Source: Lepidurus packardi | Lineage: Eukaryota; Arthropoda; Branchiopoda; Notostraca; Triopsidae | Assembly (NCBI GenBank): GCA_023053545.1 | Contig: JAKZAN010000004.1 | Coordinates: forward strand, 4,030,001-4,094,000 | Reading direction: 5' to 3' | Length of the DNA: 64,000 nucleotides | Shown: positions 1-64,000 of the stretch, piece after piece | Layout: each line of letters starts with the position of its first letter | Position numbering within the stretch: position 1 is the first letter of the stretch | Made by a program: the position numbers and the translations under genes | The notes under the pieces: generated by a model | Databases searched by the model: none | What the model was told of the DNA's origin: nothing | The model's input: only the letters and a program-made list of their open reading frames with translations

Positions 1-73
1 GGTTTAATTGCTTTCGCCTAAGAGAAAGAACGAAAATTGAAAGCCCGGAGTAATTTTTTTTTTCGTTTTTTTA

Positions 74-3000
74 GGGGCAATAAGGAGCATGGCGATACTG
101 GACCATGAGACGAATCCTGAAGTGGAGTTCCGAGTCCAAGTATGGGATAATGGGCACCCTCGCTTAACTTCGCCGAACTTGGCGCTCGTGCGAATCCGCA
201 TTACAGACGTGAACGACTTGCCTCCTGCCTTTACGGAAGCTATCTATAACGCTACTGTGCTGCTCCCCACCTACCCTGGAGTGGCTGTGCTCACTTTATC
301 AGCCTCTGACCCGGATACGGATGCCCATAGCCCGTTGACTTACGGCCTAACTCCTGGGAAAGGAGCCGAGAGCCAATTTGCTGTGAATAAAAACACAGGA
401 GTGCTCACCATGAGCCAGGCGGAAGGCTTAGCTCCGTATTACCACTTGGAAGTGAGCGTTTCCGACGGGCTATACACGGCCGTGGCTTATGTCAATGTCT
501 ACGTCGAACAAGTGGAAGCCTCCGGACTGGCTTTTGCCAAGGATTTTTATGTGGGAGCCGTGGCGGAGAATTCTACCCGGGAAAGTACGATTGCCGTGTT
601 GGATGTGCTCGGTACCGTTCTCAACGAACATGTGACGTTCCGAGTACTCAACCCAGAAGGGCTCTTCAAAGTGGGTCTCACGTCGGGCGTGGTCCAGACG
701 ACGGGAGCCGTTTTCGATCGCGAATCGCGGGACAAGTACACAGTCATTATAGAGGTGAGTTACCCCCACGATTTTTTAGGGTTCCAGAAACGATGAAAGG
801 CGGACTGGAGTTCGACTTGAAACGCTAGATAAAATGTCTTGAAGAGATAACCCATATGCTTTAAGGATGTCTGGTGTTATTTTATTTACCTTTTTGCTTT
901 CGCTTTTTATTGAAACGGGATTAATTAGGTGAATTTTACCTGACAGCTTTACAGAGTTTCAGTAAACTAAATCTTCTTTAGCGTAACGATGACATAATTG
1001 TTTTTTGACAAGACAGAATGAGAGGAATTACTGATGTTTAAATTTTTGGAAATTCAAAAATCAAATTAGTTCAGAAGGAATTTAATTTTAGTGAAATTTA
1101 ATTTTAATGAAAATTAAATAGAAATTTAAAACCAAGTATTCAAAGATGCTGTATTCTGTTAAATTCTAAAAATAAAAAAAAATGGAATTTAACATTTTAT
1201 AAAAAGTCAGGTTTCTGGTAAGGTGTCGATGTTGTGTAAGAAAAAGTCCAGATATTTTATCTTCGTCTTGCCAACATTTAACTGATAATAAGAAGAAATA
1301 GCTGCAAACTTTCTTACACGGCTTGGTATGACGTGGCTTAATTTTGCCAACGCGAAGGCGTTAAAGTCCGCTATTGCCTCAAGAAAACTTGTTTGGAAGG
1401 TTTTTGTGCGGGAAATTAGGAACTTTGAGTGGTCCCTGCCAGGGAACGTGAACGAAAGATAAACAGCTTGCGGAAAAGTTGAAGAACAACTAATTTGCTA
1501 GATTTGTGCTAGATCTTGTTGGTACGTAATGCACTGATTCGATAGTCTTTAGTTGTAACAAATTTCAAACCTTATTACCCTTCCTGAGCGACTGGCTTGT
1601 CCTTCGTTTCAGCTCAGAATTTCACGTCTTTGACGTCTACATGCGTTCATTAAAGTTTGTCTAGAGTGCAGCAAGATGTGACCGTGTATCGCAATTAAAG
1701 CTTATTGTAAACCCCATTGCAGGCTCGCAGTGAACGCGGAGACGGGGAGAAACCCAGGATTGCTCACACGCGTTTGGATGTAACGGTCACTGACGTCAAT
1801 GACAATCGGCCTGTGTTTATTAACTTGCCTTATTATGCTGTCGTCTCCTTGGAAGCCAAACGTGGGGACGTTGTCACCAAGGTAAAAGTTATATCTATGT
1901 CACTTAACAAAAAAAAGGCTTATAAATCGTGAAGTATTTTTTCTCTTAAACTTTCTTTTCCCCATTTCTTTTTCCTTTTTTTCCCTTTCTTTTTTCCTCT
2001 TGCTGTTTTTTCTAAAGAAAAAAAATATATGTTGAGTTGTCTATGGAAAGCTGGTAGAAATAAGACAGAGATGGGCAAAAGGACGTAGAGAAGCTAGACT
2101 CATAACGTTCTATTAGGTGCACGCGGTGGACCGTGATGTGGGCGAGAACGGTGATGTGCGCTATGAGTTATTGAAAGGCCCGGGAGAGTTGTTCCGGGTG
2201 GGACGCAAAACTGGCGAAATCTCCTTGAAGCAGACGCTGGAAGGCCATAATACGGAATACGAGCTGCTCGTGGCGGCTTACGACGGAGGTAAAAACGAGT
2301 AAAAAAATGAGCATAAAAGTGAGAGAAAATGAAAAAAGAAAATAAAGCCGAATAATGCTTCTTTGGTGGGGGTAGTTTTTCGTTTTGAAGGTTTGTTACT
2401 TTCACGGGAAAAGAGACTTAAAGCAATTAAAATCACGCCTTTTGGGGGACGTGTGTAGCTTTTCAAAGGATTTTTGATTTCTATTCCTAATTTTTTTCTC
2501 TTCCAAAATAGGAGTTCCGCCTTGGTCCGCCGAAGCTGCGGTCCGTATTAAAGTGATTGACCGTTCTATGCCTGTCTTTGAAAAGGCGTTTTACGCGGCG
2601 ACCGTGTCTGAAAAAGCGCCGACTTACTCGCCCGTATTAACTGTGCAAGCTTCCAGCCCTATGGATCGGAAACTCATTTATAGTATCGTTACGGGTAACG
2701 ATATGGAAGAGTTCGCATTGGACTTCAACACAGGTAAAAGCCGGGAATTACATTTCAGAAATACTTTATTTTTTTTAATCTGGCGGGATATATATACTTT
2801 TTTTTTCGCATCGTTTTGACATTTCATAACATGATGTTAATTTTCCTGGACAGCCATATAATGGGTGATACTCTAACAGTTATTTTTATTTCCATTTTTT
2901 CTGCTCCATGATTTTGGGTCGGGCAGCTCCAGACAGTAATCCTGGGCCTTGTGAGTACCGCTTCTCTCTCGATTTAACATTGTTGTCCTGTATATCCTTC

Positions 3001-6000
3001 TTTTTTGCATGGCTTTGGTGTGCTTCCTGTTGTGTCAAAAGCAGCTTGGGGAAAATGCGTTGGGGAGTTGGCTTAATTGCGTTACCCGGCATGGCTTTCG
3101 CTTGTTGGGGGAGAGGAGACTGTCTTCAGCTCCAATTTAGAAGTTATTATTAGGCTTTGAATCATGGATTATTCTTTTTTTTTCTGTACAGTAGTGTCGA
3201 GCTTGGATGTTTGGTTTCCGTTTTCTAAAAACGTGTTTCAGATCCAGAAATAATAAGAATTTTATTCCTTTTCTTTCCTTGTTTTTGATGGTGATGTTCT
3301 TGTGGAAAGGTCTCATCTCCGTGGTGGATTCCCTGGATTTCGAAAGCAAATCCCAGTACGAATTGACCTTGAGAGCTACGGATTCGGTGTCAGGTGTTTA
3401 CACACAAGTACCAGTTATGATCGATGTTGAAGACGCTAATGACTGCGCGCCAGTCTTCCCTCAGCATGAATACTATGTCAACATCTCGGAAGCCACACCC
3501 CCGGGCACTCTCTTGATGACCGTCCAGGCCTCTGATGCGGATTCTGGACTCAACAGCCAGATCCAGTACAGTTTGTCGTCTCCGACATCATCCGCAGATG
3601 ATTACTTTTATATAACAGCCCAAGAAGGCTCGTTAATGCTGAGCCGAAGCTTGGACCAGGAAACCAACACTAGGCATCACCTTCTCGTGGTGGCGACCGA
3701 CGCTGGGAACCCTTCCTTGTCCAGTACGGCCCATATTTGGGTCACAGGTAAATGACCAGCCCAGTTAGGCTTCATTTTATAAGAATGATGACGGGTAAAA
3801 AAATATAGCAAGGTTTTTTTTCTGTTTTTGTTTTTTAGTGACGGACGTCAATGATAACCCTCCAAGATTTGACTATCCCACTTATGCTTGTGTGCTCTCC
3901 GAAGACGCCAAGCGGGGGCAGTTTGTTACCATGGTAACGGCCCGGGATCCCGACTTGGTAGATGAAACCAAACTAATCTATTCCATCGCCGGCGGCAATG
4001 AGCAGCAAATGTTTTACATAAATCCGAAAACAGGTAAAAATCGTCTTCGATTTACATCTCTAAGATGTTTGTAATCTTTGGTCATCTAGGAGAACGTAAC
4101 TGCATGTTTTTGTTGATGTTAATAACAGTCGATATTACCGATAATAAAGAAAATATAATTCTATTGTAATATCAAGATGACAAAGTCTAACAAATTATAT
4201 AAAAGTAGTATAGGAAAAATAAGAAAATAGGATGTAATAGAAACCTAAAAATTTTGTTAAATGTGTTCAATTTTTAATCATAGGAATCATTACCTTGGCT
4301 ACGTTGCATCGATTCGGAGAGCAACCGTCATACTCTATGAACATTAGCGTTTCAGACGGTGTGTTCACGAATTATGCGCGACTCCAGGTAGATTTGCTGT
4401 CAACCAATCGCCATAGTCCGCAGTTTCCCAAACCTGTAGTGGAGGCTGAAGTTATGGAAAACCGTCCGTCAGGGACGATTGTGACGCGAGTGACAGCCCA
4501 GGATTTGGACCGAGGCGAATTTGGTCAACTGACATATTCCATTAGTTCTGATTGGGCCTTGGAAAGCTTCCGAATTGACGAATCTACGGGTAAAAAAAAA
4601 GAAATTACAAGATTTTTTTACAAAAATCTTTGACGCTAACTGTATTTCTTTTCTTTTGCTATCTTTCTTTTCAGGGGAAATCCTCACGAGAAAGAGTTTG
4701 GACTGCGAGAAAAGGAGTATCTACGAAATTCCAGTGATGGCCGTGGACGTGGGTGGCAAGACAGGGCATGTTTTGGTCCGTATTCGGATCTTGGATGAAA
4801 ATGATAACGCGCCACAATTTGGACTCCAGGAATATAAAGCGAATATCCATAGTAACCATACTCCGGGAACGGTTGTGGTGAAAACACAAGCCTGGGACTC
4901 TGATTTGAGCGCTGGAAGCAGTTTGGTTTACTCCATGTATGAAAGTAATGGCACTCGTGCTACTGACGTCTTTGACATCAATCCCGTCACTGGGGAAATC
5001 TTTCTAGTCCAGAACGCCTCGGCTTTGGGTAATAAGTTCTTCCTTTTAATTTCGTCCATTTGTTTGTTCTCTAGTGAATTTCCTTGAACTAAGAAGTGTT
5101 TTAGGAAAGTCCATTTCTTGAAGTTAGGTAGTCGGGTCGGATTCTATCAAGTTCCAGATTTTGATTAACTAACGCTGCAGCAGATTGTGTCCAATTTCCT
5201 TGAAGTTAGACTGTCATTTTCGTTGCTTTTTGTCATTTTCGAGACAAGTTGTTTACTTATCTCTTTCCTAAAATTAGCAAGAGAGGAAAGATTTTTAGAG
5301 CCAAGTTACAACGTATTAGTTCTGGTAGTGAGGGATTGTATTTGTTTTCCTCGGGGCAAATTGTTTTAATTTGAATGTTCATTTTATTTTTGAATAGTGA
5401 ATGAAGTGTTCCAGTTCTTCGTTCGAGCAGAGGATCTAGGAGTACCGCCACTGCGAACGGAGGTCCCAGTGGACGTTTTGATTATGGGGCCGTTGGACAA
5501 ACCTCCCGTCTTTGAGCGCCCTAGTTCCAAGTACTTTCTGGCCGAAAACGCACCCTTGGGCACGATTGTGACTCGTGTCCGTGCTCAATGCCCTGACGCT
5601 TTAACGTATAGCATCGTTGCTCCGTCAACTGCTTCCGCGTCATCTAAGCAGGCTGCCGTCTTTGGAGTGGATGAGCAAGGGAGCGTTTTCGTGAATGACC
5701 TGGTCGACCGAGAGACGCAAGACACGTACACGATCACCATCCAAGCAGCCACAGATGCTTCCCCAGCGTTGGTAGCCACCACCCAAGTGGTGGTCCAAAT
5801 CCTCGACGAGAATGATAACGCGCCTGAATTCGAAAGCCTTGTTTATCAGGCGGTGGTGGCCGAAAATGCTGACAAGAAGTCGAGCATTATTCGTGGTAAG
5901 TAATGATTTCCTTTATCTATTTTTCTTTTTATTTGTGAACTAGAAAAAAATCTCATTTTTTTCTTTTCTCTATAGTGGCAGCACAAGATAAGGATCATGG

Positions 6001-9000
6001 CAGTCACGGGGAAGTGCGATACACTCTGGGACCTGAAGCCGGAGCTTTGGCGGATGTTTTCCGCTTAGATCCTTTTACGGGATGGCTGACAACTTTAGTG
6101 ACATTGGATCGCGAGGAGCAAGATCGTTATAGTATCCCAGTGTTGGCGTTAGATAATGGTAGTCCTGTCAAACTCTCGAGCTCTGCGACCGTTGTGATCC
6201 AAGTCAAGGATTACAACGACAACCCGCCTCAGTTTTCCCAAAGCCATTATATCGCAGCAGGTAGAAAAATTACTTCGCCAGTTCTTTTCTTTTGCTTTTT
6301 TCTTTATTTTTAAAAAAAAGTGGGAGGGGGAATATGAAGTGGGGATGGCAGGGAGAAAAATAGATGTATGCTAATGAACTATATTTTCTTTTCTTTTCTC
6401 GTGTGAAATAGTACAAGAAGAAACGTTGCCGGGAACTGTTGTGGTGCAGTTGAGTACGACGGATCGAGATAGTTTGGTAACGTCAGCTTTGGAATATTAT
6501 ATTACGGAAGGGGACGCCCGGGGCCAATTTGGCATCCGTTCCACTGGCGAAATTTATGTTGCTAAAGCATTGGATCGTGAAACGTTAGCGACGTATAATA
6601 TCCAAGTTTTGGCCACCGATGGTGCGTTTCTAGCCACCACTTCTGTCACTATTGATGTTTTGGATAATAACGGTAAGTGCTCTTGCGCTTTTTTTTTATT
6701 TTTACCGATTAACTGTCACGATGTGTTCAAATTTGTATTCCAGATAACCCGCCGTACTGCATGCAGTACCGCTATGAGGAAGCCGTCTCAGAAGCCGCGC
6801 TCCCGGGTACATTTGTCTTGAGCGTTCTGGCTACGGACGCAGATGAAGGGCCCAATGCTATGCTCCGTTACTACTTAACCGGTACTGGCGCCGAATACTT
6901 TAGCCTCAACAACGAGACCGGCAAGTTATATACATCCAAAACGCTGGACAGGGAAGACACCTCCCATTTCGAGTTAACTGCCCATGTTCAAGACCGAGAT
7001 ACAAGCCAGGAGGGCGAATGTAGCTCGCGAGTGCTTCTTACCATTACGGACGTAAATGATAACCCTCCCCTTTTCACCCAAGGCTTTTACCAAGTCTCGG
7101 TGCCCGAGGACGCCGAACTTCGGACGCTGGTGACCAAGATCCATGCGGCTGACGTGGATTTGGGGTTAAACCGTAAAGTCAAGTATTCACTCGCAGCCAA
7201 AAGTCCGTCTGACGAGCTTCACTTTGCCATTCACCCCGAATCTGGCATTGTGACCGTCTCCCACGCCCTGGACCGTGAAACCATTCCTGCCTACAATGTT
7301 ACCGTCACGGCGCAAGATTTGGGTCACCCGTCTTTATCTGCCACCGCCTCGTTGTTCATAACCGTCACGGATGTGAACGACAACCCGCCCGAGTTCTCGC
7401 ATAAATATTACTTTGCGGCCATTTCGGAAAACGCCGTCTTGGGATCGGATGTAACGCGAGTGTACGCGACTTCCTTAGATGTGGGTCTCAACGCGGAAAT
7501 TACCTACTCGATCCTGGGCGGCAACGAGCACCGTAAATTCACCATCCATCCCATCACAGGAGTCATCAGCGTGGCCGAAGCGTTGGACTTCGAGCGCCAA
7601 TCCGACTTTTTCCTCACGATCCAAGCTCTCGATAAAGGCATGCCGCCGCTCTCGAATCATGCTACACTGAATATTTCCGTCTTAGATGCCAATGATAACG
7701 CGCCCATCTTCTCCCAAGCTTCCTACAGCACTGTCGTGCTCGAAAACGCAATCCTGAACGAACCCATCCTAAAGGTCAACGCCGCAGACTTGGATTCCGG
7801 AGAAAACGCCCAAATTGTCTACGCCATAATCCAAGGCGATCGGCATGGTCAATTTCAGATCGATCCCCACGCGGGATTGTTATCCGTGGCAAGTCAATTA
7901 GATCGGGAAATGATTGCCCACTATTCCCTTGCAATTGAAGCCAAAGATCTGGGAAATCCCCCCTTGTCCTCCACCGTCAACGTCAACGTCGAAGTTCTGG
8001 ACGTGAACGATAACCCGCCCACATTTTCGGAAAGGAACTACTCAACAGTCGCCCAGGAAGACAAACCATTAGGTTTTGCCATTTTGAAGTTCCAAGTGTC
8101 GGACATTGACAGTACCGGCAATGCCGGTCCGTACACCTTCGACCTCCGCGCAGGCAACGATGGAAACGCCTTCCGAGTGGATCAGGACGGTACCTTGCGC
8201 ACCGCGACGAAATTTAACCACAAAATTCGGGACAAATACCTACTCCAAGTCCGCGTCTTTGACAATGGCTCGCCCCCGCTCTACTCGGACACTTTCGTCA
8301 CTGTTCAGATCATTGAAGAGTCCCGTTTCCCGCCTGTCATTACGCCCCTCGAAATTACCATCAATTCCTTCTTAGACGAGTTCCCGGGCGGCTTAATTGG
8401 CAAACTACGCGTAACCGATCAAGATCCTTACGATACCTTGATGTATTCTTTAAGTACTCCGTCGTGGGCGACGAAACATCCCGCGTCGGGGACGCTGCTG
8501 GCGCCGTTCTCGGCCGTCACGGCTGCCGTCCAATTTGAAATCGATGTAGACGACGGTACCTTGATCGCCAAACCGGGTTTGGATGTCGGTTCTTACAGCG
8601 TAAACGTCTCCGTCAGCGATGGGAAGTTCACGAGTTTCGCGACCGTCAAAGTCGTCGTTTCTCTCGTGAACCAGGAAGCCATCCAGAACGGAGTGATCAT
8701 CACGCTCAGAGAACTTACCGCCGAGGATTTTGTGTTGAGTTACAAGAAAAGTTTCTTGCGGGCCATTCGCAACATCCTGAACGTTCGCACCAAAGACGTC
8801 CTTATTATCAGTCTCCAGCCCGCCGCGCAGTCGCGTCCCGCTCGCCAGGCTCAGGGCGATAAACCCTGGAAAAACAGTAACAAAGATCCGAACGGCGAAG
8901 GCGTTATGGCCGCCGCTGCGACCAGCCGACCCAATTTGGACGTTCTTTTCGCCGTACAAAAGTCCTTAGCCGGGTTTCATCCTCCGCAAATGGTACGCAA

Positions 9001-12000
9001 GCACATTCTGGACAATTTACGCGAGCTCGAATCCACGCTAGGCAACCGGGTGGTAGGGATCGTCCCAAGTACTTGTCTGCCCAACTATTGCTCCTCCCAA
9101 GGCAAGTGCTACGATAAAGTGGTTTTGGACGATGCTGTCATGATCACGGTTACGACAGACATTACCAGTTTTGTAGCCCCGAGACACGCCTATCAACCGA
9201 CTTGCCAGTGTAAAGACGGTTTTACCGGCCAGCACTGTGACCAGTTAAGTACCCCTTGCGCTCAGCAACCGGCCCCTTGTCCCCCGCCTCAGGTTTGCCA
9301 ATTGGAACCCAATACCAAGAAAGGCTACGTTTGCACCTGCCCTGCGGGGGTGTTTCCTTGCACGAGTCCCAGCACGAACGAAAAGCACCCTTTAACGTGC
9401 CCTGAAGGCACGAGCACTGGATCCGGTACCGGTTGCTATGACCCCAAGCACCCGTGGTCGTTTATGGGCAAATCCTATGCACAGTACACCCTCACGGCGC
9501 CCATTGACAAGCATTTGGTGGTTTCTTTGAAACTAAGGAGTATCCAACCTACAGGGAATTTAATGTTTGCCGCCGGACGCGTCGATTACAGCGTCTTGGA
9601 AGTGGTGAATGGACAGGTGCAATATCGATTTGACTGCGGATCCGGAGAAGGTTTGGTGCGAGTAACAGGCGTCTCGGTTTCTGACGGTAGGTGGCATGAA
9701 ATCCGGGTTGAACGGCATGGGAACACGGCCGAGGTCGTCGTCGATGGACGGGACCGAGCTCAAGGGGCAGCTCCCGGAGTCAACGACGTTTTGAACCTCG
9801 AGTCGAGCGACGTGTACTTTGGCGCTGAGGTCAGGCAGTTACCTGGAGCGCCTGGTTACGACGACATCCGGATGGGCTTTATGGGCTGTTTAGATGATAT
9901 CCGACTGGATCATGTAGCGTTACCGCATCATTTGAGCTCTAGTAGCGGCCCTTTTACAAACCATTTGTTACCCGCTGCGTCTGCGCCGGCAATCCTAAGG
10001 CGCTTCACCAACGTGGAATTTCATTGTCGCGTGCCGCTAGACCGACCAGGCTTGTGTGGCTCGCAGCCGTGTCTGAATGGCGGCACTTGCCACGAGATGC
10101 CAGGCGGAACGTCTTATCAATGCCAATGTCCGCCGCGGTTTATTGGTCAACGATGCGAAATGGACACGGACCCGTGTGCCTCTTCTCCGTGCTTATATAA
10201 CGGCAAGTGTTTCAACCTGCAGAACGACTTCCGGTGCGAATGTCCGCCGCGTTTAAGCGGTAAACGGTGCGAGTATGGGCGATTTTGTAACCCAAATCCT
10301 TGCAGAAACGGAGGTATTTGCGAAGAAGGCACCAGTGGGCCGATTTGCAAGTGTCGAGGCTTCACGGGAGAACTTTGTAACGTAGACGTGAACGAATGTG
10401 AGCCTAATCCGTGCCATAATGGCGGGACGTGTATCAACATGGTCGGCAGTTTCCAATGTCTGTGTGGCGGCAATGCCACGGGAGCTTATTGCACGGACCC
10501 TTTGGTGACGGCGAATATTACCTCGAGCCAAAGTGGTGTTACGTTATTAGAAATCATTTGTATGATCGTAGCGATACTGGCCATTCTTTTCGTGGTCATA
10601 GGCTGGGTCCTGTACCGCAGATATCGTCATAAGCGCAAAAGGCATCGTCGAGCGAATAATCTGGCGCCAGATGGCACTAACGGCAAGGAAATGGTTCCTT
10701 TAAACTCTACTCGAGGGGCGGATCTAGCGGGGTTTAACAGAACTTCCAAAATGAGCAACCTGGAAGCCAGTCAGGTAAGAATTCTTCTTCATTTTTACTT
10801 CCATTCGTTATGTTTGGATAGTACATGTTTTTGTGTTACTTCAACGCGTTTTCTAAACGTAAAAGTACTGCGACACAAAACGATACTGTAGCAGTTGAAC
10901 TGAAACTCAATTTGCATGCAATTCTTTTTTAAAAAATTCGCTAATGACAGTTTTCACATGCGCGGCTTTGTTTTTCTCGCTAAGGTGAAAAGCTTACTTG
11001 GATTTTTCAAATTAAGTAACGCAAAAACGAAAAAAAGTGAAGCTGTTTTGCTACCGTTATTGGTATTAATTTCATTTCTGTCAAGCAATTTTTAAAAAGG
11101 TCATAATATTTTTGCTGCAGTATATCTACGTTCACCATGCCGTAGAAAGCTAAAAAAAATAGCCCTCAAATTGTATGATGTCGCATTACTTTTTAAGTAG
11201 TTGAGCATGCTATAGCAGCGTACAATTACGCCTGCGTTTTAAAAAATGTATAGTTGTTTACTTTTATATCTCCAATTTTCATCATGCCAGGCTTATTTTC
11301 TCAGTGTAATAATTTTCCTTTATGTTTTGCCTGATGCGATTTTAAAGATCCCACCTGCACCCATGCTCCCGCCCCGTCCTGCCTCCTACACGCCCAGCAC
11401 CGAACCCACCTACATCCCATTAAACAACCTGGACACGATTCGAAGCTACGGTTCTGCCGCCGATGATTTGGAAACTTCGCCCATGCTCAGTCACCACAAT
11501 TCACCCGAATATCAGCCCAATTTGCATAGATGCAACCCCCACACCGTGCCGTCGCATCAATACCACCATCGAGAAGCTCTGTCCGAAACAGACAGTTTGC
11601 ACAAGCCAGCCTGGGCTGATATGGGCAATAACCTCAAAGGAGCTTACTACGATACGTCCAAATTAGGTATACTGAGACGTGTTCAGTGTAGAAGAAGTGG
11701 GGTTTTGTTTTATTCCTAAAAATCTCGTTTTCATTGCTTATACCATAGATTTTAAGGGTACTGAACCCCCTGCTTGCAATCTCAAAGTCATGTTAAACGA
11801 CTTGAAGAAAAACAAAGAAACCATGGGACCTAGTATGAAAAACACGTCTTCTCTAGAAGAGTGTGGACGTAAGTTTACTATTATAAAATTTTACTAGTTT
11901 TACTTTTGCTGTCGCAAATCGATTAACCACTAGAGAGAAGGGAAGCTGTAGGGTGATTGGGTAGTTAATTTGTTACCTTTCCGTTAACCCATGGGTTTTT

Positions 12001-13672
12001 TCTTGTCTTTTTCTACCTTCTCTTCTCTCTCTCTCTCTCTTTCCCCATACCCCAACCCTACCCCTTGTTACTCCCGCTGACTGTGAAATTTCGAAGGCGC
12101 TGGGGTATCTGTACTGGACGCAGATGTAGGAGTGACTTTGGCAAGCACATCCTCCTTGTCCACCCCGCCTCCTATTCCTCCTTTGCCCAAGGATTACTTC
12201 GAATTTCAGCGGTTTCTTGACCTCATCGTTCTAACTCAGTCGCAGGGGGGTAAGCCTTTTTGTTTACCCCAAACAAGCCACGCCCATCTTTTATTTCTGA
12301 TCCTAACCTTTCGGTTTTTATTTCTGCCTCGCTTTTCTCTTGCTTGCGTGTTGAATGCGAAAGTGTTGACTGTTGAGTGTCACTTTTTTTGTCATGTTAT
12401 GCAAATCAGAAGACTAATGTATGTTCACTGGTTTGTCTTTGGCATGCAGCACGCACCTCAGGAAGTTCCACAGGTAGAGATGAGTATTTTCAATCTTCAC
12501 TGTTCCCAAGTAGTCTTTCGTAGATACCCTCATAGCAGCAATTCGTCTGATAAGCTAAAGCGAAACAAGAAACGATTGCTAATCGTTTCGAAACTCAATT
12601 TTTGCTTCTGGATTTCTGGTCACTGATGTTTTATGCGGCTTTTGATCTAAAAAGCAAATTTCTTGGCTAGTATTTCCCCGTTTCCTGAGCCTTAACTTGG
12701 AACCCTTTCAGTCTGACAATCCACGCTTAAAAATATCCTCGCCGCTTTTTTGCGTTTAAGAGCACGATCTTCTTTAAACTTAAATAACCTAAACTTGAAC
12801 TCAGTTGTTTATCTTTCTTGCTATGACAGGCTACCATTGGGACTGCTCAGACTGGGCGCATAATAGTCAGAATCCATTGCCCAATATAACCGAAATTCCC
12901 GGTGGCGAAATACCCGATTCCTCCAGCTTTCATAGCAATGAGAGCAACGAGTCCAATGCGCAACAAAATAACGACTTACCAGCAGGTATAATAAAAAATG
13001 GTATTTAGAAACGCAAACTGTTTGGAGTCGTAATTTGTATAAATTACAATGTATTTTGTTTAATTTTGTTTTTAAGGTCGGAAAGTCAATCCAGAGCGTG
13101 ATTTGGACACGTTAGTGGAAGACAGGCGATGCTCGATGGCCGGTATGGGAGGAACTGACTCGGAATATGGAACTGATATAGATGTTTGCTCGCAAGATGA
13201 TGGTTTCTCGGGAAGAAACTTTGCGGATATCTTAGCCAGGACTGGTTTACGGACAGGCGCAGACTTTGGAGCATTAGTGGACCTGGATAACGAGTTAATG
13301 CTACCAGGGAGTGAATTAGGGGAGTCTTTGCCCCCGCCGGGCAACTACGCCCGTCACTTGAACGACTACTTACCACATCATAGCATTGCGAGTGAAACGG
13401 AAGCAGAAGATCCCATCCGAATGGCTGATGAAGACGAAGAAATGGAAGATGATGCTCCATCTTTGAGTATCTCCCTTCCGAGCCAGAAAAGTGCTCGTGT
13501 TGCCTTACGGAACCCTGGAATGGACGAGCAAATTTCCTTATCAATGGGCAGCTATAGAAGCAACGCGAGTTGTAGTGATGTGTCCAATTTGTGTGAGATT
13601 GAAGATTCCGAGTATGAAGATGATCGCAGAGCGAACAAGAGCAAACAAGGTGTTATTCAGACAGCCGTCTAA
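74..13672 (+). CDS. kug: Fat-like giant protocadherin (FAT1-3 / kugelei type), 5' end outside window
   Basis: Spliced exons of an atypical cadherin that in animals controls planar polarity and collective cell movement at the plasma membrane. Exons read: 74-754, 1723-1881, 2117-2288, 2512-2733, 3310-3747, 3839-4033, 4284-4589, 4675-5028, 5398-5895, 5976-6260, 6412-6672, 6744-10774, 11348-11666, 11749-11868, about 12097-12249, perhaps a 24-nt microexon 12450-12473, 12830-12985 and 13077-13672. About 17 cadherin linkers are visible, mostly DxNDNxPxF. Then come an EGF (near 9080-9240), one laminin-G domain (about 9450-9920), four EGFs (10050-10500, the last with a calcium-type DVNEC start), a transmembrane helix (10543-10610) and a basic stop-transfer. 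A single LamG before the EGF block favours FAT1-3/Kug over FAT4/Ds-type Fat. The tail has the conserved GYHWDCSDW box (12830 on) and ends QTAV, a class I PDZ ligand. The N-terminal repeats lie upstream of the window. Confidence 0.93.
755..1722 (+). other. 968-bp intron of the Fat-like gene
   Basis: AT-rich intron with GTGAGT donor and TTGCAG acceptor. It contains short A/T-rich direct repeats around 1080-1200 but no ORF or RNA gene that I can support. Confidence 0.7.
2734..3309 (+). other. 576-bp intron of the Fat-like gene
   Basis: Intron splitting a cadherin repeat after the DFNTG motif; the frame resumes at 3310 with GLISVVDSLDFES. No nested gene is supported, although short open frames exist on both strands. 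Confidence 0.65.
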
Positions 13673-15396
13673 ACGATGACAACAATGGAGAGTTTTTCTA
13701 GTGCTACATCTCACAACCCGCGAATGAAGTGTCAAGAACTGGCCTTTTCAGTGCCTGAGCAGTTAAAAAAAAATTAAGTAAAGAAGATTTAGAGGAAACG
13801 AAACGAGAACAAGTAAAAAGCAGAAAATTATTTTTGGAATGAAGTCTGCGCGATTGTTGTGCCAGTTGAATTTTGAGCTGCGAATGCCACCGGATCAGAT
13901 TTTATCAATGCAACATAAAGCAAAAGCTGCTGCTCTGGCATGTTAGTTCGACACCGCAAGTTCTAGTTGAATTATTTCCTCCCCTCGTTTTTAACCCACA
14001 GCCCTATAGCCTAGATTTTAATAATGTGGACTAACTATATCCATCCTTATTTTCCCGTGACTTTCGTATTGACATAGGCTGAGCTCAAATTAGGCCCTTC
14101 TAATTTGGCTTCATTTGACCTTTCTTCCGTTATTGTAATTTCCAATCTCCGTATCCTTTTATACGGACACATTCATAGTGCAATGGGCCAAATAATTCTT
14201 TTTTTCTGACGAAGTGTGCTTGCTGACAAAGTTACTACGCAAAGAGTGACTGAATATGGATATGAAACAGGAACAAGGCTAAGGCGAAGAGAAAAAGAGT
14301 GATCTCTTTAAATTGTGCCACTTCGCAATGCCATGAGGAGTATAGCTAAACAGTGGTAGAAATAAACTGGGCGAGTATGGAATGTCGCGCACTGTACAAT
14401 GCAGATATGTATAAAACGGGTGTATTTATAATGTAAAGTGTGCTTATTTTACGATCTAGATCATACACTTGGAAATTGATCCGGGAGTTTCATGGTATTT
14501 TTCCCGCTGCTTATTACCCATCCTTTTCATATCTCCAGAGCTTTTTGCGCAGGTTACACACGTGCGGAGGCCATCTGTTGAATTAACTTTAAAATTGCAA
14601 CTGCTATGTGTGATACACAAATCAGATACGAAATTTCTTTTTGATTTGAAAATAGTTTAAACACTATGAAAGGCAATAAATCTATACAGTCATAAAACGT
14701 GACGCAGAACAATGGATTGATTGTACGTTGTCTAATAATGATAATTGATAACGAAAGCTCAAGCTACACATTTCGCAGAGTACAGCCATTTAGAATATAC
14801 CTTTACAACGCTTCTTAAATGCACTAGAACTAACAAAAACAGCCACGAAGCTCTAGTATAAAGTTACCACATTTTCCGATTTTGGAGTGATTTATTTTAA
14901 TGTAATGACGTCAACGCCCAGCTTATTGTGCTTAAAACTTTCGAAATCTGTTAGATTCATTTTAATTATAATGACAACAAGGCGGACACAATAATCAAAA
15001 CCTACTTGGATGATACGCGTAATCCAGAGTTGAGCCTTCCATAGCAATCGATGGAGCTCAGATTAACAAGTAAATATCTTTACACTGGGTAGAAATTTGG
15101 ACAATAGAAGTGAAAGAACTCTTAAAAGTACATGTCGAATGTCTACCGAACAACCTCTGTATTGTTGACATAATACTTTATTGTTCGATTAAGTTTTTCC
15201 TCCCGCATAGATCTTATCAATCAAATTATTCCAATTTCCCCAAAACAAAACAAAAAATAGTGGAAACGTGGTGATATGCAACGCAATATATAATCACATT
15301 ACAGTTTATCTCACTCCAACATTCCCTTATATAAGCAGAAACTATATGCAGTTCTGTCGATAGTGTGAAAATAGTGTTACTTTTACACTCGTAGTC
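13673..15396. other. 3' UTR of Fat-like gene and intergenic spacer
   Basis: Follows the Fat-like stop codon. An AATAAA poly(A) signal lies at 14675-14680 and another AATAAA-containing stretch near 14358, either of which could end the mRNA. No coding exon is supported between there and the TATA box at 15328. Confidence 0.5.
15328..15335 (+). promoter_or_regulatory. TATA box of serine protease homologue
   Basis: TATATAAG about 62 bp upstream of the ATG at 15397, the expected spacing for a core promoter with a short 5' UTR. Confidence 0.55.
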
Positions 15397-17060
15397 ATGT
15401 TGGCTCACTTTCTTCTTCCTTGCTTGGTATTTGCTGTCGTGGTTTCTCAGGTCAGGTTACACATATCCATGTTTGTTACATAAAGTCAGAAATCTCTAAT
15501 ATAGGTCCAATCTGAAGATATTGTTGTCCCGGAAGTGCAACCTCAGGAAGCACCAAGCGAATGGCTCAATTTCCTCCTTCCTCATCGACCAAAAAATGTA
15601 TTAGCAATTAAAAATGCCAGTCTTATATGCGTGTTAAAATGTAGCCGCTAATTAAAAACCTCTTCCGATATGTAATTTAAGGAAACCGTTCGCGTTTCAC
15701 AAGCTAATAACGGAACAAGCCTTCGGGCTACATGTACGTGCGGAGTTCAGGGTTCCGTAAGTTTAAAAATAGCATTACATTTTCGACCAGAATATATAAC
15801 CCTTTAGCTTAAACATCTAACAGTATATCGAACTGTTCAGAACCGGATTGTAGGAGGGGAGCTGGCAGGAGGAAAAGAATTTCCATGGCAAATTCTTTTG
15901 TTAGTAGATGAAAAGTTCGTATGTGGAGCCAGTCTTTTGGATCCAAACTGGGCTATTACTGCTGCTCATTGCGTTTATAACTCTAGCAATGTCTCCCTGT
16001 ACATGGGGTTCGCTGACATAACTACAATCGACAATTCTACTTTCGTAAGTAAACAATCTAAAACTTCTGTTAAAATACTAGACCTTTTCTTAAAAATCAG
16101 GTTACCAGGGCACAATCTGTTAAAATTCATAAAGATTACAAGTCAGGTAAGAATGCTATAAACTGAAAAGAAACTTTCAATAAAACTACAAAATTCCAGT
16201 CGTGCAGTTTTCTAACGACTTACGGTTTTTTATATAGTTTCAGTAGACAAAAATATTGCCTTGCTTAAGCTAACCACTCCCGCACCTTTAAGCTCGGCAA
16301 TCAGTCCTATCTGCCTACCATACAAATATCCTAAACTGGACTTCAAAAACCAAAATGCCATCGTCACAGGTACGTGTTAGAACGTGAAAATCAGTCTTCG
16401 AGATTCTCACCAAACAATAAAACAGCGATACACATAAACAAAAAACAATCAAATGAAGTTTTATAGTTGATGACCATAGCTTTTTAAGCTTTTTATTTTT
16501 TGTTCTTAGGAAGAAACAAAATTTATTAGTTTTTCACGAATATACTTTCTCTTAGGCTGGGGCGCGACACGACACGGTGGAATCCCTTCGAATAATCTTC
16601 GAAAAGTTATATTGAAAGTGATCAACCAAAGCCAGTGTACCAGACGTCCATACTTGTGGTCGTCCATGTACGTTACCGACACCATGCTGTGCATGACTAC
16701 GCCTAGGCGTGACTCATGTCAGGTAATCGTGATTTTTTTTAACAACCTAAGGTGAAAAACTTGTATCTCAAGTCATACAATATAAATAGGGTGACTACGG
16801 AGGTCCAGTGAATTGGCGAAGTTCGGATTCGTCTCAGGTTTATCTAATTGGAATAGGAAGCTTCGGCTACAGATGTGCTTTTAAACGCTATCCGAGTGTT
16901 TATACAAAAGTCAATGACTATTTGAGTTGGATCACCACTACGACGGGTATTATTCTAATTTTTTTCTTTTCCTTCAATATTTCTTTTTATTTTATTTTAT
17001 ATAAAAGTAAAAAAAAATTACAATTTCGTTTTGGTAGGTAAAACCTTCTGCGAACTTTGA
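15397..17060 (+). CDS. Secreted trypsin-like serine protease homologue, predicted inactive (Ser to Tyr)
   Basis: Nine short exons encode a signal peptide (MLAHFLLPCLVFAVVVSQ), an acidic/proline-rich pro-region and an S1 peptidase domain. Exons: 15397-15450, 15505-15597, 15682-15756, 15808-16044, about 16101-16145, 16239-16369, about 16556-16722, 16790-16946, 17038-17060. The zymogen cleavage site RIVGGE, catalytic His (AITAAHC) and Asp (DKNIALLKL) are present. The usual GDSGGP reads GDYGGP at 16790-16807, with codon TAC where TCC would give serine. Loss of the nucleophile predicts a non-catalytic homologue; in arthropods such proteins act as cofactors in melanisation and clotting cascades (family knowledge, role here inferred). 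The rest of the fold is intact, so this does not look like a decayed pseudogene. The last exon, encoding only a short KTFCEL tail, is the least certain part. Confidence 0.85.
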
Positions 17061-18000
17061 AGTATTGGACCACAGCGATCTTCACTTTTCCCCATTCACA
17101 GTATGTTTTCAGCGTAGAGCACAAAAATACAATATACAAATACATATACAATATAGGTTTCGTTATATATATATATTTTTTCTTTGATGGGAATAAACTG
17201 AAGATTGGAATAAATTCGTAAAGCAACAAATCTGATCTCGTCGCATTATCTTTACGATCCCTAAAGTGATGTACGTAGTACTCGTAATTAGTATCGTCAT
17301 TATGGACGAAAACTGGTCAATGGGCTCGCAAAGTTTGCTTGACGTCGAAAGCCCCTTCACCGTTACGCTTGTGAGGCTATAGTCACCATTGGCTAGCCTT
17401 TTGTTGCCATTGCGACGATACTTCTTTCGAGTACTGGACGCACAAGCCAGTAAAAGCTTGCAGCGAGTTCATCAATCATACCGAGAGGTAAAATCGCTAT
17501 TCGTTATGGTTAAAAAAATTTATGACCAAAAATATAAAATGTAGTGCGAGAATCCTTGGGAGTAATGGCCAATCGTATGAGTTAAAATGAAGTGTGATTT
17601 CGAAGTTTCCAAACTGTCGAACTGTTGAGTTCAGCTTATTCTAGCTAATTGAATTAACTGTCGTACTATAGTTAAATTCCTGTTATCTTTTTGTTTCAGT
17701 GCAGATTTACAAGTAATATATTATATCGGTTATAGCAAATCGGTCAAGGACAGTAACTTGGCAAGATAAACACTTTTTGTTCCATATCTCGTGTGCTACC
17801 TGTAATTTAGTAAATATCAAATCCCCGTTTCAATGACCATTGCACTTTAAGCTCCGATTTTCAGAGAAACTAATTCCAAGAAATTGAAAAAAGTTAAATA
17901 TTGAGTTACAGCACATGTGTGAGACATTGAAAGTAGTTGGCGCAAACAACGATCCTATGCTCGCTGACTAAGATATTAGCAAATAAATTAAATGCAATTC
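17061..18000. other. Intergenic, no gene seen
   Basis: AT-rich spacer with a short TA microsatellite near 17165-17178. No exon-like reading frame or RNA gene is supported. Confidence 0.55.
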
Positions 18001-19196
18001 GGGAGGCGCCAGGCCCAACAGATATTCAGTTTTCATACCTATAATATAAGCTGTCGTTCTCAGTTATAAGTACGAAGTCGCTCTGTGCCTTGATTTTTTC
18101 TTGTCTGGTAGTCGTTTTAGCGGCTTTGGCTGGAATGGCCTATGCCCAGTTTACCCAAGCTGACTACTGCAAAATTGACTTGCAGAATACCTAGTAAGAT
18201 ACATGTGCTCTATCTGGTAAGATCTGACTAAAAATTAATAAAAATTTATTGACTTCATATGTTTGCCATATAGCCTTATATTTTTGCTACAGTTCCCCAA
18301 CGATCATCCCAACCACAGTATCGATTACCGACAAAATTCATTGTCGATTTGCATAACAAGCTCCGATGCAAAGTAGCTTTGGGTCTTGAAAATGTGGAAC
18401 GCTTGGTCGACAGCCCACAGCTTGTTCACCAGGCCCACAGCTTATAGCTAATATGCGTGCCAAGTATTTTGAAGCGTAGTAATGATATAATCTATATTAG
18501 ACTTAGGATGACGAATTGGCCCTTACGACTGATACCAAGTGTTCGCCAATGCGTTTACTGCAAGCATGATAACAACTGTGACGTTGGTAAATATAAAACA
18601 AACCATTTGAAAGTCCTAATATTGTAGAGTAGGTTATTAACATTTTTCTGAAACTACAGCTCGCTTCATTGTGGGTCAGACCATCGCTTCCGGTGGAACT
18701 TGGGCCTTGCAACGGTGTTCTCAACTGGACGAGCCCTATTCAAGCCTGGTACGATGAAGTAACGTCGATTATGATGATTCAGGTCAGGTGACTAATTTCG
18801 TGTAAGGAAATGGGACCAAATGATCCATAAAGCTTATGTAGCACTAAATCGAACTTTTATTTTGATACTTCTCAATGTCTCAATCCCAGTTCTGGGACGA
18901 GTGCAAACTGGCAAAACGATTGGTAATTACTCCCAAATAGAATATGGGCTGAAACATACACAGTCGGTTGCAGTGTAGTTAACTAGTTGCAGTGTAGTTA
19001 GACCGCAAAGGCTGGTACAAGTACTGTCTACGCCTGCAGTTACGGACCGGCCGGCAACTTCCTGGTATACTTGAAAGGCCGGTATACTTGAACGGGATAC
19101 TTGGCCGGTATACTTGGTATACTTGAAAGGCCGCTTCCAGCTTCGGCGTGCCCGGCTGGCACTGTCGCCGATACTGCTACAGGACTCTGTGTATAA
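18000..19196 (+). pseudogene. CAP / venom-allergen-5-like pseudogene
   Basis: A degraded copy of the CAP gene at 58935-59990 (opposite strand). Similarity begins in the promoter: the GGAGGCGCCAGG block and a TATA-like stretch before AAGCT (18000-18055) match the region upstream of the intact gene. It continues through the signal-peptide exon (LAALAGMA, then QADYCKIDLQNT), the HNxLR exon (18330-18420), the VGQxIASxGTW exon (18660-18760) and the C-terminal ATGLCV at about 19180-19196. Disabling changes include no start codon, a TAG right after the LQNT motif near 18191, several frameshifts, loss of a clear GHYTQVVW motif and a small tandem expansion near 19060-19130. Because promoter and introns are shared, it arose by DNA duplication, not retroposition. 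Confidence 0.85.
19057..19133 (+). repeat. Short imperfect tandem repeat inside CAP pseudogene
   Basis: The motif GGTATACTTGAA occurs about four times with intervening AAGGCCG or CGGGATACTT units. The parent gene has no such expansion, so this is a local slippage product formed after the copy lost function. Confidence 0.7.
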
Positions 19197-19377
19197 AAAC
19201 TACCCTTCCACATGTTTACAAGTTGCGACCCTTTATTTTTGCGTAACAGGACTTACAATGCAGAAATAATACTTCTTGGCAATAAATGTTGGTGTATACG
19301 GTGAGTAAGATCTTAAAAACGGCCTCACTTAAAAGAGGAAAATCGCGCTTGTATACATCCCCGATGCAGCTCTGCGT

Positions 19378-19403
19378 TATATTCTGGTTCGAACCAGAAT
19401 ATA
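19378..19403. repeat. 26-bp perfect palindrome
   Basis: Two 13-bp half-sites (TATATTCTGGTTC and its exact reverse complement) abut with no spacer in the interval between the CAP pseudogene and the KIAA0930 gene. No associated gene is visible. Confidence 0.8.
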
Positions 19404-19486
19404 CCGGTGCGTTCGGAAAACACACTATTCAACTGGCTGGCAATCCTTCCAACCGGTAATGAAGATATTTTCTTTTTTGACACTTG

Positions 19487-19801
19487 CTATATTATTCCCT
19501 TTTGCTCGTCTTTTCCATCATTTATCCTATGCAGACAACCAGTGTGTATTCCATATTGCTTGTAAACGGAGATGGACCTGTAGCTCACTGTAAGTCTGAA
19601 TTGATTGAATGGGATGAGCTTCAGATGGATACTTTCCATCGAGAATGAAATAAACGTCCGAGAAATAAAATTGGTATTTAGGTCCAGATAACAAAGCCGA
19701 GTAACCTTTACCGGTGGACTCATCTGCGTAGTAATTGGATAGACCGCTTCAGAACACCGGGTAATGTATATTTTTGTGCCCTTGCAAGTCATAGAAAGCA
19801 T
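19487..19801 (-). CDS. Unrecognised 104-aa ORF
   Basis: An ATG-started single-exon frame with several cysteines and aromatic/hydroxyl-rich segments (for example RCSEAVYPITTQ). No family is recognised, and no promoter or splice context supports it. It could be an exon of a secreted protein or a chance frame. Confidence 0.2.
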   Translation of the reverse strand: MLSMTCKGTKIYITRCSEAVYPITTQMSPPVKVTRLCYLDLNTNFISRTFISFSMESIHLKLIPFNQFRLTVSYRSISVYKQYGIHTGCLHRINDGKDEQKGII

Positions 19802-19842
19802 ACATGTGAATATTTTTCTAATTTTCTTTCCTGTTCATCCCC

Positions 19843-19858
19843 CCCCCCTCCCCCCCCC
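19843..19858 (+). repeat. Poly(C) tract
   Basis: Two runs of about nine C residues separated by T, upstream of the KIAA0930 homologue. Low-complexity sequence, prone to length error. Confidence 0.7.
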
Positions 19859-20007
19859 GGCTGTTTAGTGAAGTGAGAATATTGAAAGAATAGCGTTTTT
19901 TGTTTATCGTACAAACTTCCCGCTTCTATTATTGCGATACAGTTTCACGATTCATCAGTAACGCGATTCGGAGTTCTTGTTTGTTTGATAATTATTCTTC
20001 GTAAATA

Positions 20008-22314
<2,307 letters not shown>

Positions 22315-22724
22315 AAAACAAGAAGGTTCACTCGTTCTTCCAGTTCCTTTAGCTTGGTCCATTCCTTTTATAATCGGCTGCAATTTTAAAAGAAAAATAA
22401 CAAAAACAATAGGTTTTCTTTGTTTTCTGTGTTTTGATACTTTTGCACATTAATTTATTTTTTAATGAATTTGCTACGGTTTTGAAAAAGCATGGAGGGA
22501 GTAATTTTTGGTGATCTTCACGGCTAGTCATGATTCCGCGTTTGGTGTTTGTCGATGTCTGCATCGCTGAGATTCTGGAGCTCGGAAGAAGGCATAATAC
22601 AATATTTTTTGGTGGTATTTTGTCGTTATTAGCGAAAATTGTGCATTTTGGATTAACTTTCTGAAAGGGAAAACTAATAAAGATGTTTAAAAACCACGAT
22701 AGCCCTCTTTTATGAAGCAGTCTA

Positions 22725-25568
22725 TTAGGATACAGTTTGCAGCTTGGAAGCAATTTCTTGGTAGTCTTCATGCCAAGTACCATAATGCATTTCAAAGATT
22801 TTTAACGCTCGTTGTAAATACTTACGCGCTTCTTGCGTCAACTCTTCAGATTTTTTATTGTGAATTAACTGCAGTAAAACATCTGTAAACTTTTGGTACT
22901 CATGTGCCACTTCGATGCTGAACATCCCATAACGGTGCTCCACCGACGGTAAGGATAATCGCAGCCATTGGGCACTTTGCTCATAGTCTTCTACTAATGC
23001 GTAAATGTGAGCCAACATATCCGATGTCTGGGCTAAATCAGGGTGCATTGGATTCAGAGAATCTTTCCTCAGCCTGTAGCACGCGGAAAAATTCTTCAAA
23101 GCAGCTCTCACATCGCCGAGATCCAAGCTTTCTTCCGCTAAATATTAAACCAAAGTTTTCAATACGAAATTCAGTTTTGAAAGTGAATTTAACCTTGCTT
23201 GAACATTGTCATTGCTTCCAAATCGGCCCGTAACTGAGCCATATAAGGCTGCTCTGTATGGCAATCGCGGCATTTCACAAGCTGTACGTTATTAGCCTTG
23301 GATTCTTTCGATTGTGGATTCATTAAGCTCCCGCCGCAGGCTAGGCATCGAAACGACATCAACTTTTCCTAGAAATGTTCTATTAACGTTTAGGAATAAT
23401 AATATATGCTATAAAAAATGAAATGTTCTACTAATAGTTAGTTATAATAATAATAAATACTTTCTAGAAGTCGTATTTCTTATTTCACTTACCTGAAAGT
23501 CTTCGGGATCGGTGCACGCTGAGCACTTGCAAGTGAAGCAGTACTGACCTCGTAATGCTTCTTGCCTTTCAGCAAGGGACATGCGCCGAAAATGTGGTCC
23601 GTAGCAATTGAAGACTTCATCGTCTATGGACAAATTCTTGACAGCTTTCACCACAAGCGTGTTACCTATAAACCTGGCAAAGATCCTTCAAATTTACAGC
23701 TGTTTGCAAATTAAGTGCCAAATTCTACCCGCTGCTAATGGAAGGATCACAGCTATGATTCATCAAGCTGGCTGACGGATAAATGGCGGTAGCAATGCGT
23801 TCTTGGGTAACGAAGCTTACTGCTGACTCGGATTGATTTTCTTTTTTGGATTCAATAGATGTTATCGCGTGTGCATTACAGACCAACTGTCGAATATGAT
23901 GCAACAAGTACCCGCCCACAAAACTAGGATCTACGTTTGGCCCAATGAAATCAGTGTAGTCTTGCAGAAGATGAGTTACCAACGCAGCGGTCTAATGAAT
24001 GGATCCAGGAAACTAGATTATATAGATCAGAAGTCTAAATAAATATCTACTAGAGTGTATAAGTAGAGCTCTGTAGGGTCCGCGTCTTCCATATGGGTGA
24101 CAAGACGATACACGGCAGAGTAACTATCTCCCGGATGACTATAAATATCACTTTCCGTTCCAGCAGATACTAATTTAGATTTCTGCCGATGGAAATCCAA
24201 AACTCGGGCTAAACCCGCTGTCAAAACTACTCGTAGGCCCAAATGAGCTATGCCGATTGCAGTCAGAATGCGATGCAAATCACACTCGTACTCATGGTAG
24301 ACTTTAGCTGCACTCGCGCACTCAGAAGAACAGAACCATGCTTCTCCACAATTTAAACAACTGAAAAATTCATGGATTAGAACAAAACAACGACACCCAA
24401 CCAAATGTCGTGTCTTACGGAATGTAAATACGTAGCTTTTTGACGCAGTGATGGCAATGTAGGAAGCGATAATCAGGCAAAAGTACCAGAGCATACGGTT
24501 TTTCTACGAATAAGGTATCACCAATTGAAACTGGAGCTCTTGTGACCACATAACGGCCTTTTCCAGGTGTGTATCTTTAGAGGACACCCAGTTAGTAAAA
24601 ACCAATTCTGGTTTACAGTAATAATAATTTACTTAATATCTAGCGCTTTTGAAGCGTCCGGAATAGACGGGTGAGCTCCAAGAAGTAGTCCAGGCATTGG
24701 TTTTTCACTCTCAAAACTTCGATTTTGTGGGTTAGACATTTTCGCTTCTTGCTCCGCTTTCTTTAGCTCAACTTGGAAAGAACCTGGACCACATAGCTAC
24801 TCACAAAATGCGAAATTCTAGGAACATTTACTTGGCAAAGAAGTCTTGAGAGATTCAAGCAATTCAGTCGTTCGTTTGAGGTCGTTGTTGAGTCTCGTCA
24901 AAGCGCGGTACTTTCGGAGCAAGACTTTGGGTTTCAGAGCTTCAGGATAATTACCCGACAAGGCCGATTCTATATCATGTAAGCATTCCTAGAAGTATAT
25001 CTATAGGGCTATATCCAAGTGAAAAGTTGATGCTGAATTTGTTTGAAATTACTTCGTAACGCTCTATGTGAAATAGAGCGGCCGAGCGATTGGCTAAAGC
25101 CAATGCATATTCTTTGCAGTTTTTTTCCGCAGCTTTAATGCATGCTGTATAACGAGCTATGCTTTCTAAATACTGGCAACTTCCGAACAACTGATTTCCT
25201 TGTTCTTTTAGCAATAAAACGTTTCGTTCGGAATTTAGGCAGGATTTGGCCCACGATATTATTTCAAATCTAATTAAGAAAAACACACTTCTATTTAAAA
25301 GACAAATTTGGAAACCAATTAGAAAAATCCTAAAATTGGTTAAATTCAATAGTCCCGTACAGAGTATATCGGTTTACACCTAGGTTTTTACTGTGTTCCG
25401 TACGATGACGGTACGTACCGTACCGTACCCGACTTACTTGAAAGCCTGGCTTTGCAAGGCAAAATTTACTCTTTCTGCATTATCCTTGATCGTTTGGAAA
25501 TGAGTTATTTGCCCACAGTTCAAGGCTTGGTTTGCTATCTTATCTATAACATCTTGCCACATTTCCAT
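22725..25568 (-). CDS. SMYD4: SMYD4-type SET and MYND domain protein
   Basis: Multi-exon gene starting MEMWQDVIDKIANQAL at 25568. An N-terminal TPR region lies at about 25053-25260 (LLLKEQGNQLFG, ALALANRSAALFHIERYE). A MYND zinc finger is at about 24440-24290 (CHHC...CLNCGEAWFCSSEC...YHEYEC) and is split by an intron. The SET core carries NHSCDPS near 23745 and NCYGPHF near 23600, followed by a post-SET cysteine cluster (CFTCKCSAC, 23515-23550) and a C-terminal helical TPR-like region (23126-22725). This order is the SMYD4 signature; family members are putative lysine methyltransferases linked to HDAC1 repression and muscle/heart development. Intron 1 contains a small GTACC-type repeat (25400-25430). 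The start codon lies only about 175 bp from the transposon nest, so its promoter is next to, or cut by, that insertion. Confidence 0.93.
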
Positions 25569-25742
25569 GGTATTTTTCCTTGTTTTCGAACAAACTAATA
25601 CGCAAGAAGAATGTCAGGCTTCTGACCAAAATAGTAATGCATATCGATGACCAACGTGACGGTCATGGGCGGGTTATACTAGAAAAGAGGCGTCTCGTAG
25701 GCGGACCTTCTCTTTTGTTTGGTGAACGTTTCGAAAGGACAA

Positions 25743-25751
25743 GGCTAAGCA
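25743..25751 (+). repeat. Candidate target-site duplication, left side of MULE
   Basis: GGCTAAGCA here and GGCTAAACA at 35327-35335 agree at 8 of 9 positions, fitting the 9-bp duplications of Mutator-like elements. The outer limits of the terminal inverted repeats are blurred, so the assignment is tentative. Confidence 0.4.
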
Positions 25752-25778
25752 AGCGTGCGCTATTGTGACCCTTTCTTG

Positions 25779-26072
25779 TGTGAGGGGAAAGTTGTAATTT
25801 GGATAATTATAAATGTCCGAAAGGAAAACCCCTGGAAATGAGCTGGGTTCGTTTAATTCCACTGTATTGTCAACATAAATCACTTTAAATCACAAAACTC
25901 CAACAATCAAAATCACCGCCTTAACTCTACTTCTCCTGACTACCGCTACATACCCCGACTCGCTACCCACTCTCTGACTACCACTCTCCTCAGCAACTCT
26001 TCACGCAACACACATCTCACGCCACCTAGTGAGCCTTAGAAATACTAATATACATATAATTTAACCATTACA
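25779..26072 (-). repeat. Gypsy 3' LTR (294 bp)
   Basis: In element orientation it starts TGTAATGG and ends CCCTCACA, with TG...CA termini. I find no difference from the LTR at 31780-32073. The 4-bp duplication CTTG flanks the element at 25775-25778 and 32074-32077. No strong polypurine tract is visible just inside this LTR. Confidence 0.95.
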
Positions 26073-26297
26073 TTCGGCCACGCTACCAGTGGACGTGGTC
26101 CCCACGTCCAACAAAAGGGTTTGATGACAAACACATGTCAAGCAGAACGTTTGGGCAACAAATGTGACAAAATCTTTGAACGGATACATAGAGGGACGTA
26201 GTGTGGGGACAATATCTTGGTCACATACATAAATTAAAGTATAGAAGTAGAAGCAAGCAATTTTCACAAGGAACTAGGAAAGTAAATTATCAAAAGA

Positions 26298-29200
26298 TCA
26301 ATCTAGTACAAAATCTCCTAGGTATACTGGCTTTTTCCGCACTCGGGTTGAACGTTTTGGCTGAGGTAAGTCTTCCATTGTCGTTAATTCGTTCGAGTCT
26401 TCAGCCTCCAAGGTTTCTTGTTGCGGGATTTGAGCACCCTCGGCACCGTACACTTCCATAGATCCAGGAGTTTCTTTGGGTTTTAACTGATCTGACTCTT
26501 CCCCTGAGGAATTTGCCTCCTCCTCCGAATCATAAGGACCTTGGTAAGGTTTCAGACATTGTACATGTACAGGGAAAACCCTCCAACGTTTTCGCGTTCG
26601 TAAAACCGAATAAGTCCTGTACTCGATAAGTATTCTCGGAAATCTTACTTTGTATCTCGTAAGGTCCGATAAATTTAGGCTCCAACTTCGGGCTCCTTCC
26701 CTTTCGTCGAATATTGCGTCGGATCCACACGAGTTCTCCAGGCTCATAACTCCGGGCTTCCTTGCGTTTATCATTATAGTACTCAGCTTGACGTAGTTGA
26801 GCGCGTAATATATTGTTATACGCTTCCCTCCATAATCCCTGAATTTTATCGAAGAATTCTTCATACGTCTCCCCATCATCTTGAGGCCATGGAAAGAAAC
26901 GTTCACACGCCACCACAGGAATTCGACCATAAAGTAATTCAAAAGGGGAACGTTTGGAAGAGGTTTGGACAGACGAGTTCATGGCAAATGCTGCGGACTG
27001 GAGGTATGCATCCCAATTGTCATGAGCCCGGTTCACGTAAGCACGTAGAATAGTAATCACCGTTTGATTATTTCGTTCAACTAACCCGTTACTCTGGGGA
27101 TGGTAGGCTGATGTTAAGCTATGTCGAATACCCAAGCTTCTAATCGTTTCTTCGAAGTTTTGTGATGTAAAGGCGGATCCTCGATCACTGATAATCTGAG
27201 CGGGTATTCCATGTCTGAGGAAGATCTGGTTTTTCAGGATTCGAATAACTTCCTCCGTGCTAGTATCCGGCACGGATGCCAATTCCGTCCACTTAGTCAA
27301 ATGGTCTACGATTACCAGGATATGTCTCGACCCGCGCGGAGTTCTCTGTAAGGGCCCTACATGGTCTATACCAATTACCTCAAAAGGTTTCGTTGGTGGG
27401 GGTATGGATTGCAGATGTCCTTCTCGAGATCCTGGAGGTAGCTTATTTACTTGACATTTTAAACAGCCGCGGATGTATCTTTTCACCGTCTGTCGCATCC
27501 CAGGCCACCAGAATCGTTGAATTAGTCGTTCAATTGTTTTCTCTCTTCCGAGATGACCGTTTTCCGGGGGGTCGTGTACTGCGGATACTAAATCCCGTCG
27601 TAACGATGGAGGCACTACGAGTAGTAGACGTCGTCCTATACCCACATTGATACGGTAAAGTACTTCATCCTTAATGTGAAATTCTTCCTTAATCCGGTCA
27701 CGGCTTCTTTTCGATTCTTCATTAGGCTGATTACGTAAGACTCGTAGGATTTTCCGAAAATCGGGACTCACAGATTGTAAGGTGGCTAATTCGGATTTCG
27801 AAATCGGACTGGGAGTAAGAAGGCACACAAACATACGGAAATCGTCTTCGCTCTCAATGGGGTTCCCTACTGGTGCTCGGGAAAGAGCGTCGGCTACCAC
27901 GTTCAACTTACCTTTACGGTGTTCAATGGTGAAAGGTTGGTATTCTTGCATCGCTACTAACCAACGCGCAAACTTACGGTTCATTGGTTGTGCCGCTTGA
28001 AGCCATTTCACCGCGACATTGTCGGTAACGATCTTCAAAGGACGTCCATGGACATATGACCGAAAATGCTGTAATGCCCAAACTAGTGCCAAACACTCCA
28101 ATTCATTCGAGTGGTATCGTCGTTCGACCTCAGTTACTCTTCTACTTGCATAGGCGACCACGTGACTTTCGTTATTCTTGATTTGAATCAGAACGGCCCC
28201 CAGACCGAGAATGCTGGCGTCGGTGTGAAGTTCAGTGGGAAATCCCTCTTTGAAGTGACGTAAAATGGGCGAACAGATAAGTGCTTCTTTCAACACGGTA
28301 AATGCCTCCCGTTGCTCCGGAGTCCAGCGCCATTTCATGTCTTTTCGCAGTAGTATATGGAGAGCGTAGGCTTTTCTAGCATACTCGGAGATGAAGCGAC
28401 GATAGTAGCCGGTTAGTCCCAAAAATCCACGGACTTCACGAACATTTTCCGGTACTGGAAATTCACGAACTGCTACTGTTTTCTGGGGGTCAGGTTGGAT
28501 ACCTTCACTACTCACTTTATGTCCTAGGTAAATCGTATGATCCGTACCGAACGTACACTTTGCAGGATGTAGTAGAAGATTTGCTTTTTCCAAAGATTTG
28601 AACACAGCTTCCACATCTACCAAATGTTGCTGAAATGTCGCGGAATAAGGCATCACATCATCTAAAAAGGCCATGCAAGTCTGCCATTTTAGTCCACCCA
28701 AAACTTGATCCATAAGGCGCTGAAAACTGGCTGGGGCATTAGTTAACCCAAATGGCATACGCTGGAACTCGTACAATCCGTCTGGTGTAACGAATGCTGT
28801 TTTCTGTCGGTCCTCTTCCTCCACTTCCATCTGCCAGTAGCCCCCGATGAGATCCATTGGGGAAAAATAGCGAGCACCACCCAGTCGTTGAAGTACGTCA
28901 TCGAGTAAAGGAAGGGGATAAGAATCTTTCACCGTTACTGCGTTCAGACGTCTATAATCCACACAAAATCTCCAAGTTCCATTCTTTTTACGCACCAATA
29001 CCACGGGAAACGCCCAAGGACTCTGGGAGGGTCGTATGATATCTTGACTCAGCATTTCATCTACTTGTTTTGCGATTTCGTTGCGTTCACCAGGAGATGT
29101 TCGGTAGGGTCGAAGACGTACGGGAACAGACGTACTTACGGGAATCGAGTGAGTAGCTTGACGTGTATGTCCAAAATGAGTAGGATTAGTAGAGAAACAA

Positions 29201-30078
29201 TGACTGTATCTCCTCACTAATGCTTTTAGTTCTTGATGCTGTTCGGGAGATAATTGGGTACCATATTGTACTGGGGGGTCCCACTCTGCCAGCTGATTGT
29301 CCTTAGATTCTAAGAGCTTGGATTCCTCGTCAATCGTGGTAATGATACAAGCATATTGTTGATCGTCCACTGGAGTAAATGTCGAAATCCTTTGACCAAC
29401 TTTTAATTGTAGCGGCTCTTCTAGGGGGTTTGTTACAGGGATCATACTCCTTCCGTCACTTTTCAATTTGACAAGTGACCTTGGAACCAGAAAACTTTGA
29501 TTCGGGTGATGGACTAGATATGGACTTACCATGCCTTCAGTAGCAGCCGGCTGCTCTGTTACACTTACTGAGATGAAACGGGTGCTTCGTGGGGGAATAT
29601 TAACCACAAGTGATGCTATTATGGGATACTCTTGTACGTTATTCACTTCATCTTTTATTCCTGCTAGGGGTAACTCATCCCTCTCCTCCAACTCTCCGAC
29701 CTTATTCACGGGTCCCAACTCTTCAGTTTCTACTTCCGAAATCCCTTGTTCAAACGCTTCTACTACGCCATCTTGGGTACGCAATCCTACTCCTAGCTCT
29801 ACAATCCCATCTACTCCCAACAGCATCTCATGCGATAACTCGTCCACTACCGCCATTTCTAACTTCACCTCTCGTGTTTCTGTGGTAACACTCATCTTCG
29901 CAGTCCCCACCGGTGTAAGCTCCGAACCGTTGGCCGCTATAAATCCGCTCTTCACCCAAGGTTCCAGTTCCTTCTCGGGATTGACCAAATCCGCACGAAT
30001 CATCGTTTTTGAAGCTCCAGAATCCACCAACGCTTCGACATCCTGCCCGTCCACTTTTAGCCGCATCTTTGGTAACAT
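26298..30078 (-). CDS. pol: Gypsy pol: protease, reverse transcriptase, RNase H, integrase (frameshifted near 3' end)
   Basis: A long frame runs to 26530. The aspartic protease reads ALVDSGASKTMI. The reverse transcriptase has FCVDYRRLN, MPFGLTNAPASFQ and the active site FLDDVMPYS, where YLDD/YVDD is common. RNase H begins LHTDAS with a later TDN. Integrase has an H2C2 finger (HLGREKTIERL...CLKCQ) and catalytic residues in IDHVGP, SDRGSAF and GLVERNNQ. A GPY/F module reads EPKFIGPYEI. Just after NTYRVQDL (about 26610-26640) the expected RVFPVHVQCLKPY continues in another frame (to 26298), so a short indel breaks the tail, unless this is a sequencing error. The pol ATG overlaps the gag stop as TGATG, with pol in the -1 frame, suggesting reinitiation or frameshifting. 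Confidence 0.93.
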
Positions 30079-31379
30079 CACTGTGGGGGACTTGCATACC
30101 GTAGCCGATCCTGCCCCATGAGATCGGCTTGCGCGTTTCCCGACTGGTTATTCATATTTTGAGGTCCGTGGTTCGGGGGAGGCGGACAATACTGGTTACT
30201 CTCGTGTCGCCGTACTGGACAATCTCGTCCATAATGGTCCGTACTTCCGCACGTGAAACACCCTCTAGTTCGTACGGGTTCGGTGTTCCTTACGGGTGTT
30301 GGGCACTCACGGCTCACATGTCCTTCCACACCGCATTTGTAGCAAGTTACTCGCCGAGGATTGGACGTGGGGAGGTTAGGTGGAGTGGGGCAATCGCGGG
30401 CAAAATGACCTTCCCGGCCGCACTTATAACATTCCCTCGGGTTGGGGTTCGGAGGGCGTTCAGGAAGAGGACGAGATGTACGTTCCTGGAGTTCCGGACG
30501 GTTCCGACCCGGATTAGCATTGGACCGTTCCAAACAAAGACGTTCAACTTTGGTTGTCAAATTCTGAATAACTGCTGTTAGATCGTTATCGATGGGCTTT
30601 GTGCTATCTCTATCATGCGGTACGGTGTTGATGGTTACGGGTTTGACAAAATGGTTATACGTGGTATGAGGAGACGTATGCATAGGGAGGGGACCCAAAG
30701 CATGTTCGACGTGGTCTAATTGCGTGATGAAACTATCCACGGTACTTGGGTTACCGGCAAGAATGGCAGCAGCTACTTCTCGGTGTAGTAACCCCCAAGC
30801 TAGTCGTTTAACTTGGTCTATTTCTGACAGTTTGACCGGACACATGCGGCACAAACGCAACTTGTCGTATACATATGTTCTACTAGACTCACCCGGGATT
30901 TGTCGTCGGGCTTCCATTATCCTAGCCCACTCTTCTAAAGTTAAAATTCGTCCAAAGGCTTTTTTGATACCCGTTTCCCAGTCTTCCCATGAAGGACATA
31001 AATTTCCTTGAACTTGGTGCCAATTATAAGCGGCGCCGGTGATCTTTGCTAGGGCAGCCCGTAGGTGATCATCAGGGTCCCAGCCTTCAACTACGCCCAC
31101 TCGAGATACAACTTCTATCCAAGCCTGTACATCATCATGTTGCTCGCCGGAGAAAACGGGGATGGTGGACAGGCTGTTCGTATTCAGTGTCTTGATTGGA
31201 CGAGTCACTTGGGCGTTTGTCGCCGGCACCTGTTGCGCTTGGAGGGCATCGACAAAAACTTTCCGCTGGGCTTGAAGTTCAGCTTTAAGAACATCTCGTT
31301 CGCTATCGTAGCGCTGTTGTTGAGCCAGGACGCTTTGAGCAAGGGACGTAATGGCTTGAATGAGTTGCTCGGACTCCAT
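30078..31379 (-). CDS. gag: Gypsy gag with three CCHC zinc knuckles
   Basis: 433-residue structural protein that packages element RNA. It begins MESEQLIQAITSLAQ, followed by a glutamine-rich coiled segment and a capsid-like region containing WEDWETGIKKAFG (about residues 100-230). The nucleocapsid has three knuckles: CYKCGREGHFARDC, CYKCGVEGHVSREC and CFTCGSTDHYGRDC. Intact from ATG to stop, consistent with a young insertion. Confidence 0.93.
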   Translation of the reverse strand: MESEQLIQAITSLAQSVLAQQQRYDSERDVLKAELQAQRKVFVDALQAQQVPATNAQVTRPIKTLNTNSLSTIPVFSGEQHDDVQAWIEVVSRVGVVEGWDPDDHLRAALAKITGAAYNWHQVQGNLCPSWEDWETGIKKAFGRILTLEEWARIMEARRQIPGESSRTYVYDKLRLCRMCPVKLSEIDQVKRLAWGLLHREVAAAILAGNPSTVDSFITQLDHVEHALGPLPMHTSPHTTYNHFVKPVTINTVPHDRDSTKPIDNDLTAVIQNLTTKVERLCLERSNANPGRNRPELQERTSRPLPERPPNPNPRECYKCGREGHFARDCPTPPNLPTSNPRRVTCYKCGVEGHVSRECPTPVRNTEPVRTRGCFTCGSTDHYGRDCPVRRHESNQYCPPPPNHGPQNMNNQSGNAQADLMGQDRLRYASPPQ

Positions 31380-31755
31380 GATAATTGTCTTTGTTGGGTG
31401 GAATTATTAATTCGTAGCACAAAAGGATGACTGACGCAATAATGAAAGCTCGGGCGTACTGTTCAGGATGTATGGTGACGCAAAAATGAAATTCTCAGAC
31501 GACGTCACAGCGAACGGCATAAGCACGGGTTCATTGTTGGTAACAATGAAATAATCCCGCGAAGCTTGTTCGGGATGAAATTAAAGTCGCAAAAGTTTGC
31601 CAAATCTCACAAAATCTTGCCCAAAAAAAAAGCGCTAATTGTAGCCACGACACTCACAAAGTTTCAGTCTAAAATTTACACATTGGCCATCGACGGCAAT
31701 ACTTTCAATCGCTGTTGCGAGAGTCTCCGTTAAAACAACAATTCACTGTTGGAAT

Positions 31756-31773
31756 ATCCCACCGCTGCCACCA
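31756..31773 (-). other. Primer-binding site, complementary to tRNA-Leu 3' end
   Basis: In element orientation it reads TGGTGGCAGCGGTGGGAT, 6 nt after the 5' LTR. This is the complement of an animal tRNA-Leu (AAG/TAG type) acceptor end including CCA. The match is from remembered tRNA sequence and is worth confirming. Confidence 0.75.
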
Positions 31774-31779
31774 AAATTG

Positions 31780-32073
31780 TGTGAGGGGAAAGTTGTAATT
31801 TGGATAATTATAAATGTCCGAAAGGAAAACCCCTGGAAATGAGCTGGGTTCGTTTAATTCCACTGTATTGTCAACATAAATCACTTTAAATCACAAAACT
31901 CCAACAATCAAAATCACCGCCTTAACTCTACTTCTCCTGACTACCGCTACATACCCCGACTCGCTACCCACTCTCTGACTACCACTCTCCTCAGCAACTC
32001 TTCACGCAACACACATCTCACGCCACCTAGTGAGCCTTAGAAATACTAATATACATATAATTTAACCATTACA
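31780..32073 (-). repeat. Gypsy 5' LTR (294 bp)
   Basis: Same length as, and apparently identical to, the copy at 25779-26072. It carries the promoter for element transcription toward lower coordinates. Confidence 0.95.
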
Positions 32074-32289
32074 CTTGTTTACATCCAAATTGGGCAAACC
32101 GCATAAGAGCGCATAAAAGCGGATTCAGCCACGTGTCTAGTGGTCCGCAGCAAACCGTTCATTTTTGCTCAAGGCAATTTTGTCTGCCACACAATGTTCC
32201 CCCTTCATTGCGTTCGCTCCTTCAAGGTAGCGCGTTGTGTACGTCTTCACTGGATTACTTTTTACTGCATTGCTTGATTAATTATAGTG

Positions 32290-32520
32290 GAGGTTAGTGT
32301 TCTTGCTTGTATTTTTTTGCTTGTTTTATTCCGTTATTTTCTTTGTATTCCTTGCTTGTACTTTTTCACTGGTTTTTCTTATTCTCTTTTGAGTTACTTT
32401 TTCTTGAAATCGCTCTTTTATAAACAGTTTTTCTTATTCGCTTAAAATTAGCTTCTATTCTTCATTTCTCTTGCTTGTACTTTTTCGCTAGTTTGTCTTA
32501 TTCCCTTATACGGTTACATT
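32290..32520 (+). repeat. Imperfect T-rich repeats upstream of MULE ORF
   Basis: Degenerate units built around CTTGCTTGTACTTTTTC and GTTTTTCTTATTC recur three to four times between the left TIR and the first ORF remnant. This may be the element's 5' leader or promoter region. Confidence 0.5.
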
Positions 32521-32521
32521 A

Positions 32522-34500
32522 TTGCATTATTCCCATATACTTTATATGGCGTCATCAAGGGGTCAGTTTTTTGCAAGTTGTCTTACCGAACTTGAGCGTA
32601 CAGCCAAATTTACGTGCGTCGCGTACGTTAATACGTCGACAGCGCCCGTACTGATTTCTAAAGAACATTTTGATAAGTTTCGGCAAGCGTGTTTCTCAAA
32701 GAAAACCAAGTTCAATGCCTACCCCTTTTTTTTTTTTTTTTTTTTTATTTATTTATTTAGGCGTAGGCTAATGCCTATTGCCTTTCTTACAGTATCTACA
32801 ACCTGGATTTCGATAATCATCATAACCTCATGAGTGGGTTTGTGTTCCACTCTTAACTTGGGTGAACAAACCACGAGTGAGGAAACTTGTTTGAAATGAC
32901 TAGGGTTGATGGGTGCGAGATAAAAATAACGTAAAAGGGTTTGTGAAACAGGACTTAAAATTAGCGACAGGAATCAATAGCTTTCTGCATGAAGGTGACA
33001 AGGGCGGGAAAAGCCTTCGAGGTAGTAAGTACAGAGTTTACACTAAAATGAACTTTTAGTTTGCTCAGTTCTCGTAGAAGTTCGGCTCTCTCCTTATTAA
33101 TTCTTCGGCAGTGAAACAATAAGTGGGGTAGGTCTTGTTTGGACCGGTCTTGGCAATGCCTACCCCTTACCAAAGCGTATAGCAAGGGAGCAATCTCTGT
33201 GTTTGGGAATCGACCAAACTGCGTGCAATACTTTGCCCGAGCGTTTTAGTGAAGTTTTAGCTTTGAACAGCTCCGGAGATGGTAATTGTTTCTACAATTT
33301 TCGCTTCACTGTCTTTGTTCGGCGACGAAAGTAAGCCCGTTGAGCTACGCTGCCGAGTTGTAGTCGAGTTGGCAGCCAGCTACCATTCCCAACTTTGGCC
33401 AATGTTTGTAAGATAGCCGTGGAGTTAATTTATCTGCACGGGATGGCATCCTCAGGTCATTTCATCCCGCGCTTCATCTAAATGAGACGTTTTCACCAAA
33501 TGGTTCAGTTTGCTCGGAAACTTTTGGCATCGTGTGGACTGGGAATTTGAGAGGGTGCTCGATGTTAGAAAATGGACATTTAGTCCCTGCAAAAAGCTGG
33601 AATCCTAATTATTTTGTGCCTTTGATAGAGCGTGAGCGTGCTAGTCAATCTCACCTCTTTTTGTCAGAGAACTGTATTCTTCCCGTTGTGGATGTCGTGG
33701 AAACTGCGTCAGAAATTCCCGATCACCCAATTGAAGCCACAAGTGTGGTAACACCTGTAGTTTCTTTCTGCATTTCTATGCAAAATAGTATTACCGCTTT
33801 TAGTTCAGGGCTTCGAGAGTCGTTTTCGCATGAAAATTCAGATTCGAAGTTCGAATTGTTAGTCCCTAAAGCTATTGTCGCAAAAAATGGAGAGCACAAA
33901 GAAAATTTCACTAAAGCCATTTCATCGAGTGGTAAAAAAAAAAACTATTGTAAAGGCAGGCAGAGCAATCTCTCTTAATGAGCAAGGGCCTGCAAAATTT
34001 TCGTGCAAGGGATTTGAGACAATTGAAGTTACATGTTGCCTAAGTCATGTTGCTCATGATCGCTTGTCAGGACATTGACGCCTTCATAAGATTACAAAGG
34101 AAGAAATGCGTCATAAACTACACATTGGAATCCCTAAACGTAAGATTGTTGAGAGTTGTATGGAAGAAAGCATCAGCGGTGATGGACGTTTTAGGGATCA
34201 GGCCGTTACCATGAAAGATCTGCATAACATAGCTCAGAAAAACCCAAGCATTTTTCGGAAACATAAGATAGATTCTGAGAGCGTCGACTTATGGATCCAA
34301 GAAATGGCAACACAGGAATACAATCCGGTATTTTTGTATAAAAAGCAAGGAGTTGCAGAGTAAAGAAGTAAATTAGATGTTTCAAACTTCGCTTAGGGCA
34401 TTATGTACGAAGATCAGCAAGATGCCTTAAAGAAGTACGCTAATAAATGTTTATGCATAGATAGTACGTACAAGGTTAAGTATTATGTTTGTTTTGACAA
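32522..34500 (+). pseudogene. MULE transposase pseudogene with OTU-like segment
   Basis: Frame pieces in order: 32522-32727 (MASSRGQFFASC is an internal methionine, ending KTKFNAYP); the same frame resuming after the LINE at 33154 (NAYPLPKRIAR...LPERFSEVLALNSSGDGNCFYN); 33532-33978; 33940-34078 (CCLSHVAHDRLSGH); 34106-34363; and about 34400-34475 (CIDSTYKV). The GDGNC motif matches the catalytic cysteine loop of OTU peptidases, a domain found in some vertnin/MULE-related proteins. Multiple stops and frameshifts mean no product is expected, and most of the DDE catalytic domain is missing. Confidence 0.6.
32728..33168 (-). mobile_element. 5'-truncated LINE insertion with A-tail and 15-bp TSD
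   Basis: In minus orientation the insert begins inside a reverse-transcriptase ORF near its C-terminus (QDLPHLLFHCRRINKERAEL, then FPALVTFMQKAIDSC, stop at 32961). It continues through a 3' UTR and ends in a poly(A) tail, seen as the T run 32726-32746 followed by ATTT units. The exact duplication CAATGCCTACCCCTT lies at 32713-32727 and 33154-33168. The host MULE frame reads through cleanly when the insert plus one TSD copy is removed. Confidence 0.92.
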
Positions 34501-35250
34501 CGCTTCTCATCTTGTCTGAAGATCGATTTATTCTTTTTATCGTTTATTCTTTAAAAAAATTAAAGAAAGGGTTGGTAATATTCAAACTTTCAAATTTATG
34601 AGTGACATGGCAGATCATGCCTGGAACGATGTTTTTTGACTTTTCGCGTACCACCAGGCGCATTTGCGTTTGGCATGTAGAAAGAGCATGGTACAAAACA
34701 TTACATGATGAATAGATCTATGTACAAAAGATTGCATGATGAATAGTTGCAAAAGATTGCAACAATTTAGACTAGGCAGCCTCGGAGAACTCACACCAAG
34801 AAGAACTAAGCGCTAATTCCAAATGTATGTTTATCGAAATCTCGTACATCGCTATAACTCTATTAACTGTGTCTATAACCAAGCAACAATCTATTAATCC
34901 AAGCGATAGTTGTGACTATTCATGTATTCTGAAATGTAGAAATACACAATAAGTCATTAAAAAAAGGTCATTCTAAAGGAATTGGCATTTTCATTTCGAA
35001 ACAAGATTTCATTATTTTCCACTAACACAGTTCTGCGATCTGAATACAATAAGAAATGAGCCCATGCTATTTCATGCAAACACTATGTTTTTCCTTAACA
35101 CTTTTCTCAAAGTGGCTATTAATTCCTGTTTCATACGCTTCTCAGCACCCTTCTGCACAAAAAGCGCCAACAGCCCTCGGGAATGGAAAGACCGCGCGAT
35201 TTTCAGCAACCGCCCCCCTTGAACCGCGGCAACAGCTTTTGGGATGGAAA
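34500..35250. other. 3' remnant of the MULE, no intact gene
   Basis: Eroded sequence between the last transposase fragment and the right TIR, with a small near-duplicate of the string ATGATGAATAG around 34706-34745. No gene is supported. Confidence 0.5.
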
Positions 35251-35252
35251 CG

Positions 35253-35326
35253 GCACGTGGCGCCACGCCCGGATTTTATGCGGATTGCCCAATGTAAACA
35301 AGAGAAAAGTCACAATAGCCTATCGT
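35253..35326 (+). repeat. Right terminal inverted repeat of MULE
   Basis: The reverse complement contains GGCTATTGTGAC, CTTGTTTACATTGGGCAA, CCGCATAAAA and GCCACGTG in the same order as the split left end (25752-25778 plus 32078-32135). Confidence 0.75.
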
Positions 35327-35434
35327 GGCTAAACATACGACTAAAAGCGGTTACCAAAGTCAGTAGTAGCTTGAGTGAATCATAGTTAGTATGTTAAGTT
35401 ATTCACTCTGTCGAATTTTATAGTATCAAGAACA

Positions 35435-38400
35435 ATGAGTACAAGCGAAAAGCTTGGAGTGCGAAAATTTGCAGATCTCTCCCTGGTCTATAGAGCACTT
35501 TATGACTCCCAAGCTAAGGACGATGCTGAAGATCTCGGAACACCCTTGCAAAATAAGAGCGGTATTGCACTTGATGATTTAAACGTAGAACATGAAGTTC
35601 AGACCAAAGGAGATTTATTGCACTATATCAACGCTAGTGTGATCGGGAAGCATGAGACATTTCTCGGTCCATTTGGATCTCGTAGAGGTAAACATATTAA
35701 CCATTATCCAGCTCAAAAATGTGCCACTAATATAGTGTAACGGGTATATTGTTGTTCCCCACATTGTAGTCGTATACTGTGATTATATTGCATCAGGGAA
35801 GCCTTTGTCTTTTCTAGAGGATTATATTCGTGTTCAAGTCCTCCCCTTGTACGGGAACACTCATACAACTACTACCATAACCTCCTTGCAAACTACGCTT
35901 TTCAGGTAGTTTGTTTTGGTACATATTCAACAGTTTTCTCTTTATTTTAAAGTTCTAACATTGTCGATCTCAGGCACGAAGCGCGTGACATTATTCGCAA
36001 CGCCGTGAATGCCTCGGAATACGATGCTGTCATATTTTGTGGCAATGGCTGTACCGCCGCGGTCCATAAGCTCATCAATGGCCTAAAACTTTCTGAACCA
36101 CCCGTTGTTTTCGTAGGACCTTATGAACATCATTCCAATTTGCTTCCATGGCGAGAATTGTCGGGAAAAGTACCGCATTATTGCCTTATTTGATTGGGCA
36201 CAGTTTAAATAACTTTCCTTAAAGGTTATCCGTATAAAGGAAGCAGAATCAGGTTTAATTGACCTCGAAGACCTTGAAAAACATTTAAGTGAAGAAGGAA
36301 AGTTCAAACGCCAAATGATTGGCTGCTTTGCTGCAGCTTCAAATATAACGGGTGTTTTGGCTCAGGATGAAGCTGTTACCGTATTACTGCACAAATATAA
36401 TGCTCTAGCGTTCTGGGATTATGCTACTGCAGGTAATTTTTAATTCTACCGTGATAACTTATTCATGTGCAAAAGTTTTGTTTTTACTTTTCAGCGCCTT
36501 ATACAAGATTGGATATGAATCCCGAGAAAGCTTCTTGTCCGTCGGGTACTGCCCATAAAGACGCTATGTATTTTTCAATGCATAAGTTTATTGGAGGCGT
36601 CCAAACCCCTGGTTGAAAGAACAAAATAGCCTTTTCAATTGTGAAGTAATTTTGAAATTATACGAATTTCAGGTATTCTGGTTGTTAAAAAGAAGGTCAT
36701 CCGTAACCACGTACCTAATGGTGGGGGAGGTGGGACTGTTTTCTTTGTCAGTCGTGATAATCATCGATATTTACAAGTGCGATATCAAATTTGCAGGGAT
36801 ATATTGTATAGATTTATCTAGGATGTTGAATTAAGGGAAGAAGGCGGAACTCCAGCTATTGTTGAGTCTATCAGGGCAGGGATGGTAATGCAATTAAAGG
36901 AACAAGTCACAGCTCAACGAATTATGGCCAAAGAAGAACAATTATCTCAGTAATTTTAAACTTGTAGTTGCTGGGTGATTTCATTATTGTGCGTTTTTCA
37001 CAGGTTGGCTTTCATGAGATGGAAAGATATCCCAGAATTAATTATACTGGGCAGTAGTTCTGTTCCTAAGCTGCCAGTATTTTCGTTTTTGGTTCAGCAC
37101 GCCTCGGGCTTATATTTGCACTATAATTATGTGTGTGCTTTGCTCAATGACATTTTTGGGATTCAAGCGCGCGGTGGCTGCGCTTGTGCTGGCCCTTATG
37201 CACAAGACTTATTGGGTATCGACGAAAACCTGGCTCACGAATACGAGTCAGTTTTGTTAGAAGACAAGTATGGCTTTTAGTGTTATTTCCCTTATATTAC
37301 AGATTACATTTAAAACAGATTGTTTGTCTTATTTCCCCCGTTACAGTCGTCTGGATCGTGTTCATTTGAGAAGGAAAGGGGAATACTCCAGCAATGAGGT
37401 TCTCAGGCCGGGATTTACTCGATTAAATTTGTCCTATTTCGCGACTGACGAAGAAATCGAATTCGTCTTATCCGCCGTTTCTTTAGTAGCTCGCCATGGA
37501 TGGTTATTGTTGCCTTACTACCAAGTAAATCTCGAAACAGGTGAATGGCACCACACCAGCCAATTGGTAATGAATCAATTGATTTCGCCTAGAATACAAA
37601 AGTCATAACTATACTTCTGCTTATGTTTTCGGTTGAATTGTTAATGTTTTCTATGTGTTTACAGACTTTCAAGAACCGTGTCTGGTTGGGATCAATTGAT
37701 TATAGCCAAGGCTATATGAGAATCCGACAACCTGCCAAACTTAAACCGTCTCCAGCTCCGGACTTCACGGATTGTTTGCAAGAAGCACAGGACTTGTTTG
37801 AGAACCTTCCTAATGTAAGTTTAAGACGATTGTGCTTGATTTAGTTTATACTATCATGATTTAATTAGGAGATCAGCCTAAAGTCATTACCGGATCAGAG
37901 CCTTATGTTCTCTGAACATGCATTCCGGCTACGTTGGTTCGTTTTACCTAGCGAAGCTCTGGATTACATCAAGTCGCCTCATATTGCTTTACAGCAAATT
38001 AAAAAGGCACCTTTTGTACCCAAACGGTACCCAGATAGCCCAGCTACCATTGATTCTCTCCTTTACTGCTCAATGACTGCATTCGGACATAACCCAATCG
38101 TTGAACCTAGTGTCCGACTTGACCAAGCCAATAATTCGAACTCCAAAAGCTACTCCATTAGGGAACTTTGTGAAAAAGCGTCCGAGTCTTCAGCACAAAT
38201 CGTCGACGTTGGTCCCACGCCCATAAGCGAAATCACTTCGATCTCTTCACACATTTCTCCACAATCTCAACATAGCGAATCAAATAACGTGGTTTGGAAT
38301 GAAATATTTGTCAATATTTTCGACGAAAGTCTGTCGGATGGAGAAACCGAAACTGCGAAACGGTGTATTAGATCGTTAGGCGGTTCAGTTCAATGGGCCA

Positions 38401-39394
38401 CGCCTCCAAAAGTGATTCTGAAAGCAGCACTTGAAGCCTGGATCCGTTTTCCTATGGTGGAAAATGGGGATCGAGTTTTAGTGTGCTTATCGGGAGGGAA
38501 AGACTCCCTATCCCTGCTCCATGTGCTACACTATTTACAGCATGGTTCAGCCCAAAGAGGCGTGGCTTTTAGCCTAGGTGCCGTAACTGTGGACCCCGGG
38601 TCAGCCTCCTATGATCCTCGCCCACTGATCCCCTATATTGAGTCCTTAGGAATTCCGTATTTCTATGAGCGTCAAGGTAACATAGTAAAGAAACTACAAG
38701 GAAGGAATTATGGTTACTTCTGCTTCTTTTGTAGGGATATTGGGACAAGCTTTGGAGAGCGAAAGCAGTGTGAGCTCGATTTGCAGTTTTTGCAGTCGTT
38801 TAAAGCGAGGGAGGATTTACGCTGCAGCTAGAAGAGAAAATTACAACGTTATTGCGCTGGGACAGCACTTAGATGATTTAGCGGAAAGTTTTCTTATGTC
38901 TGCCTTCCACAATGGGCGTTTACGAACAATGAAAGCCTGTTATTCAAACCAGTAAGCAATAACTGAGGGTTTTACATTTTGTTCCCCTTTATTGTTATTT
39001 TTTAATTTTATTTTTTAAAGGAAAGAAGATTTGAAGGTTATTCGGCCACTTGTTTATGTCAGGGAAAAAGATTTAAGGGAGTTTGCAACTTCAGCAGGTT
39101 TCCCTGTTATTTCTGAGAATTGTCCTGCCTGTTTCGAAGCTCCCAAGGTAAATGTAGACACCGCTTTCGGTATTGTTTAGCTAATTTTTGTGATTTTAGG
39201 AGCGTTTTCGTATTAAGCAGTTATTGGCTCATCAGGAACTGCTTTACCCACGCCTCTTTTTTAATCTAAAGGCAACTATGCTACCCTTAATGCAAATTAG
39301 TGAGCCGGGAGTGGAGAGAAAACTTTACGGCAAAGAATCTAATTTGAAGAAACTCGGGAAAAATAGAGGCAGAAAGGATTCCGGAGAAGAGTAG
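35435..39394 (+). CDS. Cysteine desulfurase-like (class V aminotransferase) fused to TtcA-type ATP-pyrophosphatase
   Basis: Exons: 35435-35687, 35770-35905, 35974-36169, 36225-36432, 36495-36611, 36673-36776, 36822-36949, 37014-37267, 37347-37566, 37675-37814, 37869-38676, 38735-38951, 39021-39147, 39200-39394. The N-terminal half is a PLP fold: YCDYIASG, LPLYGNTHT, FCGNGCTAA, FWDYAT (cofactor Asp), MHKFIGG (Schiff-base Lys) and RGGCACAGPY, a probable persulfide-carrying cysteine loop. After a serine-rich linker the second half has the PP-loop LSGGKDSLSLLH, the CSFCSRLKRG pair, ALGQHLDDLAES, and ENCPACFEAP near the C-terminus. These are the motifs of the TtcA/CTU1 group that activates tRNA with ATP and inserts sulfur. 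One chain therefore has both sulfur mobilisation and acceptor activation. The exact substrate is unknown. All key residues are present, so it looks functional. Confidence 0.9.
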
Positions 39395-39700
39395 ACGTTT
39401 GACGGGTTTAATTTTTTTTTATCTTCAGCGCATTCAGTAGGCTAATAAAAGAACGTTTGTTACTCATTTACACTGTCGGTTTTTGAAGGCCTCGGGGGGG
39501 AGGGGGGGGGGAGGATTTTAAGTTAAAAAATCACCGGAGAAGTTATATAGCCTCGGTCCACGCCTTTTGTAGTGACGCTACGCTAGTCTACTTCCGGAAT
39601 CTACTAGACATTTTAACCTTTTAGGGACATCTAAGTATACGCGAAGACGACCAACCGTATCAAGCAATTTTACAAGTGATATGTCATCCATCCTGCCAGT
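39200..39700. repeat. Left copy of duplicated gene junction
   Basis: 39214-39394 (true last exon of the desulfurase-TtcA gene) and 39545-39690 correspond to 41083-41230 and 41385-41525. On the minus strand 39545-39690 encodes a broken FAM151 C-terminus (DDISLVKLLDTVGR, RVYLDVPK, CLVDS) that then hits a stop. The offset between copies is about 1869 bp. Confidence 0.85.
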
Positions 39701-39950
39701 TGAAGTTTGGGGGCGAATGGAGGTGAGTGTCTTGTTTTATTTTCTTAATCAACACTGAATGTTTTATAGGTGTTACTCTATATTCTTGGTTATTTTTTAG
39801 TCGCTGAGGAAGGATGTGAAACAGCAAAAGGCGTGACAAAAACAACTACAGCTACAATTTTGACCATTTGCGTCGCCAGCTGGAAGACTTGAACGAGTCC
39901 GAAGTGATTCAAGTGTGGATAGAGTTCATAATTCTAAAGTTATGCAAGTG
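39676..39950 (+). pseudogene. Doubtful short coding remnant
   Basis: An acceptor-like TTATTTTTTAG at about 39801 precedes SLRKDVKQQ and, in another frame, YNFDHLRRQLEDLNESEVIQ. It looks helical but needs a frameshift. The ATG at 39677 lies inside the FAM151 remnant, so a real gene is unlikely. Confidence 0.2.
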
Positions 39951-40424
39951 ACATATTTTGATACCCCTGGAATTCCCTATTTGCTTATTTGTGTACCGAT
40001 TTCAAATAAAAGACAAAATTAGTAGAATTTTAGGTGGTTTTTCTTAAAAACTAAGCTACTATCTTCAACTAACCTTCCCTGAGCTCCCCTTTCAGCTAAC
40101 CTAACCTTGACCAACCGTAACCTCTCCTGACCACAGCTAATCTCCTAAATTTTTTTCCGATCGGGGAAACCTTTTAAGCAAAAACAAAAAATTTATATTT
40201 TTGGTGGTTTTTCATAAAATCCGCTTAAAAGGGGGCGTGGTCTAAAAAATCGACGAATCCTATTGGGGGATTGGATCAAAAAGGGGGCGTGGCTCCTTTT
40301 CAAGCTGGGAAAGCGTTTTCAGGGCTTTTCTCCATAAGGAATAATGCTGTATCAAGGGGGACCCCTTCAAAAATCGTGAAAAATTGAAAGCCTCGCCCCT
40401 TTCCCAACTCTTCTGCTCGGTTTC

Positions 40425-40625
40425 CTATCCCCGATATTCGAGCTCGTAATGCCGAAGCATCACAATTTCGAATATGGGAATCTGAACCTCGCCGGGAAGG
40501 TACAGGGAAAGGGAGCCATTTAATATTTCGTTTTTTCGACGAAATAAAGTGCCTCGACCGGGAATCGAACCGAGGACCTTCCGTCCCCAGTCGTGCGTGT
40601 TATCCACGCCGTCATGGACTTATGT
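40425..40625 (-). mobile_element. tRNA-derived SINE-like repeat
   Basis: The minus strand reads like a tRNA gene head: an A-box-like GGCGTGGATAACACGC, a loop CGACTGGGGAC and the B-box GGTTCGATTCC, but with no matching 5' acceptor strand. It runs into a non-tRNA body downstream (to about 40425 or beyond). This is the usual structure of a tRNA-derived SINE. No TSD was found, so the ends are approximate. Confidence 0.55.
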
Positions 40626-40739
40626 TTATAAGTTGCAAAAACATCTATAAAAGCAACATATGAACCAATATGCAGCATCGATATAAAGGAAGCGTATATA
40701 TAGGTTAGGTATATAGGTATAGGTATTAGGTATAAGAAT

Positions 40740-40939
40740 CTTCCTCGTTATGTGAAACAGTCGTTAAGCGAAACTGATGAGTCCCGGCTCACAAGTGACT
40801 CATACGTTACGTGACTTCCCTTTCTGCGTCACTCGTTATGCAAAATGTCGCTCGTTAAGGGAGCAATTTTTTCACATTTTTTTTGCTCGTTATGCGAATT
40901 ACTCGTTATGAGAGGTGCTCATTAAGAGAGGTTCCACTG
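40740..40939 (-). mobile_element. pogo/Tigger-like DNA transposon end fragment
   Basis: The right edge reads, on the minus strand, CAGTGGAACCTCTCTTAATG, followed by repeats of CTCATAACGAGTAATTCG type, and is followed by a TA dinucleotide at 40940-40941. Such CAGTGGAACC ends with repeated TAACGAG motifs are typical of pogo/Tigger and jerky-type Tc1-mariner elements. The left end is missing or too diverged to see, and there is no transposase. Confidence 0.6.
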
Positions 40940-41082
40940 TAGTGCTGAGGTAACCTTTCCACCCCTCCCCGTTAATTTTTTTTTGGTGGAGGGCGCGCGC
41001 ACCGGTCTTTTGTACTATCGCAAAGCACATTTGTTCCGAATTTGTTTCTTAAGCTGGTTGTAAAGTTTATTCTGTTATTAAA

Positions 41083-41346
41083 CAGTTATTGGCTCAGCAG
41101 GAGCTATTTCACCCATGACTCTTCTTTGACTTAAAGGCAACATATGCGTTGTCATTTGTGCAAATTAGTGTGCTTAAATTTTATGGCAGGGTCGAATATG
41201 AAGAAAGTCGGTAGAAAAGATTCCGATACACGACAGCTGTTGGACACAGTAATTTATTTTGTATCTTCAATGGTGAATAAATGTGCACTGTTCGTTCTTG
41301 AAGGCAGTTTTTGTTTAGGGGGTGCTGGGTTGCTGCACTGTATTAT
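41083..41346 (+). pseudogene. Decayed copy of last exon of the desulfurase-TtcA gene
   Basis: The first 150 bp align with 39214-39390 (QLLAxQEL, DLKAT, KDS-type end) but contain stops and indels. It is the right-hand part of the junction duplication and directly precedes the true FAM151 stop codon. Confidence 0.8.
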
Positions 41347-42924
41347 TTAAAAGAAAGCCATCATGGCAGCGAGGAAGAGAGCCACAGGCCATGCCTTTAT
41401 TACTGACGCTGCGCTAGTGCCCTCAGAATCTACTAGACATGTTAATCCTTTGGGGACATCCAAATATACGCGATCACGACCGACCGTATCAAGCAATTTT
41501 ACAAGTGATATGTCATCCACCGGATCGTAAATTGAAGACCAGATTGTCAAGGTGCTGTCAGGTACCTTAGAAAATCGAAAGTAATAATTTTGTTATGAAA
41601 AGAAAGGAAACAAGTTTAAGTACTTTGTCCAGAAGCCATTTAAGTGTTTTATGGGATTCAGGGGAGGCTGCGATCCCAGCGCGAACTGGGAATGTAATTT
41701 TTTGACTAACATTAGCAGCCATTAGTGCTGCCTGCATTGCTTCCACATGTGCTTGGGAATACGAGCCTTCGCTTATGATAATGTAGGGGTTTGTGGGTTC
41801 GGGACCAAATCTAATGTGTAATCGTACAATTGAAAATGTTAGATAAAGTGGTGAATATCTTAATACTATGAAAGTTTACCGTGTGGTCCAGCCTAAGGAA
41901 AGTACGGCACTAGGAAAATACTTTTGGCAAAGGTGCAAAAAAGTGCTCGCATCAATTGGTTTGCTGGTATCATCTACGGGGCCCTGAATTATGTCTGCAT
42001 TGAGCCAAATTGGCACCTTGATCTATATCAAGGAAAATAAACATAAGACTTTTCTTAATTGTTGAAAACTTTTAAAATTGTAAAAACTAAAAATTTGCAA
42101 CGGGGGCGATTTAACGTTTTCGTTCCGCAATAAAGTGGGTTTATTTCACTATATTATGGGTCATGCAAACAAATCGGCTGACCTTGAAACTACTCTTCAA
42201 GAGCGGTAGTGACAAACGAGGCAATATGTCATAAAAGTTTTAGTGTACTAATTTAGATACGCACTAGTTTTTTAGGTACTTACTAGCTTTTCGCGTGCTT
42301 TGAGCATTAGCAGCGCAGGTTCTACTGCGTCAAGCATCTTGAAATCAAGCTTAATGCCTTTAGGTCTCTTAGTGAAAGCGAAAACCATGTCTAAGAACTC
42401 TTCTAGTGAGAGATCCGAACTCTTAGCGGGAGGATGGGCGGCAATAAGAAGCGGTTTGCCGGATTCTTCTTCGCCATTCAGTGTACCAAACAAGACATCC
42501 GTTTCGAGCATATCAATGTCACCTGTATGTTTTGTTGAAAAAAAAAAAAAACAAAGAAACAGATGTTAGAAACTTGGGATTGGCGTTTATAGACTCATTG
42601 TGTACACGATAGTTTAAACCCTACCGTTCAAAGCTTTTTGCAGCATGGCCCGACTAACAACGGAATGCGCCCAACGGATTTTTGTTTTATCATTTTTGGC
42701 AGCTGGGAATATCTCGGAAATATCAGGAATCGATGTGGAGCCTGCAACAGTAAAAACAGTCAGCAAAACCCTTGTTATCACTGCAATTAATCACTTTCAT
42801 TTGTTACGAAAATTGTATTACTGCGTTTAAGGCGAATTGGAGCAATATTCGAAACTTTTGGTATCGCGTACCCAAATCCTATTAGACCCACCAAAAGAAG
42901 CCAGCTAAAATTGCACAGTTGCAT
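41347..42924 (-). CDS. FAM151: FAM151 / menorin-family secreted or membrane-anchored protein
   Basis: Exon 1 (42924 down) encodes a signal peptide (MQLCNFSWLLLVGLIGFGYA). Later exons carry the family core: IRWAHSVVSRAMLQKALNG, then DIDMLETDVLFG, IAAHPPAKSSDLSLEEFLD, KGIKLDFK, VPIWLNADI, LSLGWTT and TIWSSIYDPVDD (last exon 41347-41554). This is the menorin domain (DUF2181), with a phosphodiesterase-like fold; worm MNR-1 works as a skin-side cue for dendrite branching. The tail has small residues (EGTSAAS) and then a terminal hydrophobic stretch (AWPVALFLAAMMAFF) with nothing after it, which resembles a GPI-anchor signal (inference). It is convergent with the desulfurase-TtcA gene. A broken copy of its last exon lies at 39545-39690. 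Confidence 0.88.
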
Positions 42925-43771
42925 GGCTTCGCAGTCTTGAAATGTACTGAGGAAGTGGTTTCGTGAAGAGTACGAGACTGGCGTTGGTTACGTTTACAAA
43001 GGATACTGAGTCATGCCCCTTAGCGTCTCCGGAAACAGTGCGTCTATTTAACAACCCGTCTTTTCATTGTTCTCATCTTCTCTTTTTCGCTCGGGGATAT
43101 TATTTTACTCGCAGTAAAGCATCCCTCTCTTATTTCCAGTTAAGAACCTTAAGGTTTTCATTGTTACATCAAGGAAGCAACTGTGTCTCTCAGAAACTGA
43201 ACTAGGACGCAACGGCGGCTCTCTTTCTATTACGTGCGAAGAGGGGAGGATTTGTCTTTAATGAAGCATTTCCTTATTAGAAAACAGGAACTACCAGTGT
43301 AACGTTTCTTTCCTTTTACTGAACCGCCAAACCCTGTTTTCAAAATTGTACTTACTCTGGGTCTGAAACGTTGACAGCATTCTTAGAAGCTCCTTGCAAG
43401 TTCCTTATCTTCCACTGCTGTCATAATATAGTCGGGACCACAAGCAAAGCTAGCCTCTTGATCGACCTCTTGACTGTCTACGCATGCGAAACGAACGGTG
43501 AAAATAGCGTGCCAAGATTTGAATGGAAGAGCCAGGGCAAATTGTATGTTGCGCACACTACAGAAACAACAAAATGGTCCCGCGTGCGTAAAAGAACAAA
43601 CAGTACAAGCTTAATTGCAATTTGCAATAGGAATATCACAAGCTAACGTCCCCATTTTATTTCCCTTTCTTTTCCCCCTTCCTCATCGTCCTATGGCCGT
43701 AAATAACTTAGAGGTAAATCCAGCGGATTAACATGAATAAAAACTCCTTTTGATTCCATTTATATTCATAA
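42925..43771. other. Spacer between FAM151 start and SPT2 stop
   Basis: Contains short open frames on the + strand (42963-43205, 43371-43646) with no recognisable domain or start context. I see no supported gene; it probably holds the FAM151 promoter and the SPT2 3' UTR. Confidence 0.45.
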
Positions 43772-46026
43772 TCAAGACCGTTTCTTCTTCTTCGCTCCTA
43801 TCAGTTTTTTCTTCCTTTCCTCCTCTTCACGCTCTCGCTGAATATCTTCCAAATCTTCCATGATACCTATAAAATAGCAAGTAAAGGACAGACATCAACA
43901 CGTCATGTATAAAGGGTGCTTTCATAGAAAATGACTCATACCTAAACGTGTACTGATCCGTTCTTCTCGCATTTGCTGAGCAAATGAAGATTCCATACAC
44001 TCTTCTTCATCACTTTCAATGCGCCGATATCTAAACCACATTCTCATTACACAAAATATTCACCAAAAGGAGTTTAAATTGTGTTACTTGGCTCGATCAT
44101 AGCCAAAAATTTCCTTAATATATTTGGAATAATCTTCGCCTTCTTGCGGATCATCATCAATAAAATCATCCATTTCGGAATCTTCGTCGTCACTTTCCAA
44201 ACGAGCTGGACAAATATTAACAAATTAAGGAAACCTTTCAAATTGTTCAATAATAATGTAAAAACTTACGCCGCTTTGACGCTAATTTTGAAACATCTCG
44301 AGGCGGAAACTGGCGACTTTTGCCCATTACATCTCTCGGGGGAAATTCTCTCGAAGTGAGCACATCTTTTGGTGGAAACTCTCTAGATCTGAGCATATCT
44401 TTAGGTGGGAATTCCCTCGGCCTAAGCACATCTTTGGGCGGAAAGTCTCTCGTTTTAAGTGAATCTTTAGGTGGAAACGCTCTTGGGCTTTTCATCATGT
44501 CCTTCGGTGGATATTCTTTGCCCTTGAATAAATCTTTCGATGGGGGAACTCGGCCTTTTGTAATATCTTTGTCTTTGGCAAGTCCATTGGTCGTAGGGAA
44601 GCAAGATTTCTTGTCAGAGATGACTTTATTGGTTTTTCCTAAGTCACTGCTTGCAACAGTATTCCTGTTGTTAGAGAGGGAACCGTTTGGTCTGGCAATC
44701 ATAGAAGTCGACGCGGGTTTCGGATCTTTCCGTTCGCTTACAAGCTTTTTGTCTTTCTGTTCTGGAATCTTGAAAGGCGGTTTGGAGATGCTGGCTTGGT
44801 GTGGTGCAGGTTTGCTAGCCACTTTAAAAGGCGTAGTGGGCGTGGTCTTGATAGGGGACGGAGTAGAGTTCAATGGAGGCAATTTCCCAGCTTTACGTAG
44901 CTTTCGCTCGTATTCTTCCTTGGCTTTTCGGAGATATTCGTCTTTTTCCTTCGCGGTCATGGGCCGGTCAGGTTCTGGAATTTTGGGAATCTTTGTTTTG
45001 GGCATTTCTGGCATTTTTTTATCGACAGCAAGCGGCTCTTTCTGCTTCTGGGCAGCTAAGCGTAAGATCTCCTTTAAAAATCAACAGAACATATAGTAAG
45101 TGTAACTCAGAAACGATTGAAGCTTGGAATTAAATACGTTAAAACTTAATGTGGCATCCGGAGGCGCTGGTCGATTCTTTCTCTTATCCTGGAAGGGTGT
45201 AGATGTGTCTTTTTGTGACCCTGACCTATCTGATCGTTTATCCTCCTCTATTGCCACAGGTTTATTTCTTTCGCGTTTACGACACGAATCTGGTTCTTCG
45301 CTTGGTTTGGATTGGCTCTCTTTCCGACGCTCCTGGATAATTAAATGTAACTTACATATGCAAAAAGGTTACAAGAAAACGGTGGAATTGAATACTTTGG
45401 CCTTATGAACTAGTAAAGCTCTTTTTTGAAAATCGTCTGGAGGACCACCGGGGCCATATTTATCAATAAATTTGGTAAAGAAATCAGATGCTTCGCGAGA
45501 AACGTAGCCATAATCGTCCACGTCGGGCTGGTCAGAACCGACCATGGTTACGGCTGTGTTCCTCAAGTCTCGGGCTTCAGCCATTACTGCTTTGTTGGAA
45601 GCTTTGGTTCTATGCAACATGGCTTGAACTCGGGCATTTGACTTGCGATCTTGGGACCGCAATGCCAGTAATTGCTGGAGGAAAACGGAAGCAAATTAGT
45701 CTTTAGTTTTTTTTATTAAGTATAATATATACTTCTCGTTTCTTTTTCTCATCAGTTAGCTTCTTCTTCTCATCCTCCTCTTGTTTTGCTAAAAGCTTCT
45801 TCACAGCGTCCACTTTGACTTCTGACTTAGGTAGCTTTTTAGCCGCCGAAACTTCCGTGCTATAACGTTTCGTCCCGACCTAAATTCAACGTGTTTTATT
45901 ATATCAAATCACCATCAAAATTCTGCCAAATGGAAAAATTGTGACCAGCGATATAATTTGTTTTACCCCTGTTTTCGCCTGCTGTTGATTTTGCTTGGCC
46001 AGATCTAGTAAATAACTAAAATCCAT
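43772..46026 (-). CDS. SPTY2D1: SPT2 histone chaperone homologue
   Basis: Starts MDFSYLLDLAKQNQQQ at 46026, the usual SPT2 beginning. The middle is long, lysine-rich and disordered. The C-terminal exons hold the histone H3-H4-binding SPT2 domain: ESDDEDSEMDDFIDDD, then YSKYIKEIFGYDRAKY, then ESDEEECMESSFAQQMREE, ending with a lysine-rich tail at 43772. SPT2 recycles H3-H4 behind RNA polymerase in the nucleus. Just before the domain (44300-44513) are seven tandem FPPKD/FPPRD units of 11-12 residues, which I do not recall in the vertebrate protein. The gene is divergent from KMT5 with a 1.06-kb gap holding a MITE. Confidence 0.92.
44300..44513 (-). repeat. Seven FPPKD-type tandem repeats in SPT2 coding sequence
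   Basis: Units read YPPKDMMKSPRA, FPPKDSLKTRD, FPPKDVLRPRE, FPPKDMLRSRE, FPPKDVLTSRE, FPPRDVMGKSRQ, FPPRDVSK. The period is mostly 11 codons; the DNA units have diverged at silent sites, so the array is not a very recent slippage product. Confidence 0.9.
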
Positions 46027-46183
46027 GTTAAATGAGGTAGCTTTACACGATTAGGTGAAAATTAACTCCCGTTACGATCATTGTTTACTTTCTAGAACTG
46101 AAAGTCGGCGACAAGGGATGGAAGTTGACTTCCGAGTCTCGAAAACGTTGACTTTCAAGCTACCTCCAAACCTCACTAGAAAG

Positions 46184-46695
46184 CAGTGTTAGTGAACTTC
46201 TTTTTTTGGGAACGCCGTTCTCTATCGTTCATTCTAAAATCACCTTCTTTGAGATGCACTTTCCTAAGGACGCCCATCCCAATATAATAGTGTAAATTCG
46301 TGTTCGGACCCAAAGTCAACCGGAGTTGAATAGACATTTACATCTATTGTGAATGCAGCAGACGACGATGCGATGCCACTTCGCCTGTCGTCTTTAACAA
46401 CACAAAGACGAAGAAGAAAAATTAGCTTTGGAACGGAATTTCTACTCCGCTTAAATATCCGATAATTTTAGGGAAAACAATTTTAAAAAACATTCGTTAA
46501 AGCGCTTCGGGTAGAACAGAGTAGAAAAGTGTGGCCACTAGATGGCGGGTAACGGAGCGGTAAATTTCCCGAAAAAAATCGCTTCGTTCCGTGGCACTTT
46601 CGCTGCAACGCCGCTCCCTTCCCGTTCCGCCCAAAAGAACGGGGCGGAACGAAGGAGAATGGAACGGTTCTTTTCTTGGAAGTTCCACAACACTG
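46184..46695. mobile_element. 512-bp hAT-type non-autonomous element (MITE)
   Basis: Left end CAGTGTTAGTGAACTTC and inverted right end CAGTGTTGTGGAACTTC (13-14 of 17 identical by eye, continuing weakly inward to GTTCT/CGTTC blocks). The ends are flanked by the exact 8-bp duplication CTAGAAAG at 46176-46183 and 46696-46703. An 8-bp TSD plus CAGTGTT ends is diagnostic of hAT. No transposase reading frame is present. Confidence 0.9.
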
Positions 46696-46703
46696 CTAGA
46701 AAG

Positions 46704-47082
46704 GCCGGCTTACAAGTTGTCTTCCTTTGTTCCAAGCCAGCTTTCTAGTCGACTTCGAGGTCAACTATGGAAAGGAGAAGTGAACTTTGTTGACAAGTGT
46801 GGAATGTTACCTGTTTGTCGCTAATTACTCCTTAATCGGATGTTCTTAATTTCATGTTTGACTTCTAAAAGTTAACATTAAATTCATTCTTGATATCGCC
46901 GGGTTTGACGCCATTCCATGCATTAGCAGGCACGTTAAAACTTCATTAACATTTTGCCGTGGTTCTTCATTCTAGTTTGTTTTGTTTTTCTAGTTCATAG
47001 TTGTATACTATAGTAAGCGTTACTTGTTAATGCAAGATAAACTTGAATTCATTTCCTTTATTCTTACAGGTTGAGAGCAGTC
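46704..47082 (+). other. Upstream region of KMT5 homologue
   Basis: Presumed promoter and 5' UTR. A TTCTTACAG acceptor immediately before the coding exon at about 47071 suggests a non-coding first exon somewhere in this interval. Confidence 0.5.
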
Positions 47083-49453
<2,371 letters not shown>

Positions 49454-49511
49454 TTTTCGGAAGAAATAACTGTCGGGAAATCAATTTCAGAAGTTTTAAC
49501 GTTTCCATTGC

Positions 49512-49548
<37 letters not shown>

Positions 49549-49836
49549 GTTTTTCAAGCTGTTAACTCAGGACATTTTTTTTTTTAGAAAAAACTTTGGA
49601 ATGTAAGACTGTCCAGTCTAAAAATTCTTATCCTTGGGTTTATCCGAAAAGACACAAAACACGAATTCTTGGTTCTTCTTACTAAGTTGGGCTTTAGATC
49701 CATGTGAATGCGTAGGTTTGCAGAATCACATTTTACAGTGCAAGCGAAGGTTGAGTTGCAATGGAATTGTATGAGAAAATGCAAATGTTTACTAAAATAC
49801 TCTTCCGTTTTTAGCACCATAAAACAAGAAGAAACT
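49454..49836. other. 3' spacer between KMT5 and CCDC93 with poly(T) tract
   Basis: Convergent 3' ends. A T run of roughly 29 residues (about 49518-49546) interrupts the spacer. Its length is likely to vary between individuals or assemblies. No gene is seen. Confidence 0.6.
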
Positions 49837-52267
49837 TTAATGGGAAGAAGGCGGAAATTGACTTAGCAGGTATTCGTGCCTTTTGCATTCTTCACGCAAA
49901 TCACGTACGGTGGCCAAATAGCGACGATGTAGATCAGTCAGTTCTTGTAAGGAAGTAGCCAAACCATTGCGTTTCTCGCGAAATTTATCCAATTCCCTTT
50001 TTACCTATGTTAATATTTCAAGAATGGTAGAAACAACATTTCTTTAAAATGAATAATAATATTTAAAATAAACTAAATAATGGTTTAAAATAATATTTGA
50101 TTATTTAATATCCGTACTTTAACCTGACTAGCTTGGACGCCCTGCGCTACCACTTCCATTTGATGAACGTATTCTTCCTTGGCTGCCGGATTATGCATGC
50201 CCCTATTCGGAAAAAAGTGGAAAAGGAGAAAGCTCGAGCAATTTTAACAGAAAATAAAATCAATTTTTATACTTTTCATAATTATCAATAAGGGAATTTA
50301 GGATGTTTAATTCCTTATTGATGTACAAGCGGGTATCGTCCAAAGTATTGTACAGAATGTAGTACTGCTTGGTTTCCCTATGTTTGGACGAAACTAAGAC
50401 GACAAGATCTATTAGGGGGAAAAATTAAAATAAAGTAAATGGATAACCTTGTTGATACAACTCGAGGAAACGGCGCTGGTATTGAGTGAGTTCGGCTCGC
50501 GACGGTACAGCATCCAACTTGCGTTCCAGACCAGCTACTGCTTGACTTTTAGCAGCTAAATTTTGTCTAGCTTCTACTAACTTTTCTTTCAACAATTCCA
50601 GCTCTTGTAAAAGTTGTTCGGCAGGCAAGTTAGCTGTTTCATAATTCGCTTTATCAGCTTCTCTAAGCTTAAACAGTTAAAAGGGAATAATTCTAAACAC
50701 GAAGCAGATTAAATACTCGATTTGATGCTGTAGGTGCTCCAGTTCTAGTTTGCAATGCTGTTTGTACGCCCGTTCCTCAGACTTTAAGTTCTCACTCTCT
50801 CGTACCAAACGTTTCAAATCCTCAAGAACCCTAGAGCTTCATCTTAACAAAACACGAAGGAAAATAACGGTATACAGGATATACGGTTTGTTTTCTTCGG
50901 TTTCCAATTCATGCAAGCGCTTTTCTCGTTCATCCAAATGTGCTTTCTGGTCTCGCAATGCTCGGCGTTCTTCTTGTAATTCAGTTAGCTTTGCTAATGA
51001 AGCATTATAATCCGTTTGAGCTTTCCTAAGTAGATCTTCGAGATGAGCTTTTGTTCGCTTTAAGCCAGGTACTGAAGACGCTTCGACTGCCTAAAAAAGG
51101 AAAGCTGGAACAGCGGGTTTTTAAGGAAATTTTGTAACTCTTTTACTTCACGCTCTGACTGTAACTCTGCGTAATGGTGTACCGCCTCAGCTACGTCATT
51201 AATATGTCTTCCCATGACTTGACTTATCGCTTGAAAGGAGATACGATTCTACTCAAGAAGAAGAAGTAAAACCCTGAAAGGACTTACAGTAAGGATACTT
51301 CTTTAGCTCCCTGGATTTGGGTGAAATCTGTGGAAAGCGCTTCATCATGGGTAGTCTCAGTGACCTGCCCTACACTGGGGAGAAGTCCATATTCGAATAA
51401 AGTTCCTTTAACCCGCTCTTCTTTAGATCTAAGATGCTCGACTGGCAAGCGCTTAAAAGAACGAGTAGGGCGATATATTTTCTGCGGAAGGCCATAATAA
51501 GTTTAGATTCTTGTAAGACTAGCACAGATTTCACCTTGAGACGGACAATGATATTCGGATCAGGATAGGTGGAGAATTTGGAGGCGGGGACTGTACTTTC
51601 ATCTTTGTTGAATTGCAAAAGACTGAATGCACGAGCATAATCGCCAGTTTCTGCCCGTACTTCCATTGCGCGTTTTACCAGCCACTAGTTGACCAGACTA
51701 TGTAAAGCTTGAAATGAAAGGTCGATTTTTTTTTACTTGAACGACAGGGAAAATGTTAATACAATCCAAGCCTTGAATCTGATGAGGCTCTAAGGAGTTC
51801 GGACATCCCATCGTTGGTATAACAGCAACAATCTTCTCCGTAAGTGCGCTAAAAAGGGCAAGTATTATATTCATAGTTTAAAGAAAAGTTTTAGTACATT
51901 TTCTGGCCAATACTCAGGTTTTCTTGGAACAAAAGGTCAACATCTACATCATAGTTGCAAATTTCAATGCACCAAGTCAGCCCTCCAACAACCTATCACC
52001 AGGTGTTCCATAATAAGACAACCGTATACAGAATTAATTTTAGTAAGTCTTAAGTCTCATACCTTATCGAAAGATGATATACCCTTGATCCGGGCTCGGA
52101 AATAACCCGCTGCTAGAAGCAAGTCGATGATACCTTGTAGCTTGATAGCTTGCTCTGCATCTTCCCGAACTTCCACCTAAAGTATATCTTTCAAACATAA
52201 GCACTTTATTATTTAATTTAATACTTACAAAATTTTCAGAACCATTATTTTCTCTCGTGAAGACCAT
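49837..52267 (-). CDS. CCDC93: CCDC93 coiled-coil protein (CCC / commander complex)
   Basis: Starts [13 protein letters not shown] at 52267; an in-frame upstream start is possible. The N-terminal calponin-homology-like NN domain contains [41 protein letters not shown] and [20 protein letters not shown]. The C-terminal half is a long coiled coil ([19 protein letters not shown] and [20 protein letters not shown]), ending SQFPPSSH at 49837. CCDC93 forms part of the CCC complex with COMMD proteins and CCDC22, which works with retriever and WASH to recycle membrane receptors from endosomes. Roughly ten small introns. Its start lies 254 bp from that of SF3A2 on the other strand. Confidence 0.92.
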
Positions 52268-52521
52268 GTTTGGAGCCTTTAATCCGTGAAGTCCTTCAAA
52301 TTTTCACCAGATGGCAAAAGTAGTACATACTTTTCTTCAGAAATTTCGGCAGTAACCAAGGAAACCCTTGAAATATAACAATTGAAGCGTCTATGTTTAC
52401 TTTCATAGTGCTGTTTTAATTGCAAGAAAGTAAGCCAAAAAGTACACAAAAAAGCACATCTTAATTAATTTTTATATTTAGAGCAAATATTTAATCAAGG
52501 AGATTATATTACCGAGGCAAC
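52268..52521. promoter_or_regulatory. Shared CCDC93/SF3A2 divergent promoter interval
   Basis: Only 254 bp separate the two start codons, so both 5' UTRs and promoters must fit here. No TATA box is evident, as expected for housekeeping genes. Confidence 0.6.
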
Positions 52522-53556
52522 ATGGATTTCCAGCACCGTGCTGGCGGTAAAACGGGGACTGGAGGGGTTGCATCTTCCTCCGAAAGTAATCGGGATCGCC
52601 GAGAACGTCTTAGACAGTTGGCTTTAGAAACAATAGATCTCGCCAAGGATCCTTATTTTATGAAAAATCATTTGGGTAGATTTCATTACTAATCATCTTC
52701 GTTGTATTACAGTTTTCTTTATACAGGTACTTATGAATGTAAACTATGTTTGACACTTCATAATAACGAGGGTAGCTACCTAGCTCATACCCAAGGCAAG
52801 AAACATCAAGCCAATTTGGCTCGTCGTGCTGCCAAAGATGCTAAAGATGCCCCTGTTCAAGTATATTCCGCCCTTCCCTTCCTAAATATTAAACGTTATT
52901 TCTATAGCCTGCTCCTGAAAAAGCGCGCGTAGATGTTCGCAAATTCATTAAAATTGGTCGACCGGGCTATAGAGTCACGAAACAGCGCGATCCTGTAACT
53001 GGCCAACAGAGTATGCTTTTCCAAGTAGACTATCCAGGTAAACGATGAAACAATTTTAACCCTCGAAACTCATGCTGTAATCTCTTTTTTTCTTCTTTTT
53101 TTAAAACAGAAATTTCGGACACTGTTCTGCCTCGTCATCGTTTTATGTCTGCATATGAGCAAAGGATTGAACCTCCTGATAAGCAGTGGCAGTACTTGCT
53201 CTTCGCCGCTGAACCTTACGAAACAATCGCTTTTAAAGTAAAGATTCATTTTTGGAGAGAACTTCATATATTGAACTTTATTTTTCACTAGGTTCCGAGC
53301 CGAGAGGTAGACAAATCAGAAGGCAGGTTTTGGACGTACTTTAATAAGCAATCACGCCAATTTTTTCTTCAGTTCAGTTACAAACTGGACAACAAACGAC
53401 CCAACGCATCCAATATCCCACCACCTCCAACAATGCTTCCTCCTAGACCTCCAATGGCCCCAGGGAATATTCCTCCGCCTCCTGTAGGCCTTGTGCCTGG
53501 CCAGTCTGTTCAGATGATGCCAGTTTTCAATGCCCCGCCTCCGCCTCCAATGTAGA
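52522..53556 (+). CDS. SF3A2: Splicing factor 3A subunit 2 (SF3a66)
   Basis: U2 snRNP component needed for prespliceosome assembly in the nucleus. Exons: 52522-52675, 52727-52860, 52908-53037, 53110-53237, 53292-53556. It begins MDFQHRAGGKTGTGGVASSS. A C2H2 matrin-type zinc finger is seen (YECKLCLTLHNNEGSYLAHT, then GKKHQANL). The conserved core follows: KIGRPGYRVTKQRDP, LFQVDYPEI, SAYEQRIEPPDKQWQYLLF and KSEGRFWTYFN. It finishes with a proline-rich tail (PPPPTMLPPRPPMAPGNIPP). The tail is much shorter than the long repeat tail of the mammalian protein. An AATAAA lies just downstream (53596-53601). Confidence 0.96.
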
Positions 53557-53740
53557 ACCAAACTGATCTGTTTGGTTTTTTTACACTCTCAAGAGAATAA
53601 AAAGGACTTTGAAAATATGGATGGGTGTTTTTTTTTATTGAGTACGGAAATAGAACATGTGAAACGAAGTACCCCTTTAAATTACAAAATCAGAGATCAG
53701 ACAAGTAACGAAAAATAGTAAGAATGTTTCAGTAGAATTT

Positions 53741-54395
53741 TCAAGCTTCTTCTTCAACACTGGCCAGTCTGGAGACAAATTTGTGGCCACTTCTTCGCAC
53801 GCTATCAACAGGAGGGCAGTGGAAAGCTTGGACCCATTCATCCAACGTTTCCGAAGACTCACAAAGGAAAGTTAGTGTCGCGCCAGCATCGTAATCGCTA
53901 CCGTAAGGCTTCACCGTGAAAATGCAGTCTTCTGACAAGACGGATTTTTGGACGACAGCATCTTTCAGGTTGAGACATCCCAAAGGCTGGGCTTCGCGCT
54001 TGTCTTTCCACAAAACAGCCATGCGACCCACGGCTGTACGGTACACTTTGACGTATAATCGTTGCGGGCGCGGTTGGGGTGATTTCGTGGGGCCTTTAGT
54101 AGGGTCTTTGGAAGAAGTGACCGGTACCAACCAAATCAAATCGCCACTGTAAAGCACTGGAACATTGTCTGACTGCTTGGAAGGTTTCATTCCACCGCTA
54201 CCGAGTTGAGTAAAATCGCCCAATCTTGCTGTTTCCATTGCCATAGTTCTACTAAAGGGGACCGCTGTAAAACGGCGAATGTAGTTTTCTAGGATTTCGT
54301 GTGGGGAAAGTCCGCTGACGCTGATAGAGCTAAGTTGACTCAAGGGTTTTTCCCTTTTGTTTGCTTTCAAGTCTCTCAGATGTGACTGATATCTC
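53741..54395 (-). CDS. PH-like domain protein, function unknown
   Basis: One long frame. The stretch starting LSQLSSISVSGLSPHEILEN looks coding, but no ATG precedes MAMETARLGDF (54244). Either an upstream exon joins at an acceptor near 54395, or translation starts at 54244, giving about 168 residues. The second half resembles a pleckstrin-homology fold: a strand-rich RLYVKVYRTAVGRMAVLW, then LGCLNLKDAVV, IFTVKPYGS, and a terminal helix ETLDEWVQAFHCPP. PH domains bind phosphoinositides or proteins. No named family is recognised. It is convergent with SF3A2 (185 bp between stops). Confidence 0.65.
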
Positions 54396-55549
54396 CTGAG
54401 TTAGCGTGCTGGGGTTTTATAGGACTATATCGCTCATGCGTCACGATCCGGGTCTCCATTCTCCACACACCTTGATACGCACGGAATACTGATTGGCAAT
54501 CTTACAATTCGAGATGAAGCTAGTTGATGCTGCTTAGAAGAAAACTAACTGTCACTTTGCTCCAGTGTCGCTCTACGACTTGAAAAGAAACAATTTTCTT
54601 ATAAATACTCATTTTTCTGAGCGCTTGTATACACTCAGTTGCTGTGTTGTAATTAATTATCTCTACAGTTTTGGCTCATGCATGGTCAGTTTATCTTTAA
54701 ACGAACTTCTCTGAACCGCTTGCTTGACTCCTGAAGCAGCTTTTAGAAACCTCATAAAGTTTGCGGCTTCACCTGCCTCGCATGAATAAACAGCGTTTCG
54801 CTCACAAACGGGGATTCCCCTTACCGGACATTTTCTCAAGTTTTATGAACTTCGTCGAGGGGAGATGCCTAGAAGACAGTAAACAATTTGTAAGATGTCC
54901 TTAGCGAAAATTGAGCAACTCAGTTATGTAAACTTATGAGTAACCTTGTTTTGTTTTCGAAAGCTTGATTGCACACCATTGACTAAAGGATGCGTGGGGA
55001 TAACTTTCACTCGTGGTTACCACATACGTAGCGTGTATGCGTATTACGAATTGTCTTATGTACCGTAGGGCAAATCGGCATTATATTGGGTTACAGTTCG
55101 TTCCTCGAGCACGCAATTCGCCTACGCAATCCAGATTTTGGAAATCATAGTAATAGTCACAGTTGTCTTCCCTTCAAGGTTAATTCCCAGGTCCCTTTTC
55201 TTGGCCATTGAAGTCAGTTTGCGGCTGTTTCTATAGTGTATACGTCATTCCCTTTCTCGCAATTTTTTCCCGGTTCCTTCTGTCGCTCGACTATGGACTA
55301 CCCCTGACCTAATTCCATCATCGACTGCAATATAAACGCTCTTTAGTCTCTATTATAATGCTTTTTATTATACTCTGTTGACTTTTGTTGTATTCATTGG
55401 AATATACAACCATTTTCTTGATTAAAATAAGCTGTAATATCTACTTAAAAGCTGCGATTTTAATCGCAGTAATAAAAGCTGTGTATTTCCTTAACTCAAG
55501 GTCAGGTTGAGAGGGTACGAGCCGCGGAATGTAAACTATACGATTGTCG
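54396..55549. other. Spacer of 1.15 kb, no gene assigned
   Basis: Probably holds the promoter and perhaps a first exon of the PH-like gene. A TATAAAA string lies on the minus strand at 54415-54421, but its use depends on whether that gene has an upstream exon. Nothing else is supported. Confidence 0.45.
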
Positions 55550-56865
55550 TTAATCGCAGACTAGGTGCAAATTCTGTTTTGTGTATTCATACACGAGAAA
55601 CAAGGGTCCGAGTGCAACGAATGTGCGGACAGCCATAGGTTTTAAACCATTGTACAATGCAGCAATTCCTAGGAATTCCAAAGAAATATTAGCATTATAA
55701 GCTAAAAACGGAAAGAAAAGTAGCTTGTAGCTACAACAAACCTTCTTGTTTGGCGATGGTAATTATAACGATCGGTAGGCTTCCTTCTGCAGTACCAACC
55801 TGAATGCGTGATTTTGCCACATCAACAGGAAACATGGTACACCAAAAGGCAAGTCCACCCATGCCTCCACAAAAAGCAGTTTCCAGGGGCCCTATACGAA
55901 TTCATTTGCGAGTTAAAAAATGCTAAAAGCTTTGAACCCATTTGGCTTGCCCAGCTGGTGACGGGCGGTATGCGCTGGTGTGAGCCAGCGGCGAGTCCAT
56001 TCGTAACCAAAAAAGAGGAAAAAATAGCCAGGCATTTCCCTAGCTAATGTAAAGGTCAAACCGCGGAAAAGACCTTTAACGCCTTCAGCACGTACCGTCT
56101 GCTTGAGGACGCTTACTGGCCCGATCTGCATAAAGCGACAAGAAAGAACATTAACGCGTGCTTTTTATACAGACACCGGAAATAAGAATTTAAGGAAAAG
56201 GACAACGCGGAACGAGCCCAGATTCTCTAAACCAGTTCCGGGTTAGCGTGTTACCCTGACGTTAGTCGAGCCAGTCTCTCGTAATGTTTGCAAGCGACAT
56301 TTCACTAGTTCCGTTGGAGTTAGGACCAAGGACGAGAAAAAGGCGGCTAATCCTCCTGCTAATGCATTTTGATATGGCTGCAACTGATCAGTGCCCTAGG
56401 AATTACTTAATCTAAGTTAATAATTTGTCGTACAAATATTCACAATGTCCCTATATTGCGAGTTTCTAATGAACTTGCTTGCAAGTCTAAGACGTTGGCC
56501 AAGCTTCGCTGGCAGGATCCATACGCAGCAAATAAAACGGCATTCTGCGCCAATTTGGCAACTAAAGCGGGCACGGCTCCAGCGTATACTGCTGCCACGC
56601 CTCCGCTTTTCCATGTGGCGTAAAGACAGTGAACCATGCCACGATACATCCCAGGGAAAGTTTGCAATTTGACTTTCACCGTGTCGAATGGCTGCCCCAT
56701 ACCAATACAGGCCACGCCCCCTGTTATAGTAGCGAAGTTAAAGTGCTTCAAAATAAAAAAAAATCATTCCGCTGGAGATACGTTACCGAGGAGACTAGCC
56801 GTGACGTCAATTGCTACGTCCTTGACAGCAAAAGGATTGCGGACTAAATTGGAATTCGCAGTCAT
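55550..56865 (-). CDS. SLC25A15: Mitochondrial ornithine carrier (SLC25A15 / ORC1)
   Basis: Starts [20 protein letters not shown] at 56865. It has three mitochondrial-carrier repeats. Repeat 1 contains [20 protein letters not shown] with [11 protein letters not shown], the ornithine-carrier form of the PxD/ExxKxxxQ signature. Repeat 2 has [13 protein letters not shown] and [18 protein letters not shown]. Repeat 3 has [24 protein letters not shown] and ends with [16 protein letters not shown]. The protein exchanges cytosolic ornithine for matrix citrulline across the inner membrane. The link QLGKPN-GPLETAF requires a 46-bp GT-AG intron near 55890-55936; without it the frame breaks. Short introns elsewhere fit the window average. 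Confidence 0.92.
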
Positions 56866-58142
56866 TTCAAAGGTAGGTTTATCGGTCAACCTCATAACAT
56901 GAAATCGGCAAAAAAAAATTGTGGGAGAAAGATAAAGCAATAAGAATTATCTTATGTCAACAACAATAATCTTTGCCTTAGACAATAACTGAACGAGATA
57001 AGGCAGAAACAAACTATGTTATGATTCTTCGATTACCTTTCAGGTTTTCCTTGTTCGGTTTGGGAAATCAACTATTGAGAGTTAGTCGGCTGCACGTCCT
57101 AGAACTGACGGGTCTTTCTGAACATTAAGTTACTAAAAAAGCATGAGTGTAGAGCTGTCACTATGGGGATATACAAACCTACAGTAGCTTTAGATTACGG
57201 CACTTTTCAAAGTTTACCGTAGATTACGGCATGAATGAAGCGCACTTTATTCTTCACCTGCGTTACTCGCTTTGGGATTCGTTATGCACACTAGTCCTTT
57301 TCGTCTGTTTTGTTTCTCCCCTAAAATCTTCCTTCGGTTCTTTTCTGGTGCTTTTTTCTTTCAGTACAAATTGGTAGTGCCCTACGTTGCGCAAGTTGTT
57401 GTTGGAGTCGCACCATAGATTAGAACGTTTTGCTAGCTTTACTTGTTTGTTCACTTTGTTTGGTGATTGCCAGTTCTTAAAGTTTTACATTTCAGGTAGC
57501 GATTTCACTATTTTAAACAGTTTAGTTTCGATAACGAGCTCGGTAAAACTGTTTTTTTCCTTGAAATCCACTTGTTGACCTAGGGCAGGCAGTGTTGTCT
57601 TGAAGATTAATTTTTCTATCTTGGCAACGTATTCTGAAAAATATGCAAAATATATGGATTCATTTAAATTATGCATTGCAGTGTCAATCGCTATAGCCCC
57701 TTTGAAAGACGAAGCCCAAATAAGATAGGTTCATTACCAGCTTCAAAAACGGGTGCTCAATGGTGAAACAACGGGCTTGATTGTAAGTCAGCTGTAAAAT
57801 GGCCTTTATTTCCAAAGCCCCTTATTTTGCTCACGTCCTTTAGAAAATTCCTTCCCGTTGCGTCTAAACTACATATTTGATTGAAAACCAGCCATTCCAG
57901 TTCGGGTTGCCGAAAAGAGGAACCGTATCTGCCTAAAAACTTCATAGCGTTATAGTCAAGTCAACTTTCCTGTTTTGTTTCGGTTTGTTGTCGAACTCAT
58001 AAATTAATCGTTACCTTTTAGACAACAGTTCGGGTCATTCGATTGCATTGATTTATTACTTATTTATGATGTTGAGTACGCTGCCCCCAATGAAGACGTT
58101 CAAGTCACGTCACGTCACGTCACGAAAAAAGAAGTTAAAAAA
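56866..58142. other. Spacer, no supported gene
   Basis: Contains two short near-copies of GTAGNTTTAGATTACGGCA type sequence (57183-57230) and several short frames on the minus strand (57263-57454, 57485-57676, 57757-57945) that share no known domain. These could be remnants of a mobile element but I cannot name one. A CACGT repeat (58105-58123) abuts the 5S gene. Confidence 0.45.
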
Positions 58143-58355
58143 GCCAACAGCACCCGGTGTTCCCAGGCTGTCACCCATCCAAGTACTGACCGGGCCCGAC
58201 ACAGCTTGGCTTCCAGGAGTTTATTTTTTTCTAAGTTCAATTGTATTGCAATTGTAAGTTGAATAGTTTGACTATACGAGGATTTGACTATATGACTATA
58301 CCGACTTCCAGGAGCTGACGAGTCTGGGTACATACTGTGTGGTATGGCCGTTGGC
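58143..58355 (-). rRNA. 5S rRNA gene or pseudogene interrupted by an 85-bp insertion
   Basis: Removing 95 bp (the insert plus one 10-bp repeat) leaves about 118 nt that reads as metazoan 5S rRNA on the minus strand. The 5' end is GCCAACGGCCATACCAC, the middle has AAGCCAAGCTG followed by TCGGGCCCGGTCAGTACTTG and GATGGGTGACAGCCTGGGAA, and the 3' end is GGGTGCTGTTGGC. The 5' and 3' ends pair as in the normal helix I. A T run (TTTTTT, 58137-58142 on the other strand) follows, as a Pol III terminator should. The insert splits the region just upstream of box A, so a normal 5S transcript is not expected from this copy. Confidence 0.9.
58220..58304 (-). mobile_element. 85-bp A-tailed insertion in 5S gene, 10-bp target duplication
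   Basis: CTTCCAGGAG occurs at 58210-58219 and again at 58305-58314. In 5S orientation the insert starts TCGGTATAGTCATATAGTC, has three TATAGTCA-like repeats and ends in AGAAAAAAATAAA before the second TSD copy. A 3' A-rich tail plus target duplication suggests LINE-mediated retroposition of a short RNA fragment. The source sequence is not recognised. Confidence 0.75.
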
Positions 58356-58934
58356 GTACGATAAGTACTAAGAGGCAAATAACAAAATTTCGTGAAGCTC
58401 CAGGGAAATCCCGTCTTGTGCTCACTGATCCTAGAGCAAACAACAGCCCGTGCCAGCAGTAGGCGATCAGCAATGGGCCGGGCCTGGCTTATCTTACATT
58501 TTAAAAAAAAAGTAAGAAAAAAGGAAAGTTGGTAGAACAAAAAATTTTGAGGAAAGATGAATAATTGTTCAACTAATAAATTGTAACAGGTGTGACTTTG
58601 GTGGTGATTAGCAGTGTATCACCACTCAGTAATGAGAATTTATGTATCCTGATTTTATTTTTACGAGCCGTTCAGCAAAGTTTTAAGTTTTACTGTTAAA
58701 TTACTCAGGAAATTCCCCGTCCTGGTTCTCACGCAGCTCATTCTGTGCAGTCGTAGTGGGAGTTAACAGGAAATTTAAAAATAATGTATACGTGAAGGAA
58801 AAAATCAACGTTCCAATGCAAGGCCCGTTTATTGTCAATAATGCAGTTCTCTGCTTCACTATGTGGCAAGTGCTATTACATGAATATAAATCTTTAAAAA
58901 GTCGTAAGTTGCCGAGAACCGAAAAGGTGATGTC
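58356..58934. other. Spacer between 5S copy and CAP gene
   Basis: Holds a short hairpin (GTGGTGAT and ATCACCAC around a 9-nt loop, near 58602-58628) and the presumed CAP 3' UTR. No gene is seen. Confidence 0.5.
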
Positions 58935-59990
58935 TTATACACATAGTCCTGTAGCAGTGTTGGCGACGGTGCCAGTTGGACAGGTGGAAGCCGGAGAACC
59001 GACCAAGTAGACTGACTGTCGGAGGTAGTTTCCGGCCTGTCCGTAATTGCAAGCGTAGAAATACTTGTACCAGCCTTGGCTGTCTAACCAATTGACTACA
59101 CTGCAACCAACTTTGGAGGTTTTAGCCCACACTACTTGGGTGTAATGGCCAATCGTTTTGCCAGTTGCACTCGTGCCAGACCTGGGATTGAAGGAAATCA
59201 AAACAAAGGGTCATTTTATGTTATGTAAGCTTTGTAGTTCACTTGTTCACTTGTTCAAGTTTACTTACGTGAAATTGGTGGCTTGCGCTGCATTATAATC
59301 GACTACTTCATCGTACCAGGCTTGGATAGGGCTCGTCCAATTGAGAACACCGTTGGAAGGCCAAGTTCCGCGGGAAGCGATATTCTGACCCACAACAAAG
59401 CGAGCTGCAGATTAAGAAAAGGAGTAAAAACTTACTATAAAATACTAGCCTTTGCAAATGGTTTGTTTTGTATTTACCAACGTCGCGGTTGGTATCGTGC
59501 TTGTAAACGCATTGGCGAACGTGGGTATCAGCCATAAGGGCCAATTCATCATCCCAGGTCTAACACGTAGATTATATCGTTACAATTACGTTTCACAGTT
59601 AATTTTGCTTTGCCTTTTCTACACTCAGGACATTAAGTAGAAAATACTTACCACGGCACGCATATTAGAAGCTGTAGGCTGTGGACCAGGCGTTCCACGA
59701 GTTTCGAGACCCAAAGCTACTTTGCCTCGGAGTTGGTTGTGCAAGTCGACAATGAATTGTTTGTCAGTAGCCGATACGGTGGTTGGGACGATCGTTGGGC
59801 AAGTTGTAGCAAAAATATTAGGCTACATCAAACATATAGTAATTAATTAAGTGTGGATTCATTTTTAGTAAAATCTTACCAGGTAGAGGCACATAGTATT
59901 CTGCAAATTAATTTTGCAGTAGTCAGCCTGGGTCTGGGCATGTGCCATTCCAGCCAAAGCCGCTAAAATTAATAACAGACAAGGATTCAT
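58935..59990 (-). CDS. Secreted CAP-superfamily (venom allergen 5 / CRISP-like) protein
   Basis: Five exons encode a signal peptide ([18 protein letters not shown]) and one CAP domain. Motifs: [59 protein letters not shown]1 [15 protein letters not shown] and CAP2 [13 protein letters not shown]. The C-terminal [15 protein letters not shown] closes the fold by a disulfide. CAP proteins are extracellular and occur in venoms, saliva and immune secretions; the activity here is unknown. I chose ATG 59990 over the in-frame ATG at 60044 because a TATA box at 60061-60068 would place the transcript start near 60037, excluding the earlier codon. A pseudogene relative with the same promoter and introns lies at 18000-19196 on the opposite strand. 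Confidence 0.92.
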
Positions 59991-60060
59991 TTCGAAAATG
60001 AAGTTGCTACTCTGTTGAAGCAGTGAAAGCGACTTCGAATTCATCACATAGTACGATCAG

Positions 60061-60068
60061 CTTATATA
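60061..60068 (-). promoter_or_regulatory. TATA box of CAP gene
   Basis: TATATAAG on the minus strand, followed by CTGATCG. The promoter block around it is shared with the pseudogene copy at 18000-18055, where the box has drifted. Confidence 0.7.
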
Positions 60069-60373
60069 GCTATGAATGTTACATATTGTTTGCCCTGGTG
60101 CCTCTCCAATTAAAAATATTCTTTTCATATGATTGTACGTTTAGTCCGACGTGTCGCACCTGTGCGCCTTTTTCCTGGATCTGTCAACTGTTTGCGTAGA
60201 TGTGTCAAGTTGTTTGCACCAACTGGTTGTTTATTGAACTTCTATGACTCAACGATGAACTTCTAAATTACGGATTAACTGCCGCAATCTAACTAGGCTC
60301 GTGCCTTTATCTGTTTCAGTAATTAAGTTAATGCAGCACATGGCTTATATATAATTGCATATTCATATGCATA

Positions 60374-60488
60374 TATATAATTGCATATTCTGTCATCTGT
60401 TTATTTCACGTGTTGCGGATTAATTATCAGTGCAATAAACCCAGTGCAACACATGGCTTAAACAGATGACAGAATATGCAATTATATA
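60374..60488. repeat. 29-bp perfect inverted repeat with 57-bp loop
   Basis: Arm 60374-60402 is the exact reverse complement of arm 60460-60488. Near-direct copies of CACATGGCTTA also lie at about 60345 and 60449, and TACGTATATATA microsatellites follow. This may be an AT-rich mini-transposon relic or a cruciform-prone site. Confidence 0.85.
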
Positions 60489-60641
60489 CATATTACGTAT
60501 ATATATAATTTCCAGTACATATTACGTATATATATATATAGTTTCCCAGTATTTTCCCAAAGGTAAAAGCATTACGATGTTGAATCTTCAAAGAAACTAA
60601 GAAACTATTACATCTAAACAATTACCCTGTCTTGGGCCAGA

Positions 60642-61578
60642 ATGATTTGCATCCGTTCCTGTGCCCCGAACGAAACCTGTCAAGCATTGAATTTCTACGA
60701 AGACTGTGCTTTTTACATTTGTGAGATGCTCCCGGAAAATTATGCAAGAATCAATTCAGAGAGGCATTTGTATCTTGACCAAAAAGTTTCACATGGGACA
60801 AATTACGCCGTACAATTCCTTAATCTTGCGTTGACGTCCTACTTAATTATGAAAATGTCACGTCCTGTACATTATTACGACCAGGATGCTTTGGAGTTTG
60901 GCCGAACTGCACTAACTGCGCAAACTATATAGATTCCGGCAGTCGCTGCTCGTATTCTGGTATCCAATTCGCAAAATTTTCCCGAAACTTGCAAAACATT
61001 TAAATTCTTACTCAGGTTTCAGAAATTGCACCCTTTGGCCCGACGGGGACGTTCACAATGCCAATCCGATATTTAGCCTATGCTATAACAAGAACATCTA
61101 CTATCTCATGCGAAACATTGACCCTAAAACGGGCAATGCTACAGAGGAGTACACAATGTCATTTCGGGATATGAATCGTATTTGTTTGCTGAAAGCCTAC
61201 TCATTGATATTTTTCATGTTTGCAACTCCTTCATCGTCATATTATACTTTATATACAGAAATTACTTCGTCGACGCTAGCGGGACACTAATAAACATGAC
61301 ATTTATTTCGGAAAAAATTAGGAAAAGATATTTTTAATCTCAATGGTCAAACCCTGTAACCTACACCCTTGGTTTCCGTCACGGATGATCGTTATGGATG
61401 TGGCTCATTTTGGCTGTTGGATCCCAACATCATCACATATTGTCCGGGCGGTAACTTCAGTATGTTTGGCAAAAAGGCATTGCTGGCTGGCAGTCAAGTG
61501 GCAAGTACGGGCATACGTTATCCAGCTGCTCCGCCTGGGTCATTGTTTAGTTTTGTCAGCATAGAATTAAGCAACTAA
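60642..61578 (+). CDS. Cysteine-containing protein, fragmentary gene model
   Basis: Exon-like pieces in order: about 60630-60785 with a PAN/apple-like cysteine pattern (SCAPNETCQALNFYEDC, then YICEMLPENYA); about 60936-60960; about 61018-61180 (NCTLWPDGDVHN, NPIFSLCYNKNIYYLMRNI); and about 61355-61578 (VSVTDDRYGCGSFWLLDP, then YCPGGNFSMFGKK). The last junction (around 61320-61370) needs an odd splice or is broken by a TAA, so this may be a decaying gene. There is no signal peptide in the first piece, and an upstream exon is likely. No family is assigned. Confidence 0.4.
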
Positions 61579-62939
61579 AAAGTAAAATAGTACACATATA
61601 TATTCTAAAGCAGCGCATATACTCTAAACCCTCTGCAACGCTGATGTATGCTTTCAATACATGAATAATACATCTGTGCTTTATATTAACACATTTCAAT
61701 ACATTTCAACACGTATATGCTTTATATTAATGAATCTGTTGTAATATTTGTTTCACTTCTATAAGTTGGTATACTATTATGTGGTTTTTGTTATTTGGAT
61801 TTGCAAAAAAAAAAAAAAATTAAAAAAAAAAAAAAAATAATAATTGCATCCTGTATCACAATACATATTTAACAGTTAATACATATCGTCCTTAAATCCG
61901 TCTTCAAATAATTTTCTTTGAAATGTTAAAAAAAAAAATTTCTTACCCCATAATTTGTACTGTTTAAAAAACTTGATGTACGTTCGAATCTCTTTACCCA
62001 TTAAATTTTTGGAATGTGCAATTTGATTGTAACCTTGTCATAAAATTATCGACAACTCCGAAAAGTAGACTTACAGTTTTTACGCATTTGTTTATGAAGC
62101 AGTAGGTTTAATTTTTAATCCAGTGAAATAGTCCGGCGATTACCTGTATATATTTTGTAATATCATACTGTTTATGTAAATTGATACTTTGCCGTACATA
62201 TTCAAATTTATATGAAGAATGTCTATGGATTAACTTGCGACACTTGAAAAAAATACAAAATCTGTTGGCACTTGATATTAATTGAACGTAGTCTTAATTT
62301 CTACGGATTACAGACCTCCATATGAATAGAATATCCACGGAATCCTACTCTATCATATAACATTGAATTTTAAATGGGAAGTCATGGGAAAAGTCGATGG
62401 AGATGTCCATGGAAAAAACATAAAAAGGCATAGGTGCTTTCGGCAAAATATCACATGTCTAATCCATGGAATGCGACAATAGACTTTTCATGGATTGATA
62501 TGGAAATCCACTATTTTTTTTTGCCAGGAATCCCCCCCATTAAATATTGTCCGTAGAAAGTTGGGTTTACCGGAAATGCCTTAGATTTGCTGCACTGTTA
62601 GTGCAAAAGGGTAAACCGTGTCAAGCATGGTTAACTTGCAAGATTTACGAACGCAAAATATATCAGGTTTATATACCATGATTGCTCTATTTTACAACAC
62701 TTAGCAACAAATAAAAAAAAGTTCAATTTGGTTTACTAAAGTGTGGATAACTGCCAGTTATCTAGCATATTGCAAGAAGCGAAATACTTATACCGCTTTG
62801 CTTTCCCTTCTTAGAAGCTGTTCTCCGAAATGAATTAAGCTAGTCGAAGAAACGGTCGCTATAATTTATAATAGTGACGACATAAAAAGCGTCCCAAACA
62901 AAAGCAAACAGAAAACAATCTCCTCCACAGGCCCGAATA
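61579..62939. other. AT-rich spacer, no gene seen
   Basis: Includes A-runs (61805-61845), repeated ACATTTCAATACATTTC-type strings near 61690, and several TCCATGGA/TCCACGGA palindromes between 62330 and 62510. It probably holds the 3' UTR of the next gene at its right end. No ORF is supported. Confidence 0.5.
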
Positions 62940-64000
62940 TCAAGCTTGTGAGTCACGATTACTATCATTCTTCACATCTTGCTCTTCTTCTCTGATAGCA
63001 TAGTGAGGGGAAGACAGGTCCGACAGAAATTTGGTTCTGGGCGCTGGCCTCGGTGTCGTGAGTTGTGATTGTACTTTAGGACTGTTGCTGGCACTGCTAT
63101 TAGTGCACAAAGAATAGGTTCCAGGCTCGAAGACCGGCGGATATTCTAACTCTAGATCTTCGGAAGGAGTACTACTCAGTGAGAAATTCCCGAAGTTACC
63201 AACTGATACGGGTGTCGAGGTACTCGCAGTATGCTGCGTAAAAATATAGGAAGGTTTCGGTGACATTACTGGAGATGGACTTATCGGCGGGCTGAACGCA
63301 AACACGTCACTTCCAGAAGCTAAACGCCGCTGTTTTCCAATCATGGACACTCCCATAGTTGGCTGCAAATAAAGGAAAAAGGAGAAATTGAGGAGACAAC
63401 ACGAAACTATTTTTTATGCAGAGAAAAACTCGGAAAACCTACCTTCATAGGCGTGCGCGGCGTTCCTGGACAGCTATCCAACTCCTCTGTCAAAAACAAG
63501 GCCGATCCTGAGCTGGTCAATACCGGTGGTGGGCGCTTACTAGCTCTATCCAGGGACTGACTCATGATCGACGAAGTTTCCCCATCAGCCCAGGACAGGT
63601 TTTCCGTTGCCGAGTGACTCAGAAAGTCGTTTTTGGTTAACGTTCCTTCAAAAATCGCGTTATGGCGCCTTTCCTTGGATGAAGATGAGCCAAAAATGGC
63701 TCTATGTAACCGCGGTGAGCCCAGTAACGTCTTAGGCGAGGGAGGTTTGACCCCCAAATAGTTCGATGGTACGGTTGATTGTGTTTTTTCCTTGTCTGGC
63801 GCCACTTTATCTCCTCGCATAACTTTACGGAGGACTTTGGGCGAGGAAAATAATCTAAACTTTGACTCCTTTTCTTTCACTACTGTTTCATCTTTGGCAA
63901 GAGGAGCCATTTTCCCTTTTCCATTCATTTCCTTATCTCGCTGGGAGTGAGGCGGAAATTGCTGCGTACCCGAACTGGCAGAAATATCCAGGTTCATTTC
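62940..64000 (-). CDS. Unrecognised Ser/Pro-rich protein, 3' end only
   Basis: Two exons, 63443-64000 (open at the window edge) and 62940-63362, joined in frame (CPGTPRTPMK-PTMGVSM). The product is disordered, with a basic cluster (FRLFSSPKVLRKVMRGDK) and many SP/TP sites (KPPSPKTLLGSPRLHR, FSPPISPSPVMSPKPS), typical of a phosphorylated cytoplasmic regulator tail. It ends NDSNRDSQA. No catalytic domain is visible in this part, and the N-terminus lies beyond the window. The methionine at 63997 is probably internal. Confidence 0.7.

Follow-up and report, generated by a model that had tools for sequence, protein, structure and literature searches.

A SufS-like and TtcA-like fusion protein of Lepidurus packardi and other invertebrates: a candidate self-contained tRNA thiolase

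In SufS-type cysteine desulfurases the persulfide is normally passed on to a second protein, for instance SufE or SufU. RNA thiolation by PP-loop enzymes is known from both bacteria and eukaryotes. The part of one study available to us separates a group I, with two CXXC motifs and a PP-loop, from a group II (TtuA, Ncs6) with five CXXC(H) motifs (PMC3980101). In TtcA a [4Fe-4S] cluster, whose ligands are three of the cysteines in the two CXXC motifs, is essential for thiolation, and the accessible text of the same review calls the reaction mechanism unclear (PMC5372739). In the portions open to us, this review and a second one (PMC7694415) list 2-thiocytidine (s2C) for bacteria and archaea only; a eukaryotic s2C would therefore be new. 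A cysteine desulfurase that feeds a PP-loop Fe-S enzyme is found in outline in DndA and DndC, which, according to the accessible part of a further paper, are separate proteins with DNA as substrate (PMC10853773).

Here we describe a gene of Lepidurus packardi (Table 1) whose predicted product joins a desulfurase-type PLP domain to a TtcA-type domain in one chain. It lies in a window of 64 kb, the whole stretch of DNA analysed, to which all positions refer. The eukaryotic CTU1/NCS6 system, which acts with NFS1 and URM1, is comparable in that RNA is thiolated by a PP-loop enzyme; it differs in being of group II, with five CXXC(H) motifs, and in consisting of separate proteins. With PADLOC, the two homologues tested showed no more than a weak similarity to DndA/SspA.

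Domain families of the two halves

The PLP half matches Aminotran_5 (PF00266) with E=5.8e-37 and 128 bits against a cut-off of 21.5 (1,031-aa model). Lys295 and Cys442 align with what we take to be the catalytic residues of SufS, its PLP lysine and loop cysteine. Judged by its profile score, the half is SufS-like rather than SufS, because its 122.4 bits on the SufS model (TIGR01979) lie under the cut-off of 475.1. A sponge homologue gave SufS-type enzymes as its best structural matches, including SufS complexes with a partner. The likeness to SufS-type enzymes comprises the class V PLP domain, the PLP lysine, an EHH motif, the position of the loop cysteine and these structural matches. The differences are an identity of about 20-25% in the structure lists (sponge homologue), an extension that ends close to an LRWF motif, and a CxC loop, RGGCACAGPY, where SufS has one of HHCA type; Cys440 is the extra conserved cysteine of this loop.

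The C-terminal half matches ATP_bind_3 with E=2.1e-13 (1,031-aa model); E-values of this size rule out a chance resemblance for both halves. It was placed by sequence alone; the structure lists are dominated by the PLP half. Its best NCBIfam model is TtcA (NF007972) with 184.5 bits, followed by TilS with 57.3 and TtuA with 45.2. As the TtcA cut-off is 272 bits, we file the half as TtcA-like rather than TtcA; a bacterial TtcA used as control reached 496.7 bits. In an alignment with two bacterial TtcA proteins, SGGKDS, the CSxCSRLxRG and GxHxDD blocks and the second CXXC are in register, as are the putative Fe-S cluster cysteines. Exactly two CXXC motifs occur in the TtcA part of all 120 best homologues, as in bacterial TtcA, and the whole Lepidurus packardi protein contains only two CXX[CH] motifs, which rules out a CTU1/NCS6 identity. 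Unlike the bacterial protein, the animal TtcA half sits behind a desulfurase. An earlier reading of the DNA (the sequence-only reading) had named a cysteine-desulfurase-like and a TtcA-type half, and its assignments agree with the domain, PLP lysine and loop cysteine of a SufS-like first half and with the best model and group I cysteine pattern of the second.

Distribution in animals and bacterial relatives of the PLP half

For the homologue search, 7,984 candidates of about 567-1,804 aa were scored, of which 7,679 passed an E-value of 1e-3 and the best 120 were listed. The homologue from Daphnia magna is 55% identical. Among the best 120 of the 7,679 matches, sources include mayflies, cockroaches, thrips, decapods, spiders, ticks and a tardigrade; molluscs, annelids, echinoderms, hemichordates, amphioxus and a tunicate; and, from early branches, corals, the placozoan Trichoplax and homoscleromorph sponges. 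Patterns for the PLP lysine, the cysteine loop, SGGKDS, NCPxC and GQHxDD each occur in 120/120 of these (a narrower lysine pattern in 119), CxxCSR in 119 and an LRWF-type motif in 96. No vertebrate, nematode, flatworm or holometabolous insect was noticed among the partly truncated names in the best 120 of the 7,679 matches, which suggests losses in those groups. By this comparison the fusion is an ancient animal protein and not peculiar to Lepidurus packardi, because homologues with both domains occur in animals as far apart as sponges, corals and a placozoan on one side and amphioxus and a tunicate on the other. The sequence-only reading was right that the fusion is real, but its spread across animals was absent from it.

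A quick tree of the PLP half was made from 79 rows, namely 25 of the 120 fused homologues with the Lepidurus packardi protein, the plasmid rows and every second other bacterial row. In this tree the Lepidurus packardi protein pairs with Daphnia (SH-aLRT 99). A branch with SH-aLRT 100 separates the 26 fused rows from the rest, so that the PLP half seems to be a single acquisition from a bacterial-type family; its pairing with TtcA looks, from the sequences compared, like an invention of the animal lineage.

The homologues bear database names such as TtcA, 'putative Cytoplasmic tRNA 2-thiolation protein 1' and 'Cysteine desulfurase 1, chloroplastic'. No description of the fusion was found in the literature at the level of titles and abstract openings, mostly from outside subscription journals; databases contain it under names that are guesses, and papers apparently leave it undescribed. 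Two other proteins were seen in passing: a diatom TtcA-like protein (P0245) has PF01171 alone, and a partial plant protein of 1,611 aa (P0121, Turnera subulata) has about three tandem PLP domains and no listed TtcA domain.

Relatives of the PLP half are found in bacteria. A profile search of genome contigs, built on an alignment of both kinds, found at least 590 stretches, of which 586 were confirmed and the best 80 kept. These are 41-47% identical, and their matches stop short of the PP-loop, at residue 534-658 of the 901-residue query. A plasmid search gave 236 records, the best with 42% over 64% of P0104. Together with seven plasmid loci the 80 make up 87 bacterial loci (L009-L095), with flanks of up to 6-8 kb, many ended by contig ends. 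These class V enzymes share with the fusion the extension up to LRWF, as seen in the alignment, and have an RGGCxCAGPY-type loop in 84/87 and an LRWF-type motif in 79/87 loci, some of the misses being near-variants such as RSGC. They differ in standing alone or with other domains, with no TtcA part in those examined, and we know of no function for enzymes with this loop and extension. Members of the family often carry a further, fused domain (cNMP-binding, HxlR, sulfotransferase, HAD or PIG-L; P0134-P0239), and for these fusions too no function is known to us.

An operon-like pairing of PLP and TtcA genes was sought in bacteria and not found. With phmmer at E 1e-3 against 7,698 six-frame ORFs, the TtcA half had a match in 0/87 loci and the PLP half in 87/87. 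Eleven genomes were chosen from those of the 80 best matches, some of them MAGs and maybe incomplete; a TtcA-like match was absent in six and present in five. Among long proteins, neither PF01171 nor SGGxDS occurs in the best 120 of 2,259 with a bacterial-type PLP domain, and none of 17 with a bacterial-type TtcA region lists PF00266. In the material compared, the PLP half in bacteria is not tied to TtcA. Both halves of the pair had been named correctly in the sequence-only reading; that bacteria show no such tie was missing from it. The whole fusion had no confirmed relative in pattern searches of genome contigs (fused alignment, 71 stretches) or viral contigs (66 stretches), none of the 236 plasmid records covered 80% of it by BLAST, and 27 phage records were obtained, the ten listed being 23-27% identical.

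The neighbours of the 87 loci were clustered, and the four largest clusters (86, 74, 42 and 33 loci) were set aside because, judged by eye, they consist largely of ORFs in other frames of the PLP gene. Of the remainder, an ABC-type ATPase was found in 12 loci, MBL-fold and Lrp/AsnC proteins in 6 each, an alpha/beta hydrolase-like and an unnamed cluster in 5 each, and TauE/SafE in 3. There is no constant partner gene, because even the commonest neighbour kept occurs in 12/87 loci. In two of the seven plasmid loci, both from marine roseobacters (L011 and L012, about 800-10700), the PLP gene lies between ABC-transporter genes and genes for an FAD enzyme, an ATC hydrolase and an M20 hydrolase (the neighbourhood was checked with Pfam in one of the two), possibly a thiazoline or cysteine-use cluster. 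Two more have an MBL-fold gene 3' of the PLP gene, with TauE or ABC genes, and the remaining three show nothing of that kind, only a PIG-L or MBL-fold gene at some distance. The ATC hydrolase, MBL-fold, TauE and Lrp neighbours suggest a cysteine-degrading ancestor.

Four small contigs of the animal assembly (C239, C60, C51 and C95) carry uninterrupted frames matching a standalone PLP relative (38% identity on C239), desulfurase-like sequence and a TtcA-like end, which suggests bacterial contigs. C239 is read as bacterial because the DNA upstream of its frame resembles, when inspected by eye, a phosphomutase gene of bacteria. The plasmid gene that matches it best comes from Pontibacillus (64% over 60% of the query).

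A possible reaction and competing readings

We consider it moderately probable, from the families of its halves, that the protein is a bifunctional desulfurase and group I TtcA-type enzyme, the PLP half feeding the TtcA half. In the N-terminal half (about aa 60-645), cysteine would bind PLP on Lys295, and Cys442 would take the sulfur of L-cysteine as a persulfide. The TtcA half (about aa 770-1010), tethered by the linker, would accept the persulfide sulfur, either in place of SufE/SufU or with Cys440 as a relay. The PP-loop would adenylate a 2-oxo pyrimidine with ATP, O2 would be replaced by sulfur, and a putative Fe-S cluster held by Cys878, Cys881 and Cys968 would help the thiolation. The product would most likely be 2-thiocytidine at position 32 of some tRNAs. 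We infer the activity, the cluster, the direct transfer, the RNA and the base from what is known of the families. The protein is probably cytosolic, with no obvious targeting signal by eye.

Several points count against this reading. SufS-type enzymes normally use a partner protein, and neither half reaches its NCBIfam cut-off (184.5/272 for TtcA and 122.4/475.1 for SufS). No link to TtcA is seen in the bacterial PLP relatives (0/87 loci; no match in 6/11 chosen genomes), and the neighbours of some suggest cysteine degradation. The two reviews, as far as accessible, confine s2C to bacteria and archaea. Finally, C32 occurs in 15 of 16 distinct tRNA rows (from 18 of 30 loci, on large contigs), in Arg, Lys, Thr and Phe genes; it is so common that the observation does not discriminate and says only that a substrate exists. 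The window itself contains no tRNA according to ARAGORN; a tRNA-like B-box seen by eye at 40550-40620 on the minus strand is perhaps a tRNA-derived repeat.

The ordinary route appears to be present in the same assembly. By eye, from motifs which we take to mark these genes, CTU1-like exons were recognised on C4 (L099) and, on C5 (L008), NFS1-like exons that contain the SGSACTSASLEPS loop; Urm1 matches above the Pfam cut-off include one on the large contig C2. NFS1 and CTU1 had been expected alongside the fusion on general grounds, an expectation with which these finds agree; because NFS1-, CTU1- and URM1-like sequences are present too, the fusion would be a second route, as had been proposed, and this seems reasonable. 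Tentatively, and with somewhat less confidence than in the reaction itself, we suggest that many invertebrates may have a second, self-contained tRNA-thiolation route to s2C, independent of NFS1-URM1-CTU1, which would have arisen from two bacterial-type enzymes joined before or early in animal evolution and been lost in the usual laboratory animals, hence unstudied. If so, animals would make a tRNA nucleoside that the reviews confine to bacteria and archaea, with an enzyme carrying its own sulfur source. Such an enzyme would offer a simple system in which to follow a persulfide from desulfurase to Fe-S thiolase within one chain, and a large number of animal proteins whose present names are guesses would be explained.

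It is unlikely, though the likeliest of the alternatives, that the protein is a self-contained RNA thiolase with another target, i.e. another tRNA position or base (e.g. uridine), a mitochondrial tRNA or rRNA. The TtcA half has diverged: in the sponge homologue its identity to the three best bacterial TtcA matches is 32-35%, and the Lepidurus packardi score lies under the cut-off. Among solved structures TtuA and a U34 thiolase are nearest to this half, and eukaryotic s2C is missing from the accessible parts of both reviews (PMC7694415, PMC5372739). However, the TtcA model clearly outscores TtuA and TilS, and in three homologues also NcsA, and the CXXC pattern is that of group I, not of the group II to which TtuA and Ncs6 belong.

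We regard it as improbable that the substrate is a small molecule, be it nucleotide, cofactor or thiol metabolite, for whose thiolation the PLP half would supply the sulfur. PP-loop enzymes outside RNA modification exist, and bacterial PLP relatives occur in apparent cysteine-metabolism settings, i.e. the two of seven plasmid loci with ATC hydrolase and M20 genes and the two more with an MBL-fold gene, but the cysteines still follow the TtcA pattern, and the blocks CSRLxRG and GxHxDD have been kept.

We give very little weight to the idea that the halves work separately, the PLP half degrading cysteine or supplying sulfide and the fusion only co-localising or stabilising them. The bacterial PLP family does occur without TtcA and fused to unrelated domains, and the linker is long and variable, the short one of the sponge being partly disordered in a predicted model. 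Nevertheless, the fusion is present in 120/120 listed homologues, a count from a search range that began at 567 aa and had split forms outside it.

Gene model and continuity of the reading frame

The 14 exons, on the plus strand from the ATG at 35435 to the stop codon ending at 39394, encode a product of 1,040 aa, with no stop inside the frame. All introns are GT-AG and 45-98 bases long, and an AATAAA lies downstream of exon 14 at 39444. Splice sites were read by hand and then checked against homologues. An exon 2 acceptor at 35797 was rejected, as it drops nine residues (VVYCDYIAS) that homologues have; the acceptor at 35770, based on an alignment of the gene model with 15 homologues, restores them. 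The Pfam, homologue and SufS-alignment searches were run with a 1,031-aa model in which these nine residues are absent.

Table 1. Exons and motifs of the fusion gene (window positions)
Feature	Position	Strand	Residues and remarks
Exon 1	35435..35687	+	aa 1-84, start codon at 35435
Exon 2	35770..35905	+	aa 85-129, contains VVYCDYIASG; acceptor set with homologues
Exon 3	35974..36169	+	aa 130-195, contains EHHSNLLPW, aligned with EHH region of SufS
Exon 4	36225..36432	+	aa 196-264
Exon 5	36495..36611	+	aa 265-303, contains PLP lysine
MHKFIGG (aa 293), PLP Lys295 codon 36584-36586	36578..36598	+	
Exon 6	36673..36776	+	aa 304-338
Exon 7	36822..36949	+	aa 339-380
Exon 8	37004..37267	+	aa 381-468, contains cysteine loop
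RGGCACAGPY (aa 437; Cys440, Cys442 at 37185-37187)	37170..37199	+	
Exon 9	37347..37566	+	aa 469-542
Exon 10	37665..37814	+	aa 543-592, extension common to bacterial PLP family
Exon 11	37869..38676	+	aa 593-861: RLRWF motif, variable linker, PP-loop; connects both halves
SGGKDS PP-loop (aa 800-805)	38490..38507	+	
Exon 12	38735..38951	+	aa 862-933
CSFC (aa 878-881), first TtcA-type CXXC	38782..38793	+	
Exon 13	39021..39147	+	aa 934-976
CPAC (aa 968-971), second TtcA-type CXXC	39121..39132	+	
Exon 14	39200..39394	+	aa 977-1040 and stop

The join of the two halves lies inside an exon, because a single frame in exon 11 (808 bases) leads from the PLP half's C-terminal extension via the linker into SGGKDS. 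Both Pfam domains are listed in 120/120 of the best homologues (of 7,679 matches), and two homologues are single assembled transcripts over both domains (P0071, from Trinity, and P0103, marked complete). Taken together, exon 11, the two-domain homologues and the two transcripts rule out an annotation fusion as far as sequence can. That two adjacent genes were wrongly merged in our reading is hardly credible, as linker and PP-loop share one frame within exon 11 and P0071 and P0103 are homologous single transcripts.

The exact coordinates, the 14 exons, the single polypeptide with both domains and the motifs MHKFIGG, RGGCACAGPY, SGGKDS, CSFC and CPAC had all been given beforehand, and each was found as described. 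Two kinds of finding had been named as refuting the fusion: neither transcripts ending between the domains, both transcriptome entries being single ORFs over the pair, nor a database sign of annotation fusion was seen, the pair being listed throughout the best 120.

Among the best candidates scored, one intron-bearing copy of the fusion gene was found in the 108.6-Mb assembly. A decayed tandem copy repeats part of exon 14 at 41076-41170 (79% over 95 bases, with a stop) and DNA just 3' of the gene at 41380-41519 (84% over 142 bases). Both pieces lie about 1.83-1.87 kb from their originals, and in a genome search the downstream piece matched only at its original and at this copy.
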